From Bacillota bacterium (GTDB taxonomy: Bacteria; Bacillota; Sulfobacillia; Sulfobacillales; Sulfobacillaceae), in contig JAJYHT010000053.1 in the NCBI GenBank assembly GCA_021784595.1, forward strand, positions 45,531-109,530: a stretch of 64,000 bases of DNA, read 5' to 3'. Below the pieces are notes generated by a model. The model ran no database searches and was not told the origin of the DNA. It saw only the letters and a list, made by a program, of their open reading frames with translations. Shown piece by piece: positions 1 through 64,000 of this stretch (the first letter of the stretch is position 1; each line of letters opens with the position of its first letter). The translations under genes were made by a program, and so were the position numbers.

Positions 1-1229
1 GCCGTGGGAGCAATGATGCCGGACCCGTTGAGCTTAAATGGGCGGCGAGCGTCCGGCGCGGTTCTGCGTAGAACCGAGAGCGAAATGGGGCCGATAATGT
101 AGGTGAACACGGTAGCTGCTGATATCAGTCCGACCAACGACTGCCAAGATGGAAACGGAAGCAAGAAGACTAGACCAAGAATAAAGGCGACTACCAGGGC
201 GCCTACCGGAATTCCGGTCTTTGGATCGATTTTAGCCAGTCCCTTGGGGAAATAGCCGTTTTTGGCCAAAGCGTACAAGACACGCGTTGTGGAAGCCATA
301 TAAACGTTTCCGGTACCGGCTGGAGACAACACCGCGTCGGCATACAGTAGGGTGACAAAGAAACCCAAGTTCAAGCTGGCGGCCACTTCGGCAAATGGCG
401 AAGTCAAAGCCACGCTGGCCCATCCTTTGGCCAAATCGGCCGCAGGCACGGCGCCCAAGAAGACCACTTCAAGTAGCACGTACAGAATGATGCCGATGAG
501 AATCGAATAGATGAGCGCCCGGGGAACGTCGCGCTGCGGATTGCGAGCCTCACCAGCTAGGTCTACCGCTTGGCGGAAACCTAGATAAGAGAAGATAACG
601 CCTGAAGTGGCCAGTGCCACTAGTACACCTGAGCTGCCATCTGGCGCGAACCCGCCGTAATGCGACAGGTTGACCCAGTGAAGACCAGAAAACAAAAAGA
701 CGATGATGGTCAAACTGGGCATGATAAATTTCACTATAGTGACGGTCGTGTTCACTTTGGCGAAACTGCGGACACCATAGTAGTTGATGATGAAAAAGGC
801 CAACATGAGTAGGGCGGCAACCAAAAGACCGATACCAGACAAAATGTTGGGCGTCGATTTGGCATCCCACAGTGCAGGGAACCAGTGCGAGGCGTATTGC
901 ATCACGCCTTCTGCCTCAATCGCGGGAACTGAGGCATAGGCAATCCACGCTGCCCACCCCATGATGAAACTGGTGAGGTGTCCGTGCGTGTAATGGGGAT
1001 ATCGCGCGATGGATCCAGATTCGGGAAGCATGGCCCCTAACTCGGCGTACACAAGACCAATCAGCAAAACCGCGAAACCTCCAAGAATCCAAGCGATGAT
1101 GCTGGATGGTCCAGCATCGTTAGCGGCGAATAATGCTCCGAATAGCCATCCTGAACCGATAATGCCGCCCAATGAAGCCATGGTAAGGTCCAAGAGGCTG
1201 AGCTCTTTCTTAAGACCCTTATTAATCAA
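1..1229 (-). CDS. APC-family amino acid permease (partial, C-terminus off the left edge)
   Basis: The reverse strand is open from a TTG start at 1229 to the window edge, about 409 residues. An AAAGGAGG ribosome site lies six bases before the TTG, which decides the start. The N-terminus LSLLDLTMASLGGIIGSGW is the conserved first helix of APC-superfamily permeases (the GxIIGSGW unwound-helix motif). The rest is a run of hydrophobic helices, including a GFRQAVDLAGEARNPQRDVP loop typical of the family. It is an integral membrane protein, probably a proton-coupled amino acid importer. The substrate cannot be told from sequence. It stands alone, with about 200 bases of AT-rich leader before the next gene. 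Confidence 0.9.
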   Translation of the reverse strand, partial: MINKGLKKELSLLDLTMASLGGIIGSGWLFGALFAANDAGPSSIIAWILGGFAVLLIGLVYAELGAMLPESGSIARYPHYTHGHLTSFIMGWAAWIAYASVPAIEAEGVMQYASHWFPALWDAKSTPNILSGIGLLVAALLMLAFFIINYYGVRSFAKVNTTVTIVKFIMPSLTIIVFLFSGLHWVNLSHYGGFAPDGSSGVLVALATSGVIFSYLGFRQAVDLAGEARNPQRDVPRALIYSILIGIILYVLLEVVFLGAVPAADLAKGWASVALTSPFAEVAASLNLGFFVTLLYADAVLSPAGTGNVYMASTTRVLYALAKNGYFPKGLAKIDPKTGIPVGALVVAFILGLVFLLPFPSWQSLVGLISAATVFTYIIGPISLSVLRRTAPDARRPFKLNGSGIIAPT

Positions 1230-1436
1230 TGGAATCCTCCTTTGTTGACAGAACAATTATGAGGTGAGGAAAAAAGGACAACCAACAAACCAAAAGTAAA
1301 TTTCGACATAAGAATCAGAATTCCTGCAACAACGAGATGGTGTCATAAAAGAATTATGCGAACAGGATGAGTTTTATGCGACAAGATGCGCATATTTATG
1401 TGAAAGAAGGAAATATCTAGAAAATCAGGCGGGTCT

Positions 1437-2444
1437 TTATAGGGCACGGGCGGTGGGGTGCAGGAGAGATTCGACTAGTGATTGAAGCACGGACAAGAGA
1501 TTTTGCATTGTGAACTGCGGCTCTTTAATATGAGGAGCGTTCGACAGCAAAGCCTCGGCTCTAGCTATTGCGATGCGATAGACGGTCAATACTTCCCAAG
1601 GGTCTACAGAAAACGAATGCTTGCGCCATTGGCCCATGTCGATGACGTCATCGCCAAGCAAGTCGGGCAGGGCATGGGGGGCAGTAGACAACGTAACTCC
1701 CAGAGATAGTTCGGGAATCACCACGTGGTCAATGCGGGTGGGGTCCCACTCGCAATGAAACAGATGCACTTCGTATCCGGACAGCATGGCGCGTTCCCCA
1801 AACCAGCGAATGAGACTGGTGTGATTCAAACCGGGGGGGCCTTCAAAGCGTATCCGATGTTTTTGTGAAGACAGAACATTTGAGAGAAAGTTGGTCCATC
1901 CCGCACCACTCACGGTGGCTCCCCAGAAATGCCGGGCTCGATTTCCCTGTTGGCCTGATCCGGACAAAAATTGCAGCAGGTGGTATCGGGCTGAGGTGAC
2001 GGCCTGCTGATCAATATCGGGACGGATCGACGCTTCGAGTTCATCCATCGCGCACTTGGCCATCCCTAACAAGGCGGGCACACGAGCGGGCAGTTTATGG
2101 CTGAGAGGATCTCCTGTGTGTAAGGTGGCAGAAATAGGAACATCGATAACGGATTGCGCATCGACTGCGTTCGGTGCTTCCGCTATGATCGCTCGGTGGG
2201 CTATCACGAGCTTTTGGTCAACCCGTAACGCAGTGATTAGTTCGGGATGCACTGCTGAGTGGAATACTTCAGTAAAGGTCGTGAGAGTCTGCAGAATTTC
2301 ACGAAGAAGAAACGAGGAATCCGCTAGCGATCCTCCAGACAGCATAATGATGGCTTTGGCATGGCTGAACAAGTCTGCATAGAACGTGCGAATGCCCCAA
2401 GGGGTAATCGCCTCTAGAAGGTAATGGCTCACGTGCGAATTCAT
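1437..2444 (-). CDS. PRK06851-like protein with two degenerate P-loops
   Basis: 335 residues. A GGAGG eight bases before the ATG supports the start. Residues 201-257 carry a motif string that I recognise from PRK06851-type proteins of Firmicutes: a GPPG turn followed by HCEWDPTRIDHVVIPEL at 230-246 and a later PH. Those proteins have two P-loop NTPase halves. Here both Walker A motifs look ruined: LSGGSLADSS at 35-44 and EGPPGLNHTS at 201-210 both lack the GK[ST] lysine. The fold is probably kept, but nucleotide hydrolysis is unlikely. No function is assigned to the family as far as I know. It sits between a permease and the sulfur-redox locus, with no obvious operon partner. Confidence 0.6.
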   Translation of the reverse strand: MNSHVSHYLLEAITPWGIRTFYADLFSHAKAIIMLSGGSLADSSFLLREILQTLTTFTEVFHSAVHPELITALRVDQKLVIAHRAIIAEAPNAVDAQSVIDVPISATLHTGDPLSHKLPARVPALLGMAKCAMDELEASIRPDIDQQAVTSARYHLLQFLSGSGQQGNRARHFWGATVSGAGWTNFLSNVLSSQKHRIRFEGPPGLNHTSLIRWFGERAMLSGYEVHLFHCEWDPTRIDHVVIPELSLGVTLSTAPHALPDLLGDDVIDMGQWRKHSFSVDPWEVLTVYRIAIARAEALLSNAPHIKEPQFTMQNLLSVLQSLVESLLHPTARAL

Positions 2445-2534
2445 CGCTGATGCCTCCGGCTCCTAAGGAATGTAATGCCATCATACGGAGCGGACACAAA
2501 GAAGGTTCCAACAGATAGATCGAGAAATAAGCGG

Positions 2535-2569
2535 TATAATAAGCTGTTGGTATAACAATTTGTAGGAGG
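2535..2569 (+). promoter_or_regulatory. -10 box and ribosome site of the selenoprotein glutaredoxin gene
   Basis: A perfect TATAAT at 2535-2540 is followed by AGGAGG at 2564-2569, eight bases before the ATG at 2578. No convincing -35 box is visible. The signals matter because they show that the TGA-interrupted reading frame is equipped for expression. Confidence 0.5.
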
Positions 2570-2577
2570 TTTTAGGG

Positions 2578-2814
2578 ATGGCTGTTGTGGTCTACACCAC
2601 CCCCACCTGACCCCATTGCCGGACTGCTAAAAAGTTCTTGCAGGAGCGCAAAGTCCCTTTTAAAGAAGTGGATGTTTCCAAAGGGCCCCAAGCGGCGCAA
2701 GAACTGCAGCGAAAGTCTGGGCAAACCGGCGTGCCGGTGATCATAGTGAATGGAACGGTGATTGTGGGGTTTGACCGTCCTAAGTTAGTGCGGGCATTGG
2801 GTGTTCGTGAATAA
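2578..2814 (+). CDS. YruB-type glutaredoxin with in-frame TGA at the active-site cysteine (probable selenoprotein)
   Basis: From ATG 2578 the frame reads MAVVVYTTPT, then TGA at 2608-2610, then PHCRTAKKFLQERKVPF and on to TAA at 2812. That is 78 codons with the TGA as codon 11. The product matches small glutaredoxins of the YruB type: YTTPxCPxC near the N-terminus, TGVPVIIVNG (the cis-proline loop) and a GFDRPKL segment. The TGA replaces precisely the first, nucleophilic cysteine of CPHC, and the frame is intact on both sides. The simplest reading is selenocysteine (UPHC). It would act as a cytosolic thiol/selenol reductase. A hairpin after the TGA fits a bacterial SECIS. It converges on a second gene with the same arrangement. 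Alternatives are Cys-inserting suppression or a nonsense mutation, the latter unlikely given the twin case. Confidence 0.82.
2608..2637 (+). other. Recoded TGA and candidate SECIS hairpin of the glutaredoxin gene
   Basis: The TGA at 2608-2610 is followed by GGACT at 2621-2625, a seven-base loop GCTAAAA at 2626-2632, and AGTTC at 2633-2637. This makes a five-pair stem with one G-U pair. The loop begins 16 bases after the TGA and its first base is G, as in published descriptions of bacterial SECIS elements (small apical loop, early G, roughly 16-37 bases from the UGA). An alternative fold pairs 2621-2625 with AGTCC at 2652-2656. The element is weaker than that of the neighbouring gene and rests on manual folding only. 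Confidence 0.5.
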
Positions 2815-2817
2815 AAA

Positions 2818-2855
2818 GAAAGGACCCTTTTCAAGAAGGGTCCTTTCTTTATTAT
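2818..2855. terminator. Bidirectional terminator shared by the two convergent TGA-containing genes
   Basis: A perfect 12-pair stem (GAAAGGACCCTT at 2818-2829 with its complement at 2836-2847) has a six-base loop. It is flanked by A-rich sequence on the left and T-rich sequence on the right, so it can stop transcription from both sides. It lies between the two stop codons at 2814 and 2852. Confidence 0.85.
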
Positions 2856-3502
2856 TGTTTTTGGGCGTCCAACACCAGTTTTAGCAGTTGCGCCTCGGGG
2901 ACCGCGCCAGTCACCTCGAGTTTGCCGTTAATCATAGACTTGGGAACCCCATAGACGCTATATTTGCTGGATAGCTCGGGAAATTCCCCCGCATCAATCA
3001 TATCAGCTACAATGTGCGGTGAAGCCAATGCCATATCATGAGCCAGGCGTACAGCCCGGGGACAATATGGTCAGGTGGGGGTTGTAAAGACCTGAATGTG
3101 AAGCGGCTTTGAAATCGTGGCTAACGCCTCACGCGCCTGATCGCTAAGACCGCTGGTATGTGTGGATACCGCTTTGAGCGCTTCAAGAAAAGCACCAAAT
3201 TCATGCCCGCTGGGAATTCCTAAAAATCTCACTCCCGTTCGATTTCCGGTGTTGTCTAAGAGCTCGGCGACAGGACCTGTAATAGTCTCATTGCCGCCAT
3301 GCCCCGGTTCTAGCATCGGAGCCTTCTCGGTAGTTTTGACCATCACTAAATCGGAAAGGTCCGCCACTTCATTAATCAATTCGTTAAAAGTCTCTGCCAT
3401 TTCGGCTTCGGGTCCAGCGTAAAATTCGACGGTGACGGCATCCTGCATGCCGTCAAAGAACTGCGAGACTTGTTGGCTTACTTGACTGTCGAGCAATGCC
3501 AT
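2852..3502 (-). CDS. Two-domain glutaredoxin-like protein disulfide oxidoreductase with in-frame TGA at CxxC (probable selenoprotein)
   Basis: The ATG at 3502 follows AAAGGAGGTG eight bases upstream. The frame runs 143 codons (MALLDSQVSQQ...HIQVFTTPT), meets TGA at 3073-3071, and continues PYCPRAVRLAHDMALASPHIVADMI... to TAA at 2852. The total is 216 residues with codon 144 recoded. Length and layout match the PDO/GlrX family: an N-terminal thioredoxin-fold half without its own CxxC, then a second half with FTTPTCPYCP, here UPYC. The cis-proline is in YGVPKSMING. A strong SECIS candidate follows the TGA. It is the last gene of the leftward persulfide operon (dioxygenase-like, rhodanese, then this). 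A role in reducing protein disulfides or persulfides is inferred from that context. Gene callers will split it into two fragments. Confidence 0.85.
3031..3073 (-). other. Recoded TGA and strong SECIS candidate in the oxidoreductase gene
   Basis: On the reverse strand, TGA (3073-3071) is followed at once by CCATAT (3070-3065). This pairs perfectly with ATATGG (3036-3031). Inside lies a six-pair stem CCGGGC/GCCTGG (3059-3054 with 3048-3043, one G-U pair) closing a five-base loop TGTAC (3053-3049). The loop starts 18 bases after the TGA and contains GU, closely like the E. coli fdhF element in spacing and loop size. The two stems are separated by a small internal loop. Confidence 0.75.
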
Positions 3503-3537
3503 GACTACAACACCTCCTTTTCTAAAAGATAGACGCT

Positions 3538-4158
3538 TTAAGTGCGTTGCACGGGATGGCGTGCCCCGATCCATAATGACATCCCGCCGACCACGTTGGC
3601 GACGTTAAACCCTTGTTGGGAAAGCCAAGCTGCGACCGATGCGCTTCGGCTGCCCGATGCACAGACAATGGCGTGGGGCTTAGCTTTGTCGAGTTCCGAC
3701 ATGCGCGCTTGCAATTGTCCCATGGGAATGCTGATAGCACCAGGAATAATGCCAGATCGCAATTCATAGGATTCCCGAACATCCACAACAATATAATTGT
3801 CAAGGTTTTGCAAGAGCTCGTCAACGGTTAAGTCATGAACTCGTGCAACCGGTAGGCCAGCTTGTTCCCATCCCTTGACGCCTTGATCAAAAACGAAGGG
3901 CACGGTAATACCTGCTTCTTCAAGGCTATCTTTGGCCGATTGCGCAATCACACTATTTTCCGCGAAAATTCCGATGGGAGGATTTTGCCCATTTAAGGCC
4001 CTCTTTACCTCCTGGCCCCACTGGCGGCGATGGAATGGGAAGTTGTAGCTCCCCGCCGGATGCGCCTTAGAGTAAGCATGAGGCGGATTGACATCGAGTA
4101 AGATAACCGAACCTTGCTGTACTTGATTCATAAAATCCTGCGCAGTCATAGATGCCAT
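3538..4158 (-). CDS. Tandem rhodanese-domain sulfurtransferase
   Basis: 206 residues from ATG 4158; an AGAAGGAGG lies about 12 bases upstream. Two rhodanese folds are in tandem. The first (about 1-105) has FAENSV where the active loop should be and no cysteine, so it is probably structural. The second (about 106-206) keeps DVRE, then the active loop CASGSRS with Cys166, matching the six-residue loop of sulfur-transferring rhodaneses. It should carry sulfane sulfur as a cysteine persulfide in the cytosol. It follows the dioxygenase-like gene by 28 bases and precedes the TGA-containing oxidoreductase by 35, so all three are probably one transcript. Rhodanese next to persulfide dioxygenase is a known pairing in sulfide detoxification. 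Confidence 0.88.
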   Translation of the reverse strand: MASMTAQDFMNQVQQGSVILLDVNPPHAYSKAHPAGSYNFPFHRRQWGQEVKRALNGQNPPIGIFAENSVIAQSAKDSLEEAGITVPFVFDQGVKGWEQAGLPVARVHDLTVDELLQNLDNYIVVDVRESYELRSGIIPGAISIPMGQLQARMSELDKAKPHAIVCASGSRSASVAAWLSQQGFNVANVVGGMSLWIGARHPVQRT

Positions 4159-4186
4159 GGATTCATCAATCCTCCTTCTCTTAGGA

Positions 4187-4948
4187 TTAGACAGGCGCGG
4201 CCACGCCCAAGTTTTCAGCGCGGATAGCGGCTGCACTCTCTGGGGGCGGTTTTAAGAGCATGAGTACCTGTTCCACAAATTCGTCAGGTTCCGTGAATTG
4301 CACAAATCGGTTCCATCGACGTTCATAGCCAATGGTGGATACCGGTTTGGAACTGAGAAAAAGCCCTCCGCAGGCAGACGCCCCGTAATGTGCCGGATAT
4401 AACTCGCATGTATCAGGCAATGTTAAAATTTTGTCGCGAATCGAATGAAACTGATCCAAAGCGGCTGCTTTAACCATTTCGGGGGTTGGGTCCGCTAGGT
4501 CTGGTCGTCCAACATCTCCCACAAACAATGAGTCGCCACTCAGTATGAGCCATGGTTCAGAAGCCCTGGTGGCATCGGTTACGACAAGAGAAATACTATC
4601 AGGGGTATGACCAGGAGTTTCCCACACCACGGCTTTGACGTGTCCTAAGTCAATGGTGTCGTTCTGACGAAGCGGATTGAAATCATAGGCTACAGGAGCC
4701 CGATGGCTGAGCGAGACCGGCACGCCCGTTTTTTGAGATAACTCGCGGGCCGCTGAATGATGATCGGCATGCACATGGGTTTCGACTATGGCCGTTATCT
4801 CCAGTCCTAACTCGGCCGCTCCTAAGATATACGAATCAGCTCCTAGATTGCCCAACGGATCTACCACCATAGCCTGCCCTTGTGCCTCGTCGCCTAGCAG
4901 AAATGAAGCGCACCCCAGTGACCCGTCCCACATCGGCACAAAAATCAT
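4187..4948 (-). CDS. Metallo-beta-lactamase-fold hydrolase, persulfide dioxygenase (ETHE1/CstB)-like
   Basis: 253 residues; GGAGGGAGAGC precedes the ATG. It has the metal-binding motif THVHADH (His58, His60, Asp62, His63), the TPGHTPDS histidine, GDSLFVGDVGRPDL and a late YPAHYGAS histidine. This is the pattern of the ETHE1/CstB branch, with a GRPDL aspartate, and not of classic glyoxalase II. The expected reaction is iron-dependent oxidation of glutathione or low-molecular-weight thiol persulfide to sulfite. The first gene of a leftward operon with a rhodanese and the selenoprotein oxidoreductase, it lies directly under the operator at 4967-4984. Assignment to persulfide rather than thioester chemistry rests on motif and context. 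Confidence 0.85.
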   Translation of the reverse strand: MIFVPMWDGSLGCASFLLGDEAQGQAMVVDPLGNLGADSYILGAAELGLEITAIVETHVHADHHSAARELSQKTGVPVSLSHRAPVAYDFNPLRQNDTIDLGHVKAVVWETPGHTPDSISLVVTDATRASEPWLILSGDSLFVGDVGRPDLADPTPEMVKAAALDQFHSIRDKILTLPDTCELYPAHYGASACGGLFLSSKPVSTIGYERRWNRFVQFTEPDEFVEQVLMLLKPPPESAAAIRAENLGVAAPV

Positions 4949-4966
4949 GCTCTCCCTCCTCGCTTA

Positions 4967-4984
4967 TATACCACCTAGGGTATA
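4967..4984. promoter_or_regulatory. Palindromic CsoR/CstR-type operator in the divergent promoter
   Basis: TATACC-ACCTAG-GGTATA is an inverted repeat with six-base arms around a C/G-rich centre, between the divergent dioxygenase-like and CsoR-type genes. CsoR, CstR and FrmR repressors bind comparable TACC...GGTA palindromes. A TATAAT at 4983-4988 overlaps its right edge, so bound repressor would block rightward transcription. The regulator encoded next door is the likely ligand-responsive partner. Confidence 0.65.
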
Positions 4985-4986
4985 TA

Positions 4987-5379
4987 ATGACGGTAGCAGC
5001 AAAAAAAGTCAACGGTATTTGTTTTGGCGGATCTAGCAAACTACTCTTAAGGGTAACCAGGGAGGGGATTATTATTCCAGACAAAGAACAGCCTGTGCGA
5101 CCTGTGGTTATCGGGCAATATTGGGATACGGGGGACTTGATTCGTCGGATGCGCCGTATTGAAGGACAAGCTCGGGGCATACAAGCGATGTTAGAACGCG
5201 AAGAAGACTGCAAGGCCATCTTAACGCAATTGGCGGCCATGGCTGGAGCGCTGAATCAAGTGTCGCGAGTGGTAGGAGCTTGTGGATTAGTGGATAGCCT
5301 GAGACGAGAGGCTTCTCTGTTGAATCCGGATGATATAAGGGCTGTGCTGGAGGACTTGCAATCGAGAGGAAGACTATAA
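4987..5379 (+). CDS. CsoR/FrmR/CstR-family transcriptional repressor
   Basis: The DUF156 core is clear: LIRRMRRIEGQARGIQ, then a cysteine (EEDC), ILTQLAAMAGALNQV, and a second cysteine (GAC) 24 residues later. CsoR copper sensors have Cys-His-Cys and CstR persulfide sensors have two cysteines. Two cysteines and no histidine here favour a CstR-like persulfide sensor, though the spacing is shorter than usual. ATG 4987 overlaps the TATAAT and has no ribosome site. The best site, GGAGG at 5061-5065, is followed only by ATT codons (5068, 5071, 5074), so a rare ATT start giving about 103 residues is possible. That is closer to family length than 130. It likely represses the divergent operon through the palindrome at 4967. 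Confidence 0.85.
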   Translation: MTVAAKKVNGICFGGSSKLLLRVTREGIIIPDKEQPVRPVVIGQYWDTGDLIRRMRRIEGQARGIQAMLEREEDCKAILTQLAAMAGALNQVSRVVGACGLVDSLRREASLLNPDDIRAVLEDLQSRGRL

Positions 5380-5404
5380 TCTAACCAGAAAAGAGGCGTG
5401 GGCC

Positions 5405-5785
5405 ATGCTGGCATATACCAAACCGACCACCAAAACTTTAGAGGACGCCATTCAGAGTGTGCATCAAGCGGTGGACGCACACGGGTTTAAGGTGCTTAAT
5501 GTGTTGAATATTGGGGAGATCCTAAAAACTAAGGGATTTGAGCGGGAGCCCATTGTCATTTTAGAAGTTTGTCATGCTAAGTCTGCAGCTGCCATGTTGT
5601 CTGAAACCATCGACATTGGATTGCTGCTACCGTGTAAAATCAATGTCTACCGCCAGGACGGGGAGATATCCATTTCAGCTTTGGATCCCACGATGATTAG
5701 CCAATTTTTTGACCAACCCAGCGTAACCTCGATGGCCAAGGAAATTGCCGCAACGATTAGGAGCATCGTTGATGACGCAGTCTAA
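5405..5785 (+). CDS. DUF302 domain protein
   Basis: 126 residues, 25 bases after the CsoR-type gene and probably cotranscribed. The central segment PIVILEVCHAKSAAAML followed by IGLLLPCKINVYRQDG is the DUF302 signature, including its cysteine. The family's biochemical role is unknown to me. It recurs near sulfur and heavy-metal genes, which fits this locus. No signal peptide or membrane helix is present. Confidence 0.85.
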   Translation: MLAYTKPTTKTLEDAIQSVHQAVDAHGFKVLNVLNIGEILKTKGFEREPIVILEVCHAKSAAAMLSETIDIGLLLPCKINVYRQDGEISISALDPTMISQFFDQPSVTSMAKEIAATIRSIVDDAV

Positions 5786-5796
5786 ATATGGACGCC

Positions 5797-5829
5797 GGCC
5801 AGTGGCCCCATTTTAGAGAGCCACTGGCC
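5797..5829. terminator. Hairpin between convergent DUF302 and oxidase genes
   Basis: A perfect ten-pair stem, GGCCAGTGGC with its complement, spans 5797-5806 and 5820-5829, with a 13-base loop. It lies between two converging stop codons. There is no T-tract, so it may be a weak or factor-assisted bidirectional terminator. Confidence 0.45.
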
Positions 5830-5839
5830 ACAGGACGGT

Positions 5840-6985
5840 TTACACGTCTTCTTCCAACGTGAAACCTGGTCGGATGGGGAAATCAGTCAAGGGATATCTT
5901 AACGGGTTGAGATGCGGAGCCTGGGCTTCACCCAAAACAATTTGTGCCGCCAACTCGCCGAGTGCTGGCCCGCGCATCACACCAAATCCTTGGTCGCCAC
6001 AGGCGACAAACAGCCGGTCTGCCACCGGTCCCACTAACGGCCGGCGGTCAGGCGTGCTGGCACATAATCCTGCCCATGAGGTGCGCAGCCCAGCCGTGTC
6101 GGCTCGACTCATGAGATCGATTACGTGACCCGCTATGGTGGACTCGAACTCCTCATCACCGGTGGTCTGATAGTGGTCGGGATCGTGTTCAAAGAGGCGG
6201 GTGCCATCGCCCGCCAGAAGATTATGCGGACCATCGGGTACTAAATAGACGTCAGTAGCTAATTCCCAGAGAATGGGCAGGTGATATCCGTGTGGGAAGT
6301 CAAGCGATGAGAGCTGTACTCGGTAGGGACGCATGGGCAGTTGAAAACCTATCGGTTGCAGCAATTTTCGGGTCCACGTCCCTGCGGCTACCAAGACGTT
6401 GTCCCCCATCACGATTTCGCCGCCCACTTCCACCGCAACTTGGCGGGACTCCAAACGAATGGCCGTCACCGGATGTCCTAAGCGAAGCGATAGTCCCAGG
6501 TCGCGAGCCTCGCTTACGGTCGCTTCCGCGTATGCTGTGGGATTGACATGGAAATCCTCTGGGGTCCAAAGGGCAACGGTATCTCGACGCAACCGGTCTA
6601 ACTGGGGGAAATTTTCTGTTATGCGGGCTACGTCCCACAATTGCGCAGCAATACCACGGTCCAAGAGCCCCCCTGCGCGTTTTTCAAGCAGCGCGGCCCG
6701 GCTTGGCTCGGCCAATGTCAGCATCCCATAGCGTTGCAGGATGGAGCGGTCCTGGCTTTTGGCAAAGGCTCTTTGGTAAAGAATGCGACTCCTCTGCACC
6801 CAAGACACGTCCTCAGGATTCCACACTAAATCGGTCACGATTCCCCCCGCTTTGGCACTGCTTTCAGTGGCGACGCCGTTGTTGGCTTCAATTAGCAAAA
6901 TGGATTTCAGTCCATATTGGGCGGCGGCGAGGGCGGCCGAGGTCCCCCACACTCCAGCGCCTATAATAATCAGTTGGTATTTCAC
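5840..6985 (-). CDS. FAD-dependent amine/amino-acid oxidase (DAO family)
   Basis: 381 residues from a GTG start preceded by AAAGGGGG eight bases away. The N-terminal dinucleotide-binding motif IIIGAGVWGTSAAL (Gly9, Gly11, Gly14) with a following acidic end (LLIEAN) binds FAD. The C-terminal CGDQGFGVMRGPALG segment is the second FAD contact of glycine/sarcosine oxidase-like DAO proteins. It should oxidise an amine or amino acid with oxygen or another acceptor. The substrate cannot be read. It is transcribed alone toward the DUF302 gene. Confidence 0.87.
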   Translation of the reverse strand: MKYQLIIIGAGVWGTSAALAAAQYGLKSILLIEANNGVATESSAKAGGIVTDLVWNPEDVSWVQRSRILYQRAFAKSQDRSILQRYGMLTLAEPSRAALLEKRAGGLLDRGIAAQLWDVARITENFPQLDRLRRDTVALWTPEDFHVNPTAYAEATVSEARDLGLSLRLGHPVTAIRLESRQVAVEVGGEIVMGDNVLVAAGTWTRKLLQPIGFQLPMRPYRVQLSSLDFPHGYHLPILWELATDVYLVPDGPHNLLAGDGTRLFEHDPDHYQTTGDEEFESTIAGHVIDLMSRADTAGLRTSWAGLCASTPDRRPLVGPVADRLFVACGDQGFGVMRGPALGELAAQIVLGEAQAPHLNPLRYPLTDFPIRPGFTLEEDV

Positions 6986-7099
6986 ATGAGATCCCCCTTT
7001 AGCACTGTCCCCTATTACTCTGACGTTTCATAAGGGGGCTGTCCAGATCCGAAGCCTGCATTTTCACCCATGGGAACGCAGTGCGACACCCGTCTCTTG

Positions 7100-7738
7100 C
7101 TACAATTTTGATGATGGCGGCAAAAGGCTGACGAAAAAGACCTTGGGACCCGTTGGGGCTGGCATATCGGGCGACGGCTCCAGTGTTATGCCGATCGCCT
7201 GATAGCCTATGTCCGGATTGGGGACTGCAAAGGCTACTTGCGTGATTCCAGAGACACTGGGAATAATGGCTACGGGAACGTGATGCCGACCGTGAATCAT
7301 CCACACTTCCAATACCCGGTGGGCCATGGGAGGCATGTGCGAGACCGTCATAAGGCCAACTGGAGACCCTGGCTTCCACTGGACCGCAACCCGAGATTGA
7401 GCAAACGAGACGTCTTCAGCGCGAAGTGCCAAAGAGGGCATAGCTATAGGGCTCGGTGCTGTTGGAACGCTTGCCAAGAATCCGATCAGGGCCGCCATAA
7501 TTGCGAGAGCACCCCCTAAGAATGGCGTTCGTTTAGAGGTCTTCACTCGAGAATCCCTCTGCAATATGTCCGCCGCAGTGGTCGTTGGAGTGATGGCAGG
7601 GGGCATTCCCAGCACCTGGATGGCGGCGCTCAAAAGGTCCTGGCGCTGTCTACAAGCGGCGCAGTGCGCCAAGTGCGGATGGTTCAAAAGCATTGGGCCG
7701 AGACTTTGCAGCAATTCGGCGTCGGTTAAGTGCTTCAT
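7100..7738 (-). CDS. Anti-sigma factor, RskA-like with zinc-binding N-terminus
   Basis: 212 residues. An N-terminal HxxxCxxC zinc finger (His22, Cys26, Cys29) is typical of ZAS anti-sigma factors. A single membrane helix lies at about 73-92 (FLGGALAIMAALIGFLASVP). An extracytoplasmic RskA-like beta domain follows, with its VLEVWMIHG motif. Its start overlaps the sigma-factor stop (TAATG), so the pair is translationally coupled. It should hold the sigma factor at the membrane until a stress signal triggers release. Confidence 0.87.
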   Translation of the reverse strand: MKHLTDAELLQSLGPMLLNHPHLAHCAACRQRQDLLSAAIQVLGMPPAITPTTTAADILQRDSRVKTSKRTPFLGGALAIMAALIGFLASVPTAPSPIAMPSLALRAEDVSFAQSRVAVQWKPGSPVGLMTVSHMPPMAHRVLEVWMIHGRHHVPVAIIPSVSGITQVAFAVPNPDIGYQAIGITLEPSPDMPAPTGPKVFFVSLLPPSSKL

Positions 7739-8295
7739 TATTCGGCTCCTTTATGCCCATTCACGTATTGCTGACGCAGTTTATCCAATCCTCGCCGAGT
7801 CCAGCTTTTCACCGTGCCTAAGGGCCGGTGCAGAAGTTGGGAGACTTCGCGTTGGGTAAAGCCATACCACACAATTAGTTCAATGGTCGTCCGCTCGTGC
7901 GGACTTAATGCTTCAAGCGTCTCCTCTGCCATTAGCCTGTCGTCGATAGGAGCATCTTGCCACAAAGATTGTGCTCCGTTGTCCTCAGTCACCGTATATT
8001 CCCACCGGCGCCGATTCTTTCGCAAGAAGTCGATAGCCCTGCTTTTAGCAACCCGGAACAGATAAGCCTGAACCGTTCCACGCTCTGAATGGTATATGCC
8101 GGGATGTTGCCATATATAAAGGAATACGTGCTGCAAGACATCTTCAGATTCATCCCGGTCGGGAATTATATGACGGATAAAGCCTAAAAGCCTGGGCGCG
8201 TACCGCGCATACAAATCTTCGAATGATTGGGTATCATGAATAGAGATGCCGTACATGAGTTCGAGATCGGAGGGATTGTGCATTTTGACCCCCAT
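7738..8295 (-). CDS. ECF-type RNA polymerase sigma factor
   Basis: About 185 residues. Region 2 shows FEDLYARYAPRLLGFI and DESEDVLQHVFLYIW, with RAIDFLRKNRR. Region 4 shows LSPHERTTIELIVWYGFTQ and the recognition helix PLGTVKSWTRRGLDKLR. This is the layout of SigK/SigW-type ECF factors. The start could be TTG 8298, ATG 8295 or ATG 8283; ATG 8295 is used. It is coupled to the anti-sigma gene below and diverges from the CAP-domain gene, a natural regulon candidate. Confidence 0.92.
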   Translation of the reverse strand: MGVKMHNPSDLELMYGISIHDTQSFEDLYARYAPRLLGFIRHIIPDRDESEDVLQHVFLYIWQHPGIYHSERGTVQAYLFRVAKSRAIDFLRKNRRRWEYTVTEDNGAQSLWQDAPIDDRLMAEETLEALSPHERTTIELIVWYGFTQREVSQLLHRPLGTVKSWTRRGLDKLRQQYVNGHKGAE

Positions 8296-8350
8296 CAACT
8301 AAGATGTCCCTATCATATCATTGGAAAGAAGATCAGGGGGAGGCAAGCGG

Positions 8351-9907
8351 ATGGCCAATAGGTGGACAGAACCCCGGCGTTTTATGGCGGCGATGCTGGC
8401 AGTCTCCGGTTTGTCATTCATCGGATTCGTGTCTGGCCCCCAACCATCGACGCTCACCGCACCGATCACAGGATATTGGCCCATTCATTTAGTGCCGTCC
8501 CTATTTGGTCCGTATTCCACTCCGGCCAACCACGGCTATGAAGGGGCTGACCAAATTAGTCCTGTGATTCCCCTGTCGTATGTGGCCTGGCGGTCGCCAC
8601 GCTTGTTGGGGGTCCAGTTTATTGGCGATGCCCCTAAGAATTTGGAAACCGACGATTTTGCCATGTCGATACGAGGACCCAGAGGTACCATAGCAGGCTT
8701 AAAAACGCATTACTTTTCGAACGGTTTTGTCGGTTGGAAAGTGCCGCACTTGAATCCTGGCCGGTACCAAGTGACCTTTATGGCGCCGGGGTTTCAGCAA
8801 CCGGAATCTTCCTGGACGCTCACCATCGTCAAGTCCTCAAAAGCTGTTAAAACGGCGGGCGAAACTCAGTCCGATCGAGTGGCATTAACGGCGCTTAATG
8901 CCTACCGTTCCATTCTCGAGGAGGCCCCGGTGCACTGGAATAGTTCCCTCGCAGAGGCAGCCCAAGCACACGCGCAGTACTTGGCGGTCAATGGATATCA
9001 CGCACCGTCATTTCATATGGAAGAGCCCAATCGAACCGGGTTTTCGGGGAAAACGCCCTGGGCGCGTGATTTGGTTTTTGGATGGCCGAGCATCCTGGAT
9101 GGCGAGGTCGGCATCGAATGGACACAACCATTGCCACCGGTGGCGGTCATTCAAGATTTGGTCGATACGGTGTACCATCGGTTGTCCTTACTCTCGGCCA
9201 ACCTGTTTTTTAGCGGCGAAGGTGCAACGAACGGCGCGACGGGGGCCGTGGTGATGGATCTGGGATACGGGTACAGTTCCAATCTTCCTATGGCCATTAC
9301 CTATCCACGGCCTGGGCAGACCGGGGTGCCTACCGGATGGGTGGATTTGGAAAGTCCAGATCCGGTTCCTGGGGGATTTGGCAACCGGTACGGATACCCA
9401 ATTACGGTAGATTTTCCTACCGTGCAAAATCTTAACAATGTTCGTGTGGGATTATTCTTGGGTACCCATAGGGTTTCGGTATATCGCGACATGCCCGGGG
9501 TGAACTCTATGGCGCAAAACCAATTGGGCCTGGTGCCGAGACATTTGCTAATGCCGAATAACGTGTACACCGTGGTGGTGTCAGCTGACGCATCGTATAA
9601 TAGCGGGGCGAAAGGCCCAGTCAATTTGCATTGGCAATTTGCGACCGGCGCCGGCTCGGAATCTGTGGCGGCAGCCCCGTTGTCTGGCCATAATCTCTTG
9701 GTGTCGGTAGTCAAAGCAGGTGATGGCGAACCCGAGGCGAATACGCTCGTAAGAATTTATCAGGTCCGATCCTCCAATCATATTAAATTGGTCGGCTCCG
9801 GACAAACGGGATTGAACGGCACGTGGACATTTACGCGTCGCCCGGGAAATCGGGCACTCTATGACGTGGTGACCTCGTCTGGAAACAGCGAAGAGTTTTG
9901 GTGGTAA
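8351..9907 (+). CDS. Secreted CAP (SCP/PR-1) domain protein
   Basis: 518 residues. The start at 8351 is chosen because AGGGGGAGG (8335-8343) lies seven bases upstream; an in-frame ATG at 8321 lacks a site. A hydrophobic N-terminus (MAAMLAVSGLSFIGFVSG) suggests export. Residues around 180-320 form a CAP domain: ALNAYR, LAEAAQAHAQYLAVNGY with the domain histidine, and a late VMDLGYG. The flanks are beta-rich, with an Ig-like C-terminus. CAP proteins are common secreted proteins of Firmicutes; the role here is unknown. It is divergent from the ECF sigma/anti-sigma pair, from which it may be controlled. Confidence 0.8.
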   Translation: MANRWTEPRRFMAAMLAVSGLSFIGFVSGPQPSTLTAPITGYWPIHLVPSLFGPYSTPANHGYEGADQISPVIPLSYVAWRSPRLLGVQFIGDAPKNLETDDFAMSIRGPRGTIAGLKTHYFSNGFVGWKVPHLNPGRYQVTFMAPGFQQPESSWTLTIVKSSKAVKTAGETQSDRVALTALNAYRSILEEAPVHWNSSLAEAAQAHAQYLAVNGYHAPSFHMEEPNRTGFSGKTPWARDLVFGWPSILDGEVGIEWTQPLPPVAVIQDLVDTVYHRLSLLSANLFFSGEGATNGATGAVVMDLGYGYSSNLPMAITYPRPGQTGVPTGWVDLESPDPVPGGFGNRYGYPITVDFPTVQNLNNVRVGLFLGTHRVSVYRDMPGVNSMAQNQLGLVPRHLLMPNNVYTVVVSADASYNSGAKGPVNLHWQFATGAGSESVAAAPLSGHNLLVSVVKAGDGEPEANTLVRIYQVRSSNHIKLVGSGQTGLNGTWTFTRRPGNRALYDVVTSSGNSEEFWW

Positions 9908-9913
9908 GAAATC

Positions 9914-10726
9914 ATGACTAAAGTGGCCGATCGGCATATGCAGATAACGTTGAAAGGGCAAAGCATTCGACTTTTCTACGCACTGCGCGAGGGGGCGCAG
10001 CCACCGTGGATTCTCATTCATGGCATGGGTTCTTCACGATTGGCCTATCGTCCGATGATGGAGCGCTGGCCGTTGAACAGTGCGGTTTATGCCATGGATC
10101 TTCCTGGATTTGGTGGGTCGGGGAGTCTAAAGACTCCTCATCAAATGGATGACTATGTGGCGGCGGTAGGTGCCTTCATCGACCATCTATACCTAACGGA
10201 GCCCCTTCTGTTGGGCCATTCCTTTGGAGGCATGGTGGCCGGCGAGGCCCTGGGCATGCTTGCGAGCAGAGTTGGTGGCGCCGTGCTGGTTTCCAGCGCT
10301 GGGTTTTTTGCTCCACAGCACGCCATGTCTCCCACACCCTATCCGCTCATTAATCGCATTGCGATTTGGATTACCGGATGGCAGCATTTTGGCTTGCGCA
10401 TGGTTCAGGCCTTGGGCGTGGACCCCCGAACCCTAACCCGACAAGATCGCAAGCGCTTGCAGTATGGATGGCGTCATGCCATTGAAATGGCACGCATGCG
10501 CACATTTTATGAGGACTCGCAGTTTCTTGAAAAGATATTAGCCGCAAAGCGTCCCGTGGCCCTTATTCACGGTGACCGCGATCCGCTGTTTCCTTTGCCG
10601 AACCTCTGTCAAGTGGTAGGAGACAGCTTGCCCTTATGGGTAATGCCTGGGGCGGGCCACCTCCCATATGACAAAGATCTTGAAGGGTTTTTGAAGATTT
10701 TGACCGAGGCTGTCAATAATTTTTAG
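9914..10726 (+). CDS. Alpha/beta-fold hydrolase
   Basis: 270 residues. It has the oxyanion strand ILIHGMGSS, nucleophile elbow GHSFGG, an acid in HGDRDPLFP, and a catalytic histidine in GAGHLPYDK, a complete Ser-Asp-His set. A proline/hydrophobic cap domain lies between. This is the general carboxylesterase/haloperoxidase-type fold. It begins six bases after the CAP-domain gene, so the two are one operon. The start could also be ATG 9941. Substrate unknown. Confidence 0.88.
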   Translation: MTKVADRHMQITLKGQSIRLFYALREGAQPPWILIHGMGSSRLAYRPMMERWPLNSAVYAMDLPGFGGSGSLKTPHQMDDYVAAVGAFIDHLYLTEPLLLGHSFGGMVAGEALGMLASRVGGAVLVSSAGFFAPQHAMSPTPYPLINRIAIWITGWQHFGLRMVQALGVDPRTLTRQDRKRLQYGWRHAIEMARMRTFYEDSQFLEKILAAKRPVALIHGDRDPLFPLPNLCQVVGDSLPLWVMPGAGHLPYDKDLEGFLKILTEAVNNF

Positions 10727-10878
10727 GTCGGACGCGGCCCTGCACAGTGCTGCAGTGGCCTGGCATCCAGCTGGATGGACCAGGGGTGCGGGTTTTTGGC
10801 CGCTTTTCAGTGACTCCAGAAGGATCCCGGTCATAGGAAACGTTCCGGTTCCATCACATAATCCGTACCCACAAATTT

Positions 10879-12261
10879 TTAAACGAGGGGCTCTCCCGCG
10901 TAATGGGTGCCGGTGATCCGGGCGATTTCAGGATCCAGGGCGCAGAGGTCCTCTGGACTTAAATCCCATACGCTGGTATGGCCCATCGTGCGAATCGCCA
11001 TCTCCATCTCTTTGCGGCAACTGGAAAGAAAGTTCGCCAATCCTAATGCAGCTCGGGCGATATCCAACGGTACCCCAGGTTTAGCGCGGTAAAATACCAG
11101 GTCAGTGGGTGGCAAAAAGGGCACCGTTCGGGTGATTTGCTTGTGCGCCAAGGCAAACATGGCGATGGTGCCCAAACCGACAGCCCGTGCTCCTAAGGCG
11201 TATGCCTTAAGGAAGTCTCCCGGTTCGCGAAAGCCGCCGGAAATTACCAGATCCACGCGATGGGTGGCGTCATGGACTTGGAGATACTTGCGGGCGCGCG
11301 CCAGGGCATAAAGAGAGGGAATGCCAAAATGATCCGAAAGGGTAATGGGTGCATTGCCTGTCGCGCCTTCCGTGCCATCAATGACGACAACATCCACGGC
11401 TGCCTCCAATGCGTTGGCTAGATCATGCTCCAAGTGATCGCCGGCACCCATCTTAAGGGCAATCGGAATGCCGTCGGTAACCGACCGTAAATATTGCACC
11501 ACTTCTTTAAGAGGCGTCGGGTGGGCAGGATCTTTTAAAAACAAATCGGCGTGGATGATGGGCGCTTGGCTGGGGTCCAAGTGCATTAGCGCCTTAATCT
11601 CGGGGCCTACGTCACTGGGCGTGGCCAACACCGCGTTGCCTGGCATTGCGCCTTGTCCCACTTGCACTTCAATCATATCGGCTTGTTGCAAAATAGCGGG
11701 ATCTCGATTCCAGGTCCAACGTCCAAATTGGAGAATATAGCGGTAGGCCTTTTGACGCTCCGCTGCTAGAAACGGGCCTTGACCTGAATTAATCGGAATC
11801 TTTGCCCGGCTGGAAGCCTCTGCGATGGCAATTCGGGAAGCTTCATTCAAGGCTAATCCATAGGCCATGCCGGATATGAAAAGCGGCATGCTAAAGGTCA
11901 GAGGTTTTTTGCATTGGGCCCCCAATATGGCATCCAAGGCGACTTCCTCGGTCGCCAAGACGGGTCGTCTAGCCAACTGTGCCGGTACCAGCGCAAGATC
12001 GTCAAAACCATGCACCGGTTTGGCGGAGCCCATCGGCCGTATAACCACATCGCCGCTTTGAGAACGCAGTGAAGAATATAAAAAATCCATCAATGGCGTC
12101 GATTTCATCGAAACATAGAGTTCTGCCAGGGTATCACTCATGGGCCGCGTGAGCAGGATCCCGATCATGCGACGCGTAATGGTCGGCAACAGCCACGCTA
12201 AGAAACCCACCACGACCACCAATGCGGTTAGACTGCCTGCAAACATGACTAAGAATCTCAT
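10879..12261 (-). CDS. FMN-binding glutamate synthase-family protein, membrane-anchored
   Basis: 460 residues. An N-terminal membrane helix (about 2-24) is followed by the FMN/glutamate-synthase barrel: KPLTFSMPLFISGMAYGLALNEA, INSGQGPF, QVGQGAMPGN, LKMGAGDHLEHDL, VVIDGTEGATG and ISGGFREPGDFLKA. This matches the stand-alone GltB2-type branch and not full GOGAT. Motifs for the cysteine-rich Fe-S cluster of GOGAT are not complete. The true reaction of these membrane-anchored members is not established. It has its own promoter region and no obvious partner. Confidence 0.87.
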   Translation of the reverse strand: MRFLVMFAGSLTALVVVVGFLAWLLPTITRRMIGILLTRPMSDTLAELYVSMKSTPLMDFLYSSLRSQSGDVVIRPMGSAKPVHGFDDLALVPAQLARRPVLATEEVALDAILGAQCKKPLTFSMPLFISGMAYGLALNEASRIAIAEASSRAKIPINSGQGPFLAAERQKAYRYILQFGRWTWNRDPAILQQADMIEVQVGQGAMPGNAVLATPSDVGPEIKALMHLDPSQAPIIHADLFLKDPAHPTPLKEVVQYLRSVTDGIPIALKMGAGDHLEHDLANALEAAVDVVVIDGTEGATGNAPITLSDHFGIPSLYALARARKYLQVHDATHRVDLVISGGFREPGDFLKAYALGARAVGLGTIAMFALAHKQITRTVPFLPPTDLVFYRAKPGVPLDIARAALGLANFLSSCRKEMEMAIRTMGHTSVWDLSPEDLCALDPEIARITGTHYAGEPLV

Positions 12262-12378
12262 GAAATCTCCTCCCTGTCGGTGGATAGGATGAACAGAGAG
12301 GCCAAAACTATTCTGAATACGAAAATCAGATGAGGAGTAGGATAACGCGCTATCTTCAGCGCGACCCTAAGCTGGCGA

Positions 12379-14055
12379 TTAGCGCTCGATGCTTAGGAGA
12401 TCCTGGATAACAGGCAGACCCCTTACGGCGCCCCTCTCTTGAAGGTGGTTCCAGATCGCGTCAACAAGAGCAGGGACGGAGTGTTGCGCGGTATCCAAGA
12501 TCAAATCGGCGGTAGAGGGCACTTCATAGGGCTCATCAATGCCTGTCATATGCTTTAGCCGGCCACTTCGGGCCTGAGCGTATAGACCTTTGGGATCGCG
12601 CCGTTGGCACTCTTTGAGGGAGGTCGACAAGTAGATTTCGAAAAATTGTCCCCATTCTTCAATCATGTGGCGCAGTGCGAGCCGGCCTTCTTCATAGGGA
12701 GCGATCATCGACACCAAGGCAATCCCCCCGTGCTGTGCAATGATTTGGGACACGAACCCGACGCGTTTTAAGTGCTCCCTGCGATCCTCTGGCGAAAAGC
12801 CAAGTCCTTTGGATAGCTGGCGGCGGATCATATCGCCGTCCAGCAAGCTTACCTGACGATTGTCATTGACCAGCAAAACATTTCTTAAGGCAGTCGCGAG
12901 CGTGCTTTTCCCTGATGCCGGCAATCCTGTAAACAAGATCACCAACCCGTGATCCTGCTGGCAGTACGCACTTTCCATCACTTCACGCACGGCTTTGGGA
13001 GCGAACCATTGGGGTAAATTCTCCTTCTTAGACAGTCGCCTGCGTGCCCAAGATCCAGACAGTGTGGCGTAGTCATTGGCAGGATCTTTTAGAGGCTTTG
13101 GCATATACGCCTGTTGCCGCTTGTTCCAAGCGTATTCGGGAAAAATCAATGGCTTGATGCGCAGCTGCGATGCCGCTGATTGGAATAATTCGTGCGCTTT
13201 ATAGGGGGGCCACCAATATCCGTCCGAACGGTCGGGATTTTGCCCAGGGTCGGCTGGGGCACGGCCGACAATAAAGTAATCGGCGCCAAAGTTTTGACGA
13301 ATCAAGGCTTGCCAGAGTGTTTCGCGCGGGCCTGCCATGCGCATTGCTAAGGGCAACGTGGACAGGGTGACTGCCTGTTTGGGATAGCTTGCCGTCAAAG
13401 CGGCAATCGACCGGATGCGCAGCGCCGCGGACATGTCTCCGGGATTTGTGGGTCCGGTGGTGGGATGGAGCAAGAGATGACCTTGGGTTTGCTCAATAGC
13501 TGACCGAGTTAATGCAAAGTGGGCTCCATGCATAGCATTTCGGGTGTGAAAGGCGACAATTGGCTTCGCTACCTCTTTCCATCGCGAGCGAAGTTCCCAT
13601 GGCGTGTAATAGGGCGGTAAAAAGTCTACGTGGCGGGCGACCTCAGAGCGCTCCGGGTCAATGTCGACGACGGGGCCCCCGACGTAAAACGGGTGACGTT
13701 CGTAAAGCAGCCGGACTCCGGCATGCGCCAAGCTCTGAGTCCCATAGATCTGCAGGGCTTCATAGACGAAATCTGGCGAATAAATGTCGGTGACATCCAT
13801 GGTAGCCAGAGGTGTGCCATCGGCTCGGCACAGCACCAAGGGTTGTCCCGGTTCGAGGGACTGGGCGAGCTCGGCGGGGATGTCCAAGGTTACCGGAATC
13901 GGCCACAAAGCCCCAGAACGGAGTGTCATATTGTGCAGGACCGACTGATATTCATCCTCGCTTAAAAATCCTGCAAGAGGTGAAAAACCCCCAGTCACCA
14001 GCAACTCCAAGTCGCACCGTTGTCGTTGGGTCAAAATCCAATAAGCATTGGCCAC
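12379..14055 (-). CDS. Bifunctional ATP sulfurylase-APS kinase
   Basis: 558 residues. The N-terminal part (about 1-375) is sulfate adenylyltransferase: FSPLAGFL, FHTRNAMHGAHFALT (the RN..HxxH active site), and GRAPADPGQNP. The C-terminal part has the APS-kinase P-loop FTGLPASGKST, DGDMIRRQLSKGLGFS and an APYEEGR loop. Together they turn sulfate and two ATP into PAPS. The fused order (sulfurylase then kinase) is found in several bacteria. A sulfotransferase that would consume PAPS starts 153 bases away on the other strand, so PAPS may feed sulfation as well as cysteine synthesis. Confidence 0.93.
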   Translation of the reverse strand: MANAYWILTQRQRCDLELLVTGGFSPLAGFLSEDEYQSVLHNMTLRSGALWPIPVTLDIPAELAQSLEPGQPLVLCRADGTPLATMDVTDIYSPDFVYEALQIYGTQSLAHAGVRLLYERHPFYVGGPVVDIDPERSEVARHVDFLPPYYTPWELRSRWKEVAKPIVAFHTRNAMHGAHFALTRSAIEQTQGHLLLHPTTGPTNPGDMSAALRIRSIAALTASYPKQAVTLSTLPLAMRMAGPRETLWQALIRQNFGADYFIVGRAPADPGQNPDRSDGYWWPPYKAHELFQSAASQLRIKPLIFPEYAWNKRQQAYMPKPLKDPANDYATLSGSWARRRLSKKENLPQWFAPKAVREVMESAYCQQDHGLVILFTGLPASGKSTLATALRNVLLVNDNRQVSLLDGDMIRRQLSKGLGFSPEDRREHLKRVGFVSQIIAQHGGIALVSMIAPYEEGRLALRHMIEEWGQFFEIYLSTSLKECQRRDPKGLYAQARSGRLKHMTGIDEPYEVPSTADLILDTAQHSVPALVDAIWNHLQERGAVRGLPVIQDLLSIER

Positions 14056-14208
14056 GTTATAACCGCCTTTGTTGATGCCTTTTGTCCAATATACCGTAAT
14101 CGGGTCCGAACACAGCCCGCCGACCGGGGCATTTCAGGAGATGTTCAGTTTTCGGCTGGGTAATTTTCGCTACAGTGACAATGACGATTTGCGAAAGGTG
14201 GTCAAGCA

Positions 14209-15072
14209 GTGGTTCCAAATTTTCTCATCATTGGCGCGCCCAGGACAGGAACAACCCATCTTTACCAGGGATTGCGCCAGCATCCTGAGGTCTTTATGAG
14301 TGAGTTGAAAGAGCCGATGTTTTTTGCCTACGAGGGAGAGCATAAGCCGTGGGCGGTAGACACATGGGTAGATTACGTGAGGCTCTTTTCTAAAGCGGAA
14401 AATTTTCAGGCGATTGGAGAAGCATCCACTTTGTACCTGTGGCACCACAGGGCGCCAGACAATATCCGGCTGCGGCTGCCTGACGCACGTTTGATTGCGG
14501 TGTTGAGAAATCCCATGGAGCGAGCGTTTTCCCAATTCATGTTTCAGCGGCTGCTCAAGTCCGAACCATTGGAAACTTTTGAGGAAGCGCTGGCGGCAGA
14601 AGAGCAACGCGCCCAAAACCCAAAAACATCGGCATTTCTACTTTATCGCGAGCTGGGCCGCTATGCCCAGCACATAGCTCGGTACCAAACGATGTTTTCG
14701 CACGAACAACTGTTGTTTATTCTTAACGAGGATCTTCGGGACCATCCGTTCGAGGTGTTTGCTAAAGTTTTTAAGTTCATTGGCGTGGATCCAGGGTTCA
14801 CACCCGTGCTGGGACATCACACCAACCCCTCGGGGATTGTGCGCAGAACCTCTCTGTTTCATGGTCTTAAGGCCACCGGCCGCATGGTCAAGCGCATTAT
14901 CCCAGAATATCTGGCGCTGCAACTGAGCGGTCTCTTGAATCAACATTATCTGGTGCATCAAGAAATAGCGCCCGATACTTATCGACGATTGCTCCAGGAT
15001 TTTCGCCAAGACATTGTCCTGACCCAAACCCTCATTGGTCGCGATCTGTCAGAGTGGCTGGCCACTTTGTAA
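14209..15072 (+). CDS. PAPS-dependent sulfotransferase
   Basis: 287 residues from GTG 14209, preceded by GAAAGGTGG. The 5'-phosphosulfate loop is FLIIGAPRTGTTHLYQGL at the N-terminus, and the 3'-phosphate motif is LRNPMERAFSQFMFQR near residue 103. Both are hallmarks of the Sulfotransfer_1 family. It would move sulfate from PAPS to a hydroxyl or amine of a carbohydrate or other acceptor. It is divergent from the ATP sulfurylase-APS kinase gene, which makes its donor. No signal peptide or membrane helix is seen, so a cytoplasmic acceptor is likely. Confidence 0.92.
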   Translation: MVPNFLIIGAPRTGTTHLYQGLRQHPEVFMSELKEPMFFAYEGEHKPWAVDTWVDYVRLFSKAENFQAIGEASTLYLWHHRAPDNIRLRLPDARLIAVLRNPMERAFSQFMFQRLLKSEPLETFEEALAAEEQRAQNPKTSAFLLYRELGRYAQHIARYQTMFSHEQLLFILNEDLRDHPFEVFAKVFKFIGVDPGFTPVLGHHTNPSGIVRRTSLFHGLKATGRMVKRIIPEYLALQLSGLLNQHYLVHQEIAPDTYRRLLQDFRQDIVLTQTLIGRDLSEWLATL

Positions 15073-15096
15073 GACAATGCCGGTATCAGCTCTGAG

Positions 15097-15501
15097 CTAA
15101 GGCGATAGAGCGGTCCATGTGACCCACCTTCCATTTTGAGCGTTCACCAACACGATGGCGAGTGCGGTCTCATGGCTTTGACCAGTGGACAAGCGGACAA
15201 TGGTCACCTGATGCAGGGTGACAAGCCAGGCTAATGTGTGCGTGGCAGTGATGCGCACCAGGCGCGCATCCGGCGGTGTGCTGGGGGTCAAAAGAACATT
15301 GTGGTGGGCGGTTTGACTGTCGACCAGCGCTTCTTGACTTGTAATGCGCGTGGCGCTGTCTGAGACGTCGATGACACGAATGCCACGGGTGGCCAGCATG
15401 GCAGGAGTGGCCCCAGCTGAATCTTGATTATGCGCTATGGCCATCCCTGCCGCCAGGACCGCCACGCCTGTCGCCAATAGCCACCCCGTGGCGCGTCGCA
15501 T
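15097..15501 (-). CDS. Small exported protein of unknown function
   Basis: 134 residues. The N-terminus (RRATGWLLATGVAVLAAGMAIA) is a signal peptide or membrane anchor. The remainder is beta-rich and I recognise no domain. It lies four bases downstream of the S9 peptidase gene on the same strand, so it is probably the last gene of that transcript. Confidence 0.6.
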   Translation of the reverse strand: MRRATGWLLATGVAVLAAGMAIAHNQDSAGATPAMLATRGIRVIDVSDSATRITSQEALVDSQTAHHNVLLTPSTPPDARLVRITATHTLAWLVTLHQVTIVRLSTGQSHETALAIVLVNAQNGRWVTWTALSP

Positions 15502-15505
15502 GCCT

Positions 15506-17527
15506 TTAATCCTCTATTGGAGGTATATGCGCATTAAACCAATCCACCATGCTTTCCAAACGGTGGATGCGATGCCAGGGCTTGCCGTCTCTGCTCATGC
15601 CGTGAAACTCATTGGGGTAGCGCACAAATTTGACGGGCGCTTTGTTCAAGTACTTGATCGCACTGTAGAGAATCTCGCCTTGTTCGATGGGGCACCGGAG
15701 ATCGCCTTCCTGGTGTTCGATTAGGAGTGGGGTGGTGATCTGATCGACGTAGGTAATCGGGCTTTGTTGCCGGTACCAGTCATCATTTTGCCATGGGGGC
15801 ACACCGCCCGCCCGGCGCATCCAATGCCAGCCGCCGTCTCCAGTTCCCACCATGGCTCGCCAGTCAACGACCGATCGCATGGTGACCCCAGCGCGGAAGC
15901 GATCGGTGTGTCCAACAATCCAGTTGGTCATGTATCCACCATAGGACCCGCCCGCAACGCCAAGACGCGTGGCATCAATCCAAGGGTTTAGGTCCAGCGC
16001 CTGGTCCAGGCCCCACATGATGTCCGCATAGTCCAGGTTGCCCCATTCTTTTTGAATCGCCTTGCAAAATTCGGCGCCATAGCCTTGCGATCCACGCGGA
16101 TTCGTGTAGATGACGCCATAGCCATTGGCGGCCAGCCATTGGAATTCGAAGAAGAAGCTTTGAGCATACATCATCATGGGTCCGCCATGAATTTCCAAGA
16201 CGGCGGGATATTGGCGATCGGGCTGAAATTCCGCGGGCTTCATCACCCACCCGTCAATCTCAGGCCCTTGATCGGTGTTATAGTGAAACCGCTCCGGTGT
16301 GGCTAAGGCGATTTGCTTAAGCAGTGCTGCATTGGGATTGGCTAAAGACTGCTCGGTGCTTGCGGAAAGATCCAGCCACACCACCTCGCTGGGGTTGGTA
16401 GGCGTGCTGCGAACCAATGCGGCATGGCTCTGGCTCGCGTTTAGCGCATAACTGTAGTTGACCGCGTCCTGCGCGGTGAGCGTCAGAACAGTTTGGTCTT
16501 CAAGGTTCACACGCACTAAATGCGTGGCGCCTCGCTGCGATGTCAAGGTAAAGAGGTGGGTGCCGTCCGTACTGAAAATCAACGGACTGCTGCCGCTTCC
16601 GATCATGTCAGATAACGATAGGTTGCCAATGGGGAAATCCCAGTGATGGGCCAGGGGAGTGATTACGCCACTTTGCCACTGGCATATGTAAAGACTCGGG
16701 GTGTCATAACCCCACGCGTCCTCGTGATCTGCGACAAAGACGATTTGATCGCCGTGAGGTGTAAATGCGGCTTGCCCAACTGACAAAGTGTCATCTGTCA
16801 AGGCGCGAGGGGTCGGTGTAGACTCTTGCGACAAATCCAGAAGATACAAGACGCCCTCCGGCCATTGTCGGTCATAGGCTTGGCCGTAGCGGGATCGCAC
16901 GAGCAATTTGGTGCCGTCGGGGTGGATGGCCAGACCTGCGTGACGGTAAGGGCCCGAGGTTAATTGTCGTGGTTGTTGGTCATGCTCCAGGAAAATTTGG
17001 ACTATATGGGGCCGCTTTTCGTCGTAATATCCCACTCCATCCATTTTATGCGCTAGTTCGCTAATGACTTTGACATCGCGATTGAATTTGACCCGAGGTT
17101 CCTCGCTGTCGGATTCTTGCTGAGTTTTCTCGGGCATGATGCCCATTGCGGATAGTTTGGCAATCGCAAAAAGGCTCTGGCCATCCGGTGCCCAAATAAA
17201 CTCAGCAATTCCGCCCTCTATTTTAGACAACTGGCGAGATTCGCCGCCATGTGTCGGCAAAAGCCATATTTGCGATTGTCCGCTGCGCTCAGACAAAAAG
17301 GCCACCCAATGACCGTCTGGGGAAAAGGCGGGATGGGTATCGCTGGGACCCGCCGTGAATACAAACGGATCCTGGCCAGGGCGCACAGCCATAAGTTGGC
17401 GTCGGTAGCTATTGTCTTTAGGCTGTGCCTGTGATTCTACATAAATCACTAGATCTTCAACTGGAGACACTTCTACGCTCCCGTCGAGCCGAAACGCGAA
17501 TAAATCCTCCGTGGTAAGTACCCGCAT
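15506..17527 (-). CDS. S9-family prolyl oligopeptidase/acylaminoacyl-peptidase
   Basis: 673 residues from ATG 17527 (GGAGGTGTTTT upstream; an in-frame ATG at 17560 lacks a site). The N-terminal half is a beta-propeller with repeated TolB/WD-like strands such as HPAFSPDGHWVAFLSE. The C-terminal hydrolase has nucleophile GGSYGG, aspartate in HQEGDLRCP and histidine in NEFHGMSRDG. The family cleaves short peptides or blocked N-termini in the cytoplasm. No signal peptide is present. It fits a peptide-salvage role with the nearby racemase and M20 genes. Confidence 0.92.
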   Translation of the reverse strand: MRVLTTEDLFAFRLDGSVEVSPVEDLVIYVESQAQPKDNSYRRQLMAVRPGQDPFVFTAGPSDTHPAFSPDGHWVAFLSERSGQSQIWLLPTHGGESRQLSKIEGGIAEFIWAPDGQSLFAIAKLSAMGIMPEKTQQESDSEEPRVKFNRDVKVISELAHKMDGVGYYDEKRPHIVQIFLEHDQQPRQLTSGPYRHAGLAIHPDGTKLLVRSRYGQAYDRQWPEGVLYLLDLSQESTPTPRALTDDTLSVGQAAFTPHGDQIVFVADHEDAWGYDTPSLYICQWQSGVITPLAHHWDFPIGNLSLSDMIGSGSSPLIFSTDGTHLFTLTSQRGATHLVRVNLEDQTVLTLTAQDAVNYSYALNASQSHAALVRSTPTNPSEVVWLDLSASTEQSLANPNAALLKQIALATPERFHYNTDQGPEIDGWVMKPAEFQPDRQYPAVLEIHGGPMMMYAQSFFFEFQWLAANGYGVIYTNPRGSQGYGAEFCKAIQKEWGNLDYADIMWGLDQALDLNPWIDATRLGVAGGSYGGYMTNWIVGHTDRFRAGVTMRSVVDWRAMVGTGDGGWHWMRRAGGVPPWQNDDWYRQQSPITYVDQITTPLLIEHQEGDLRCPIEQGEILYSAIKYLNKAPVKFVRYPNEFHGMSRDGKPWHRIHRLESMVDWFNAHIPPIED

Positions 17528-17601
17528 AAAACACCTCCATGTGCTAACATAAACATACATATTCGTCGAGAAGAGGACAATTCCTGCCTAAACCTAAGGA
17601 G

Positions 17602-18123
17602 GTGCCGCCAATCTCTAACGCTCCCAGCATAGACTTTGCTTCATGGGCTAAACCAGCGGCGGTGGCGGTGGTGTTGGTTCCGATCCGGCACAGCAATCAC
17701 ATATTGTTGATTCAGCGTCCGGTCACCATGGCAGAGCATGCGGGCCAGATCGCTTGCCCGGGCGGACGTTTTGATCCTCTCTACGACAAGACGTTGTGCG
17801 ACACCGCATGCCGCGAAACACAGGAAGAGGTGGGGGTGCAGCTTAACGCATCCTATCATGTGGACACGTTGTCCCCGGTGTACATACCGCCTACCGGCTA
17901 TACCATATTGCCTCACGTCTTTTGTCTTAGCACGCTCCCACCCCTTATTTTGTCCCGGGAGGCGGAACAAGCACATTGGGTGTCCCTAGAAGATCTGCGC
18001 CGAGCTCTTGACACGTCGGGTGGATATTCCCGGTATCCCTTGCCTTGGGGCACGGTTTGGGGAGCGACGGCTCGGATTATTGATGAATTGTTGAATACGC
18101 CCTGGGGGAAAGGAATGATTTGA
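17602..18123 (+). CDS. Nudix hydrolase, CoA-pyrophosphatase-like
   Basis: 173 residues. The Nudix box is GGRFDPLYDKTLCDTACRETQEEVGV, nearly canonical with the first acid as aspartate; LIQRP precedes it, as in NudL/CoAse-type members. It hydrolyses a nucleoside diphosphate linked to another group. AAGGAGG at 17596-17602 overlaps the GTG 17602 start. The in-frame ATC at 17611 is eight bases from it and could be a rare start. It is the first gene of a tight run ending in the response regulator region. Confidence 0.85.
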   Translation: MPPISNAPSIDFASWAKPAAVAVVLVPIRHSNHILLIQRPVTMAEHAGQIACPGGRFDPLYDKTLCDTACRETQEEVGVQLNASYHVDTLSPVYIPPTGYTILPHVFCLSTLPPLILSREAEQAHWVSLEDLRRALDTSGGYSRYPLPWGTVWGATARIIDELLNTPWGKGMI

Positions 18124-18830
18124 TGCCCGATTCACCGCTTGTCATTGAACCCGTTCATGAGATAAGCGATCTACAAAAAGTGTTGGACTTGGAAACCCGC
18201 GTATGGGAAGGCACGGAGCCGGTTCCGGTGTCGCTGCTGCGGGTATTTGCCCAAGAGGGAGGGCTCGTCCTCTTGGCATTTTGGGACGGGCAGCCAGCAC
18301 CTGTGGGGATGGCGGTGGCCTTTTCGGGCAGGCGCCACGGCCAGTGGTATTTGCATTCCCACATGCTGGCGGTGCTGCCTGCTTTCCGTCGCTTGTCCGT
18401 GGGCCGTGCCTTAAAGCATTATCAATTGCAATATGCGGCCGAACATGACATGGAATATGTCGGGTGGACTTTCGATCCTTTGCAACGAAAAAATGCTCAC
18501 CTCAACCTCAATGTGCTGGGAGGGGTGGCCACCGATTTTTACCCAAATTTCTATGGAGTGTTGGGCGACGCCATTAACGGCGAATTCCCGAGTCACCGAT
18601 TGTTCATCGAATGGGGTGGATCTGTGCCAAGCACAGGCTCGGGCAGATTTTTAGCGATACCTGATGATATTGATGCAGTGCGCCGAATCGACCCTCAAAA
18701 AGCCTTGTGGTGGGCAGGCCGGATCCAGAGAAAAATGGAAGTGTTGATGTCCCGAAACTATGTAGTAGTGGGCATTGTCAGTGATCGGCGAGACCGCTGG
18801 TTCTATCAATTGCAAAGACGCAGCGGCTAA
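18123..18830 (+). CDS. GNAT-family acetyltransferase (COG3375-like)
   Basis: 235 residues. The ATG overlaps the Nudix stop (TGATG) with GGGGGAAAGGA upstream. It has the acetyl-CoA segment LHSHMLAVLPAFRRLSVGRALKHYQ and the strand YVGWTFDPLQRKNAHLNLNVLG typical of the predicted-acetyltransferase group COG3375. Members of that group often sit beside o-succinylbenzoate synthase/N-acylamino-acid racemase genes, as here. It may make or use N-acyl amino acids. Substrate unproven. Confidence 0.82.
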   Translation: MPDSPLVIEPVHEISDLQKVLDLETRVWEGTEPVPVSLLRVFAQEGGLVLLAFWDGQPAPVGMAVAFSGRRHGQWYLHSHMLAVLPAFRRLSVGRALKHYQLQYAAEHDMEYVGWTFDPLQRKNAHLNLNVLGGVATDFYPNFYGVLGDAINGEFPSHRLFIEWGGSVPSTGSGRFLAIPDDIDAVRRIDPQKALWWAGRIQRKMEVLMSRNYVVVGIVSDRRDRWFYQLQRRSG

Positions 18831-18848
18831 TGTGGGAGGACACATTTG

Positions 18849-20021
18849 ATGCGCATTGAGAGAATAACCCTAAATTTTGTAGAGTTGCCCTTAAAATCTC
18901 CTTTTGAAACCTCTTTTGGCGTAGAGACAGTAAAGTCCTGTTGGGTTTTGGAAGTGATGGCCGATGGGATTTCGGGCTACGCGGAATCGGTTGCAGATGC
19001 CGATCCGCTATATTCAGAGGAAACTCATGCATCCGTATATTACGCCTTAAAAAATCACCTGCTGCCTCGTCTGATGGCACAAGACATCCAAAACCCAGAG
19101 GATGTGCGGCGTTTCTTGGGCCCCGTGCGAGGCAACCGTATGGCCAAGGCCGTGATTGAAATGGCCATTTGGGATTGGTGGGCCAAAAGCCAATCTCAAC
19201 CGTTGTGGAAAATTTTGGGAGGCAACCCCGACAAGTCGCGGATTCCGGTTGGGGTGTCGATTGGCATTCAGCCTACCGACGCGCAATTGATCAAGGTGGC
19301 TGAAGAGTATCTGCGGCAAGGTTATCGTCGGCTTAAGGTGAAGATCAAGCCCGGCCGGGATTTCGAGCCCTTGCGAGCTTTGCGGCGGGCGGTGGGGGAT
19401 GAGGTGGCGATCATGGCGGATGCCAACTCCGCTTATCGATTGGATGACTTGGCCATACTGCGTCGACTGGATGCATTGCACTTAATGATGCTCGAGCAAC
19501 CATTGGCGGAAGATGATTATGTCGACCACGGCGTGCTGGCGGCCGGGCTGCAGACTCCGATTTGTCTCGATGAGTCCATTCGTTCGGCCGAGGACGCGCG
19601 AAAAGCGATTGGATTAGGGTCGGCAGAAATTATCAACATCAAGGTGGGACGGGTCGGAGGGCTAGCAGAGGCCAAGATGGTTCATAACATGGCTAAGACG
19701 CATGACGTGCCAGTTTGGTGCGGCGGCATGCTCGAAACCGGCGTTGGCCGAGCCCATAATTTGCACCTCACCACATTGCCCAATTTTTTGTTGCCTGGCG
19801 ATACCTCCGCTAGTGACCGCTATTTTCACGAGGATCTTATCGACGCGCCCTTTGTGTTGAACAGCGACGGCACGCTTTCGGTCCCACAAGGGCCGGGCAT
19901 TGGCGTGGAGCCGGACCCCGAGAAATTGCGGCGATTTGGGACCTACCATGAAACCTGGACTCATGATGAGTTGACCGCTGCGAGAGGGGGCAAGCCCAAT
20001 GTCCTTGGGTTGGGATTTTAG
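18849..20021 (+). CDS. N-acylamino-acid racemase / o-succinylbenzoate synthase-like enolase
   Basis: 390 residues. GGAGG lies nine bases before ATG 18849 (TTG 18846 is also possible). It has the enolase-superfamily muconate-lactonising subgroup motifs: catalytic KVKIKPG, metal ligands in MADANSAY, LEQPL and CLDES, and the second lysine in NIKVGRVGG. No other menaquinone genes are nearby. The GNAT and M20 neighbours favour racemisation of N-acyl amino acids over OSB synthesis. The two activities coexist in the family and sequence cannot separate them. Confidence 0.9.
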   Translation: MRIERITLNFVELPLKSPFETSFGVETVKSCWVLEVMADGISGYAESVADADPLYSEETHASVYYALKNHLLPRLMAQDIQNPEDVRRFLGPVRGNRMAKAVIEMAIWDWWAKSQSQPLWKILGGNPDKSRIPVGVSIGIQPTDAQLIKVAEEYLRQGYRRLKVKIKPGRDFEPLRALRRAVGDEVAIMADANSAYRLDDLAILRRLDALHLMMLEQPLAEDDYVDHGVLAAGLQTPICLDESIRSAEDARKAIGLGSAEIINIKVGRVGGLAEAKMVHNMAKTHDVPVWCGGMLETGVGRAHNLHLTTLPNFLLPGDTSASDRYFHEDLIDAPFVLNSDGTLSVPQGPGIGVEPDPEKLRRFGTYHETWTHDELTAARGGKPNVLGLGF

Positions 20022-21132
20022 CGCGGAGCAGGAATCGGCGCTAAAACAATTGCTGTATGAACTGGTAGCCATCGAATCTCCTTCAGGTGAAGCCGAACGG
20101 ATACGCCAAGTGATGGCGCGCGCCGTCGAGGATTTAGAGGGAGTTCCCAATGTGGAGATGACTTGGCATGAAAATGGGGGCTTGCCCATCTTGGAACTGT
20201 GGCGCGGACGGGGGGGCGCCTTGTTGTTGGCGCATGCCGATACCGTATGGCCGTTGGGGACGCTCGAGGTTATGCCGTGGCAAGAAGACGGTCAGGGGAA
20301 AATTTTTGGTCCGGGAATTTTGGATATGAAGGCGGGATTGGCTCTGGGTATTTATGCGATTCGCAGCCTTGATCCGGCAACTCCGTTTCATCTGTTGATC
20401 ACGCCGGATGAGGAGGTTGGCAGCGAAAAAAGCCGCGCTATCATTGAACTGCAGGCTCAAGGGGCGCCGGTTGCCTTGGTGTTGGAATCGGGCATGCCTA
20501 ATGGCGCGCTTAAAATTGCACGCGCTGGTGTGGGTGATTTTAATGCCGATATCACCGGGGTGCAAAGTCATGCAGGACTTGAACCGGAAAAAGGGGCCAG
20601 TGCCATCACTGAGGCCGCGCAACAGATTTTGTGGCTCAAAACCTTGGAAAATCGCGTAATGGGCACTAGTGTGAATGTGGGGACAGTTGAGGGGGGGACC
20701 CGCTCCAACGTGGTGCCTGGGCATGCTCAAATGGCGATTGACGTCCGTGTTCAGACCCGCAGCGAGATGGAACGCATCGAAAGCACCTTGGCTCACCCCC
20801 CAATCTTTGACACGCATACCACCGTGCATTATCACGGGGGATTTAATCGGCCTCCGATGGAGGCCATGGCTTCCTCAGCGGCATGGTTTGAACGCGCGCA
20901 ATGGATTTGGAGGCAAGAGACCGGGCAAGAATTGGAGGGCGTACGGGTAGGCGGCGCGAGCGACGGTAATTTCACGGCGGCTTTTGTAGCCACGCTTGAC
21001 GGTCTAGGAGCGGTGGGACAGGGCCCGCATGCCCGCCATGAACATATCGAGTGGAGTTATATGCCTAAGCGAGTGCGTTTGATTGCTCAATTGGTCGAAG
21101 CGGCCAGCACCATGAGGAGTGGCAGCCGGTGA
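19999..21132 (+). CDS. M20-family metallopeptidase/deacylase
   Basis: 377 residues, overlapping the racemase end by 23 bases. The metal and catalytic residues are visible: LLLAHADTVWPLG (His79, Asp81), DMKAG (Asp109), TPDEEVGSE (Glu138/139), and a late histidine in GPHARHEHIE. It resembles carboxypeptidase G2 and ArgE-type deacylases. Next to an N-acylamino-acid racemase it would release free amino acids from N-acyl forms (the racemase-acylase pairing). Cytoplasmic. Confidence 0.9.
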   Translation: MSLGWDFSAEQESALKQLLYELVAIESPSGEAERIRQVMARAVEDLEGVPNVEMTWHENGGLPILELWRGRGGALLLAHADTVWPLGTLEVMPWQEDGQGKIFGPGILDMKAGLALGIYAIRSLDPATPFHLLITPDEEVGSEKSRAIIELQAQGAPVALVLESGMPNGALKIARAGVGDFNADITGVQSHAGLEPEKGASAITEAAQQILWLKTLENRVMGTSVNVGTVEGGTRSNVVPGHAQMAIDVRVQTRSEMERIESTLAHPPIFDTHTTVHYHGGFNRPPMEAMASSAAWFERAQWIWRQETGQELEGVRVGGASDGNFTAAFVATLDGLGAVGQGPHARHEHIEWSYMPKRVRLIAQLVEAASTMRSGSR

Positions 21133-21959
21133 ATGTGCATGCGCTGGTGGGGCCGAGCGGTACCGGGAAGAGCCACCGAGCGTCAATGGTGGCGGAACAG
21201 ATAAATGCGGACAGTATTATAGATGACGGATTGTTGATTGTAGATGGGCGAATTGTGGCGGGAATCTCGGCCAAACGCGAAGCCACGCGCGTGGCGGCGG
21301 TTAAACGGGCCATTATGGCCGATGAGGAGCATGCCTTGGCGGTGCGCGAGGCGCTAAGGCGTTTGGCCCCGCATGATTTACTGATTCTCGGTACGTCAAA
21401 AGAAATGATTCGCCACATCTTACTGGCATTGGAATTGGTCGACCAGACGGTGGACTGGATACGCATTGAACAGGTGACATCGCCGCAAGAACGCGAATTA
21501 GCGCAATTAGTGCGCAGGCAGCAAGGAAAGCATGTGATCCCAGCGCCGACTATGGAAGTTAAGAAGAGCTTTACCGGGTATTGGGTGGACCCATTGCGGT
21601 TTATGTTTCGCGGACGTCATCGCCAAATGGTGGTCGAAAAATCCATCGTTCGTCCGACCTATTCGTCATTGGGAAAATTCTTCATTGCCGATACGGTGGT
21701 GGCGGCCATCGCCAGTCATATCGTGCGGGGTGTGGCAGGCATCGCAAGGGTTGCCAGAACCGTGGTACAATCAACTCCAGGAGGGCTGTTCATAGAGATG
21801 GAAGTATGGCTTACTACGCCCCGCCATATTTTTTCAGTTCTCGAAGAAGCTCAACAAATGGTGCATGATATTATCGAAGAGATGACGGCAGTGAATGTGC
21901 CGAGCATTAAAATTCATGCCCGACGAGTTGTCATGGAGGAGGTTCCGTCAAAGGAATAG
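21129..21959 (+). CDS. P-loop ATPase fused to an Asp23/Gls24-like domain
   Basis: 276 residues from GTG 21129, overlapping the M20 stop (GTGA). The first part starts almost at once with Walker A GPSGTGKS (8-15), and has a DDGLL acid and an R/K-rich alpha-helical region. Residues about 185-272 (FFIADTVVAAIASHIVRGVAGIARV then a beta-alpha-beta end) resemble the Asp23/Gls24 domain of Firmicutes cell-envelope stress proteins. I do not recognise a named family for the fusion. It lies two bases upstream of the response-regulator gene and may be cotranscribed. Confidence 0.6.
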   Translation: MNVHALVGPSGTGKSHRASMVAEQINADSIIDDGLLIVDGRIVAGISAKREATRVAAVKRAIMADEEHALAVREALRRLAPHDLLILGTSKEMIRHILLALELVDQTVDWIRIEQVTSPQERELAQLVRRQQGKHVIPAPTMEVKKSFTGYWVDPLRFMFRGRHRQMVVEKSIVRPTYSSLGKFFIADTVVAAIASHIVRGVAGIARVARTVVQSTPGGLFIEMEVWLTTPRHIFSVLEEAQQMVHDIIEEMTAVNVPSIKIHARRVVMEEVPSKE

Positions 21960-21961
21960 CT

Positions 21962-22654
21962 ATGGGACAACGCGTGTTGATCGTGGATGATGAGGCGGCG
22001 ATTGTAGAGCTGGTAGCTTACAATTTAACCCGGGAAGGTTTCGACGTACTGGTAAGCCATGATGGGGCTGAAGCTCTGAGGATGGCACGCCGTGAATCTC
22101 CGGATTTGGTGGTGCTCGACGTCATGTTGCCGGGAATGTCAGGACTCGACGTGTGTCGCCAACTGCGGCGAGAGACGGAGATTCCCATAATTATGCTAAC
22201 AGCCCGCAAGGACGAAGTGGATCGAGTCCTAGGACTCGAACTCGGCGCCGATGATTATGTGACCAAGCCTTTTTCGCCGCGCGAGCTGGTAGCGCGGGTA
22301 AAAGCCATATTGCGCCGCAGCCGTCCCCGCGAAGATGGAGACGGGGAATCCCCGGAAATTTCCCGTACGGGACTAATCGTAGATCTTGACCGGAGAGCTG
22401 CATCTTTAGATGGACGGATTTTGAATCTCACCTTCACCGAATTTGAACTCCTTCACATTCTGGCCAAAAACCCGGGACGGGCTTTTACGCGCGACGATTT
22501 GCTGATGCGGGTATGGGGGCAAGACTTCTTTGGCGATGCACGCACTGTGGATGTGCACGTGCGGCATTTGCGGGAAAAACTTTTGGAGGATCCGCAAAAC
22601 CCACGCTTTATTGAGACCGTCCGTGGCGTGGGATATCGGTTTCGCGAATCGTGA
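21962..22654 (+). CDS. phoP: PhoB/PhoP-type response regulator
   Basis: 230 residues. The receiver domain has the acidic pair in DDEA, phosphoacceptor in VVLDVMLPGMSG (Asp about 53), LTARKDE and KPFSPREL. A winged-helix OmpR-type DNA-binding domain follows, with FTEFELLHILAKNPGRAFTRDDLL and RTVDVHVRHLREKL. It is coupled to a histidine kinase and the pst genes, so it should control the phosphate regulon. The symbol is given by context. Confidence 0.93.
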   Translation: MGQRVLIVDDEAAIVELVAYNLTREGFDVLVSHDGAEALRMARRESPDLVVLDVMLPGMSGLDVCRQLRRETEIPIIMLTARKDEVDRVLGLELGADDYVTKPFSPRELVARVKAILRRSRPREDGDGESPEISRTGLIVDLDRRAASLDGRILNLTFTEFELLHILAKNPGRAFTRDDLLMRVWGQDFFGDARTVDVHVRHLREKLLEDPQNPRFIETVRGVGYRFRES

Positions 22655-24024
22655 ACTGGGCTCTCGCCAGGCATTACGTGACGCCCCTCTTGGCGGCACT
22701 GGCGTTGACCGCAGCAGCCTGGTTGGCGTCACTTCCTCATGCGAGATTGGAATCCGTGATCTTGATCGTATTGGCTTGGGTGTGGACCATGCGCTTGGTA
22801 TTGCATCTTAAGACCCAAGACACCTTTTTAAGTGAATCTATTGTGCAGCTGGAAAATACCGTGGACCGGTGGGCTTCGGGGGATTTGGAAGCCCGCGTCT
22901 ATCTTGACCAGGCCGACGCGCTGGACCGTTTGGCGCACGGTATGAACCGTGTGGCGGAAGCGCTGAAAGAACGGACTGAAGATTTGGAACAGGATAAAGA
23001 GCGTCTGGAAGCGATCCTGACCAGCATGGCCAACGGCATCATCATTCTCAGCCACGGTTTGACCGTTACGTTGATAAATCAAGCCGCATATCAATTGTTT
23101 GGGATCGAAAGCAAGGACGTGCTGGGCAGCCACCTGCTGGAAGTGATTCGGGACGTGGCGATAGACGATGCGGTGCATCAGGTGACGACCAGCGGAATCA
23201 CGGAAACGGTTCTATGGAGTCCCCATGACGCGGAGGATGAGGTGATAGAGGTCACGGTGGCGGCGCTTAATCAACCGCTGGGCGGGGTGGGTGCGGTTCT
23301 TGTGGCACGCAATGTTTCAGCCCAAAAACAGGTTGAACGCATGCGACAGGATTTTGTGGCCAATGTCAGCCATGAATTGCAAACGCCCCTGACCATTATT
23401 CGTGGCTTTACCGAAACCTTGCAAGACGACACGGACCCCGATACCGCCCGACGATTTATCCAACTTATCCATGAAGAAGCCACCCGCATGAGTCACTTAG
23501 TGGATGATTTGCTGGCCTTGTCGCGAATGGAGCACCATTCGCTGCCGGTCAATCGAATACCGGTGGACGTGCCAGTGTTAGTGGAATCGATAGTGGTCAA
23601 ATTGGGTCCCCGGGCTGAGGCATCGGAATTGATTTTCGACAATCAATTGCCGAGCCACATTCCGATGGTCGCAGGCGACCCCGATTTATTGGCGGAAGTG
23701 TTTTTGAATTTAATCTCCAATGCAGTGCAATACACGCCAGCCGGCGGTCTGATTACGATTAAACTAGCCTCGTTGCCAGGAGACTCGATGGTGGGCATCG
23801 CCGTGAAAGATACCGGGATTGGCATACCGTCCCAAGATATATCGCGGATATTTGAACGGTTCTACCGGGTGGATCGAGCACGCTCTCGCGCATCAGGCGG
23901 CACCGGTTTGGGACTGGCTATTGTCAAACATATCATGGAACTGCATCAAGGTCGCATAGAAGTAAGTAGCCAGGTGGGACAAGGGACCACATTCACCGTG
24001 TGGCTGCATAGGTTTTCTGAGTAG
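22651..24024 (+). CDS. phoR: PhoR-type sensor histidine kinase
   Basis: 457 residues from GTG 22651, overlapping the regulator stop (GTGA). Two N-terminal membrane helices (about 6-22 and 27-48) have almost no extracellular loop. A HAMP-like segment, a PAS domain (LTSMANGIIILSHGLTVTLIN), the H-box NVSHELQTPLTIIRG, and ATPase boxes N (NLISNAVQYTP), G1 (VKDTGIGIP), F and G2 (GGTGLGLAI) follow. The tiny sensor loop fits Firmicutes PhoR that sense phosphate through the Pst/PhoU complex. Confidence 0.93.
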   Translation: MNWALARHYVTPLLAALALTAAAWLASLPHARLESVILIVLAWVWTMRLVLHLKTQDTFLSESIVQLENTVDRWASGDLEARVYLDQADALDRLAHGMNRVAEALKERTEDLEQDKERLEAILTSMANGIIILSHGLTVTLINQAAYQLFGIESKDVLGSHLLEVIRDVAIDDAVHQVTTSGITETVLWSPHDAEDEVIEVTVAALNQPLGGVGAVLVARNVSAQKQVERMRQDFVANVSHELQTPLTIIRGFTETLQDDTDPDTARRFIQLIHEEATRMSHLVDDLLALSRMEHHSLPVNRIPVDVPVLVESIVVKLGPRAEASELIFDNQLPSHIPMVAGDPDLLAEVFLNLISNAVQYTPAGGLITIKLASLPGDSMVGIAVKDTGIGIPSQDISRIFERFYRVDRARSRASGGTGLGLAIVKHIMELHQGRIEVSSQVGQGTTFTVWLHRFSE

Positions 24025-24053
24025 CCCGCCCTCTTTGGAGGGAGATTAATCTT

Positions 24054-24866
24054 ATGCGTAATCTACGGTGGATTTTCTTAGGAGCCTTCTGTGCAACATT
24101 GGGGGCGAGCACGTCCAGTGGGCTGGCGACCACTCGGATTCATGTATCTATCATGGGTTCAACGGCGTTGGTGCCATTGATCAAAGAGGTACTGCCTGAA
24201 TGGGAATCCAAGCATCCTTTGGTGAGAGTGTCGGTGACTGGGGGCGGGTCTTGGGCGGGCTTGGCAGCAGTCTCCAAAGGACAGGCCGATATTGGCATGT
24301 CGGACATTGCCCCTTCCCATCTTGTGGCGACAAGGTTGATCAAGTATCCGTTGGGACGTTTGCCAGTACTATTTATTGCCCATCGCGCGAATGTTCCCCG
24401 ATGGGTTTCGTCACATAGTTTAAGGGAATTGTTTACTGGCAGATATAAAAATTGGCATCAAGCTGGAGGTCCCAATCTGAGGGTGGTCATCGTATCGAGG
24501 CCTCTGTCCTCTGGATCTAGGTACGTGGTGGAACAGCGGGTCTTGTTAGGGCAATCCCTGACGCCCCATGCAATTATTCAACTGTCAAACGGGGCCTTGT
24601 ACAAAACGGTGTTGAGCACACCCGGCGCTCTAGGATATTTAGAATGGCGGCCTGGGTTAAAAGGAGTGGTTGTGATGGCTGTGGGCCCGAATCGATTTGC
24701 CAACAATCGGCCAACGAACTGGCCTTACTATACTGAACCGACGTTGTATGTGCCCTCTCAAGCCTCCGCATTGGTCAAGCAGTTGGCCTTTTGGCTCAGC
24801 CAAACGCCTAAAAGAGAGGAATTTGGCATTTATCCGGTGGACTCGATGGTACAGGGCCATCAATGA
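24054..24866 (+). CDS. pstS: Phosphate ABC transporter substrate-binding protein
   Basis: 270 residues with a signal peptide (about 1-25). The mature part has the phosphate-loop pattern: SIMGSTALVPLIKE, SVTGGGSWAGLAAVSKGQADIGMSD, and SRPLSSGSRYVVEQ. No lipobox cysteine is visible, so it may be released or anchored by its signal. It is the first gene of pstSCAB, directly downstream of phoPR. Confidence 0.92.
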   Translation: MRNLRWIFLGAFCATLGASTSSGLATTRIHVSIMGSTALVPLIKEVLPEWESKHPLVRVSVTGGGSWAGLAAVSKGQADIGMSDIAPSHLVATRLIKYPLGRLPVLFIAHRANVPRWVSSHSLRELFTGRYKNWHQAGGPNLRVVIVSRPLSSGSRYVVEQRVLLGQSLTPHAIIQLSNGALYKTVLSTPGALGYLEWRPGLKGVVVMAVGPNRFANNRPTNWPYYTEPTLYVPSQASALVKQLAFWLSQTPKREEFGIYPVDSMVQGHQ

Positions 24867-25735
24867 ACGTTCACCAACATAATCTCCGAATGGAGCGCAT
24901 TCAGCACCGGATATTCTGGTTGTCAGCGGCGTTGTTAATTGGACTAGGCTTAGCGATTTGGGGAACGTTGGCGGTGGGGGCGGCACAGTTCGTGCTGCAC
25001 CATGGCTTAAATCGCACATTGCTGGGCGTGGACTATAATCCGACGCGCGGTCAATTTGGCTTGTTGCCATTTTTTATGGGATCGGTATCCGTCACCATGT
25101 TGGCATTGGCATTGGCATATCCTCTGTCTCTGTCGGTAGCTGCGGTTACCGTTTTGATGGGTAAAAGGGCATGGCTTGCACCGGTTCGCCAGGGAATGGG
25201 CGCATTGGTCGCCATTCCCTCGGTGATCTTTGGCTGGTGGGGCCTGAGTGCCGTGGTGCCGCTGATTCGCCAGGTCAGTGGCAGCTCGGGGTTTAGCCTT
25301 TTGGCCGCTGGGTTGGTGCTCGCCTTGATGATTTTGCCCACTCTTTCTCTTTTGACGATCAATGCGTTTGCACGGGTTCCTGAACGGTGGATTGACGGTT
25401 CACTAGCATTAGGGGCGACACCGGACCAGACTTTAGGCAGACTGGTTTTGAGATCTGTAAAGGCGCCCTTGATTGAAGCCGGGATTGTGGCGGTGGGACG
25501 GGCCTTGGGAGAAACGATGGCAGTACAAATGGTGATTGGAGGACAAACGTTACTGCCGCATGGGCTTCTTTCTCCCGCCGCCACCTTGACCACAGAACTG
25601 TTGAGTGATATCAGTTTATTGCCTCCCGGGGTAGAGGGGCACCACGTATTGGATTTCATGGCGCTTTCACTGCTACTGATAATGTACGGTCTGGTTTTGC
25701 TGGTGGAAAGGATACGCGGGAGGGCTGAGGTGTGA
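24863..25735 (+). CDS. pstC: Phosphate ABC transporter permease
   Basis: 290 residues with six or so membrane helices. The cytoplasmic EAA loop is GSLALGATPDQTLGRLVLRS, and GRALGETMAVQMVIGG is the conserved PstC late motif. The ATG overlaps the pstS stop (ATGA), so translation is coupled. Confidence 0.93.
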   Translation: MNVHQHNLRMERIQHRIFWLSAALLIGLGLAIWGTLAVGAAQFVLHHGLNRTLLGVDYNPTRGQFGLLPFFMGSVSVTMLALALAYPLSLSVAAVTVLMGKRAWLAPVRQGMGALVAIPSVIFGWWGLSAVVPLIRQVSGSSGFSLLAAGLVLALMILPTLSLLTINAFARVPERWIDGSLALGATPDQTLGRLVLRSVKAPLIEAGIVAVGRALGETMAVQMVIGGQTLLPHGLLSPAATLTTELLSDISLLPPGVEGHHVLDFMALSLLLIMYGLVLLVERIRGRAEV

Positions 25736-26559
25736 AGGGCACCAGGTGGCATCGTTTAGCATTGGTCGGCAGCGCCATCGCCCTAATCGTTTTTGCTTCG
25801 TTGGTAGGTGGTCTGCTTTGGCAGGGACTTCCCGAGATTTCGTGGCATTTTCTGTGGAGCCCTCCAGCGGAAACGGGAATTTTTGGAGGCATTGGTCCCG
25901 AACTGCTGAACACGATGACGATGGTGGGGGCGGCTTCGTTGATAACCGTTCCCTTGGGTCTGGCGGGAGCTGTGCTGCGGGTTGAATACGGAGCTCGGCC
26001 AGGCTTTATTCTGTTGTTTGACCGCATTCGGTATACATTTTTGAGCATTCCGACCATCGTGATCGGGCTTTTGGTGTACCAATGGGTCATCGTGGGCTTA
26101 GGTTGGTCGTTGTCGATCGGTACGGGCGTCGTGGCGCTTACAGCAATGAACTGGCCGTTTGTGGTGGATATGAGCGTAAGTGCCCTAGAGGGGGTTCCCG
26201 ATACTTTTCGCGAAGCTTCTCTAGCATTGGGGGGTACACGATATCTGACGCTTTTGCGGGTGGTGCTGCCCACGGCGTTGCCGGCCTTGGTCTCCGGTTT
26301 GGGCATGGCTATGGCGCGGCTTATGGGAGAGTCTGCCGCCTTGATATTCACCGCGGGGATTAACGTCTCCAAACATTGGGCGTTCTCCGCTCCCGGTGAA
26401 ACCCTGGCGGTGCACTTGTGGTATCTCAGAACCGAGTCGGTGGCACCGCATGCGGATGCCAAAGCCGCCGCCACGGGAGTGGTTTTGCTGACATTGGTCG
26501 TGCTCGTGCTCTATGTGTCGCAAAAACTTGCCCGCTGGCTAAAAGCAGTAGATGGCTGA
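25732..26559 (+). CDS. pstA: Phosphate ABC transporter permease
   Basis: 275 residues from GTG 25732 overlapping the pstC stop. Multiple membrane helices; the EAA loop is REASLALGGTRYLTLLRVVLP and MARLMGESAALIFTAG is the late PstA motif. It forms the channel with PstC. Confidence 0.93.
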   Translation: MKGTRWHRLALVGSAIALIVFASLVGGLLWQGLPEISWHFLWSPPAETGIFGGIGPELLNTMTMVGAASLITVPLGLAGAVLRVEYGARPGFILLFDRIRYTFLSIPTIVIGLLVYQWVIVGLGWSLSIGTGVVALTAMNWPFVVDMSVSALEGVPDTFREASLALGGTRYLTLLRVVLPTALPALVSGLGMAMARLMGESAALIFTAGINVSKHWAFSAPGETLAVHLWYLRTESVAPHADAKAAATGVVLLTLVVLVLYVSQKLARWLKAVDG

Positions 26560-26588
26560 AGACAGTCGCCGTACAATGAATGGTAGTC

Positions 26589-26607
26589 GTGCTCGAAAAG
26601 CGAGCAC
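26589..26607 (+). repeat. Hairpin between pstA and pstB
   Basis: GTGCTCG-AAAAG-CGAGCAC is a perfect seven-pair stem with a five-base loop in the 71-base gap between pstA and pstB. There is no T-tract after it. It may act as an mRNA stabiliser or processing site that sets separate levels for permease and ATPase. Confidence 0.5.
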
Positions 26608-26630
26608 ATGCGACACAAAGGAGCTTCGTA

Positions 26631-27395
26631 GTGATGAACTCGCCGCCTGATCTCATTGTGGATCGCTTGTCTGTCGCGTACCGTGACCAGTGGGTACTCC
26701 AAGAGATTTCCTTGACGGTGCCCAGTGGGCGTGTGATGGCGGTCATTGGGCCTTCGGGTTGTGGCAAGTCCACTTTTCTAAGAACTGTCAACCGGTTGGT
26801 GGACCGCATGCCGGGAGTGCACCTCAAGGGACAAATCCATGTGGGCAGCGTGGAGGCAATCGGGGATGACGTGGATTTAGTCGGATTAAGACGCATGGTG
26901 GGTATGGTTTTTCAACAACCTAACCCCTTTCCGTTTAGTGTTTTTGATAACGTGGCTTATGGTCCCCGTTTGGAGGGGGTTAAGAATTCCAGCCGGTTGC
27001 GCGCCGTGGTGGAACATAGCCTTAAACAGGCTTCTTTGTGGGACGAGGTGCGCGGAAAACTGCGCCGTCCCGCTAGCTCTCTATCCGGGGGACAACAGCA
27101 GCGCTTATGCATAGCGCGGGCATTGGCAGTTTCACCCCAAGTTTTATTGATGGATGAGCCGACGGCTGCTTTGGATCCTTCGTCAACCGCCAAAATTGAA
27201 GAGTTGATTTTGGCCTTGAAAGGGGAATACACTATTATTCTCGTGACTCATAATTTGCAACAAGCAGCCCGGGTTTCGGATCTTATCGCCTTTTTCCGAG
27301 ATGGCCGTTTGATTGAAGTGGGTTCCACCCGGGACGTATTTACCGCCCCTAAACGGGAAGAAACCGAAGAATTTCTCACGGGTCGGTATGAGTAG
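26631..27395 (+). CDS. pstB: Phosphate ABC transporter ATP-binding protein
   Basis: About 254 residues. AAAGGAG lies seven bases before GTG 26631 and ten before ATG 26634; either can start. Walker A is GPSGCGKST, Q-loop MVFQQPNPFP, signature SLSGGQQQR, Walker B VLLMDEPTAALDP and H-loop VTHN. PstB's hallmark QQPNPFP is present. It energises phosphate import. Confidence 0.95.
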   Translation: MMNSPPDLIVDRLSVAYRDQWVLQEISLTVPSGRVMAVIGPSGCGKSTFLRTVNRLVDRMPGVHLKGQIHVGSVEAIGDDVDLVGLRRMVGMVFQQPNPFPFSVFDNVAYGPRLEGVKNSSRLRAVVEHSLKQASLWDEVRGKLRRPASSLSGGQQQRLCIARALAVSPQVLLMDEPTAALDPSSTAKIEELILALKGEYTIILVTHNLQQAARVSDLIAFFRDGRLIEVGSTRDVFTAPKREETEEFLTGRYE

Positions 27396-27405
27396 GAGGG
27401 CTATC

Positions 27406-28062
27406 GTGCTTCGTCAATCTTTCCGCGCTGAGTTGCAACAGTTGGATCAAGAATTAATCCGGATGGGGGCTTTGGTGGAAGAACAAATTCGCCGTTCAGT
27501 CAAATCCTTGACCGAACGCAATGTCACCCTAGCCGTGCAGGTGATTGATGATGACGACCGGGTTGATGCCATGGAGATTGACATTGAGCGTCGCTGCTTG
27601 ACGCTGTTGGCGCTGCAGCAGCCATTGGCCGGGGATTTGCGCATTGTGTCCACCATCTTGAAAATCATCACCGATCTCGAGCGGATGGCTGACCATGCGT
27701 CCGACATTGCCAAGGTTACCGTGCGGTTAGAACAAGAGCCATTGGTAAAACCTCTGGTGGACATTCCGGAAATGGCGCGGTTGTCCAGCTCAATGGTGCG
27801 GCTGGCCCTCAATGCCTATATTCACCGCAGTTTGGAAGAAGCGGTGACCATGATTCGCCTCGATGACGATGTGGATCACTTATATTCTCGTATCTTTGAC
27901 GATTTGCAACAATTGATGAGAGAACGGCCTGACACAGTACTGCAAGCGACTCACTTGCTTTTTGTGGCAAACTACATTGAGCGGGTGGCCGATCATGCCA
28001 CCAATCTTGGGGAATGGGTCATTTACATGGTCACCGGAGAGCGCAAAGAACTGAATGATTGA
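27406..28062 (+). CDS. phoU: Phosphate signalling protein PhoU
   Basis: 218 residues from GTG 27406 (AGGAGGG five bases upstream; an ATG at 27388 overlaps pstB and lacks a site). Two copies of the three-helix PhoU repeat are visible, each with an acidic metal-binding stretch: DDDDRVDAMEIDIE and DLERMADHASDIA in the first, RLDDDVDHLYSRIFDDL and YIERVADHATNLGEW in the second. It links PstB to PhoR. Confidence 0.94.
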   Translation: MLRQSFRAELQQLDQELIRMGALVEEQIRRSVKSLTERNVTLAVQVIDDDDRVDAMEIDIERRCLTLLALQQPLAGDLRIVSTILKIITDLERMADHASDIAKVTVRLEQEPLVKPLVDIPEMARLSSSMVRLALNAYIHRSLEEAVTMIRLDDDVDHLYSRIFDDLQQLMRERPDTVLQATHLLFVANYIERVADHATNLGEWVIYMVTGERKELND

Positions 28063-28071
28063 CTTCAGAGG

Positions 28072-28101
28072 TTGTGAGTCGTGGGAATTTTTCGGTAAAA
28101 T
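28072..28101 (+). promoter_or_regulatory. Putative sigma-A promoter of the glycolytic operon
   Basis: TTGTGA at 28072-28077 and TAAAAT at 28096-28101 are separated by 18 bases, 51 bases before the gap GTG. It lies in the only gap between phoU and the cluster and is the likely start of the gap-pgk-tpiA-gpmI-eno transcript. There is no clear CggR-like palindrome. Confidence 0.45.
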
Positions 28102-28139
28102 AGGCTTATGGCCCGCGATAAGGGCGTGCCTACTCATGA

Positions 28140-29159
<1,020 letters not shown>

Positions 29160-29163
29160 CCGC

Positions 29164-30375
29164 ATGGCTCAGTTTGCAACCTTGGATGATATCGCGGATC
29201 TGGCGGGAAAACGGGTACTGGTGCGGGTGGATTTTAATGTTCCGCAAGACCCCGTGACCGGACAAATTACCGACGACACGCGCATTGTAGCAGCCTTGCC
29301 GACCCTTCGCTACTTGCTGGAGCGGCAAGCCCGGGTGATTGTGATGAGCCACCGGGGGCGGCCAAAGTCTGCAAATCGGGAGGACAGTTTGGCCGTGGTG
29401 GCCGATCATTTAAAAACGTTGCTGCTGCCTAATCCAGTGTCGTTTATCGATCAGGTGGTGGGCCCTGCCGTGACTTCAGCGGTAAAGGCTCTACCGCCGG
29501 GGGCGGTGTTGGTATTGGAAAATCTGCGCTTTGATCCCAGGGAGAAGGCCAACGACCCGGAGTTTGCCAAAGAATTGGCATCTTTGGCGGATATTTACGT
29601 CAATGACGCTTTTGGCACCGCTCATCGGGAAACTGCCTCCATTGTAGGGGTTGCGCAATATTTGCCGAAGTATGCCGGGCGGCTTATGGAGCGTGAACTC
29701 AAGGCGTTGGGGGATATCTTGGGTCACCCGCAACGCCCCTATTGGGCGATAATCGGCGGTGCTAAGGTGAGTGATAAAGTGGTGTTGTTGGACAAACTCT
29801 TGGACCAGGTCGATGGGCTAATCATTGGCGGCGGGATGGCGAACACGTTCTTGGCGGCCCAAGGATTTTTCATGGGAGCTTCTAAAGTGGAAGACGGCGC
29901 TGTGGTGACCGCGAAAGAGTTGTTGAGAAAATCTCAATCCAACAAAGTGCCTATAATCTTGCCGGTTGACGTCGTAGTCGCCCAGGAATTCCGTTTTGAC
30001 GCCCCGTCGCGGGTGGTGGCCGTGGACAAGTTAGGTGATGGTGACATGGCACTAGATTTAGGGCCCGACAGCATAAGCCAAATTGAAGCCGTTTTGGCGC
30101 CCGCCCGTACCGTATTGTGGAATGGTCCCATGGGGGTCTTTGAGTGGGATGCTTTTGCCGCTGCGACGATGGCCGTGGCCCACACCTTGGCGGGGCTTTC
30201 TGCGGCACAGGTGGTGGTGGGCGGCGGAGATTCGGTGGCAGCCGTGCATAAGGCAGGGGTTAGCGAAAAATTGACCCATGTGTCCACCGGGGGGGGCGCC
30301 ACGCTGCAATTTTTGGAGGGCAAGACGTTGCCTGGAGTTGGCGCGCTAATGCAAGAGAGGCAGGTGGAAGAATGA
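29164..30375 (+). CDS. pgk: Phosphoglycerate kinase
   Basis: 403 residues from ATG 29164. It has the substrate motif RVDFNVPQ, MSHRGRPK, the LENLRFDPREKANDPEFAKELA segment, VNDAFGTAHR, and the nucleotide motif WNGPMGVFEWDAF, then GGGDSVAAVHKAG. It is a complete, ordinary Pgk, four bases after gap. Confidence 0.96.
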   Translation: MAQFATLDDIADLAGKRVLVRVDFNVPQDPVTGQITDDTRIVAALPTLRYLLERQARVIVMSHRGRPKSANREDSLAVVADHLKTLLLPNPVSFIDQVVGPAVTSAVKALPPGAVLVLENLRFDPREKANDPEFAKELASLADIYVNDAFGTAHRETASIVGVAQYLPKYAGRLMERELKALGDILGHPQRPYWAIIGGAKVSDKVVLLDKLLDQVDGLIIGGGMANTFLAAQGFFMGASKVEDGAVVTAKELLRKSQSNKVPIILPVDVVVAQEFRFDAPSRVVAVDKLGDGDMALDLGPDSISQIEAVLAPARTVLWNGPMGVFEWDAFAAATMAVAHTLAGLSAAQVVVGGGDSVAAVHKAGVSEKLTHVSTGGGATLQFLEGKTLPGVGALMQERQVEE

Positions 30376-31130
30376 CACGGCGTCCCTTGTTGGCGGCAAA
30401 CTGGAAGATGTTTAAAACCGTAGCGCAATCGGTGGCTTATGGGCGCGAATTGATTCGGCGCCTTGAAACCAGCGCCGGACTAGATGCTGTCGATGTGTTG
30501 ATCTGCCCCACATCGTTGAGCTTATGGCCACTGGCGCAAAGAGTGGCGGGCACCGCGATTAGAGTGGGTGCGCAAAACCTGGATCTGGGATCGGAAGGCG
30601 CTATGACGGGTGCGGTGTCAGGATACTTGCTCAGGGAGGCCGGCGCTGAGTTTGTGATTGTGGGTCACTCGGAGCGCCGTCAGTACTTTGAGGAAGATGA
30701 CGCCACGGTGGCCAAAAAAGTCCAAGCGGCAATCCAGGCCCATCTTCAGCCTGTGTTATGTGTTGGCGAGACCTGGCAAGAACGCCAACAAGACCGGACC
30801 GTCGAGGTGATTGGCCGCCAAGTGGCAAGTGCTTTAGAGGGGCTGGGGCCAGAACAGGCAAGCCGGGTTGTGGTGGCTTACGAACCCATCTGGGCGATTG
30901 GAACCGGCAGCGTGCCGACACCCCAAGATGCCAATCAGGTGGCGACGGCCATTCGTCGCCTGATGCCACCAGACATAGCCGATGCGACGCGAATATTATA
31001 CGGCGGGAGCGTGTCGCCCAAGAATATTAGGGATTTTGCGTGCCAGTCGGACATTGATGGCGCATTGGTCGGGGGAGCCTCTTTAGAGGCAGGGACTTTG
31101 ATGGCCATGATTGAGCTTATGGTGTCGTGA
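30372..31130 (+). CDS. tpiA: Triose-phosphate isomerase
   Basis: 252 residues, ATG overlapping the pgk stop. It has AANWKM (Lys), catalytic histidine in VGHSERR, catalytic glutamate in VAYEPIWAIGTG and the phosphate loop YGGSVSPKN. All active-site residues are kept. Confidence 0.96.
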   Translation: MTRRPLLAANWKMFKTVAQSVAYGRELIRRLETSAGLDAVDVLICPTSLSLWPLAQRVAGTAIRVGAQNLDLGSEGAMTGAVSGYLLREAGAEFVIVGHSERRQYFEEDDATVAKKVQAAIQAHLQPVLCVGETWQERQQDRTVEVIGRQVASALEGLGPEQASRVVVAYEPIWAIGTGSVPTPQDANQVATAIRRLMPPDIADATRILYGGSVSPKNIRDFACQSDIDGALVGGASLEAGTLMAMIELMVS

Positions 31131-31150
31131 GAGGAAAGGAAGTTTACAGC

Positions 31151-32686
31151 GTGGTAAAACCCGTAGTGCTAATGGTTCTGGACGGGTGGGGCGAGGCCGA
31201 AGCCAGCCCCACCAATGCTATTGCTAGTGCGCCAGCTGCTAATATGAATCGATTGGCAGGGGAGTACCCGAGTACCCTGGTGGCAGCGCATGGCCGAGCT
31301 GTGGGTTTGATGGACGGACAGATGGGTGATTCCAATGTAGGGCATCTGACCATTGGAGCGGGTCGTGTGATTCATCAAAACTTGGTTCGGATCAATGATG
31401 CCATCAGAGAGGGCAGTCTGCTGGCAAACCCTGTGTTTGAGGAACTGCTGGCAGTCAGTCGGGGCCGTCGCCTTCACCTCATGGGGCTGCTGTCTCCAGG
31501 GGGAGTTCACAGCCATCAAGAGCATTTGGCGGCGTTGCTGTCATTGATTGCCGCCCATGGAGCGCCTAAGGAGATTTTCCTGCATTTGTGGCTTGATGGC
31601 CGCGATGTGCCGCCTAAAAGTGCCGCCTCATCACTCGAATGGTTGGCCAACACCATTAACACGACGGGAGTAGGCCGGGTGGCGTCGATTGGGGGACGGT
31701 ACTATGCGATGGACCGCGACCAGCGTTGGGACCGGACCGAACGTGCCTATCGCGCCATGGTGCAAGGCATCGGCGACACGGCCTCCAGTGCGGTGGAAGC
31801 GTTGATGGTTCAGTATGCCGAGGGTATTACCGATGAATTTGTGCGGCCCACGGTCATCACGGATTCCCACCAGCAGCCGGTAGGTACGGTTGAAGCCGAA
31901 GACGTGGTGTTCGTCTGGAACTTTCGCGCTGATCGGGTGCGGCAAATTACGCGAGCTTTGGCGGATCCCAACTTCTCGGCATTTTCTCGACCGATGCCCC
32001 AAGTGCGTTGGATGGGGGGCATGACCCAATATGATGAAGATTTTGTACTGCCCCATTTGTTTGCTCCGTTAAGTGTGCGAAACAATCTGGCGCAATGGCT
32101 GAGTGAGCATGATCTACGCCAGTTGCATGTGGCAGAAACCGAAAAGTATGCCCACGTGACCTTCTTCTTTAATGGCGGCGTTGAAAAAACGTATCCGAAG
32201 GAGGAGCGTATCATGGTGCCGTCGCCTAAAGTGGCAACGTATGATTTAGCGCCAGCCATGAGCGCTCCACAAATTCGCGACGTGGTGCTTGATGCGTTGG
32301 ATGGGGAGCGTTTTGACTTCATTCTGCTCAATTTTGCCAATAGCGATATGGTGGGCCACACAGGACATCTTAGAGCGACCGAGGAAGCTGTGCGGGTGGT
32401 GGACCAGGCGGTGGGAGCTATTGCTCAAAAAGTTTTGGACCACAACGGGATGCTTATGATCGTGGCCGATCATGGAAATGCCGAAACCATGCGCGACGCC
32501 CACGGAGAACCCAATACACAGCATACGACCAATCCGGTGCCGCTGATTGTCATCGCTTCGCCGGCGCAATTGCATGGGCGATCTTTGAAAAGCGGCGGGG
32601 GACTGAAAGATGTGGCGCCGACCTTGCTCGACGGGATGGGATTGCCGATTCCTCCGGAAATGACAGGGACCTCATTGCTGCAGTAA
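31151..32686 (+). CDS. gpmI: 2,3-bisphosphoglycerate-independent phosphoglycerate mutase
   Basis: 511 residues from GTG 31151 (AAAGGAAG about nine bases upstream; the tpiA-overlapping GTG 31127 would add eight residues). It has the metal and serine motif MGDSNVGHLTIGAGR, LHLWLDGRDVPPKSA, and late metal ligands in ADHGNAE. It is manganese-dependent in relatives. Confidence 0.95.
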   Translation: MVKPVVLMVLDGWGEAEASPTNAIASAPAANMNRLAGEYPSTLVAAHGRAVGLMDGQMGDSNVGHLTIGAGRVIHQNLVRINDAIREGSLLANPVFEELLAVSRGRRLHLMGLLSPGGVHSHQEHLAALLSLIAAHGAPKEIFLHLWLDGRDVPPKSAASSLEWLANTINTTGVGRVASIGGRYYAMDRDQRWDRTERAYRAMVQGIGDTASSAVEALMVQYAEGITDEFVRPTVITDSHQQPVGTVEAEDVVFVWNFRADRVRQITRALADPNFSAFSRPMPQVRWMGGMTQYDEDFVLPHLFAPLSVRNNLAQWLSEHDLRQLHVAETEKYAHVTFFFNGGVEKTYPKEERIMVPSPKVATYDLAPAMSAPQIRDVVLDALDGERFDFILLNFANSDMVGHTGHLRATEEAVRVVDQAVGAIAQKVLDHNGMLMIVADHGNAETMRDAHGEPNTQHTTNPVPLIVIASPAQLHGRSLKSGGGLKDVAPTLLDGMGLPIPPEMTGTSLLQ

Positions 32687-32725
32687 AATCTTCACAAAGG
32701 ACCATAACCGTTGGGAGGATAAAAA

Positions 32726-33994
32726 ATGTCTGACATCGTTCGAACTATGCGTGCCTATGAAATATTGGACTCACGGGGCAATCCTACTATCGCGGTTAAA
32801 GTCGATCTGCAATCGGGTGTTTCGGGATGGGCGAGGGTGCCATCAGGCGCCTCGACTGGTGCGCATGAAGCCGTGGAACTTCGGGATGGGGGAACGCGCT
32901 ATCAAGGCAAGGGTGTGCAGAATGCGTGCCGTAATATAAACGAAATAATTGGCCCGGCTTTGGTAGGGATGCCCGTAGAGGCTCAATGGCGCATCGACCA
33001 ATTGCTCAGAGACTTGGATGGCGACCCCCAGAAAGCGCGTTTGGGGGCCAACGCCGTCTTAGGCGTATCGCTGGCCGTGTTAAACGCGGCAGCAGCGTCA
33101 CTGTCTGTGCCGCTCTATCGCTACATCGGCGGAACCAATGCCCGGTTGCTGCCGGTGCCCTTGCTAAACGTGGTCAACGGCGGAGTGCATGCCGACAATA
33201 ATGTGGATATTCAGGAGTTTATGCTGGTGCCGGCCGGGGCACGCACCTTTGCCGAAGCCATGCGCATGGCTTCGGAAACCTATCATGCCCTAAAGTCGCT
33301 AATGCAGGAGCGTGGATTAAGAACAGCCGTGGGCGATGAGGGAGGATTTGCGCCGGACTTGAATGATGACCGGGAGGTTCTGGATTTTTTAGTGCAGGCC
33401 ATTGAGAAGGCGGGCTTGAAGCCCGGACAGGACATGGCATTGGCATTGGACGTGGCGGCTAATGAATTGCTGACACCCCAGGGATATCGTCTTTCGGGGC
33501 AGATTAGGACGGTTGACCAGCTGGTAGCGTTTTATCAAGAAATTTTGGATAATTATCCGGTGATATCCATTGAGGATGGTCTGGCAGAAGACGACTGGGA
33601 TGGATGGCATTACTTGCAGCAGGAACTGGGAGGACGGGCGCAACTGATTGGAGATGATCTCTTTGTGACCAATCCCACCAGAATTTTAAAGGGTATGGAA
33701 CAGCAATCCGCCAATGCGGTGCTAATCAAGTTGAATCAGATTGGCACCGTGAGCGAAACGCTGGAGGCGATTCGTTTGTCCCAAGCCCATGGATGGCATA
33801 CCATCGTGTCCCACCGTTCTGGTGAAACCGAAGATACATCGATTGCCGATTTGAGTGTCGCTATGAATACGGGCCAACTCAAGACAGGAGCACCGGCGCG
33901 CAGCGAGAGAGTGGCGAAATATAACCGTTTAATCATCATGGAAGCCGAAGATGCGCAGTTGGAGTATGCCGGATGGGGGGCCTTTGGTCGGTGA
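32726..33994 (+). CDS. eno: Enolase
   Basis: 422 residues with GTTGGGAGG before the ATG. It has the substrate loop SGASTGAHEAVELRDG, NVVNGGVHADNNVDIQEFMLVP, metal ligands in ALDVAANEL and SIEDGLAEDDW, GDDLFVTN, and the catalytic SHRSGETEDT. ALDVAANEL replaces the more usual ALDxAASEF. It ends the glycolytic block. Confidence 0.95.
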   Translation: MSDIVRTMRAYEILDSRGNPTIAVKVDLQSGVSGWARVPSGASTGAHEAVELRDGGTRYQGKGVQNACRNINEIIGPALVGMPVEAQWRIDQLLRDLDGDPQKARLGANAVLGVSLAVLNAAAASLSVPLYRYIGGTNARLLPVPLLNVVNGGVHADNNVDIQEFMLVPAGARTFAEAMRMASETYHALKSLMQERGLRTAVGDEGGFAPDLNDDREVLDFLVQAIEKAGLKPGQDMALALDVAANELLTPQGYRLSGQIRTVDQLVAFYQEILDNYPVISIEDGLAEDDWDGWHYLQQELGGRAQLIGDDLFVTNPTRILKGMEQQSANAVLIKLNQIGTVSETLEAIRLSQAHGWHTIVSHRSGETEDTSIADLSVAMNTGQLKTGAPARSERVAKYNRLIIMEAEDAQLEYAGWGAFGR

Positions 33995-34998
33995 ACTTAG
34001 AGTTGAGACAAGTGTCCGATGGAATTTTTGCCACCTCCCGCGCTGCCATGCAGGCCGAGGTGGCGGATGTTATTGTCTTTGATATGGATGGCGTTTTAAT
34101 TGATGTCCACCAGAGCTATCCGGTCGTAATCTGTAAAGCGGTCACCGCGTATCTTCAGGAGATGGGTTTTGTGACTGAGGAGATGGCGGTTACCCCACAA
34201 GAGACCGCCTACTTTAAGGCAGCTGGGGGATTCAACAGCGATTGGGCATTGGCCCAAGGCATCGTCTTGATATTTTTAGTCAAGGCCCGTATCCTCGGCA
34301 CCAGAGACATCATGGAATTGCGTGCGGCGTTGCCCGACATTGCTGCCATAGCGCGGGCGGTTGGGCAATACGGGGGAGGCCTGGAAGGTTTGTATCGAGC
34401 GCTGGAAAATCTGACCGAAGCCAAGGACTTTGAAACGGTGCGGTCGTCTTGGGACCGCGCTCGGATTACTCGTTTGGCGCAAGAATTTTACGCAGGCGAT
34501 CAGAGCCATCAAGTCTTTGGCATTGCCAACCAAACGGTGGACGGCCCAGGTCTCATGGTGCATGAACGGGCTTTGGTGTCCAAAGAATTATTGGTGCGAG
34601 CACCCTTCCGCTATGGACTATATACCGGGCGCAATGCCGGTGAAACCACTACGGCGATGAAATTGGCAGGGCTCGAAGGGGTCATTGCAGAGAGTGCCCA
34701 GGTGACCGAAGACCGTGGATGGCACAAACCGGATCCCGGGGGGTTGGCAGAAATTGTGCGCGTGTTGTCGCCGCGTCTTTTGATTTACGTGGGTGACAAT
34801 TTAGATGACTGGCAAACCGCCGCCCGCTATGAAACCGACAGGTCATTAGATGATCCGCCCTGTCTTTTTTGCGGCATGTTGGGTGGCTCACCCGGGCCCT
34901 TGGCGTATTCATTGTTCCAGGACCGCGGGGTCGATTTGCTGGCCAACAGCGTGGCGCAATTGATGGGATGGTTAATCGCGCGCCATACTCTGGGATAA
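33991..34998 (+). CDS. HAD-superfamily hydrolase translationally coupled to eno
   Basis: 335 residues from GTG 33991, overlapping the eno stop (GTGA). HAD motif I is VFDMDGVLIDVHQSY, a threonine in YTGRNAGE acts as motif II, motif III lysine lies in GWHKPDPGG, and motif IV is YVGDNLDDW. It resembles the subfamily IA 'hyp1' group of predicted phosphatases, with an insert in the cap region. The coupling to enolase suggests a housekeeping task such as removing a damaged or dead-end phosphate ester; that is inference. Confidence 0.78.
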   Translation: MNLELRQVSDGIFATSRAAMQAEVADVIVFDMDGVLIDVHQSYPVVICKAVTAYLQEMGFVTEEMAVTPQETAYFKAAGGFNSDWALAQGIVLIFLVKARILGTRDIMELRAALPDIAAIARAVGQYGGGLEGLYRALENLTEAKDFETVRSSWDRARITRLAQEFYAGDQSHQVFGIANQTVDGPGLMVHERALVSKELLVRAPFRYGLYTGRNAGETTTAMKLAGLEGVIAESAQVTEDRGWHKPDPGGLAEIVRVLSPRLLIYVGDNLDDWQTAARYETDRSLDDPPCLFCGMLGGSPGPLAYSLFQDRGVDLLANSVAQLMGWLIARHTLG

Positions 34999-35310
34999 GT
35001 CGGATATCTGGGGGAAGTGCAAGGGTCCGGTCCAGGCGAGCATTCCGCCTTGAACATTCACTGCGTCAAAGCCTAAGCGGTTCAAGTGGGAGGCCGCTTG
35101 GTTGCTGCGCTGCCCACTGCGGCAGATGATGGCTAGGCGCGCTGTTTGCGGCAGAGCGTGGGCCTTGGCCTGGACTGTTCCCAATGGCAAAAGGTATGCG
35201 CCGGGAACAATGCCGGTAAGATGTTCTTCTGGCTCACGCACATCGACCACCAGTCCTCCTTGTTGCCAATGCAGGAGAAATTCTTCCATGTTCATTTGAT
35301 AGATTGCCAC
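34972..35310 (-). CDS. Single-domain rhodanese
   Basis: 112 residues. VVDVREPEEHLTGIVPGAYLLPLG and the active loop CRSGQRS (cysteine nucleophile, six-residue loop) define a rhodanese sulfurtransferase. Its 3' end overlaps the convergent HAD gene by 27 bases. The start may be ATG 35310 or the in-frame ATG six codons later. No operon partner. Confidence 0.88.
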   Translation of the reverse strand: MAIYQMNMEEFLLHWQQGGLVVDVREPEEHLTGIVPGAYLLPLGTVQAKAHALPQTARLAIICRSGQRSNQAASHLNRLGFDAVNVQGGMLAWTGPLHFPQISDLSQSMARD

Positions 35311-35376
35311 GCCTATCCCTCCATGATGTTAATTACCCTAATACTACATCAGGTTACTAGTGTTTGAGAACCCATT

Positions 35377-35391
35377 TTGCACATTGTGCAA
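35377..35391. promoter_or_regulatory. Palindrome upstream of the MFS transporter gene
   Basis: TTGCAC-ATT-GTGCAA is a perfect inverted repeat 44 bases before the transporter ATG. It has the size and position of a dimeric repressor operator. No cognate regulator gene is adjacent. Confidence 0.4.
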
Positions 35392-35434
35392 GTCTGCTCC
35401 ATATCATGGGGTATCACTTGGGGGAGGGGAAGCT

Positions 35435-36748
35435 ATGACGGTGGATCATGAACTGGATCAAGGCCGTTTGACGCGGTTTCATTATCGTTTGATAGCCGTG
35501 GGGGGATTAGGGACATTATTTGATTCGATGGACGTAGGGATTATCTCCTTTATTTTGGCGGCCCTGATCGGAGCATGGCATCTCAACAGTGTTCAGATTG
35601 GCTTGGTAGCCAGTATCAGTTTGGTGGGAATGGCGGTGGGTGCGGCGCTGTCAGGCATGCTGGCAGACCGTTTTGGACGTCGACAACTGTTTATGCTGAC
35701 ACTTTTGATTTATGCGATAGCGACTGGATTGTCAGCACTATCGATTGCACTATGGATGCTCGTCGTGCTGAGGTTTGTGGTGGGAGTGGGTCTAGGTGGC
35801 GAGTTGCCGGTGACGACGACCCTGGTTACCGAGTTTTTGCCCACACAGCAAAGGGGACGGGGGATCGTGCTGCTAGAAAGTCTTTGGGCGGTCGGATGGT
35901 TTGTGGCGGCTTTAGTGTCGTATCTGTTCATTCCTCACTTTGGGTGGCGCAGTGGTTTCTTAATTGGCATGCTGCCCGCCTTTTATGTGTTGTACTTGCG
36001 CCGGGGCATTCCGGAATCCCCGCGATATCTGGCTAAAACGGGTCGGGTGGCCGAAGCGGCGCGGGTATTGCGTCAAATGGGCCATACAGAAGTGGCGGTG
36101 TCTAGTGTGGCGCGTGCGCCTCGCAGGACTGGCCGGTTCAGCGATTTGTTTTCGCCGGGGGTGGCGCGTCGCACGGCCATGCTTTGGATCTTGTGGATTG
36201 GGATGAACTTTGCCTATTACGGAATTTTCCTTTGGTTTCCCTCTGTGCTGGTGCAACATGGCTACAGTCTGGTAGAGTCGCTGCAATATACCCTGCTGGT
36301 TACGGTGGTGCAAATACCCGGATATTTTTCTGCGGCATTGTTAGTGGATCGTTGGGGACGAAAACCTGTGTTGGGAGTGTATATCCTGATGTCCGCAGTG
36401 GCCGCGGCCTTGTTCGGGAATGCCCATCTCACCTGGCAATTTTTGGTCTTTGGATCCGTGCTGTCCTTTTTCAATTTGGGTGCGTGGGGTGTCACCTACA
36501 CATTTACGACAGAGCAGTATCCCACCTTGCTGCGGGGAACTGGCAGCGGCTGGGCCATGGGCATCGGAAGACTGGGCGGCATTGTGGGTCCAACTATTGT
36601 GGGGTGGTTGTTCGCCAACCACTTTGGCTTAGAGACCGTCTTCTATTTGTTTATGGCGGTCTTGATTGTGGTGGCCATAGCGGTCATGGTTTTAGGCAAG
36701 GAAACCCGGGGCATCAGCTTGGAGAGTTTAGAGACGTCAAATCCATGA
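35435..36748 (+). CDS. MFS transporter, NiaP/aromatic-acid symporter-like
   Basis: 437 residues; GGGGGAGGGG lies six bases before ATG 35435. Twelve membrane helices are expected. The first helix carries FDSMDVGIISFILAAL, and the helix 2-3 loop has GMLADRFGRRQ (the MFS A-motif). This matches the NiaP/AAHS branch that takes up nicotinate, benzoate-type acids or sugars. GIPESPRYL after helix 6 also fits. Substrate not assignable. Confidence 0.87.
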   Translation: MTVDHELDQGRLTRFHYRLIAVGGLGTLFDSMDVGIISFILAALIGAWHLNSVQIGLVASISLVGMAVGAALSGMLADRFGRRQLFMLTLLIYAIATGLSALSIALWMLVVLRFVVGVGLGGELPVTTTLVTEFLPTQQRGRGIVLLESLWAVGWFVAALVSYLFIPHFGWRSGFLIGMLPAFYVLYLRRGIPESPRYLAKTGRVAEAARVLRQMGHTEVAVSSVARAPRRTGRFSDLFSPGVARRTAMLWILWIGMNFAYYGIFLWFPSVLVQHGYSLVESLQYTLLVTVVQIPGYFSAALLVDRWGRKPVLGVYILMSAVAAALFGNAHLTWQFLVFGSVLSFFNLGAWGVTYTFTTEQYPTLLRGTGSGWAMGIGRLGGIVGPTIVGWLFANHFGLETVFYLFMAVLIVVAIAVMVLGKETRGISLESLETSNP

Positions 36749-36771
36749 GATGTCCATTGAGGTGAAAAACG

Positions 36772-36801
36772 GGGTCCCCTAATATGGGGGCCCTTCTTCT
36801 T
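36772..36801 (+). terminator. Terminator after the MFS gene
   Basis: An eight-pair stem (GGGTCCCC with GGGGGCCC, one G-U pair) has a six-base loop, followed by TTCTTCTT. It starts 23 bases after the transporter stop. Confidence 0.7.
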
Positions 36802-36901
36802 GGGAAACAGGGTGGAATATTTTTAGAAAGGGTATAATAGCGAGCGACGAAAGTCTACATAGTTGCCTAGCAAGTCATTGATTCAGAAGGAGATGGACGA
36901 G

Positions 36902-37279
36902 ATGGCGGAACAAATTGATGTGGTGGCGATCGCTTCTATGCCGGAGGAGGATCGGGAGGCTACGATGGGACAATTGTTTCACCAATTGTTGCCTTTGGAT
37001 CCCGCGCAGCAGCAGGATTCTCTGGAACACTTGATACGAGCCATGGGAGAGCATGCCAATGACCAGCAATACCTGGATTTGTGCGCTACGAACTTAAAAT
37101 TAGCCTCTATGCTCCCGGACGCTGATTTGGCACGATTTCTATCGGTTCGTCTAAACGCGGCGGCAGCGCTGCCGCCCAACTTGGCCGAACGCGATATGAA
37201 CCTGATGCAGCAGGCGTTGAAACAGTCGGATGCTTCGATCCAGAAAAAAATATCTCTGAATATGCCGGCCAGTCATTAA
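36902..37279 (+). CDS. Small helical protein of unknown function
   Basis: 125 residues from ATG 36902, nine bases after AGAAGGAG; a TATAAT lies at 36833-36838. The sequence is helical and acidic (MPEEDREATMGQLFHQLLP, then DQQYLDLCATNLKLASMLPDADLARFLSVR), without membrane segment or domain that I recognise. It has its own promoter and lies upstream of secG. Confidence 0.7.
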   Translation: MAEQIDVVAIASMPEEDREATMGQLFHQLLPLDPAQQQDSLEHLIRAMGEHANDQQYLDLCATNLKLASMLPDADLARFLSVRLNAAAALPPNLAERDMNLMQQALKQSDASIQKKISLNMPASH

Positions 37280-37361
37280 GAGCGAGGACGGCTTTTGGGC
37301 TGACTGTGTTTTGCTCAGATAATGCGGTATACTAGGACAATCAGAAAAATAAGTTGGGACG

Positions 37362-37598
37362 ATGACTGTGATAACGACCTTGATTGTGATTGACGTCGTA
37401 TTAGGACTGGCCGTCATGGCGGCCATTTTATTGCAGACGGGCTACAGTGCAGGAATTTCGGGAGCCTTTGGCGGGGGCTCGCAACAGGCATATGGCGGAA
37501 AGAAGCGCGGGGTAGACGAGCTGTTAGAGCGAGTGGCTCTGGTGCTGGCGATCTTGTTTGCTGTAGTGACCCTGATTTTAGCGCGACTGTGGCGGTAA
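37362..37598 (+). CDS. secG: Preprotein translocase subunit SecG
   Basis: 78 residues, two membrane helices (about 2-22 and 57-76) joined by a glycine-rich loop SGAFGGGSQQAYGGKK. That is the classic SecG layout. The following esterase-rnr-smpB-ssrA order is the conserved Firmicutes arrangement and supports the call. It joins SecYE at the membrane. Confidence 0.93.
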   Translation: MTVITTLIVIDVVLGLAVMAAILLQTGYSAGISGAFGGGSQQAYGGKKRGVDELLERVALVLAILFAVVTLILARLWR

Positions 37599-38323
37599 AG
37601 ATTTATTCGGACAGCTTCGAACTGGGGACCGAGGGACCTGGCTGTTTATTAATTCACGGGTTTACAGGGTCACCGCAAGAGATGAAACCTCTGGGACAGT
37701 TTCTGGCTGTGCAGGGGTTTCATGTTTATGGGGTCCGGTTGGCTGGACACGGAACCACGGTGTCGGATTTGATGAAGGTTCGCTGGCAAGAGTGGCGCCG
37801 AACGGCGGCAGATGCCTTAAGGACCTGGCAAACGCGCCATCAGGTGGTGCATGTGGTGGGACTGTCCTTAGGGGCGCTGATTGCCATGGATTTAGGGGTC
37901 GATCTTGCTCGAGGGAAAATTGTGGCATTGGCCGCGCCTTACCGGCTCGTGCAGTGGTGGGCGTTCTTGGCACACTGTGCGCGCTTTTTTCTTCCTTCAA
38001 TTTCAATCAATTCAGAGCCCAGGTTCGCTGATCAAATGTTCTCATATCAGGAATTTCCGTTAACCAGCGTGCACGAATTGTTAGTCTATCGCAACTGGGT
38101 TATCAGAAAACGCGCATCTTTGGTTAAACGGCCGGTGTTGATGGTACAGGGCGGGCAGGACAAGACGGTGGCACCAATCAGCGCATGGCTCTGGGCGCAA
38201 CGAATTGGATCTCCACACAAGCGGATCGTACTGTTGGAGCGATCAGGGCATATTTTGCCCCTAGATGTGGACCGTCAGACCGTATTTTCCCTGTGTGCAC
38301 AATTCTTAGAGGATCAGGAGTAA
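37589..38323 (+). CDS. Est30-like carboxylesterase
   Basis: 244 residues, overlapping secG by ten bases. Oxyanion strand LLIHGFTGSP, nucleophile GLSLGA, acid in VQGGQDKTVAP and histidine in RSGHILPLD give a full triad. It matches the monoacylglycerol lipase/Est30 esterase always found between secG and rnr in Bacillus-like genomes. Soluble. Confidence 0.92.
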   Translation: MAVKIYSDSFELGTEGPGCLLIHGFTGSPQEMKPLGQFLAVQGFHVYGVRLAGHGTTVSDLMKVRWQEWRRTAADALRTWQTRHQVVHVVGLSLGALIAMDLGVDLARGKIVALAAPYRLVQWWAFLAHCARFFLPSISINSEPRFADQMFSYQEFPLTSVHELLVYRNWVIRKRASLVKRPVLMVQGGQDKTVAPISAWLWAQRIGSPHKRIVLLERSGHILPLDVDRQTVFSLCAQFLEDQE

Positions 38324-38325
38324 AC

Positions 38326-40458
38326 GTGAAAATGGCAAAACATAAGACATATCGTCCCCAAAGCGACAAGTTGTCTGAAGAACTTTTTGCTCTGCTCTAC
38401 AATCGGGAGCCAATTTCGGAAGATGAATTAGTCAAGCGACTGACGAGACGCCATCCTAGTACCAAAGCGTTTTTTCGAATCTATCGGCAATATCGGCAAG
38501 AAGGTTGGGTTGTCCGGTCGCCCGAAGGCGGGGTCACGGTCACGACGCGCCAAGGACACCTGCGAATAAACCCGCGCGGTTTTGGGTTTGTCGTCAGTCC
38601 CGACTATCCAGGAGCTGACGTCTTTGTACCGGAGCGCTGGCTGGCGGGAGCGCGGCACGATGATGTGGTCACCGTATGGATACGTCCTTCGGCGCAAGGT
38701 TGGGATGGGCGTGTGATGAATGTCGTCGAACGAGCCACAGACGTCTTGATTGGGTCCTTGGAACGGCACCGTACGGGATGGCGGTTGATTCCCAGAGATG
38801 CGCGACGCCCTACGATAGAAGTGGGTGCATCTTCGCATGTTCGATGGCACGCTGGCGATGTCGTGCGTGCTAAAATCACTGAATGGCCCTTGGATCCCAA
38901 ACGCCCTGTGCGTGGTGAGGTTTTGGAAGTGTTGGGCGCTGCCGGAAGCCCAGGTCTTGACGTTTCTATCATTGCTGCCGAACATCAACTGAGCGAGAAG
39001 TTTCCCGATGCGGTGCTGATGGAGGCCCAACAGTTGCCCGATCAAGTGTCAGATCAGCAGCGGCAAGGACGGGTAGATTTAACGGGCGATTTAATCGTGA
39101 CCATCGATGGCAGCGACGCCAAAGATTTGGATGACGCCATTTCGTTATCCCGCGCTAAGACGGGCTATCGGATCGGAGTCCATATTGCTGACGTTACTTA
39201 TTATGTTCCAGAAGGCAGTGCGTTGGACCTTGAGGCGCGTCGCCGAGGGACAAGCGTCTATCTGGTCGACCGGGTCATTCCCATGCTTCCTGAACGGCTG
39301 TCCAACGGCATTGCCAGCCTCAATCCAGGGGTGTTGCGACTCACTGTCAGCGCTGTGGTGGATATCAGTGAATCTGGGGACATTCTGGGCAGCCAGTTCT
39401 TTCGCTCGGTGATAAGGACCCAGCACCGACTGACTTATGAGGGGGTTAACCAGGTTTTGCAAGGGGGGGAGGACCCCCTAAACCTAAAGCCATGGTTCGA
39501 TGAATTGATGGCGGTGCGAAATATCTTGCGCAACAAGCGTATAGCGCGCGGAGCGGTGGATTTCGAGTTGCCCGAAGCCAAAGTCATCCTGGATGATCAT
39601 GGCCATCCGGTGGATGTTGTGGTGCGGTCGCGAGGCATTGCGGAGTCCATAATAGAAGAATTTATGCTATTGGCCAACGAAGCGGTAGCCCACGAATTGT
39701 TAAGGGCGGAACTCCCTGGGCTGTTTCGAATCCACGATGAACCGAGCCTGGACAAAATGACGCAATTTCGGGAAATGATTGGCGTCTTAGGGTATCGGCT
39801 GCCAGAGGCCGTGACGCCCAAATCCCTGCAGAATCTCATCAACCGGGTCAAAGGTCTGCCTGAGGAGCGGGTGGTTAACAGTGCGCTGTTGCGATCCATG
39901 AAACAAGCGCGGTACGGAGCGCTTAATACAGGACATTTTGGGTTGGCGACCGAGGAATATACGCATTTTACCTCTCCCATTCGGCGGTACCCAGACCTGT
40001 GGGTACATCGCATTTTAACGGCGCATTTGGCTCATCAAGTTACCGATGCAGACCGCCAGCGTTGGGGGCAATTAGTGTCCACGGTTGCAGATGATGTGTC
40101 CTTCCGGGAGCGCGAGGCCATGGAGGCCGAACGCGACTCGGTGTCGCTCAAAGAGGCGGAATTTATGGCCGATAAGGTCGGAGAGCAGTATGAAGCGGTA
40201 ATTTCTGGCGTAACCAATTTCGGTATTTTTGTGGAATTGCCCAACTTGATTGAAGGCTTGGTGCGGCTTGAAGATCTGCCGCAGGACTATTGGGTTTATG
40301 ATCCCGTTCATTATCGATTGCGAGGGCAGCGCACCGGCCGTGAATATGGGTTGGGCAATCCGGTCACGGTGATTGTGATGCGGGTTGATACGGGTCTGTG
40401 CCGGATCGATTTTGGTTTGGAAGAAGGATCCCTCCGTCCCCGACCACGCCGCCGTTAG
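38326..40458 (+). CDS. rnr: Ribonuclease R
   Basis: 710 residues from GTG 38326 (AGGAG five bases upstream). A winged helix at the N-terminus, cold-shock domains (INPRGFGFVVSPDYPGADVFVPE), the RNB catalytic core (DLTGDLIVTIDGSDAKDLDDAISL, aspartate cluster) and a C-terminal S1 domain (YEAVISGVTNFGIFVELPN) follow in order. The basic tail is very short (RPRPRRR). It degrades structured RNA and, with the tmRNA genes downstream, handles stalled messages. Confidence 0.95.
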   Translation: MKMAKHKTYRPQSDKLSEELFALLYNREPISEDELVKRLTRRHPSTKAFFRIYRQYRQEGWVVRSPEGGVTVTTRQGHLRINPRGFGFVVSPDYPGADVFVPERWLAGARHDDVVTVWIRPSAQGWDGRVMNVVERATDVLIGSLERHRTGWRLIPRDARRPTIEVGASSHVRWHAGDVVRAKITEWPLDPKRPVRGEVLEVLGAAGSPGLDVSIIAAEHQLSEKFPDAVLMEAQQLPDQVSDQQRQGRVDLTGDLIVTIDGSDAKDLDDAISLSRAKTGYRIGVHIADVTYYVPEGSALDLEARRRGTSVYLVDRVIPMLPERLSNGIASLNPGVLRLTVSAVVDISESGDILGSQFFRSVIRTQHRLTYEGVNQVLQGGEDPLNLKPWFDELMAVRNILRNKRIARGAVDFELPEAKVILDDHGHPVDVVVRSRGIAESIIEEFMLLANEAVAHELLRAELPGLFRIHDEPSLDKMTQFREMIGVLGYRLPEAVTPKSLQNLINRVKGLPEERVVNSALLRSMKQARYGALNTGHFGLATEEYTHFTSPIRRYPDLWVHRILTAHLAHQVTDADRQRWGQLVSTVADDVSFREREAMEAERDSVSLKEAEFMADKVGEQYEAVISGVTNFGIFVELPNLIEGLVRLEDLPQDYWVYDPVHYRLRGQRTGREYGLGNPVTVIVMRVDTGLCRIDFGLEEGSLRPRPRRR

Positions 40459-41315
40459 CTCCGGGCCAATCGGCGCGCCTTCCTCATGGCGTGAACCAGC
40501 GAACCAATGCCTACCACCAGGACCGTGAATGCCACCAGTACAAAGCCAATGCCGAGCGTATGCAAGTTGTGGACGTGGATCGGCGTCACAATGGCCCAGT
40601 CGCTAAGCCGTGGAAACATAAGACTGGCGGATCCCGCAATCATGAAAGCTAAACCGCCGTACCGCAGGGTGCTGCTGGCTGTGGTTTGGGCTACGCTCCG
40701 GGCTAAGTGCTCGGGAATTTTGGCCCGTCTCATCCAATGGCCGAACAGCGCGCCAGCAGTAGCTTGAATCACCATGGTTCCCAATCCAAACAACGCGCCC
40801 GGAGCCCATCCCCAATAGGCGCTATGCATTCCCGGCGCCAACACCGTATACAATATGATGGCGAACGCGCCAAATCCCCAACCGGCGATGAAACCATGTA
40901 CCAGGGCAAGTTTTGGAGGAATGTCGCGAGTTTCTTCAAAACCATGCTGATGTGTTTTGACGCCGTGGATATGAAAGACTTTTCCTGTTTTAAGAATGTA
41001 TTGTCCTGCTAAAAACATAGTCAGCCCCACAATGACGTATACGACCGCATCTATGCGAGGGTTTTGCATCCACCGCGCTAAGGCTAAAAAGGCTAATTCA
41101 GAGGCAATGGCCCGCTGCACAGTGAATGCTGCTGAAAAGGTTAGTCCCGCCAGTAGACCGCCCCGTGTGGAATAGGCGCCAATGGCGTAGCTGAAGGTAA
41201 TGGGCCAGGTGTGTTCGTCCGGTGTAACACCATGCACCATCCCCAACAGAAAAGCTGTCACAAGAATCGCTGGAATAGAGAGTCCGGTTGCCGGATTCCA
41301 TAGATTGAGCGCCAT
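40455..41315 (-). CDS. Membrane transporter, NicO/TauE-like
   Basis: 286 residues; AAGGAGGTGACTTC precedes the ATG. Six to seven membrane helices. GMVHGVTPDEHTWP in helix 1 has the histidine/aspartate pattern HxxxPDxH seen in NiCoT/NicO nickel-cobalt carriers. A histidine-rich loop (HIHGVKTHQHG) follows helix 3. This suggests metal-ion export or uptake. TauE/SafE-like sulfite export is the alternative. It is convergent with rnr, overlapping by four bases. Confidence 0.65.
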   Translation of the reverse strand: MALNLWNPATGLSIPAILVTAFLLGMVHGVTPDEHTWPITFSYAIGAYSTRGGLLAGLTFSAAFTVQRAIASELAFLALARWMQNPRIDAVVYVIVGLTMFLAGQYILKTGKVFHIHGVKTHQHGFEETRDIPPKLALVHGFIAGWGFGAFAIILYTVLAPGMHSAYWGWAPGALFGLGTMVIQATAGALFGHWMRRAKIPEHLARSVAQTTASSTLRYGGLAFMIAGSASLMFPRLSDWAIVTPIHVHNLHTLGIGFVLVAFTVLVVGIGSLVHAMRKARRLARS

Positions 41316-41432
41316 GAAGTCACCTCCTTGGGTAGTATGGGGTCAAGCATTCGATTCCTATGCCCAAAGCATGAAACCTTTTTCGGGGACTTGGCGTTAT
41401 TCGGGTAATGGACCGAGGGAAGGGTGACATCG

Positions 41433-41825
41433 ATGAAATTGCCGGGCGGTTGGCACGTTGGGAGTGCGGTGCGATATTTCCGGCCCTTTTGCATACGGAC
41501 GGTGCTGGAGGTGGGCCGGGACCGCATCGTGGCTGGCGAAGGATTGGGAGCGCCGATGTGGCTTGAGGTGCATTCGGTGATGTGGCGGCGCAGGATGGCC
41601 GCATGGCAAAAGCTGCGTCCGGGCCCTGGCGCTTGGTGGGCAGCTCAACACGGGGAGACCATGGTTGTTGTGGGATATGGCAGACGGCCTGCCATGTTGT
41701 TGCGTCAAGGTTCCTGGAGGGGGATTGTGCCTTTGGGACATGGTGCGACCACCATCACGCTGCCTTCGGCGGAGCCGTGCCAGGTCATGGTGGCCACTTC
41801 TCACCCTAAGCGCGTCGCCAACTAA
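41433..41825 (+). CDS. Hypothetical basic protein
   Basis: 130 residues from ATG 41433 with GGAAGGG about eight bases upstream. No membrane helix or known motif. Tryptophan- and arginine-rich stretches (VHSVMWRRRMAAWQKLR) could bind nucleic acid or membrane. It overlaps the next opposite gene by four bases. Confidence 0.5.
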   Translation: MKLPGGWHVGSAVRYFRPFCIRTVLEVGRDRIVAGEGLGAPMWLEVHSVMWRRRMAAWQKLRPGPGAWWAAQHGETMVVVGYGRRPAMLLRQGSWRGIVPLGHGATTITLPSAEPCQVMVATSHPKRVAN

Positions 41826-42019
41826 GAGGGTGGTCGATTGCCTTCATCAGCCCACTTCAAAAATTTTTCTAACAATGTTGCGGTGGGTTCTTCGGACATC
41901 AGGACAGGAAAACTTTTTTCTCCTAATGTAATCACTGCATCCGGGCTTGTTGGGCCCCAGTCAACCGCGCCCGCGGTCACTTCGCCTGGCCTTTCGATGC
42001 GCCACCAAATAATTTTCAT
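41822..42019 (-). CDS. Small hypothetical protein
   Basis: 65 residues from ATG 42019, preceded by GAGGTGAAC. Acidic, beginning MKIIWWRIERPGEV. No family recognised. It is convergent with the gene on its left and divergent from smpB. Confidence 0.55.
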   Translation of the reverse strand: MKIIWWRIERPGEVTAGAVDWGPTSPDAVITLGEKSFPVLMSEEPTATLLEKFLKWADEGNRPPS

Positions 42020-42177
42020 ATTGTTCACCTCGTCACCCGTGGTGTTCCACTGTATGTGGCCTATCTTGCAAATATTCGCAAATACCAAGACGCTGTGGGT
42101 TGGCCGGGTCCAAGCGCTTTGACAGATACCCGTGAGTACCATACAATATTAGGGCATTATGTTTTGGAGGGCCCAGC

Positions 42178-42642
42178 ATGGCCAAAGCGGAAAAATCGAT
42201 TGTGGAAAATCGCAAGGCGCGTCACGACTATTTTATCGAAGATGTGATGGAAGCCGGAATCGTATTGACCGGGACCGAGGTCAAGTCGTTGCGTTTGGGT
42301 CGAGTCAACTTGCGCGACAGTTTTGCTAGGTTCATTGATGGGGAACTGTATTTGTTCAACTGTCATGTTGCACCGTACGAATTTGGCAATCGTTGGAATC
42401 ACGATCCCTATCGAAACCGAAAACTGTTGCTTCATAAGAAGCAGATTCGGGAACTAGGTCAGATGGTGAAGCAAAAAGGTTTGACTTTGGTGCCATTGCG
42501 CTTGTATTTTGACACCCATGGGCGGGTAAAACTAGCTTTAGCAATCGCACGAGGCAAAAAGGAATTTGACAAGCGTGATAGTATTGCATCGAGAGATGCC
42601 CAACGTCAAATTGAGCGGACGATGAAGCAACGCTTTAAATAG
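42178..42642 (+). CDS. smpB: SsrA-binding protein SmpB
   Basis: 154 residues with TTGGAGGGCCC before the ATG. ENRKARHDYFIEDVMEAGIVLTGTEVKSLR is the N-terminal OB-fold signature, and the C-terminal DKRDSIASRDAQRQIERTMK tail enters the ribosomal A-site. It carries tmRNA to stalled ribosomes; ssrA starts seven bases after its stop. Confidence 0.97.
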   Translation: MAKAEKSIVENRKARHDYFIEDVMEAGIVLTGTEVKSLRLGRVNLRDSFARFIDGELYLFNCHVAPYEFGNRWNHDPYRNRKLLLHKKQIRELGQMVKQKGLTLVPLRLYFDTHGRVKLALAIARGKKEFDKRDSIASRDAQRQIERTMKQRFK

Positions 42643-42648
42643 ACATTT

Positions 42649-43002
42649 GGGGGCGAACTAGATTCGACGGGGATAGACGCCATGTTGGACAGCGAGCCGA
42701 GGTCCGTGCCTCGTTAAACAGCGGAACAGCTTAACTGCGAACAACAACAACGAAGAATACGCTTTAGCCGCTTAAACTCGGCTAACGTTCCTCATCCTTG
42801 CTCCTGCCTCGGGTGAGTCAACGTAAAATATGTAGGATACCCTGTCATATCGGCCCGGAGTGATAGGGGAAACTAGGGCTGGTTCGGACTCACCGCGCAT
42901 CGACCGATGGGGCCGAATAAGATTGATTGCGGTGCTACGCTCGTAGAAATCGAACATGACGTATCTTCGGACGGGACGGGCAGCACGTCCCCGCCTCCAC
43001 CA
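42649..43002 (+). ncRNA. ssrA: Transfer-messenger RNA (ssrA) with an atypical T-arm
   Basis: 354 bases. The 5' GGGGGCG pairs with CGCCTCC at 42992-42998, followed by ACCA. The conserved 5' segment TTCGACGGGG is present. The tag frame starts GCG at 42737 and gives ANNNNEEYALAA with TAA at 42773-42775. The odd point is the T-arm: a six-pair stem GGGACG/CGTCCC (42973-42978 and 42986-42991) closes loop GGCAGCA, instead of the usual GGTTCRANTCC. It should still be charged with alanine if the acceptor is read. A true change or a sequence error cannot be told apart here. Confidence 0.92.
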
Positions 43003-43008
43003 AAGTTT

Positions 43009-43036
43009 TCTCCCGCTCGAAGCGGGAGTTTTTTGT
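43009..43036 (+). terminator. ssrA terminator
   Basis: CTCCCGCT-TCGA-AGCGGGAG is a perfect eight-pair stem with a stable UUCG-like tetraloop, followed by six T. It lies eight bases after the tmRNA CCA. Confidence 0.92.
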
Positions 43037-43071
43037 ACTAAAATTTAGCACGAATGCGGAGGGCAACATCC

Positions 43072-43812
43072 ATGCGAGGCGATGGTCGGGCGGACAATGA
43101 ACTGCGGGCGATACAGTTGACGGTAGGATACAACGCATGGGCGGAAGGATCATGCCTGATTGACATGGGCAATACCCGGGTCTTGGTGACAGCGACGGTG
43201 GAGGACCGTGTACCGCCCTTTGTGCGCGGGACGGGACAAGGATGGATTTCTGCCGAGTATGGTATGCTGCCGCGCGCCACCCATGACCGGACCCAACGGG
43301 AGGCAGCGCGGGGGCGTCAACAGGGCAGAACGGTGGAAATACAGCGATTGATCGGTCGAGCCCTGCGGGCGTCGATGAATCTTAAGGCTATCGGTGAACG
43401 CAGCATCCTACTCGACTGCGACGTACTGCAGGCCGATGGCGGCACTCGTACCGCTGCCATTACGGCCTCATATTTGGCCTTGATGCAGGCGATGCTGAAA
43501 ATTCATCGTACCACTCCGTTTGCCACGCCGCCATTTAAAGATTGGCTGTCAGCGATTAGCGTGGGTCTGAAAGGGGGCATCCCTCTCTTGGATCTCAATT
43601 ATCAAGAGGACAGCCACATCGATGTGGATTTAAATTTGGTGATGACGGCCAGGCATCAAATCGTGGAAATCCAAGGAACTGGGGAACAGGGATGGTTTAA
43701 TCTCGATAGCTTGTTTGATTTGATTGATATGGCGCAACTCGGCATTGACCAGATTGTCGGGCTGCAAAGGGCGGCTTTGCCAGAAGGAGAGGTGCTCGTT
43801 GCGGGGTCCTGA
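43072..43812 (+). CDS. rph: Ribonuclease PH
   Basis: 246 residues from ATG 43072 (GGAGGG eight bases upstream; ATG 43054 lies before the site). RGDGRADNELRAIQLTVGY, GQGWISAEYGMLPRATHDR, the phosphate-binding arginines, and LDCDVLQADGGTRTAAITASY are the RNase PH hallmarks. It trims tRNA 3' ends by phosphorolysis. Confidence 0.95.
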   Translation: MRGDGRADNELRAIQLTVGYNAWAEGSCLIDMGNTRVLVTATVEDRVPPFVRGTGQGWISAEYGMLPRATHDRTQREAARGRQQGRTVEIQRLIGRALRASMNLKAIGERSILLDCDVLQADGGTRTAAITASYLALMQAMLKIHRTTPFATPPFKDWLSAISVGLKGGIPLLDLNYQEDSHIDVDLNLVMTARHQIVEIQGTGEQGWFNLDSLFDLIDMAQLGIDQIVGLQRAALPEGEVLVAGS

Positions 43813-44407
43813 CAAGTTGATGGTGGCAACCCACAATCGAGGCAAGTTTCGGGAATTTCGTGAGTTATTGGACCCGCTCGGCATTGTGATCGAGGCTTAT
43901 CCCGGAGAGCTTGAAGTGGTGGCCGAGACGGGTGCCACTTATGCGGAAAATGCCGCGCTGAAGGCTCGAGAGTTGGCTCGCGCGATGGGCGTTTATGCAT
44001 TAGGAGATGACTCGGGCGTTGAAGTTGACGCTCTAGGGGGGGAACCGGGCATTTTATCCGCCCGGTATGTCAGTGAAGATCCCTGGGTCAATTCTCGCGA
44101 AATTCTGCTGCGGTTAATGGAAGTGCCTTGGGAGCGGAGGACAGCGCGGATGCGGGCGGTTCTATGCTTGTCCAATCCCAAAGGGGAGGTGCGCTTCTTT
44201 GAAGGAGTCGTAGAGGGCATGATTCTTGGCTGGCCACGGGGTCGGGGCGGGTTTGGCGTGGACCCCATCTTTTCGTTGAATGGGAAAACCAGTTTGGCAG
44301 AAATGGATGCAATAAAAAAGCATGCGATTTCGCACCGAGGGCAGGCGGTGCGCCAACTTCTTGACTATTGGAAGAGTAGGTCGGACGATGCGTTATTTGG
44401 TGTTTAG
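43799..44407 (+). CDS. rdgB: XTP/dITP pyrophosphatase (RdgB/HAM1)
   Basis: About 202 residues. TTG 43799 has AGAAGGAGAGG ahead of it; ATG 43820 has no site. VATHNRGKFREFRELL, TYAENAALKARELA, GDDSGVEVDAL and a late SHRGQAVRQL match HAM1-type pyrophosphatases that cleanse non-canonical purine triphosphates. The rph-rdgB-phosphodiesterase order is common in Firmicutes, and overlaps couple all three. Confidence 0.93.
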   Translation: MRGPDKLMVATHNRGKFREFRELLDPLGIVIEAYPGELEVVAETGATYAENAALKARELARAMGVYALGDDSGVEVDALGGEPGILSARYVSEDPWVNSREILLRLMEVPWERRTARMRAVLCLSNPKGEVRFFEGVVEGMILGWPRGRGGFGVDPIFSLNGKTSLAEMDAIKKHAISHRGQAVRQLLDYWKSRSDDALFGV

Positions 44408-44873
44408 CGATACCCACGGGCACGTTGATACTGTAAGCCAATGGTTTCCGAATGCACCTAACGCGGTGAATGCGGTGGTGTCGGCGGGGGACTTCTATCG
44501 GGATGGATTGGCGCTGGCGCAACAATGGGGCTTGCCCTATTATGGCGCGCAGGGCAACAATGATTTAGAGCCCGATTCTCCTTGGCATACTATTTGGGAT
44601 GACGGAGCATTCCGTGTAGGTGTGATCCACAGCCATCAATGGCCGGTTCACCGAAGATTGGATGAGTTAACCCAATGGGGGCATGAAAATGGCTGCCAAA
44701 TCGTTATTTTTGGCCACTCCCATGTGCGTTTCTACCAGCCGGGTGTGGTGTCCTTGCTTAACCCCGGTGCCGTACACCGCCCGCGCAATGGACAGCCTCC
44801 TACCGCGGTGGTAATGGATTTAAACCCAGGTCGAACCTGGTCGCTGCATTGGATTGTATTATCTAAAAATTAG
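44388..44873 (+). CDS. YfcE/MJ0936-type metallophosphodiesterase
   Basis: 161 residues from ATG 44388, overlapping rdgB by 20 bases. It has the calcineurin-like set VFSDTHGH, AGDFY, GNND and FGHSHV with a second histidine in IHSH. It is a manganese-dependent phosphodiesterase with unknown natural substrate. Confidence 0.92.
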   Translation: MRYLVFSDTHGHVDTVSQWFPNAPNAVNAVVSAGDFYRDGLALAQQWGLPYYGAQGNNDLEPDSPWHTIWDDGAFRVGVIHSHQWPVHRRLDELTQWGHENGCQIVIFGHSHVRFYQPGVVSLLNPGAVHRPRNGQPPTAVVMDLNPGRTWSLHWIVLSKN

Positions 44874-44956
44874 GTCTTCGGTATTGCGGCATCCCTGGTT
44901 CCAGTACAATGAATATGAGCCATTTAGGAGTGCAGCCCTTTGAAGGGAGAGTTTTA

Positions 44957-45673
44957 ATGAACTTATACGTGATTGTCGCCGCATTTTTAGCCGCTTCGGT
45001 GGAATTTGTGGAAGCATTGACGATTGTCTTGGCGGTCGGGACCGTACGAGGATTTCGGCCAGCTATGCGCGGGACGTTTTGGGCGGTAATAGCTCTGGCA
45101 GCCTTAGTGCTGATCTTGGGCGAGGGAGTGTTGCGGGTCGTGCCAATTGGGGTTTTGCGAGGCATTATTGGCGCTCTTTTACTGTTGTTTGGGTTGAAGT
45201 GGCTGCGCAAGGCCGTGTTGCGATTTGCTGGGAAAAAGTCTCTGCATGACGAAAGCCAAGCCTATGCAAAAGAAGTTCAACGATTGCAGCAGGGACAGGG
45301 CGGCTCTTTTGAGGCGCAAGCCACTGCGTTCAACGGAGTGTTTTTGGAAGGGCTGGAAGTGGTGGTCATCGTCCTAACCATGGGCTCAGGAGCCAACGCG
45401 TATCCGAGTGCTATTGTGGGAGCCTTGGCGGGACTAGTAGTGGTGGTGTCGCTAGGAGTGGCGCTTCGTGCACCGCTAGCCAAGGTGCCAGAAAATGTTA
45501 TGAAATTTGTAGTGGGTGTTATGTTGACTAGCTTTGGAACATTTTGGGCGGGGCAGTCAATGGGCGTGCATTGGCCAATGCAAGACGGTGCCATCTTGTT
45601 GCTGATTGCCGGATACCTGTTAATGAGCGGTATACTGGTATCCGTTTTAAAAAAGAAGGTGGCCACGGCATGA
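44957..45673 (+). CDS. Polytopic membrane protein with two FTR1-like REGLE-type motifs (COG4280-like)
   Basis: 238 residues from ATG 44957 (GAAGGGAGAG upstream). Six or so helices in two similar halves. The first half opens with SVEFVEALTIVLAVG and the second with GVFLEGLEVVVIVLTMG. Such paired E-x-x-E helices are reminiscent of the iron permease FTR1 and of GDT1-type cation carriers. A cation-transport role is inferred. It is coupled to a small membrane protein downstream. Confidence 0.65.
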   Translation: MNLYVIVAAFLAASVEFVEALTIVLAVGTVRGFRPAMRGTFWAVIALAALVLILGEGVLRVVPIGVLRGIIGALLLLFGLKWLRKAVLRFAGKKSLHDESQAYAKEVQRLQQGQGGSFEAQATAFNGVFLEGLEVVVIVLTMGSGANAYPSAIVGALAGLVVVVSLGVALRAPLAKVPENVMKFVVGVMLTSFGTFWAGQSMGVHWPMQDGAILLLIAGYLLMSGILVSVLKKKVATA

Positions 45674-45849
45674 AATGGATTGCAGAAGTTTGGGGATTGT
45701 TTGTCGATGATCCCATCTTAGCGTTGTTGGGAGTGGTGTCTTTGGCAGTAGGATTTTTCCTATCCCACATGGGATACAGTGATGTAGCCGGCCTGGCTAT
45801 GTTCGTGGTCATCGTGGCAGCTATGGCAATCAGTGTCCGGCGCAATTGA
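45670..45849 (+). CDS. Small two-helix membrane protein
   Basis: 59 residues; the ATG overlaps the upstream stop (ATGA). Two hydrophobic helices (about 15-33 and 38-55) with little else. Coupling suggests it is an accessory subunit of the FTR1-like protein. No family recognised. Confidence 0.65.
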   Translation: MKWIAEVWGLFVDDPILALLGVVSLAVGFFLSHMGYSDVAGLAMFVVIVAAMAISVRRN

Positions 45850-45889
45850 CGATTGGTGAGCTTTATGTTAGAATTTTTTTGCTGTTGAC

Positions 45890-45966
<77 letters not shown>

Positions 45967-45988
45967 TATTTTTTAGACAGAGTAACAG

Positions 45989-46016
45989 TTTACGGGAGTC
46001 AACAAATGCCCGTAAA
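45989..46016. repeat. Hairpin between the two tRNA genes
   Basis: TTTACGGG and CCCGTAAA (eight perfect pairs) enclose a 12-base loop, 23 bases after tRNA-Pro. With no T-tract it may be a processing signal or weak terminator. Confidence 0.4.
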
Positions 46017-46091
46017 ACGGTCAACGGCCCGCAGTCAAGGCAAATCATCATGAGACATCAAAAACCATACAAACTGAGCAGGTAGCATCGT

Positions 46092-46167
46092 GTCCCCGTA
46101 GCTCAGGGGATAGAGCGCGGGACTTCTAATCCCGGCGTCGCAGGTTCGAATCCTGCCGGGGACACCA
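46092..46167 (+). tRNA. tRNA-Arg (TCT), integration target
   Basis: 76 bases with CCA. Acceptor GTCCCCG pairs with CGGGGAC; anticodon stem CGGGA-TCCCG holds loop CTTCTAA with anticodon TCT. The 3' 49 bases (46119-46167) recur at 59658-59706, so an element has integrated here and rebuilt the 3' part of the gene. Confidence 0.97.
46119..46167 (+). repeat. Left attachment site (attL), 49-bp tRNA-Arg 3' repeat
   Basis: The repeat starts GGGACTTCTAATCCC at the anticodon arm and ends with CCA. It is identical to 59658-59706. The flanks differ on both sides. The integrase gene begins its 3' end 75 bases away, the usual position. Confidence 0.93.
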
Positions 46168-46242
46168 AATTATTTGAGGCGCCACAAGGGTTTCCGGGTT
46201 TTCACCGTTGCCAACGCAGACGGTGATTTTTATTTTGTGTGC

Positions 46243-47388
46243 CTATAGTGTGCCGTTCCCAAACAGGAGGCTTTCGAGTTTACTCGTGGCCTGCTGTTGC
46301 AACGTCGGCAACACATGACTGTAGGTGTCTAGGGTGAGCGTAATGCTCGCATGTCCGAGTCGTTCACTGACCACCTTGGGGTTTTCGCCTGCCACTAGGA
46401 GCAATGTGGCACACGTATGACGCAGGTCATAGAGCCGCAGGTCTTCTGGGAGTCCAGCTTTCTTGACCAACGGCTTAAAGTGTCGGATTCTGAAGTTCGA
46501 GTGATGAATCGGCTCACCGTTTTCTGCGGTAAACACCAACCCGTGGTCCTTCCACCTTTCCCCAAGACTTAGGCGTTGCTTGGCTTGTTCCACTTTCAGC
46601 GTTTTCAACGACGCGATGAGGGTTTGGGGAATCGGTATGCTGCGGCCACTGTTCTGCGTTTTCGGTTCGTCCCATCGCCAGCCACCACCTTTGGCCACCC
46701 GCACCAGCACTTTTTTCACTTGCACTCGTCCGTTTTGCCAGTCGATGTCCTCCCAACGTAGACCAAAATATTCTTCCGGTCGCATCCCCGTGACGAGGGC
46801 GAATTGGAACAACGTAAACCAGCGAGAGGATTCTGCCGCGCTAAGAAAGCGTTTCGCTTCTTCTGGACTCAATGCATACATCTCTCGTCGTTGCTGTTTA
46901 GGCACCGAGACCTTGTCCGCTGGATTTTGACTGAGCATCTGCCACCGGACAGCCTGCTTCAGGGCGGACGAGAGAATGGCATGGGTGTACCGAATCGTTC
47001 GGGGAGTCAGGCCCTGTTCTTGCATCGCCGAATACAGCTTCTGTAGATCCAGTGGCTTAATCGTTGCTAATTTGCGCGGCCCCAAAGCGGGTCTCACGTA
47101 TCGGTCTATCGTGGCCCTATAGTGAGCATAGGTCTGGGGACGAACCTTCGTTTTCACTGCCGATTGGAACCATTCGTCAAGGTATTCGTTAAGCGTACGC
47201 CGTTGCGGAGCCACTAAGGAACCCATGTCATGATCGCGCAACAACGAATTCAAGACCTGTTGCGCTTCTTTTTTGGTTCCATGGACCGTCTGGTTGTGAT
47301 AGGTCCGTTTTCCTGTCTTCGGGTCCCGACCAATAAAGATCCGGATCAACCACGTCCGGTCCCCTCGGGAGATGATTTGTCCAGCCAT
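46243..47388 (-). CDS. int: Tyrosine-family site-specific integrase
   Basis: 381 residues from ATG 47388 (AGGAGG seven bases upstream; the longer frame lacks a site). An N-terminal arm-binding domain (RIFIGRDPKTGKRTYHNQTV) and SAM-like core-binding domain precede the catalytic domain with Arg in GMRPEEYFGLRW, H-x-x-R in LYDLRHTCATLL, His in LGHASI and the tyrosine nucleophile in DTYSHV. It catalysed insertion into tRNA-Arg and points toward attL. Confidence 0.95.
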   Translation of the reverse strand: MAGQIISRGDRTWLIRIFIGRDPKTGKRTYHNQTVHGTKKEAQQVLNSLLRDHDMGSLVAPQRRTLNEYLDEWFQSAVKTKVRPQTYAHYRATIDRYVRPALGPRKLATIKPLDLQKLYSAMQEQGLTPRTIRYTHAILSSALKQAVRWQMLSQNPADKVSVPKQQRREMYALSPEEAKRFLSAAESSRWFTLFQFALVTGMRPEEYFGLRWEDIDWQNGRVQVKKVLVRVAKGGGWRWDEPKTQNSGRSIPIPQTLIASLKTLKVEQAKQRLSLGERWKDHGLVFTAENGEPIHHSNFRIRHFKPLVKKAGLPEDLRLYDLRHTCATLLLVAGENPKVVSERLGHASITLTLDTYSHVLPTLQQQATSKLESLLFGNGTL

Positions 47389-47566
47389 ACTTTTTCCTCC
47401 TGTGTGTTTTTTCACAACGGCACACATTTGGCACACAGCCATCATGATACTGTTGTGTAGCAATGATTTCAATAATGAGCAGGAGATAAATAATCTCCTG
47501 CTCACTAGATGAAAAGCGAGCAGAACATGGGGATATTTCTGGAAGGGCAAGAGGGAAGTCGTCGCC

Positions 47567-47749
47567 CTACATGGCCTGACGTTGTGCCTGAATTAGTTCC
47601 CACAGCTTGTCCCGTGGGATGCGTATTTGACGGCCTAGACGCACGGCGGGGATGACGTTTTGCGTAATGAGGTCGTAAATGCGCCAGCGGGACACTCGGA
47701 GAATGTCTGCGGCTTCTTGGGCCGTCAGCAAAACAGGGTAGGTATTCAT
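47567..47749 (-). CDS. Excisionase-family helix-turn-helix protein
   Basis: 60 residues; AAGGAG eight bases before the ATG. LLTAQEAADILRVSRWRIYDLI then VRLGRQIRIPRDKLWELI is the MerR/excisionase-type HTH (DNA-binding domain, excisionase family). It lies just upstream of the integrase on the same strand and probably directs excision. Confidence 0.88.
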   Translation of the reverse strand: MNTYPVLLTAQEAADILRVSRWRIYDLITQNVIPAVRLGRQIRIPRDKLWELIQAQRQAM

Positions 47750-47906
47750 GTGATCGTCTCCTTATAGGTTTCTGAGTTGGTGGTGCGTAATGCGCGGGTA
47801 TACCCATACGGAAAAAAACGGCGTGAATCCCGGAGCATCAAGTGGGAGCGATGGTTTAGAGCATAATAGACTACGAGTCATAAATCAGGGATAACGGTGA
47901 CAAAAT

Positions 47907-48026
47907 TTAAAAGGCTCGAATGCTGGCCACGAAGCACAGATTCTGTGAGATGTGATGAGTTCCAGAAGGCTCTCGGGTCTCATTGCCGTGGGCTATGGCT
48001 ACTCGGATTGTACAGGCCGGTGCCAT
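47907..48026 (-). CDS. Possible 39-residue protein with a strong ribosome site
   Basis: ATG at 48026 has TGGAGGTGAAGTC immediately upstream. The frame gives MAPACTIRVAIAHGNETREP and ends TAA at 47907. No homology recognised. Listed because of the ribosome site and because the surrounding 1.3 kb is otherwise empty. Confidence 0.3.
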   Translation of the reverse strand: MAPACTIRVAIAHGNETREPSGTHHISQNLCFVASIRAF

Positions 48027-49052
48027 GACTTCACCTCCATTTTGCTGGTTGATATGGGCTCATAGTTGGGGATCATAAAATTGCCCAAATTCTATCAACT
48101 TTAATCACCCCTAGAGATGAAGCTAAATCCCAAAACCGTTACCTACCAACGCATTGAGGCGTATGAGACGCAACGCAGTGTGTGATAAAGGATTCCTCCT
48201 TAAATGGGACTTAATGGAGTGACGGTGACTTTCAACGTTCTCTTCACCTTTATTACTCGGAATGGGTCACGCAATTTGTCCCCGGTTAAAGAACAAAATT
48301 TTTTTGGAAAATAGGATCACGAGTGGGGCCATTTTAGGGGGGTTATCCCGTATATAAGAGATGACAAGTATTCCACGTCCATACTATTGCATGATAAGTG
48401 GATTAGCCCCCGGATTGAATCGAGGGTCAACTCAGGCCGTGTCATTAGCATTTACGCGATTGGCTTATAAGCGATACTATCGTGTCGATGACTCGACATG
48501 GTTGCGGAGTCTTAGATTAGGAGGGATAAGGGGATTGCGAAGGAAACAAACGTCTGCTTAAGTGGTAGGGGGAACAAGGTTTATCCGTGATGACACGACC
48601 TAGAGGTGGGGGTGTTATCCTTGTTTGAAGATCACTCAGGAACTCGCACTGATCAAGCAATACATAAGGTTTCTACCCAAGGCATACCAACTAGAGATAC
48701 GACGCTGCTGCTTATTGCATAATTATGCACTATGATGTGATTTATTGAGAGCAATCCTTGTACACGGTTGGTTAATGTTAGGATACCGATGGCCAAACTG
48801 ACGTAATATGCCCTCTGGCGGTCACCTATAAGGACGACTCGGACAGGACTTGAGACCTTGACTTCGACGTTATTCAAGCTGCGCTGTCCGCGTTACTCGC
48901 TACCCTTTCCCAGCGCGTTAATTTAGCGTTGTGGATGCTACCCTTCGAAGCCACAATCGCTGTGGTACGACCTCTCCCTAATTCCTTCCTAATCCAGTAT
49001 AATTCTCAATATCATCGAATGTTGTGTCGAATGGAAGGGGTTCCGAATCTCT
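48027..49052. other. Long non-coding stretch between excisionase side and hsdM
   Basis: About 1.0 kb without a convincing gene. Short frames (for example 48361-48561) lack ribosome sites and recognisable motifs. Base composition is more AT-rich than the chromosome around it. It may hold the element's origin or regulatory region, or decayed genes. No iterated repeats were found by eye. Confidence 0.5.
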
Positions 49053-50512
49053 ATGGCTTTGACGCTTCAAGAACTCGAATCGCACCTGTGGGAATCCGCC
49101 AACATCTTGCGAGGCAGTATTGACTCAGCGGACTACAAGAATTATATCTTTGGGCTATTATTTCTGAAACGGCTTAATGATGTCTTTGAGGAAGAACGTG
49201 ACGCTTTACAGCATATTCCCGGTGCCGATCCCGACGAGCCCGTGGAATACCAATTCTTTGTCCCCGAACGTGCTCGATGGAGCCATTTGCGCACCATCGC
49301 GGTCAATGTCGGGGAAGCGATTAACAAAGCCTTCGAAGCCTTGGAAGAACAAAATCGGCGGCTGGAAGGCGTGCTGGTTAGCATTGATTTCAACAATAAA
49401 GACCGCCTTCCGGATCAGGTCTTATTGCGCCTGTTGGCACACTTTAGTCAAATCCGCATGGGGAATCGCGATCTGCCCGAACCGGATATGTTAGGCCGTG
49501 CGTATGAATATCTCATTGCCCAGTTTGCCGATGATGCGGGGAAGAAAGGCGGCGAGTTCTACACGCCTCGTGGTGTCGTGCAATTGCTTGTAGCCCTGCT
49601 CCAACCCGAAGAGGGTATGCGGATTTGTGACCCGACCGTCGGTTCGGGGGGGATGCTGATTGAGTCGGTTCACTACATTGAGGCCCACGGAGGCAATGCC
49701 AAGAATGTGAGTCTCTACGGACAAGAAAAGAATCTCAACACGTGGAGCATCTGCAAGATGAACATGCTTCTGCACGGCTTGGTCGATGCCCAGATTGTAA
49801 AAGGGGACACCATCCGCGATCCCAAGCTGGTGGACCATGGCGAAGTGATGCTGTTTGACCGAGTCATAGCCAATCCGCCGTTTAGTCTCAAAAACTGGGG
49901 ACGCGAAGCAGCGGAGCATGATCCGTATGGTCGTTTTAAATATGGCCTGCCGCCGAAGAGTTATGGGGATTTGGCCTTCGTCCAACATATGGTGGCGACT
50001 CTGAATGTCACCGGGCGTCTGGGGGTAGTGATGCCCCACGGGATCTTGTTTAGGGGAAATAGCGAGCAACATATTCGCCAAGGACTTTTAGAAGATGATT
50101 TGATTGATGCGGTGATCGGCCTTCCCCCAAATCTTTTCTATGGGACGGGCATTCCGGCGGCCATCCTGAAGCGAAACCCGAAAGCCATCGGCACCGCGTC
50201 TTGTTTATTGAGGCGTCGCGGGACTTCCAAGCGGGCAAAAACCAAAACCGCTTGCGTCCCGAGGACATCGCGAAGATTGTGGATGCGTATACCGCGTATG
50301 AGGACCTGGAGAAGTATGCACGGGTGGTGTCAATTGAGGAAATCCGACAAAATGACTATAATCTCAATATTTCGCGGTATGTAGACACCACTGAAGAACA
50401 GGAATCCGTGGACATTGGGGCGGTGATTCGGGAATTACGGGAACTGGAAGCCCAACGGGCTGAATTGGAAGCGAAGATGTATGGGTATCTCAAGGAGTTG
50501 GGGTATGAGTAG
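49053..50512 (+). CDS. hsdM: Type I restriction-modification DNA methyltransferase HsdM, interrupted by a -1 frameshift
   Basis: The first frame (49053 on) has the N-terminal helical domain LWESANILRGSIDSADYKNYIFGLLFLKRL, then the SAM motif DPTVGSGGML and catalytic NPPF. It stays in register to GIPAAILKR near 50174. The family sequence then continues in the -1 frame (KPESHRHRVLFIEASRDFQAGKNQNRL) to the TAG at 50510. Zero-frame reading would end with a meaningless tail at 50384. The switch sits on A-AAC-CCG (50174-50180). The joined product is about 486 residues, normal for HsdM. Either a single-base deletion has broken the gene or frameshifting restores it. The C-terminal part overlaps hsdS. 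Confidence 0.9.
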
Positions 50513-51659
50513 GATGTTCGGGCTCACTGAACTGGTCGAAATTAATCCTCATCGCTCTTTAAAAAAGGGAGTGGTCTACCCTTATCTAGCGATGGAAGAT
50601 ATATCAACTGAGTTCCCAGACCCAACATCTCATTCTTTTAGACCATGGAATGGCAGCGGTTCGAGATTCCAGAAAGGTGATGTCCTACTTGCTCGAATAA
50701 CACCAAGTGCAGAAAATGGCAAGACAGCTTTGGTCACTCTTGACATTGCTCACGGTTCCACGGAACTTACGGTACTTGCTCCAAAAAACCCTATCACCCT
50801 TGATAGCGGCTTCTTGTTCTACCTACTCAAGGATTTTCATATCAGGAATCAATTAATCGATCAAATGACGGGAACAACGGGACGGCAGCGAATACCCAAT
50901 AATGCCTTTGACAACGTCCTTGTGCCTCTCCCCCCGCTCCCCGTGCAACGGCGCATTGCGGAGATTTTGGGGAGTGTGGATAGTACAATTCAAAAGACGG
51001 AGAATTTGATCAGTGAACTTCGCAATCTTTACCATGCCACACAAAAATATATTTTTCATGGGCATTTTACTGAATACCCATCCATCCAATTGCAAGACAT
51101 CGCCAGCGTGGAACGAGGTCGTTTTAGCCATAGGCCACGAAACGATCCAAGATTTTATGGTGGGTCTTATCCCTTTATTCAGACAGGCGATATTGGATCC
51201 GCTTTGGGTTATATCGGTACTTTTACCCAAACACTAAACGAGGAAGGGCTTAAGGTGAGCCGATTGTTTCCTAAAGGAACAATCGTATTGACTATTGCGG
51301 CTAATATCGGAGACGTTGCAATACTTGGTATTGACGCTTGTTTTCCTGACAGCATTGTAGGAATCCAACCTAAGACCAGTTCGATGAATCTAGAATATCT
51401 CTATCACTTCCTTAGCTATTCTCAGCCTTATATTGACAGTCTGGCGAAAGAGAGTGCACAAAAAAATATCAACTTAGAGATCCTGCGTCCATTTTTGGTT
51501 CCTTCCCCGCCCTGGAAGAAACAAGTCCAAACCGCAGAGATTCTAACAACAATACTTACACGCATACAACAAGAATTAGATTATTTGGAACGTCTGAGTC
51601 AACTAAAAACGAGTTTGCTCCAAATTCTTTTACAGGGTGAAGTTGAGGTAGCAATATGA
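50505..51659 (+). CDS. hsdS: Type I restriction-modification specificity subunit HsdS
   Basis: 384 residues from ATG 50505 (AAGGAG upstream), overlapping the hsdM end. Two target-recognition domains, each followed by a conserved helix: LPPLPVQRRIAEILGSVDSTIQKTENLISELR near the middle and an equivalent KKQVQTAEILTTILTRIQQELDYLERL at the C-terminus. The two half-sites define the bipartite recognition sequence, not readable here. Confidence 0.92.
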   Translation: MSRMFGLTELVEINPHRSLKKGVVYPYLAMEDISTEFPDPTSHSFRPWNGSGSRFQKGDVLLARITPSAENGKTALVTLDIAHGSTELTVLAPKNPITLDSGFLFYLLKDFHIRNQLIDQMTGTTGRQRIPNNAFDNVLVPLPPLPVQRRIAEILGSVDSTIQKTENLISELRNLYHATQKYIFHGHFTEYPSIQLQDIASVERGRFSHRPRNDPRFYGGSYPFIQTGDIGSALGYIGTFTQTLNEEGLKVSRLFPKGTIVLTIAANIGDVAILGIDACFPDSIVGIQPKTSSMNLEYLYHFLSYSQPYIDSLAKESAQKNINLEILRPFLVPSPPWKKQVQTAEILTTILTRIQQELDYLERLSQLKTSLLQILLQGEVEVAI

Positions 51660-54595
51660 ACCAATGGTCTGAATCCCACCTCTCCGAATCCCCCGCCCTG
51701 CGCCGTCTGACCCAACTCGGCTGGACGCATGTCTCCGGTTCTACCATTGATCAAGAACGGGATTCCTTGGCGCATGCCTATCTGCCCCAACGGCTGTTAG
51801 ATGCCATCAAACGTCTTAATCCATGGATTTCACCGGACAACGCGGTTCAAGCTGTGCGCCGGGTCACGCAAGTCCAAGCCGCCAGCCTCTTGGAAGCTAA
51901 TGCGCAAGTGCATCAAGATTTGACCACGTACTTTAGTCTGGAACAAGATCTCGGTCAAGGGCGGCGACACCAGACGGTACGGCTTATTGATTGGGATGAC
52001 CCTTCAAATAATGATTTTGTTGTGGTCGACCAGTTTTGGGTGCATGGCACTGAAAAGATCCGGGCCGATCTCGTGCTCTTTGTCAATGGGCTTCCCTTGG
52101 TGGTCATTGAAGCGAAGAACCCGGCGTTGGTCTCCCATCCCCTTGAAGAGGCTGTGGATCAAGTGGAACGCTATCAGCGGGTGGCGCCCCAACTCTTCTG
52201 GACGAATCAACTCTGTGTGGCGATTTGGGGCCAAGGCGCACGGCTGGCTCCGATTCAAGCTCCGGCCCGGCATTGGGCGGAATGGAAAGATCCTTATCCA
52301 TGGGCCATAGAGGACTTGGGTGCGGATGCGTTGCCCCAAGATCCCCTGCTGGCGGGCGCGTTGACTCCCGCACATCTGTTGGACCTGACGCGCAACTTCA
52401 TCGTCTTTGAACCCGATGGGCATACGATCATAAAAAAAGTCGCCCGATATCAACAATGGCGAGCCGTGACCAAAGCCATGGATCGCATTGTGCATGCGCC
52501 AAATAATGCAGGACGGGGTGGCGTGGTGTGGCATACCCAAGGGTCGGGGAAGTCGTTGACCATGGTCTATATGGCGTTGAAACTGCGGCGCACTCCCGGT
52601 TTGCAAAATCCCACAATTTTGGTGGTTACGGATCGACGGGACTTAGACCGGCAGATCGCGGGAACCTTCCAACGGTGCGGATTTCCTAATCCCGTGCGCG
52701 TGGAGAGCATCCAGCAGTTACGCGATCAGTTGCTAAATAGCGGACCGGGACAGACGCTCATGACCACCATTCAAAAGTTCCAAGTCCCGAAAACCTCCCC
52801 TACGGCCAAGCACCCAATCCTGAGTGAAGAGAGTAATCTCTTTGTGATGGTGGATGAGGCTCATCGAACCCAATACCACGGGTTGGCGCATAACATGCGG
52901 GTCGCGTTGCCGCATGCCTGCTTCCTTGGCTTTACCGGGACACCCATTGATAAAAAGGATCGGAGTACGCCCCAGACGTTTGGCTCTTACATTGATACCT
53001 ATACCATTAAGCAGTCGGTCGCGGATGGCGCGACCGTGCCGATCTTCTATGAGTCCCGACTGCCGGAGGTGCAGGTGGAAGGGCACTCCTTAGATGCGCT
53101 ATTTGACCGCGTGTTTCGCGATTACCGCGAGGAAGAACGGGAAGCGATTAAGAAACGTTACGCCAATCTGAACAGCATTATTCGGAGTCCGCAACGGATT
53201 GAGCAGGTGTGTCTGGATTTGATTCAGCATTATGAAACCCATATCCAGCCCAATGGGTTTAAGGCGCAAATTGTGGCGATTGATCGCGAGACGGCGGTAC
53301 TTTATGAGGAAACCATTCGACGCCTTAATGGGCCAGAAAGTGCCGTAATAATTTCCGTGACCAACGATGACAATGACCGAATGAAGCAGTATAAACTGAC
53401 GGCGGACCAAGAAGCGAGGATCATTGACCGCTTTAAACAGCCGTTGGATGTAGATCCCTTAGCCATCCTCATTGTCTGCGATAAGCTCATCACTGGATTT
53501 GATGCGCCCGTGGAACAAGTGCTGTATTTGGATGATGGACTGCGCGAACATACCTTGCTTCAAGCCATTGCCCGGGTGAATCGGCCCGCTCCCGGTAAAA
53601 CCTATGGGCTGGTGGTGGATTATTACGGCATTGGCGGATTGTTAGATGAGGCGTTAGGCATTTTCGAGGTGCAGGATGTCCAAGAGATCATGCACCCGTT
53701 AAGCGATGACCTTCCAGCCTTGGAACAGGCCCACCGGACCGTCATGCGGATTTTTGATGGCATTGACCCGAATGATTTGGATGCATTGGTGCGCCATTTA
53801 GAACCGGAAGATCGGCGGATTCATTTTGATAACGCTTTTTTGCAGTTTGCCAAGCACTTGGACCGCGTGATGCCCGATCCGGTGGCGGCACCTTATCTCG
53901 ATGACATGCGCTGGCTCGCAAAAATTCGCATGGGGGCCAAGAATCGGTATCGGCAAGAGACCTTGGATCTTTCTGGTGTCGGCGCGAAGGTTCGCCAGCT
54001 CATTGATGACCATATTCGGTCTTCGGGAGTAACCAGCCTTTTAGCTCCGATATCCATTCTGGACCCCGCCTTTCATCAAAAAATCATGGAGGGACTTCCT
54101 GATCCGGAAGCCCGTGCGCATGAAATGGAACATGCCTTGCGCCATGAGATTCGTGTCCGTCAGAAAGAAAACCCAGTCGCTTGGACATCCCTGCGACAAC
54201 GGTTGGATGAGCTAATTCAGCAATACCGTCAACTTCGGATTACATTGGCAGAACTCTTGCAACAAATGGCCACCATGCGGACCGAGGCACAGGAAATTGT
54301 TCAAGGCAGTCAAGCCGATGGTCTATCCCCTACCGTGTCGGCGTTTCGGAGCCTGTTGGTGGAGGCATTAGATGCTTCTGGAGAACGGACGGGTACCATG
54401 ACTGCATTGGCTGAATCGATTGTAGAAGGACTCCAAGGGCTACGAGTGATTGATTGGCAAGTCAAAGAGGATGTGCAGCGGGAAATGCAGAGGTTTATTC
54501 GGCGGCAATTACGGGTCGCCGGGGTCGTGGAGTCTGGTACGTTGGATCGGTTGACAGGGCAGTTGATGGAGTTGGGGAGGGTACGTCTTTTGTAA
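51656..54595 (+). CDS. hsdR: Type I restriction endonuclease HsdR
   Basis: 979 residues, ATG overlapping hsdS stop. The N-terminal nuclease has IRADLVLFVNGLPLVVIEAK (D...ExK near 134-152). The helicase motor has Walker A HTQGSGKSLTM (about 299), DEAH in VDEAHRTQ (about 398), FTGTPID, and motif VI QAIARVNRPAPGK. It cuts DNA after translocation. All motifs look intact. Confidence 0.95.
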   Translation: MNQWSESHLSESPALRRLTQLGWTHVSGSTIDQERDSLAHAYLPQRLLDAIKRLNPWISPDNAVQAVRRVTQVQAASLLEANAQVHQDLTTYFSLEQDLGQGRRHQTVRLIDWDDPSNNDFVVVDQFWVHGTEKIRADLVLFVNGLPLVVIEAKNPALVSHPLEEAVDQVERYQRVAPQLFWTNQLCVAIWGQGARLAPIQAPARHWAEWKDPYPWAIEDLGADALPQDPLLAGALTPAHLLDLTRNFIVFEPDGHTIIKKVARYQQWRAVTKAMDRIVHAPNNAGRGGVVWHTQGSGKSLTMVYMALKLRRTPGLQNPTILVVTDRRDLDRQIAGTFQRCGFPNPVRVESIQQLRDQLLNSGPGQTLMTTIQKFQVPKTSPTAKHPILSEESNLFVMVDEAHRTQYHGLAHNMRVALPHACFLGFTGTPIDKKDRSTPQTFGSYIDTYTIKQSVADGATVPIFYESRLPEVQVEGHSLDALFDRVFRDYREEEREAIKKRYANLNSIIRSPQRIEQVCLDLIQHYETHIQPNGFKAQIVAIDRETAVLYEETIRRLNGPESAVIISVTNDDNDRMKQYKLTADQEARIIDRFKQPLDVDPLAILIVCDKLITGFDAPVEQVLYLDDGLREHTLLQAIARVNRPAPGKTYGLVVDYYGIGGLLDEALGIFEVQDVQEIMHPLSDDLPALEQAHRTVMRIFDGIDPNDLDALVRHLEPEDRRIHFDNAFLQFAKHLDRVMPDPVAAPYLDDMRWLAKIRMGAKNRYRQETLDLSGVGAKVRQLIDDHIRSSGVTSLLAPISILDPAFHQKIMEGLPDPEARAHEMEHALRHEIRVRQKENPVAWTSLRQRLDELIQQYRQLRITLAELLQQMATMRTEAQEIVQGSQADGLSPTVSAFRSLLVEALDASGERTGTMTALAESIVEGLQGLRVIDWQVKEDVQREMQRFIRRQLRVAGVVESGTLDRLTGQLMELGRVRLL

Positions 54596-54635
54596 GGCTA
54601 AGCAATGTCCAATATATTCTAATAAGGAGGATGTC

Positions 54636-55643
54636 ATGGCTAACGATGCTATTTTTGACATAGTTGCGAATGACAACGGGAGTTATCGCCTTCGGCTTGC
54701 GCCGCAAGATGTGACGGGTCACGGTGGTGCAGAAGCACCAGCCCTAATATTTTTTCCGAAACTATTTTTAGAATCACGAGATGGGCATACAAAAACCCAA
54801 TTGTTCGGTTCTGATATTCAAGCTTTAGGCGTTTCAATATATAAACCAAATGATTTTTATCCCATGCTGACTTCTGGGTTGCAATATTTCACTTGCGATG
54901 GTCACGATCGGTTCTGCATGCTCCCGGTTCCCTTAATCCTTATCGACTTTATCCGACAAGCCACACAAATAACAATATCTTTTGATGCTTGGCTGTCACC
55001 GAATCTGGCCGTGAATGGCAAACATATCATTAGAACAGACAGAAGAGCGATTCTTATGGATCAATCCCATTGGTATACCAATGTACTTCCACAACTTGGC
55101 TACCCAGAAACCAGGTTGGTGCCTCTTGCTTTTAGTCTGCCATCTCCTATTCCACACAACAATCCAGAGGCTAACAAAGCATGGGAAAAAACCGTCAAAC
55201 AACTCAGCGACTGTATTGATGTTTTTCGATCATGGCACTTTGAACCCAAAGACCTAGTAAAAAATTTACGTCCAGTCGCGGAGCACACGCTGTCTACATG
55301 GTTGAAACTATGGGATCTCCAGGTGCCGTCTAATGGGAAAGCCGACGCAATGTTGCAAGCTTTGAACAAAGTCATCTCTCCGTCGTCTGTAGTCCAGGAC
55401 ATCAAACCGTGTAATGCGCCAAATGGGATTGTTCCGGTTTCGGCACCCCATAAGCGATTGTGTATCGCACTAACCATGTTGCATGATCTATTACAGTTGT
55501 CCAATGTGGAAAGTCACGGCTATTCTCAAGGCATTTACACAGTAGCACAGGCAGAATCGTTGCTCTATATGACAGTGGGCGTCATCCGATCACTCCCGGA
55601 GATATGGGAACAATACCCATCATCGCCTATAAACTGCCCATGA
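54636..55643 (+). CDS. Unrecognised island protein with a possible HEPN/Abi-like C-terminus
   Basis: 335 residues, AATAAGGAGGATGTC before the ATG. The first 230 residues show no known domain. The last 70 (RLCIALTMLHDLLQLSNVESHGYS then QAESLLYMTVGVIRSLPEIW) are helical with an SHG that recalls the HxG segment of Abi_C/HEPN-type domains. This is weak. It follows hsdR by 40 bases and may be an accessory to the restriction system or a separate defence gene. Confidence 0.65.
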   Translation: MANDAIFDIVANDNGSYRLRLAPQDVTGHGGAEAPALIFFPKLFLESRDGHTKTQLFGSDIQALGVSIYKPNDFYPMLTSGLQYFTCDGHDRFCMLPVPLILIDFIRQATQITISFDAWLSPNLAVNGKHIIRTDRRAILMDQSHWYTNVLPQLGYPETRLVPLAFSLPSPIPHNNPEANKAWEKTVKQLSDCIDVFRSWHFEPKDLVKNLRPVAEHTLSTWLKLWDLQVPSNGKADAMLQALNKVISPSSVVQDIKPCNAPNGIVPVSAPHKRLCIALTMLHDLLQLSNVESHGYSQGIYTVAQAESLLYMTVGVIRSLPEIWEQYPSSPINCP

Positions 55644-55736
55644 TCTATCATATAAAGCAGCAAGGAATTTTCGTTCATTTATCCTTATTCATGATGCTAT
55701 TAAGGACCGTGGTAACTCGCTTAGAGGAAAACCGTC

Positions 55737-56366
55737 ATGGAAAATAATAATCGCAGCTACAAAATTGCTGCGTTTATGTTTTCAGGTGTTTCGGTAGGAT
55801 TACTTATCATTCATATGGTTGATCATAAGGCTACGATAGATTATATAAGCGTCGCACTGTTAGTCCTTGCAGGGCTCCCATGGATATTGCCCCTGCTCCG
55901 ACATCTGGAATTACCCGGAGGAATCAAAATGGATCTCAAAGAAGGTGTCGAAGAGGTACAACAATTAGCCAAACAAGAAGGGTTTATTGATTCGGCTTCT
56001 GTTGAGTCTATAGTCCAAGGTCCAGATGACTTGGTCTACGAACAACTGCTAAAACAGGATCCCAATTTAGCACTTGCCGCTATGAGATTGAACTTAGAAC
56101 GACAACTTACATCGTTGCTTGTTGATAAAACCAACATTCAATTTGCAGGAATAGGCCGGATTCTTGAGATGTTGCGTCAACGTGGCACAATCTCCCAAAG
56201 CGAATACGTTGTCATTCAACACATCGTACCTGTGTTAAATAAAGCAGTGCACGGATCAACAATAGACCCCCATTCTGCTAGACGAATAATCAGTATTGGG
56301 TTGCAGTTAATGCACAGTCTTAAGGATGCCAACGCGACGGACAGATCACACAAGGACTTTTTTTAA
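55737..56366 (+). CDS. Membrane-anchored island protein with a DUF4145/HEPN-like helical domain
   Basis: 209 residues. Two N-terminal membrane helices (about 8-26 and 33-54) are followed by GGIKMDLKEGVEEVQQLAKQ and a helical cytoplasmic domain ending IVPVLNKAVHGSTIDPHSARRIISI. The N-x-A-V-H-G pattern resembles DUF4145-like domains. With the previous gene it makes a pair of unknowns between hsdR and the metallopeptidase. A membrane-acting effector is a speculative reading. Confidence 0.65.
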   Translation: MENNNRSYKIAAFMFSGVSVGLLIIHMVDHKATIDYISVALLVLAGLPWILPLLRHLELPGGIKMDLKEGVEEVQQLAKQEGFIDSASVESIVQGPDDLVYEQLLKQDPNLALAAMRLNLERQLTSLLVDKTNIQFAGIGRILEMLRQRGTISQSEYVVIQHIVPVLNKAVHGSTIDPHSARRIISIGLQLMHSLKDANATDRSHKDFF

Positions 56367-56367
56367 T

Positions 56368-57087
56368 CTACCACCCCAATTCTGCCCCATGATCCCGAAG
56401 CCACCGTTTCCGCACCTCAAAGTCCGGGAGAATCACCCGGATCGCATCCCAAAACGTCTGGCGGTGATGCGGATAGCGGCGATGCGTCAACTCATGGACC
56501 ATGACGTAATCGATGACAGAGAGTGGAGCTTGGATGAGCCGCCAATTTAACGCAATGAGTCCATCGTCACGGCAGAAGCCCCAACGAGATTTGTACTCTG
56601 CGATCTTGAGCCGTACCAGACTGGCTCCCACCGTCGGCGTATAGTGGTTGATGCGCTCGGGGAAAAGGGTTTCAGCCTGTTGGGTGTACCACTGGATGAG
56701 AAGTTCACGTACCAGGATCGGTTGTTGAGCTAGCGCCAGCGACGGAATGGTAACACGCAACGTTCGTCCCTCCACAATGGCGCTGGGCTCAATCGTGTTA
56801 TTCTGCTGTACTTTTAGGCGCAAAAGGTGTCCACGAAGTAAGAAGCCTTCTCCGCTGACAAATTCCTTGGAAGGGGTGATGTACGGTGTTGGCGATGCTG
56901 TCAAATGCTTTAACAGCCACCGAGCCTTGCGGTTCACAAGAGGCTCCAGTTGTTGAACATCAAACTGTGAAGGCACTAAAACAGTCACGTGTCGAGAGGC
57001 ATCAATCTGGATAGCGGGATGTTGGCGACGAGGCCGTTCTTCAATAGTATAAGGGATGGTCGTGGTTCCAATCGTAATCGTTGGCAT
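56368..57087 (-). CDS. YgjP/M48-type metallopeptidase
   Basis: 239 residues from ATG 57087 (AGGGAAGGAG eight bases upstream). IEERPRRQHPAIQID and VLVPSQFDVQQLEPLVNRKARW open the domain; the zinc motif is MVHELTHRRYPHHRQTFWDAI (HExxH, then a later histidine), with CRDDGLIALNWRL before it. This family is often found beside type I restriction genes, as here. Role in the system is unknown. Confidence 0.9.
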   Translation of the reverse strand: MPTITIGTTTIPYTIEERPRRQHPAIQIDASRHVTVLVPSQFDVQQLEPLVNRKARWLLKHLTASPTPYITPSKEFVSGEGFLLRGHLLRLKVQQNNTIEPSAIVEGRTLRVTIPSLALAQQPILVRELLIQWYTQQAETLFPERINHYTPTVGASLVRLKIAEYKSRWGFCRDDGLIALNWRLIQAPLSVIDYVMVHELTHRRYPHHRQTFWDAIRVILPDFEVRKRWLRDHGAELGW

Positions 57088-57151
57088 GCATCTCGCTCCT
57101 TCCCTTCGCATTGTAGCGGAATGGGCGCAATCGTAAAGGGTTATAGTACCG

Positions 57152-57370
57152 CTATTCGGTTATTCTGGCTAAAGTAATTAGCGAAAGATTCCCTGTCAAA
57201 TCCTCGAATAAAGGCGATAGAATTTTTTTACGAACGAATTCAATGGCAGGCTCTCTAATGGATGAGCCACACCCCTTAAGAACTAAACCGGAAAAGACAA
57301 AAACGATTGATGAAAGTGTGACATGAAATTCTTGTTGTACTAGGTATTTTTCATACAACAAGACACTCAT
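57152..57370 (-). CDS. Small hypothetical protein coupled to the replication gene
   Basis: 72 residues; the ATG overlaps the upstream gene's stop (ATGA). One hydrophobic stretch (TLSSIVFVFSGLVLKGCG). No domain recognised. Coupling is the main reason to accept it. Confidence 0.4.
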   Translation of the reverse strand: MSVLLYEKYLVQQEFHVTLSSIVFVFSGLVLKGCGSSIREPAIEFVRKKILSPLFEDLTGNLSLITLARITE

Positions 57371-58731
57371 GTCACACCTGATGAGCTCAGCAATCGAATA
57401 ACCTGTCGCCGACTGATTCCCACTTGTTTTGCGATGGCTGACTTATTATATCCCAAAGCATAAAGTTTCTGCACTTCCGACCGATGGGCAGAGGCTGCGG
57501 CTTCTCGTGATGGCTTACCATGCTTGGCACGTTCGTGTTTCTTTCGTTCTCGGTCCCGTCTTCGACGTTCCTCAGGACCGATGATGGTGGTCATCTGCCG
57601 TTGTTCTTCTGCCGTAATATCTAGCCGATCAATGAGTGTTTCATTGCTTAGGCGATATAGTGGGGAAAACGTGTGGCCCTTCCATTCACTTGTTACCCCG
57701 GCTCTGTGATTTTGAATTGTCTTGGTGACGGCATGTAACCGATTGGCCAGTTCTTCTTCGTCCCAATCACTCAAAGACTGCACGAGTTCTTTCATCGCCG
57801 ATACGATATCCTCCACTCCCAATTGGCTCAGGGATACACCCAGCGGAAAGAAATAACGGTCTCGCTCTCCGTGAGGGAGATGTTCGCCATATCGCATCAC
57901 AATCAAGTTTAGAATGTCCTTCACCACGGCTTGATACCGTGTCTCCACGGTATAGTTACGGAGCCAATCCGGTTTACGCCGTCGTGTTGAAGGGGTTTTC
58001 CTGTTGGGCGTATCTTGTGGGGTCCTGTGGGACTTGTGCCTGCCTAGGATGGCGTATTCGAGACTTTCGAAGTCCCAGCGAGTCTGCCAGTAATAGTTCG
58101 CGGCATGGGGAAGGGCCGCAGTCCATGAAGCGTCCCAATGCGCCGCAATCTGTTCTAAGACTGCGGGCTGATTACCCGTCTTGCTATTGGTGGCACCCAT
58201 GAGGCGGACACATCGGGCGACATCCACCGCACTGGGATCAGCACCTAGGGAACTTAGGGTCTGCCGTAGGTGTTTGATGACTTTTTGCCACCGTGGCAGC
58301 ATGGTGGGTAGAATGGGATCAATACGCCAGAGGAGCCACATCCCGTTCCCCGATGTTTGGGCAAACGTCGGCAGGGGAATCTGGGCATGGGTGAGCACCT
58401 TCACGGCTTCTTCTAGTACCACCTCTGGGTTCGCCTGTTGCCACTGGGGCTTGGTGTGATAGTCCAGATCGACCCATATCGCATTCAGTTCCCGAAGATT
58501 TTTGGATTGACGAGGCCCGTTAAAACGGTTGAGTGTGATTACCATATCAAGATGGTTCGAATACTGTGTCAAGACCTGCGGAATGGCGGAGACGGCCCGG
58601 GTCTCCCAAGCCTTCGAATTGTTGCCGTTTTCCATCATGCCAAGGGTTACGTAGCCAGAATACTCCCCGTGGAGCCATAGCGCATAATCCACGGGCTGTT
58701 GAATGTGGGACAGGGAGGGAAGATTGACCAT
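57367..58731 (-). CDS. AEP-type primase/replication protein with C-terminal HTH
   Basis: 454 residues from ATG 58731 with GGAAAGGATGG upstream. AEP primase motifs: AIWVDLDYHTKPQW (D-x-D), AQTSGNGMWLLWRID, and DPSAVDVARCVRLMGATN. A charged linker and a C-terminal helix-turn-helix (ALGYNKSAIAKQVGISRRQVIRLL) follow. It resembles RepB-like primases of plasmids and small integrative elements and likely starts element replication after excision. Confidence 0.8.
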   Translation of the reverse strand: MVNLPSLSHIQQPVDYALWLHGEYSGYVTLGMMENGNNSKAWETRAVSAIPQVLTQYSNHLDMVITLNRFNGPRQSKNLRELNAIWVDLDYHTKPQWQQANPEVVLEEAVKVLTHAQIPLPTFAQTSGNGMWLLWRIDPILPTMLPRWQKVIKHLRQTLSSLGADPSAVDVARCVRLMGATNSKTGNQPAVLEQIAAHWDASWTAALPHAANYYWQTRWDFESLEYAILGRHKSHRTPQDTPNRKTPSTRRRKPDWLRNYTVETRYQAVVKDILNLIVMRYGEHLPHGERDRYFFPLGVSLSQLGVEDIVSAMKELVQSLSDWDEEELANRLHAVTKTIQNHRAGVTSEWKGHTFSPLYRLSNETLIDRLDITAEEQRQMTTIIGPEERRRRDRERKKHERAKHGKPSREAAASAHRSEVQKLYALGYNKSAIAKQVGISRRQVIRLLSSSGVT

Positions 58732-58884
58732 GTTGACGCCATCCTTTCCTTGGAGAATTGTCGTGCTCGGGAAACAAAAAGAGCCATCGCACGGGACGGC
58801 TCTCATTTCCTGTGTTAAAGGGCGAAACTACTGGGTCTAATGATTAGGCGGTCCCTGAGTTCTCGCAAGTCCGGCTTGGAGCAG

Positions 58885-58995
58885 TTAAACAAACGCCTGA
58901 TTTTGCGAGACCCTTTGGTCTTCGGCAAATTGCTTTACGGCGGCCACGATGGGGACGGGGATTCGTAAGGTCACGTTATTAACGGCTTCGCGCAT
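58885..58995 (-). CDS. Possible truncated ribbon-helix-helix protein
   Basis: 36 residues; AAGGAGGAG precedes the ATG at 58995. MREAVNNVTLRIPVPIVAAV then KQFAEDQRVSQNQAFV has the strand and first helix of an Arc/CopG-type fold but stops in the second helix. Perhaps a regulator of the replication gene 154 bases downstream, or a decayed one. Confidence 0.45.
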   Translation of the reverse strand: MREAVNNVTLRIPVPIVAAVKQFAEDQRVSQNQAFV

Positions 58996-59160
58996 TCGAT
59001 GATCTCCTCCTTATTTCATAGAAATCGCGCCACAAGCGTGTAGAAGCCCCGATAGTGTCGATGGCCTCGCTGTATACGGACATGTGTGGGGAGGGGCTTC
59101 TCGGCCCGTTCTAGACAATCAGATTCGGGTAAACAAAAATTAGCCCCCGATTAGAAGGTC

Positions 59161-59487
59161 CTATAAACATCTCATGAGGGGCGATGACGCTTCCAGTGCG
59201 TTAACATGGCCGCACCTGAGAGTACTGATATATGCTCCTATAATATTATCCGCGAAATCAGGTAAAAAGCAGGATGATTCAAAGCGACTCACCATGAAAA
59301 TTTTAGTGGGTGGTATAAAAGATATTGTTGCCCCCACACGAACCATTATCCTATCTCCTTGGCGCTTGACCCGCAAATCCACAATTTGTCCCGACTTTTT
59401 AAAGCCCCTTAGCAGGACCATTTGACGGCCAAATGCCGCGAAGGGGGCCTCACAATTCATCGCGTGACAGCTTTCTGAGATGGTCAA
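59161..59487 (-). CDS. Hypothetical protein near attR
   Basis: 108 residues, of uncertain start. Basic, with MVLLRGFKKSGQIVDLRVKRQGDRIMVRVG as its clearest stretch, perhaps a beta-rich fold. No good ribosome site for the longest frame; a shorter start MNCEAP is possible. May be real or a chance frame. Confidence 0.35.
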   Translation of the reverse strand: MTISESCHAMNCEAPFAAFGRQMVLLRGFKKSGQIVDLRVKRQGDRIMVRVGATISFIPPTKIFMVSRFESSCFLPDFADNIIGAYISTLRCGHVNALEASSPLMRCL

Positions 59488-59657
59488 CGGCTTGAGATAA
59501 ACGTCACATTTTTGTGTGCCAAATGTGTGCCAACTCAGCCAAACCGGGCCAAATTCGGCCCATTAGGGGGTCAAAGCCAATGTCTCGAAAGTCTTAGAGC
59601 ATCACACTCTGACCCACTCTGTCTCACTTACTCCAACACATCCATCCAACGCCTTTT

Positions 59658-59706
59658 GGGACTTCTAATCCCGGCGTCGCAGGTTCGAATCCTGCCGGGG
59701 ACACCA
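59658..59706 (+). repeat. Right attachment site (attR), 49-bp tRNA-Arg 3' repeat
   Basis: Identical to 46119-46167, from GGGACTTC to the CCA. It lacks the 5' half of a tRNA, so it is not a gene. It marks the right end of a 13.5-kb insertion. Confidence 0.93.
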
Positions 59707-59722
59707 TCCTAAAACCCTTTCA

Positions 59723-59746
59723 CCGCAAGCGATTGCGGGTTTTTTA
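59723..59746 (+). terminator. Original tRNA-Arg terminator, now separated from its gene
   Basis: CCGCAA-GCGA-TTGCGG followed by six T, 16 bases after the attR CCA. It has the place of a tRNA terminator and no other gene reads into it. It would have ended the tRNA-Arg transcript before insertion. Confidence 0.8.
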
Positions 59747-59999
59747 TTTCCCAACCAAACCTAATATTTTCTTCGGCGTCACCATGAGGCGTCACCACGA
59801 GAGGTTGAAGCGGGGGAATTAAACTTTGATGCATCCGAACTGCCTGTTTTAAGGAGCCCCCCTTCAACGTAGCGGCTCTTAGTTCAAGGTGGATATCAAG
59901 AGTTAGTTTGAAGTATCATATACTGTTGCTGTGTCGAAACGTCTAAAACCGAGGGCCCCATTTAGGGGCGACAGCGAAAGCCCGTCAAGACAAATTTCT
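59747..59999. other. Intergenic DNA between the island and the insertion sequence
   Basis: Chromosomal sequence between the terminator and the ISKra4-like element. No frame with a ribosome site, no RNA gene found by eye. Confidence 0.5.
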
Positions 60000-60087
60000 A
60001 GGGGTGTACCTTATTTTTGTGAGTAAGTTAATGGCTTAAATGGTAATAATTGGTACGCAAAGGATTTTGGTCGATGCATGACGAAGT

Positions 60088-60131
60088 AACTCCTCATCAC
60101 ATCAGGTTTGCCCGACCGGTGAGGAGGAGTT
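60088..60131 (+). promoter_or_regulatory. Hairpin covering the transposase ribosome site
   Basis: AACTCCTCATCAC (60088-60100) pairs with GTGAGGAGGAGTT (60119-60131), 12 of 13 positions. The right arm contains the GGAGGAG of the transposase, eight bases before its ATG. In transcripts that read in from outside the element this would hide the ribosome site and limit transposase synthesis. Confidence 0.55.
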
Positions 60132-60137
60132 GTAGAT

Positions 60138-61571
60138 ATGATAATAGCGGACAGTCAACGCGAAGGCAAGGAAAAGCGTACGATCACCGAGTGGGTTCAA
60201 GAGGAGAGTGCGGTCGTCGTGCAGACGATTCTTCAGCGTTTGTCGCCTGCCGTACGGCAGGCGATGACGACATTAGATGCCATCGAAACCGGCACACAAA
60301 TCCTGACGCAAAGCATTGGTCGACAGATTACGGAAGCCCTCATGGTGTCCCCGGTCCCGGACGCTGTGGGCGTCTGTCGAGAATGTGGCGCTCCCTTGCG
60401 GCAGGTCGCTCTCCACCGATCTCGGCATATCACCGGCATTTTCGGCGATTACGACTGGGCTCGCCCTTATATGGTATGCCCGCAAGGGCATGGAAGCGAG
60501 GCCCCGCAGGATCGCGTATTGAAGTTGGGGCCCGGTCAAGTTTCCCCCAAACTGGCAGCCATCATCACGCGCCTCGCCATTGACGTGCCGTTTGACCAAG
60601 TTCCCGATATGCTCGAGCAGACCCTGCGATTGAAAGTCGATGGCGAAATGGTCCGTCGGGTGACCGAAAAGGTGGGATCGTGGGCAGAATCCCAGGAGCA
60701 GGCGGCCATTGAAGACGCTCAATGCGGCAACACATCGGTGCCGACGGCACCGGGTCCCAGTACGCTCTTGATGGCGTTGGATGGAGCCATGGTTCACACG
60801 AAACGATGGCGGGACGGCCATCAAGGTTGGCATGAAGGAAAAGTCGGGGTCTGTGCGCGTTTTGAACCGAAATCGCTCGGGCCATTGGCTCCCGAAGAGG
60901 AGCCCTGTCTGTCCTCTGCCGAGGTGAATTACTGCGTGGGCTTTGAGCCGCAGGCCGACTTTTTGCCGCGCTTGTATGCGCATGCGCTGCAGATGGGCTT
61001 GGACGATCCGTCCTGTCGTCATCTGGTTCTCATTGGCGACGGAGCCCACTGGATTTGGGAAGAAAGCGCGGCCCATTTACAGGTGGCCGGAAAGACCTGG
61101 GTAGAAATTCTCGATTTTTATCACGCCAGTCAACATATTTGGGCGGTGGCAAAGGCAGTCTGGCCCCAGGATGACGCCCTCCAATACGCGTGGGTGGACG
61201 ATGTGTTGCATCGGCTCCGCCATGAAGGCGGAGAGATCCTGGACGAGGTCTGGAAAGCGTTGCCGCCGTTACCGGCGGCAGCCCAAGAACAGGTGGTCAG
61301 AGAGCAAGCCTATTTTGCGTACCATCACCATCGTCTCCAGTATCCGCAGTATCGGGCCCAAGGGTTTCCCATCGGTTCGGGAATCATTGAGAGTGCCTGT
61401 AAGGTGGTGCTCAAGCAGCGGGAAAGTGGCAGCGGAATGCGATGGACGGAATCCGGTGCGCAATCCATCGCCACTCTCCGGGCCATTCATCGGTCGGGGC
61501 GTTGGCAAGAGTTCTGGAATGAGGATCCCTGGTCCCAATTGGTACCGCTGTCTCGACGCATTGCAGCGTGA
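60138..61571 (+). CDS. ISKra4-family transposase
   Basis: 477 residues. A zinc-ribbon-like start (CRECGAPLRQ ... CPQGHG), then the catalytic region: LLMALDGAMVHTKRW, VLIGDGAHWIWEE (aspartates) and GFPIGSGIIESACKVVLKQR with the catalytic glutamate, then SGMRWTESGAQSIATLRA. This is the pattern of ISKra4/UPF0236-like DDE transposases. Full length, no frameshift, so possibly active. Confidence 0.88.
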   Translation: MIIADSQREGKEKRTITEWVQEESAVVVQTILQRLSPAVRQAMTTLDAIETGTQILTQSIGRQITEALMVSPVPDAVGVCRECGAPLRQVALHRSRHITGIFGDYDWARPYMVCPQGHGSEAPQDRVLKLGPGQVSPKLAAIITRLAIDVPFDQVPDMLEQTLRLKVDGEMVRRVTEKVGSWAESQEQAAIEDAQCGNTSVPTAPGPSTLLMALDGAMVHTKRWRDGHQGWHEGKVGVCARFEPKSLGPLAPEEEPCLSSAEVNYCVGFEPQADFLPRLYAHALQMGLDDPSCRHLVLIGDGAHWIWEESAAHLQVAGKTWVEILDFYHASQHIWAVAKAVWPQDDALQYAWVDDVLHRLRHEGGEILDEVWKALPPLPAAAQEQVVREQAYFAYHHHRLQYPQYRAQGFPIGSGIIESACKVVLKQRESGSGMRWTESGAQSIATLRAIHRSGRWQEFWNEDPWSQLVPLSRRIAA

Positions 61572-61594
61572 TCACAATTTTAAGGTGGACCCCT

Positions 61595-62503
61595 TCTCGA
61601 ATGCCCACAAGTTTGCGATTCATAACACAATTATACAATAATGGGTAACCATAGGTAAAATTTTAGCAAACTGTTAAAACCCTTTGCTCCATCACCGGTC
61701 TGGGTCACCCTCAAACGGCCATAGAGGTTAGAGCGGGTTTGACAGGTGGTGCCAGCACTGCAGTGCATGACAGCAAAGGCGGGCAAAATAGAAGGGTCTT
61801 CAATATCGCACCTCGTATTGAGTTGGAACAATCATTCGATCGATACGAAGTACGCGGTATAGCTGATCGCAAATTAATGTCATCGTAGTCCTGTCGACCC
61901 CTTCACCTGAATCCCCCATGAAATCCAGGCTATCCTAACCGTACCGCGTCTGTTGGGCGTGGAATATGAGTCAGGAGGGAATTTCGTGAGATTATGGGGC
62001 GGTGGTTTGACCGCATTCTTGGGCAAGGAAGATGGCAATGTATTTATCGAAAACGGGATATGGAGTGTTATCGCGTGATCGCGTAAGGCAGCGCGACCCA
62101 GGAATGCCGTCATCTGTCAGGTGATCCATGGATCGAAATAGGCGTTATCGTCCTGTTGTGACTTCTGGTCTTGACATCTCTACAGATGATAGAGGCCATT
62201 TTTGTATGCTTTCCGTAAAAATAGAAGGGACAAACCCCGATGATTTTCTCAACCCCAATCAAAATGCAGGCTCTAGCACAGCGCAAAAGGCTCCCCATGT
62301 GCTGATTTCGGAGTCGTTCTTGGGTGATCAGTTATAAGCTTTCAATAAGTGCCTAAAGAACCCAACGAGAATGAGGGCAAAGTAGCGCATTTCAAGGATT
62401 GGCGGTTGCATCGGCATCGAAATCTCTGTATGATGACGATATGAAACTCAAGGAAATAGAGTACGGGAGCTTTAGTGCTGGTTGACGACAGGAGGTTTAG
62501 GAC
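61595..62503. other. Low-coding intergenic region
   Basis: About 0.9 kb. A frame at 62128-62337 (69 residues, MDRNRRYRPVVTSG...) has a weak AGGTG upstream and no motif. A reverse frame at 61631-61831 looks random. The end, before 62504, holds GGAGG and an AT-rich promoter-like stretch of the next gene. Nothing else supported. Confidence 0.5.
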
Positions 62504-63094
62504 ATGAACTGGAAAACTTCAGTGGCGGCCGTAGCTGTCGTAGCAATTACTTTCGTGGTTGGCCAAGGAATCCCAACTGCCAGAGCAGACACCATATCCA
62601 GAGCCTCCTACGGGGAGACGTTACATGGGCCCTCTAACACAGCCACGATTATTCCCAGCACCACCAGGACAGGATCAGGTGGGGCTCCGTCATGTCAGCA
62701 GCTCTATGAAGTTGGAAATAATGGATGGAGTACATTTAATTCTCAAGTGAGTCCCACACCAACATTTCAATGGGGTTATAATGTTACCTCATCGGGCGCC
62801 GCCCTCGTGAATGGGTACGCCGGAGGGTATGTGACGGTGTGGATCTCATCTGGAACTGTGTTCTCTGCTATCACCGACCAGACTTACAATCTTAATACGG
62901 GAGCAACTTACAGCCCACACACACAGCCTTGGAATTATCAGTTTCATGGCAGCGTATCAAAATGGCAATTTACCGGCGGCGGATCGGAGCCTGTCGCGAA
63001 CGGTGACATAGTTAATCTCTACTTTACGACCAGCGGCCTCTTTGGACAATTCGTCGATGGGCCCATTGGTTGCGTAGTGGAGCAGTCTCCGTGA
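62504..63094 (+). CDS. Secreted protein of unknown function
   Basis: 196 residues; AGGAGG nine bases before ATG. A clear signal peptide (WKTSVAAVAVVAITFVVGQG ... ARA) with cleavage near residue 29. The mature part is rich in Ser, Thr, Gly and aromatic residues, beta-rich, with two cysteines that could form a disulfide. No homology recognised. Composition fits an extracellular protein stable in acid (few lysines). Confidence 0.7.
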   Translation: MNWKTSVAAVAVVAITFVVGQGIPTARADTISRASYGETLHGPSNTATIIPSTTRTGSGGAPSCQQLYEVGNNGWSTFNSQVSPTPTFQWGYNVTSSGAALVNGYAGGYVTVWISSGTVFSAITDQTYNLNTGATYSPHTQPWNYQFHGSVSKWQFTGGGSEPVANGDIVNLYFTTSGLFGQFVDGPIGCVVEQSP

Positions 63095-63184
63095 TCTATG
63101 CTTAATCAAGGCAAGAAGTAGGACTACTCTACGCATTGTTGCCATGCGAACTCCGCTTTCTTACGATTTGTTTAAACCAAAAAT

Positions 63185-63481
63185 TTAAGTTCCAGGAGTT
63201 GGTTCCTTTAATGTCACCCAGATTTTATACAATGGCTTTTGGTCAAACTGTTCGATATCGGTATGGATTGTGATATCCGAATGGTTATATCTTGCCCATT
63301 TTGGAAGAAATTCGCTCAAAAAATCAAACACTTTTCGATCAGGTGTGGCGTAACCAACATTCGACTCCATGCTCCCAGCAAAGTCAGAGAATAACGAATC
63401 GGCCCACTCCTCAGCTTCTCTCATGGAGTCAAAGATTCGATTACCTTCGGGATAGCGCTCATTGATCCACTGGATGGACAT
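63185..63481 (-). CDS. Small acidic hypothetical protein
   Basis: 98 residues from ATG 63481, preceded by GGGAGGTGATTTA. MSIQWINERYPEGNRIFDSM then REAEEWADSLFSDFAGS, helical start and beta-rich end. No family recognised. Stands alone. Confidence 0.6.
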   Translation of the reverse strand: MSIQWINERYPEGNRIFDSMREAEEWADSLFSDFAGSMESNVGYATPDRKVFDFLSEFLPKWARYNHSDITIHTDIEQFDQKPLYKIWVTLKEPTPGT

Positions 63482-63739
63482 TAAATCACCTCCCGATCCG
63501 GAACTATAACCATACTTTTGAACTATCGGATTCTCTTTCGACAAAATCACGCTTCACAACTTCATTTTTGTAGTCAGTATATCGTAGGAGACCTGAAATT
63601 TCAATATACAGCGGCGCTACAACAAGATAACGTCAAAGTCGTGATGCAAGCTGTAGCGATTTTCGGGAGTCGGGCCCTTGCACGAAACCCCAACGAGGTC
63701 AGCTGAGAACGGCCACCTGGCGTCCCAAATGGAAGTTAA

Positions 63740-63757
63740 CCGGTCGTTTACGACCGG
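63740..63757. repeat. Palindrome downstream of the partial transposase
   Basis: CCGGTCG-TTTA-CGACCGG is a perfect seven-pair hairpin 30 bases past the transposase stop. It could be part of the IS end or a terminator without T-tract. Confidence 0.45.
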
Positions 63758-63786
63758 GAAAAATATCGCATGGATTCCGCAGGGAA

Positions 63787-64000
63787 TTATGGGAAGAGAA
63801 TGCGTGCGACCTGTTGCGGATGTCGATGCAAATAATTCACGGCGCGTTGAATATTGGACACCTCCACGTGACGGAGTAAGCTAATGGCCGTATTACGCAG
63901 AGTGGCCATGACACGCGGCTCATTCTCTGTGCGCACTTGGGAGCGGTCTTCATCATAGACCACATCCCAAACCCAGTGGAGGCGGGTCTCGATGCCCCAA
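63787..64000 (-). CDS. ISAs1-family transposase, C-terminal part (cut by the window edge)
   Basis: The reverse frame is open from the right edge to TAA at 63787: WGIETRLHWVWDVVYDEDRS then RVMATLRNTAISLLRHVEVSNIQRAV. The pattern W-G-I-E-x-x-L-H-W-x-x-D-V-x-x-x-E-D is the C-terminus of ISAs1 (H-repeat) transposases. The rest is outside the window, so it cannot be judged complete. Confidence 0.82.
   Translation of the reverse strand, partial: WGIETRLHWVWDVVYDEDRSQVRTENEPRVMATLRNTAISLLRHVEVSNIQRAVNYLHRHPQQVARILFP

Follow-up and report, generated by a model that had tools for sequence, protein, structure and literature searches.

Two adjacent, convergent genes in a draft genome from the order Sulfobacillales very likely encode selenoproteins. 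One encodes a small glutaredoxin and the other encodes a protein disulfide oxidoreductase (PDO). We are highly confident that both proteins carry a nucleophilic active-site selenocysteine (Sec), which is predicted to be inserted at a UGA codon by the SelA, SelB, SelD and tRNA-Sec of the same cell. As judged from their sequences, each gene is a member of a selenoprotein family that is already known. Two features are apparently undescribed, namely the conserved linkage of the two genes, seen in 25 of 36 genomes, and the form of the PDO, which has a single Sec-x-x-Cys and no N-terminal active site.

Two genes with an in-frame TGA codon at the active site

The genes are located in a 64,000-nucleotide stretch of DNA, hereafter called the window. 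The Sec-glutaredoxin gene is on the forward strand at positions 2578 to 2814, begins with the ATG at 2578, ends with the TAA at 2812-2814, and encodes 78 residues. Its predicted Sec codon, an in-frame TGA, is codon 11 (2608-2610) and lies within the motif TTPTUPHC. The Sec-PDO gene is on the reverse strand at positions 2852 to 3502, extends from the ATG at 3502 to the TAA at 2854-2852, and encodes 216 residues. In this gene the predicted Sec codon is codon 144 (3071-3073, reverse strand) and the motif is TTPTUPYC. Both frames are open past the TGA up to the TAA. The sequence AGGAGG, read as a ribosome-binding site, precedes both genes, at 2564-2569 on the forward strand (8 nucleotides ahead of the glutaredoxin ATG) and at 3513-3518 on the reverse strand (10 nucleotides ahead of the PDO ATG). 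Between the two genes is a terminator-like inverted repeat of 16 pairs with a loop of 4 (2815-2850, assigned to neither strand).

A preliminary description of this locus had reported adjacent convergent genes with TGA at the active-site Cys codon, full-length frames of 78 and 216 codons, and ribosome sites for both. The frames, motifs and AGGAGG sequences bear out all of these observations. The word 'unrelated' that the same description used of the two genes is too strong, because both share the thioredoxin-superfamily active-site motif.

Truncation at the UGA codon would leave 10 amino acids of the glutaredoxin and 143 amino acids of the PDO, the latter without any Cys, and thus all redox residues would be missing. 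In the protein database, this PDO and its closest relative are represented by fragments of 143 amino acids that stop at the TGA (P0001 and P0002). Elsewhere in the window TGA is an ordinary stop, as had been stated, and it terminates 11 of the 29 open reading frames picked there. Genome-wide reassignment of UGA is ruled out by this count.

Selenocysteine machinery in the source genome

The source genome is a 3.79 Mb draft in 101 contigs and is 97.5% complete. It includes a tRNA-Sec (L001) with the anticodon UCA that scores 72.9 bits and is also called by ARAGORN, and the base preceding its CCA is G. SelB (346.9 bits, cut-off 242), SelA (541 bits, cut-off 268) and SelD (351.9 bits) are present as well, and the gene for SelD has its own in-frame TGA within a GUGC motif. 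Thus, the search for the Sec machinery that had been proposed as a check recovers every component, one of them with a blemish. The selA gene of the source assembly carries a single in-frame TAA (L016:2074-2076), and the source genome is the only one with an in-frame stop in SelA among the 36 genomes of the order whose SelA scores over the cut-off. An intact SelA of 474 residues (P0121) in the protein database is 100% identical over the whole length apart from the TAA, and therefore the stop would be either a strain variant or an error of the source assembly.

There are two tRNA-Cys loci, L002 of the source genome (G000:C1:18026-18117) and L141, that also match above the tRNA-Sec cut-off. They have a GCA anticodon, a U before CCA, a 6-bp D stem and a long variable arm, and in shape they resemble the selC* tRNA-Cys of PMC7609411. 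Second matches over the tRNA-Sec cut-off, judged by score only, are also found in further genomes of the order.

Conservation of the TGA codon and its co-occurrence with the Sec system

The order was searched through 42 genomes that represent 15 genera and 3 families. There are PDO orthologues in 40 of these (E 4.4e-39 or better), and the best match has one internal TGA in 37 and none in G011, G012 and G032. The glutaredoxin is found in 36 genomes (E 1.2e-28 or better), 29 with one TGA and seven without. These are stop counts, and the TGA of 9 PDO and 6 glutaredoxin genomes is counted in this way alone, without the position of the codon being read. Where the catalytic codon was read, in one locus per genome and with the source genome included, it is TGA in 28 of 30 PDO loci from three families and TGC in the other two. 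The corresponding glutaredoxin codon is TGA in 23 of 30 loci from two families and TGC or TGT in the remaining seven. One relative, G028, has TGA in both genes, and the PDO of Sulfobacillus thermotolerans Kr1, a closed isolate genome (CP019454.1, L150), has it as well. The resolving Cys of the U/CxxC motif is present in all 60 loci (30 for each gene).

These counts uphold the argument against two chance nonsense mutations at the codons, and the conservation of TGA, including that in the closed genome, excludes sequencing error. The suggested comparison with homologues likewise came out as anticipated, with Cys and TGA interchanging at exactly this codon among relatives. Outside the Sec forms, the column is occupied by Cys in all four database homologues aligned (alignment A1). 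Cys is also found at the PDO Sec site in 56 of the 67 genome loci that fit a motif accepting only U or C at that site, with 13 of 80 loci excluded as unfit.

The distribution of the Sec machinery largely follows that of the codon. Of the 37 genomes whose PDO gene carries TGA, 35 have a SelA above its cut-off and 29 have a tRNA-Sec of at least 64 bits. The tRNA-Sec calls in relatives are made by score with a line chosen here (the family cut-off is 47), and the anticodon was verified in L001 only. No tRNA-Sec was detected in the other eight genomes (G006, G017, G022, G024, G030, G036, G038 and G039, two of which belong to the source genus), even with a second and more permissive search; a tRNA match over the cut-off reads as tRNA-Cys in G036 and sits at a contig end in G030. 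Seven of the eight have SelA, and G006 (97% complete) has neither component. In G010 there is a tRNA-Sec and SelA was not found. We take these missing components to be gaps in draft genomes.

Genus g3 (G011 and G012, 96 and 97% complete) has a Cys codon in both genes, and neither SelA nor tRNA-Sec was found there over the cut-off. Among the loci read, a PDO without selenium occurs only in this genus, which has no visible Sec system. In five genomes (G017, G018, G029, G030 and G037) the glutaredoxin is of the Cys type although SelA is retained, and therefore selenium is dispensable for this protein there. In these genomes the glutaredoxin has switched between Sec and Cys without loss of the Sec system.

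Selection on the sequence past the TGA

Values of pN and pS were obtained by Nei-Gojobori counts for 10 PDO and 9 glutaredoxin pairs, which were chosen and have overlapping members. For the part after the TGA, comparison of the source genome with G038 gives a pN of 0.037 and a pS of 0.55 for the PDO, and a pN of 0.027 and a pS of 0.51 for the glutaredoxin. In this part pN is smaller than pS in all 10 PDO pairs and all 9 glutaredoxin pairs. In addition, the pN of the PDO is lower past the TGA than ahead of it in all 10 of the overlapping pairs. By these counts, strong purifying selection acts on the sequence downstream of both TGA codons. Therefore, the parts of both proteins that follow the UGA are very likely made.

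A candidate SECIS element in the PDO gene

A consensus fold of 28 PDO sequences by RNAalifold yields a stem of 6 bp with a 5-nucleotide loop, located 12 to 28 bases past the TGA (window positions 3059-3043, reverse strand). All six pairs are intact in 27 of the 28 sequences. There is no two-sided compensatory change in the stem among these sequences, and the single-sequence fold from the window is only modestly more stable than those of shuffled sequences (z -1.3 to -1.6). More telling is the choice of synonymous codons. In the 28 Sec genes, when only those with the majority residue are counted, a single synonym accounts for 96% of the codons at +4 (Pro), 100% at +5 (Arg), 96% at +8 (Arg) and 96% at +9 (Leu). 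Counted in the same way, 56 Cys-type relatives give 64, 52, 37 and 57% at these positions. The third bases of these four frozen codons all fall within the stem. Codons +6 and +7 are synonymously free, and their third bases fall in the loop. This stem is likely to be the SECIS element of the PDO gene, as judged from its consensus structure and codon usage.

No convincing candidate of this kind was seen in the glutaredoxin gene. Its single-sequence fold is no better than shuffles, a consensus fold of 14 of the 23 Sec genes retains 2 pairs only, and no stem common to the folds of all 23 Sec genes was seen by eye. The frozen codons near the TGA are only +3 (TGC in 23 of 23) and +4 (CGG in 22 of 23). 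This signal is weak, because the later codons +40 and +41 are just as frozen.

Protein families and known relatives

The glutaredoxin matches PF00462 (E 9.8e-22) and passes two more specific NCBIfam models, the YruB-type TIGR02196 (90.5 bits, cut-off 88.55) and the Uxx-star model NF041212 (72.9 bits, cut-off 66). Like the known selenoprotein glutaredoxin, it is a small glutaredoxin with a UxxC motif, and its best sequence match in the PDB is 7c10 ('Glutaredoxin'), which we take to be the Sec-glutaredoxin of Alkaliphilus. It differs from that protein in being of the YruB/Uxx-star type by model, and in being linked to a PDO gene and, in the source genus, to sulfur genes.

The 216-residue PDO matches PF13192 (E 1.2e-16) and the TIGR02187 model PDO_seleno_TRX (204.1 bits, cut-off 185). 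An AlphaFold2 model in which Cys replaces Sec has a mean pLDDT of 90.9. Its closest fold is the Pyrococcus furiosus PDO 1a8l (Foldseek E 4.3e-19, TM 0.88), and the archaeal and Aquifex PDO structures 1a8l, 1j08 and 2ayt all resemble it with TM values (query length) of 0.84 to 0.88. The N-terminal units of AhpF are also close to the model by Foldseek. However, the window protein has no flavin reductase part at a length of 216 residues, and it reaches 94 bits with the AhpF model against a cut-off of 502.9.

A canonical PDO has two CxxC sites, one in each thioredoxin unit. The window protein has one UxxC only and so departs from this two-site plan. Residues 144 and 147 are its sole Cys or Sec residues, and the UxxC/CxxC pair is likewise the only Cys or Sec in the matched PDO sequence at all 30 order loci. 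Thus, the protein has a single active site, since its N-terminal thioredoxin unit lacks CxxC. The window protein shares the double thioredoxin fold, and the UxxC in its second unit, with the TIGR02187 family, and differs from it in the absence of the N-terminal CxxC, which is missing at all 30 order loci. An N-terminal CxxC is present in 54 of 56 Cys-type PDO relatives. It is also kept in a relative from Zixibacteria (L204) that nevertheless has TGA at the Sec site.

Both families have been listed among selenoproteins. In PMC13188914, TIGR02187 is given as a predicted 'Homolog of AhpF N-terminal domain (Grx-like domain protein)' with UxxC, and its table places this family below the heading 'Predicted with high confidence'. 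The selenoprotein glutaredoxin (PF00462, UxxC) stands above that heading with ref. 85. Kim et al. 2011, cited for the selenoprotein glutaredoxin, appears in the reference list of PMC9312934.

Genomic setting of the pair

The Sec-PDO gene is the last of a run of three genes on the reverse strand. The run begins with a metallo-beta-lactamase-fold protein of the persulfide-dioxygenase type (4187-4948, PF00753), which is followed by a rhodanese-like protein of 206 residues (3538-4158) with two stretches matching PF00581 (E 1.5e-26). Divergent from this run, on the forward strand, is a gene for a CsoR-family repressor (5005-5379, start codon uncertain, PF02583 E 3.4e-18). It is followed on the same strand by a gene for a DUF302 protein (5405-5785, PF03625 E 9.9e-16), which is a recurrent neighbour near the pair in other genera. 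The order of lactamase-fold protein, rhodanese and PDO on one strand after a divergent CsoR-family gene is shared by three loci of the source genus (the window, G038 and G039).

This arrangement is reminiscent of the cst-type persulfide operon of staphylococci, in which CstB combines a lactamase and a rhodanese. The best PDB sequence matches of the lactamase-fold protein are 3tp9, a lactamase plus rhodanese protein (E 9.8e-41), and 3r2u, presumably also a lactamase-rhodanese protein (E 7.7e-39), in each case over their first part. It also matches 4ysb and the ETHE1 persulfide dioxygenase 4chl. As further likenesses, the rhodanese gene adjoins the lactamase-fold gene and the CsoR-family gene is divergent. 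The window differs from the cst-type operon in having two separate genes rather than one fusion, and in the addition of the Sec-PDO.

The glutaredoxin and PDO genes lie less than 5 kb apart in 25 of the 36 genomes that have both, when a second PDO copy is used for G036 and G031 and a partial one for G032. In 10 of the other 11 genomes the two genes are on separate contigs, and in G009 they are 25 kb apart. Synteny was read for 21 loci, namely the window and 20 chosen relatives, where for G036 and G031 the PDO copy that shares a contig with the glutaredoxin was used in place of the best-scoring one. A tail-to-tail pair with a gap of less than 150 bp is found at 10 of these loci, all in genera g1 and g9. 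Of the rest, three are convergent with 0.8 to 4.3 kb between the genes, seven have the genes on the same strand, and one lacks a glutaredoxin gene within the stretch. Among the 20 relatives the pair often has a CsoR-family regulator nearby, and no persulfide-related sulfur genes were found near it in the eight stretches from genus g9. Therefore, the two redoxins are linked more widely than they are arranged tail to tail, and also more widely than the persulfide setting occurs. The preliminary placement of the pair in a persulfide locus thus holds for the source genus and some others, but does not extend to every genome with the pair.

Other genes in the window were noted. A protein of 335 residues (1437-2444), which has no Pfam match and weak similarity to the NCBIfam model PRK06851, recurs beside the pair in the stretches of 10 of the 20 relatives (g1, g6 and g9) with 23 to 44% identity. 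Farther along, a tRNA-Arg(TCT) is followed by an integrase-like gene (46,243-47,550, reverse strand), and the region from 46,092 to 54,595 is possibly an integrated element, as judged from the translations of its open reading frames. Within it, at 49,053-54,595, are genes whose translations resemble a type I restriction-modification set.

Other TGA-bearing redoxins in the genome

There are six further UxxC redoxin-like genes with an in-frame TGA in the source genome (L229 to L234), in addition to the gene for SelD. Four of these (L229, L230, L231 and L233) are UxxC redoxins, three PDO-like and one a small glutaredoxin, and one of the PDO-like genes is barely over the TIGR02187 cut-off (185.7 versus 185 bits). 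These four genes suggest that thioredoxin folds are abundant in the selenoproteome.

The other two, L232 (G000:C46, about 84269-85126) and L234 (G000:C10, about 38057-38929), are fusions of an RluA-type pseudouridine-synthase domain with a C-terminal TGA-glutaredoxin. Their redox motifs are VPTUSVC and APTUSVC, respectively. PF00849 is over its cut-off in L232 and reaches 22.9 bits against 26.8 in L234. The RluA-type catalytic motif is HRLD, and this position reads HRLM in L232 and HLLR in L234. The RNA-modifying part of both proteins may be dead because of this alteration. Glutaredoxin matches in frames of about 260 to 340 codons, a length similar to that of the fusions, are found in many genomes of the order.

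A search of the source genome with the pattern CCNACNTGANCNNNNTGY gives 9 matches versus 6 for a reversed control, and thus the pattern is uninformative by itself. Beyond the two matches in the window, only that at C44:155166 is in a redoxin-like setting.

Proposed mechanism and alternative explanations

The SelA, SelB, SelD and tRNA-Sec of the cell would insert Sec at both in-frame UGA codons. The selenolate that the UxxC motif provides in either protein could then attack a disulfide or persulfide to form a selenenylsulfide, which the Cys located three residues on would resolve. Reduction might be carried out by thioredoxin reductase or by a low-molecular-weight thiol. In sulfur oxidation, the probable task of the PDO would be to remove or reduce sulfane sulfur or mixed disulfides, because in the source genus its gene lies on the same strand as those for a persulfide-dioxygenase-like protein and a rhodanese and comes after them. 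Alongside the PDO, the glutaredoxin would act as a second carrier with a linked function. This persulfide role of the pair is a reasonable guess from gene context. Perhaps sulfane sulfur is handled in the Sulfobacillales by a thiol relay based on selenium, in which the one-site Sec-PDO and the Sec-glutaredoxin are dedicated partners that act after persulfide dioxygenase and rhodanese. We offer this larger proposal only tentatively and consider it rather doubtful.

The 143-residue database fragments that stop at the TGA are what would be expected if nonsense mutations or sequencing errors had made pseudogenes of both genes. This reading, to which we assign next to no probability, is refuted by the TGA shared across three families for the PDO (28 of 30 loci) and two for the glutaredoxin (23 of 30), by its presence in the PDO gene of an isolate whose genome is closed, and by the strong purifying selection indicated past the codon. 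Alternatively, a selC*-type tRNA-Cys that decodes opal codons, as described in PMC7609411, might read UGA as Cys and make both proteins ordinary Cys redoxins. Among the tRNA genes examined, the genome does have a tRNA-Cys with the shape of a tRNA-Sec (L002), but its anticodon is GCA and not the opal-reading UCA, while the UCA tRNA found there, L001, is scored as a tRNA-Sec and carries G rather than U before CCA. The presence of SelA, SelB and SelD also speaks against such decoding, as does the lack of visible SelA and tRNA-Sec in the genus that has Cys in both genes, and we regard it as highly improbable. Scarcely more credible is the idea that the UGA mostly acts as a terminator under selenium control, with the truncated forms as the main output and read-through as a minor one. 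Read-through could be inefficient in the glutaredoxin gene, where a SECIS is not evident. However, the truncated forms (10 residues, and 143 residues without Cys) lack every redox residue, and the PDO is more constrained in pN after the TGA than before it in all 10 overlapping pairs.

The alternative that deserves the most attention accepts Sec and questions its function. Both proteins might bind a metal or handle a metalloid instead of carrying thiols or persulfides, as has been suggested for Uxx-star proteins, whose Sec may be a metal ligand according to PMC13188914. In favour of this, the glutaredoxin scores above the cut-off of the Uxx-star model too, and a CsoR-family regulator frequently adjoins the pair. 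Nevertheless, a U/CxxC motif with its resolving Cys at all 60 order loci fits redox chemistry of the dithiol type, and the lactamase-fold and rhodanese neighbours point to sulfur. We therefore judge a metal-related function to be unlikely, and continue to favour catalytic Sec in both proteins.

Relation to earlier work and significance

The preliminary description proposed a selenoprotein pair and regarded a tail-to-tail pair within a persulfide locus as probably undescribed. The pair is supported, but the claim of novelty is softened since both families are already known selenoproteins. There are reports of other selenoproteins in this group, namely putative Sec formate dehydrogenases in Sulfobacillus (PMC4378227) and the Sec peroxiredoxin PrxU in S. 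thermotolerans (PMC7409299). By term counts, Sulfobacillus is not named in the accessible portions of PMC13188914 or PMC9312934. A description of the pair is absent from the titles and abstract beginnings listed on selenoproteins in the context of Sulfobacillus, acidophiles and bioleaching, PDO and persulfide dioxygenase, a body of text in which subscription papers are little covered.

Because the PDO appears as 143-amino-acid fragments and the glutaredoxin would be reduced to a stub of 10 codons, it is easy to miss this conserved pair of redox genes in the genomes of Sulfobacillus, on which bioleaching studies draw. In its PDO, the pair provides an example of an enzyme of this type whose only active site is predicted to depend on selenium. 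It also offers a natural comparison between Sec and Cys forms of two proteins within one order, including a genus with no visible Sec system. If the proposed relay is true, sulfur oxidisers that use oxygen and favour acid would have a redox chain based on selenols.
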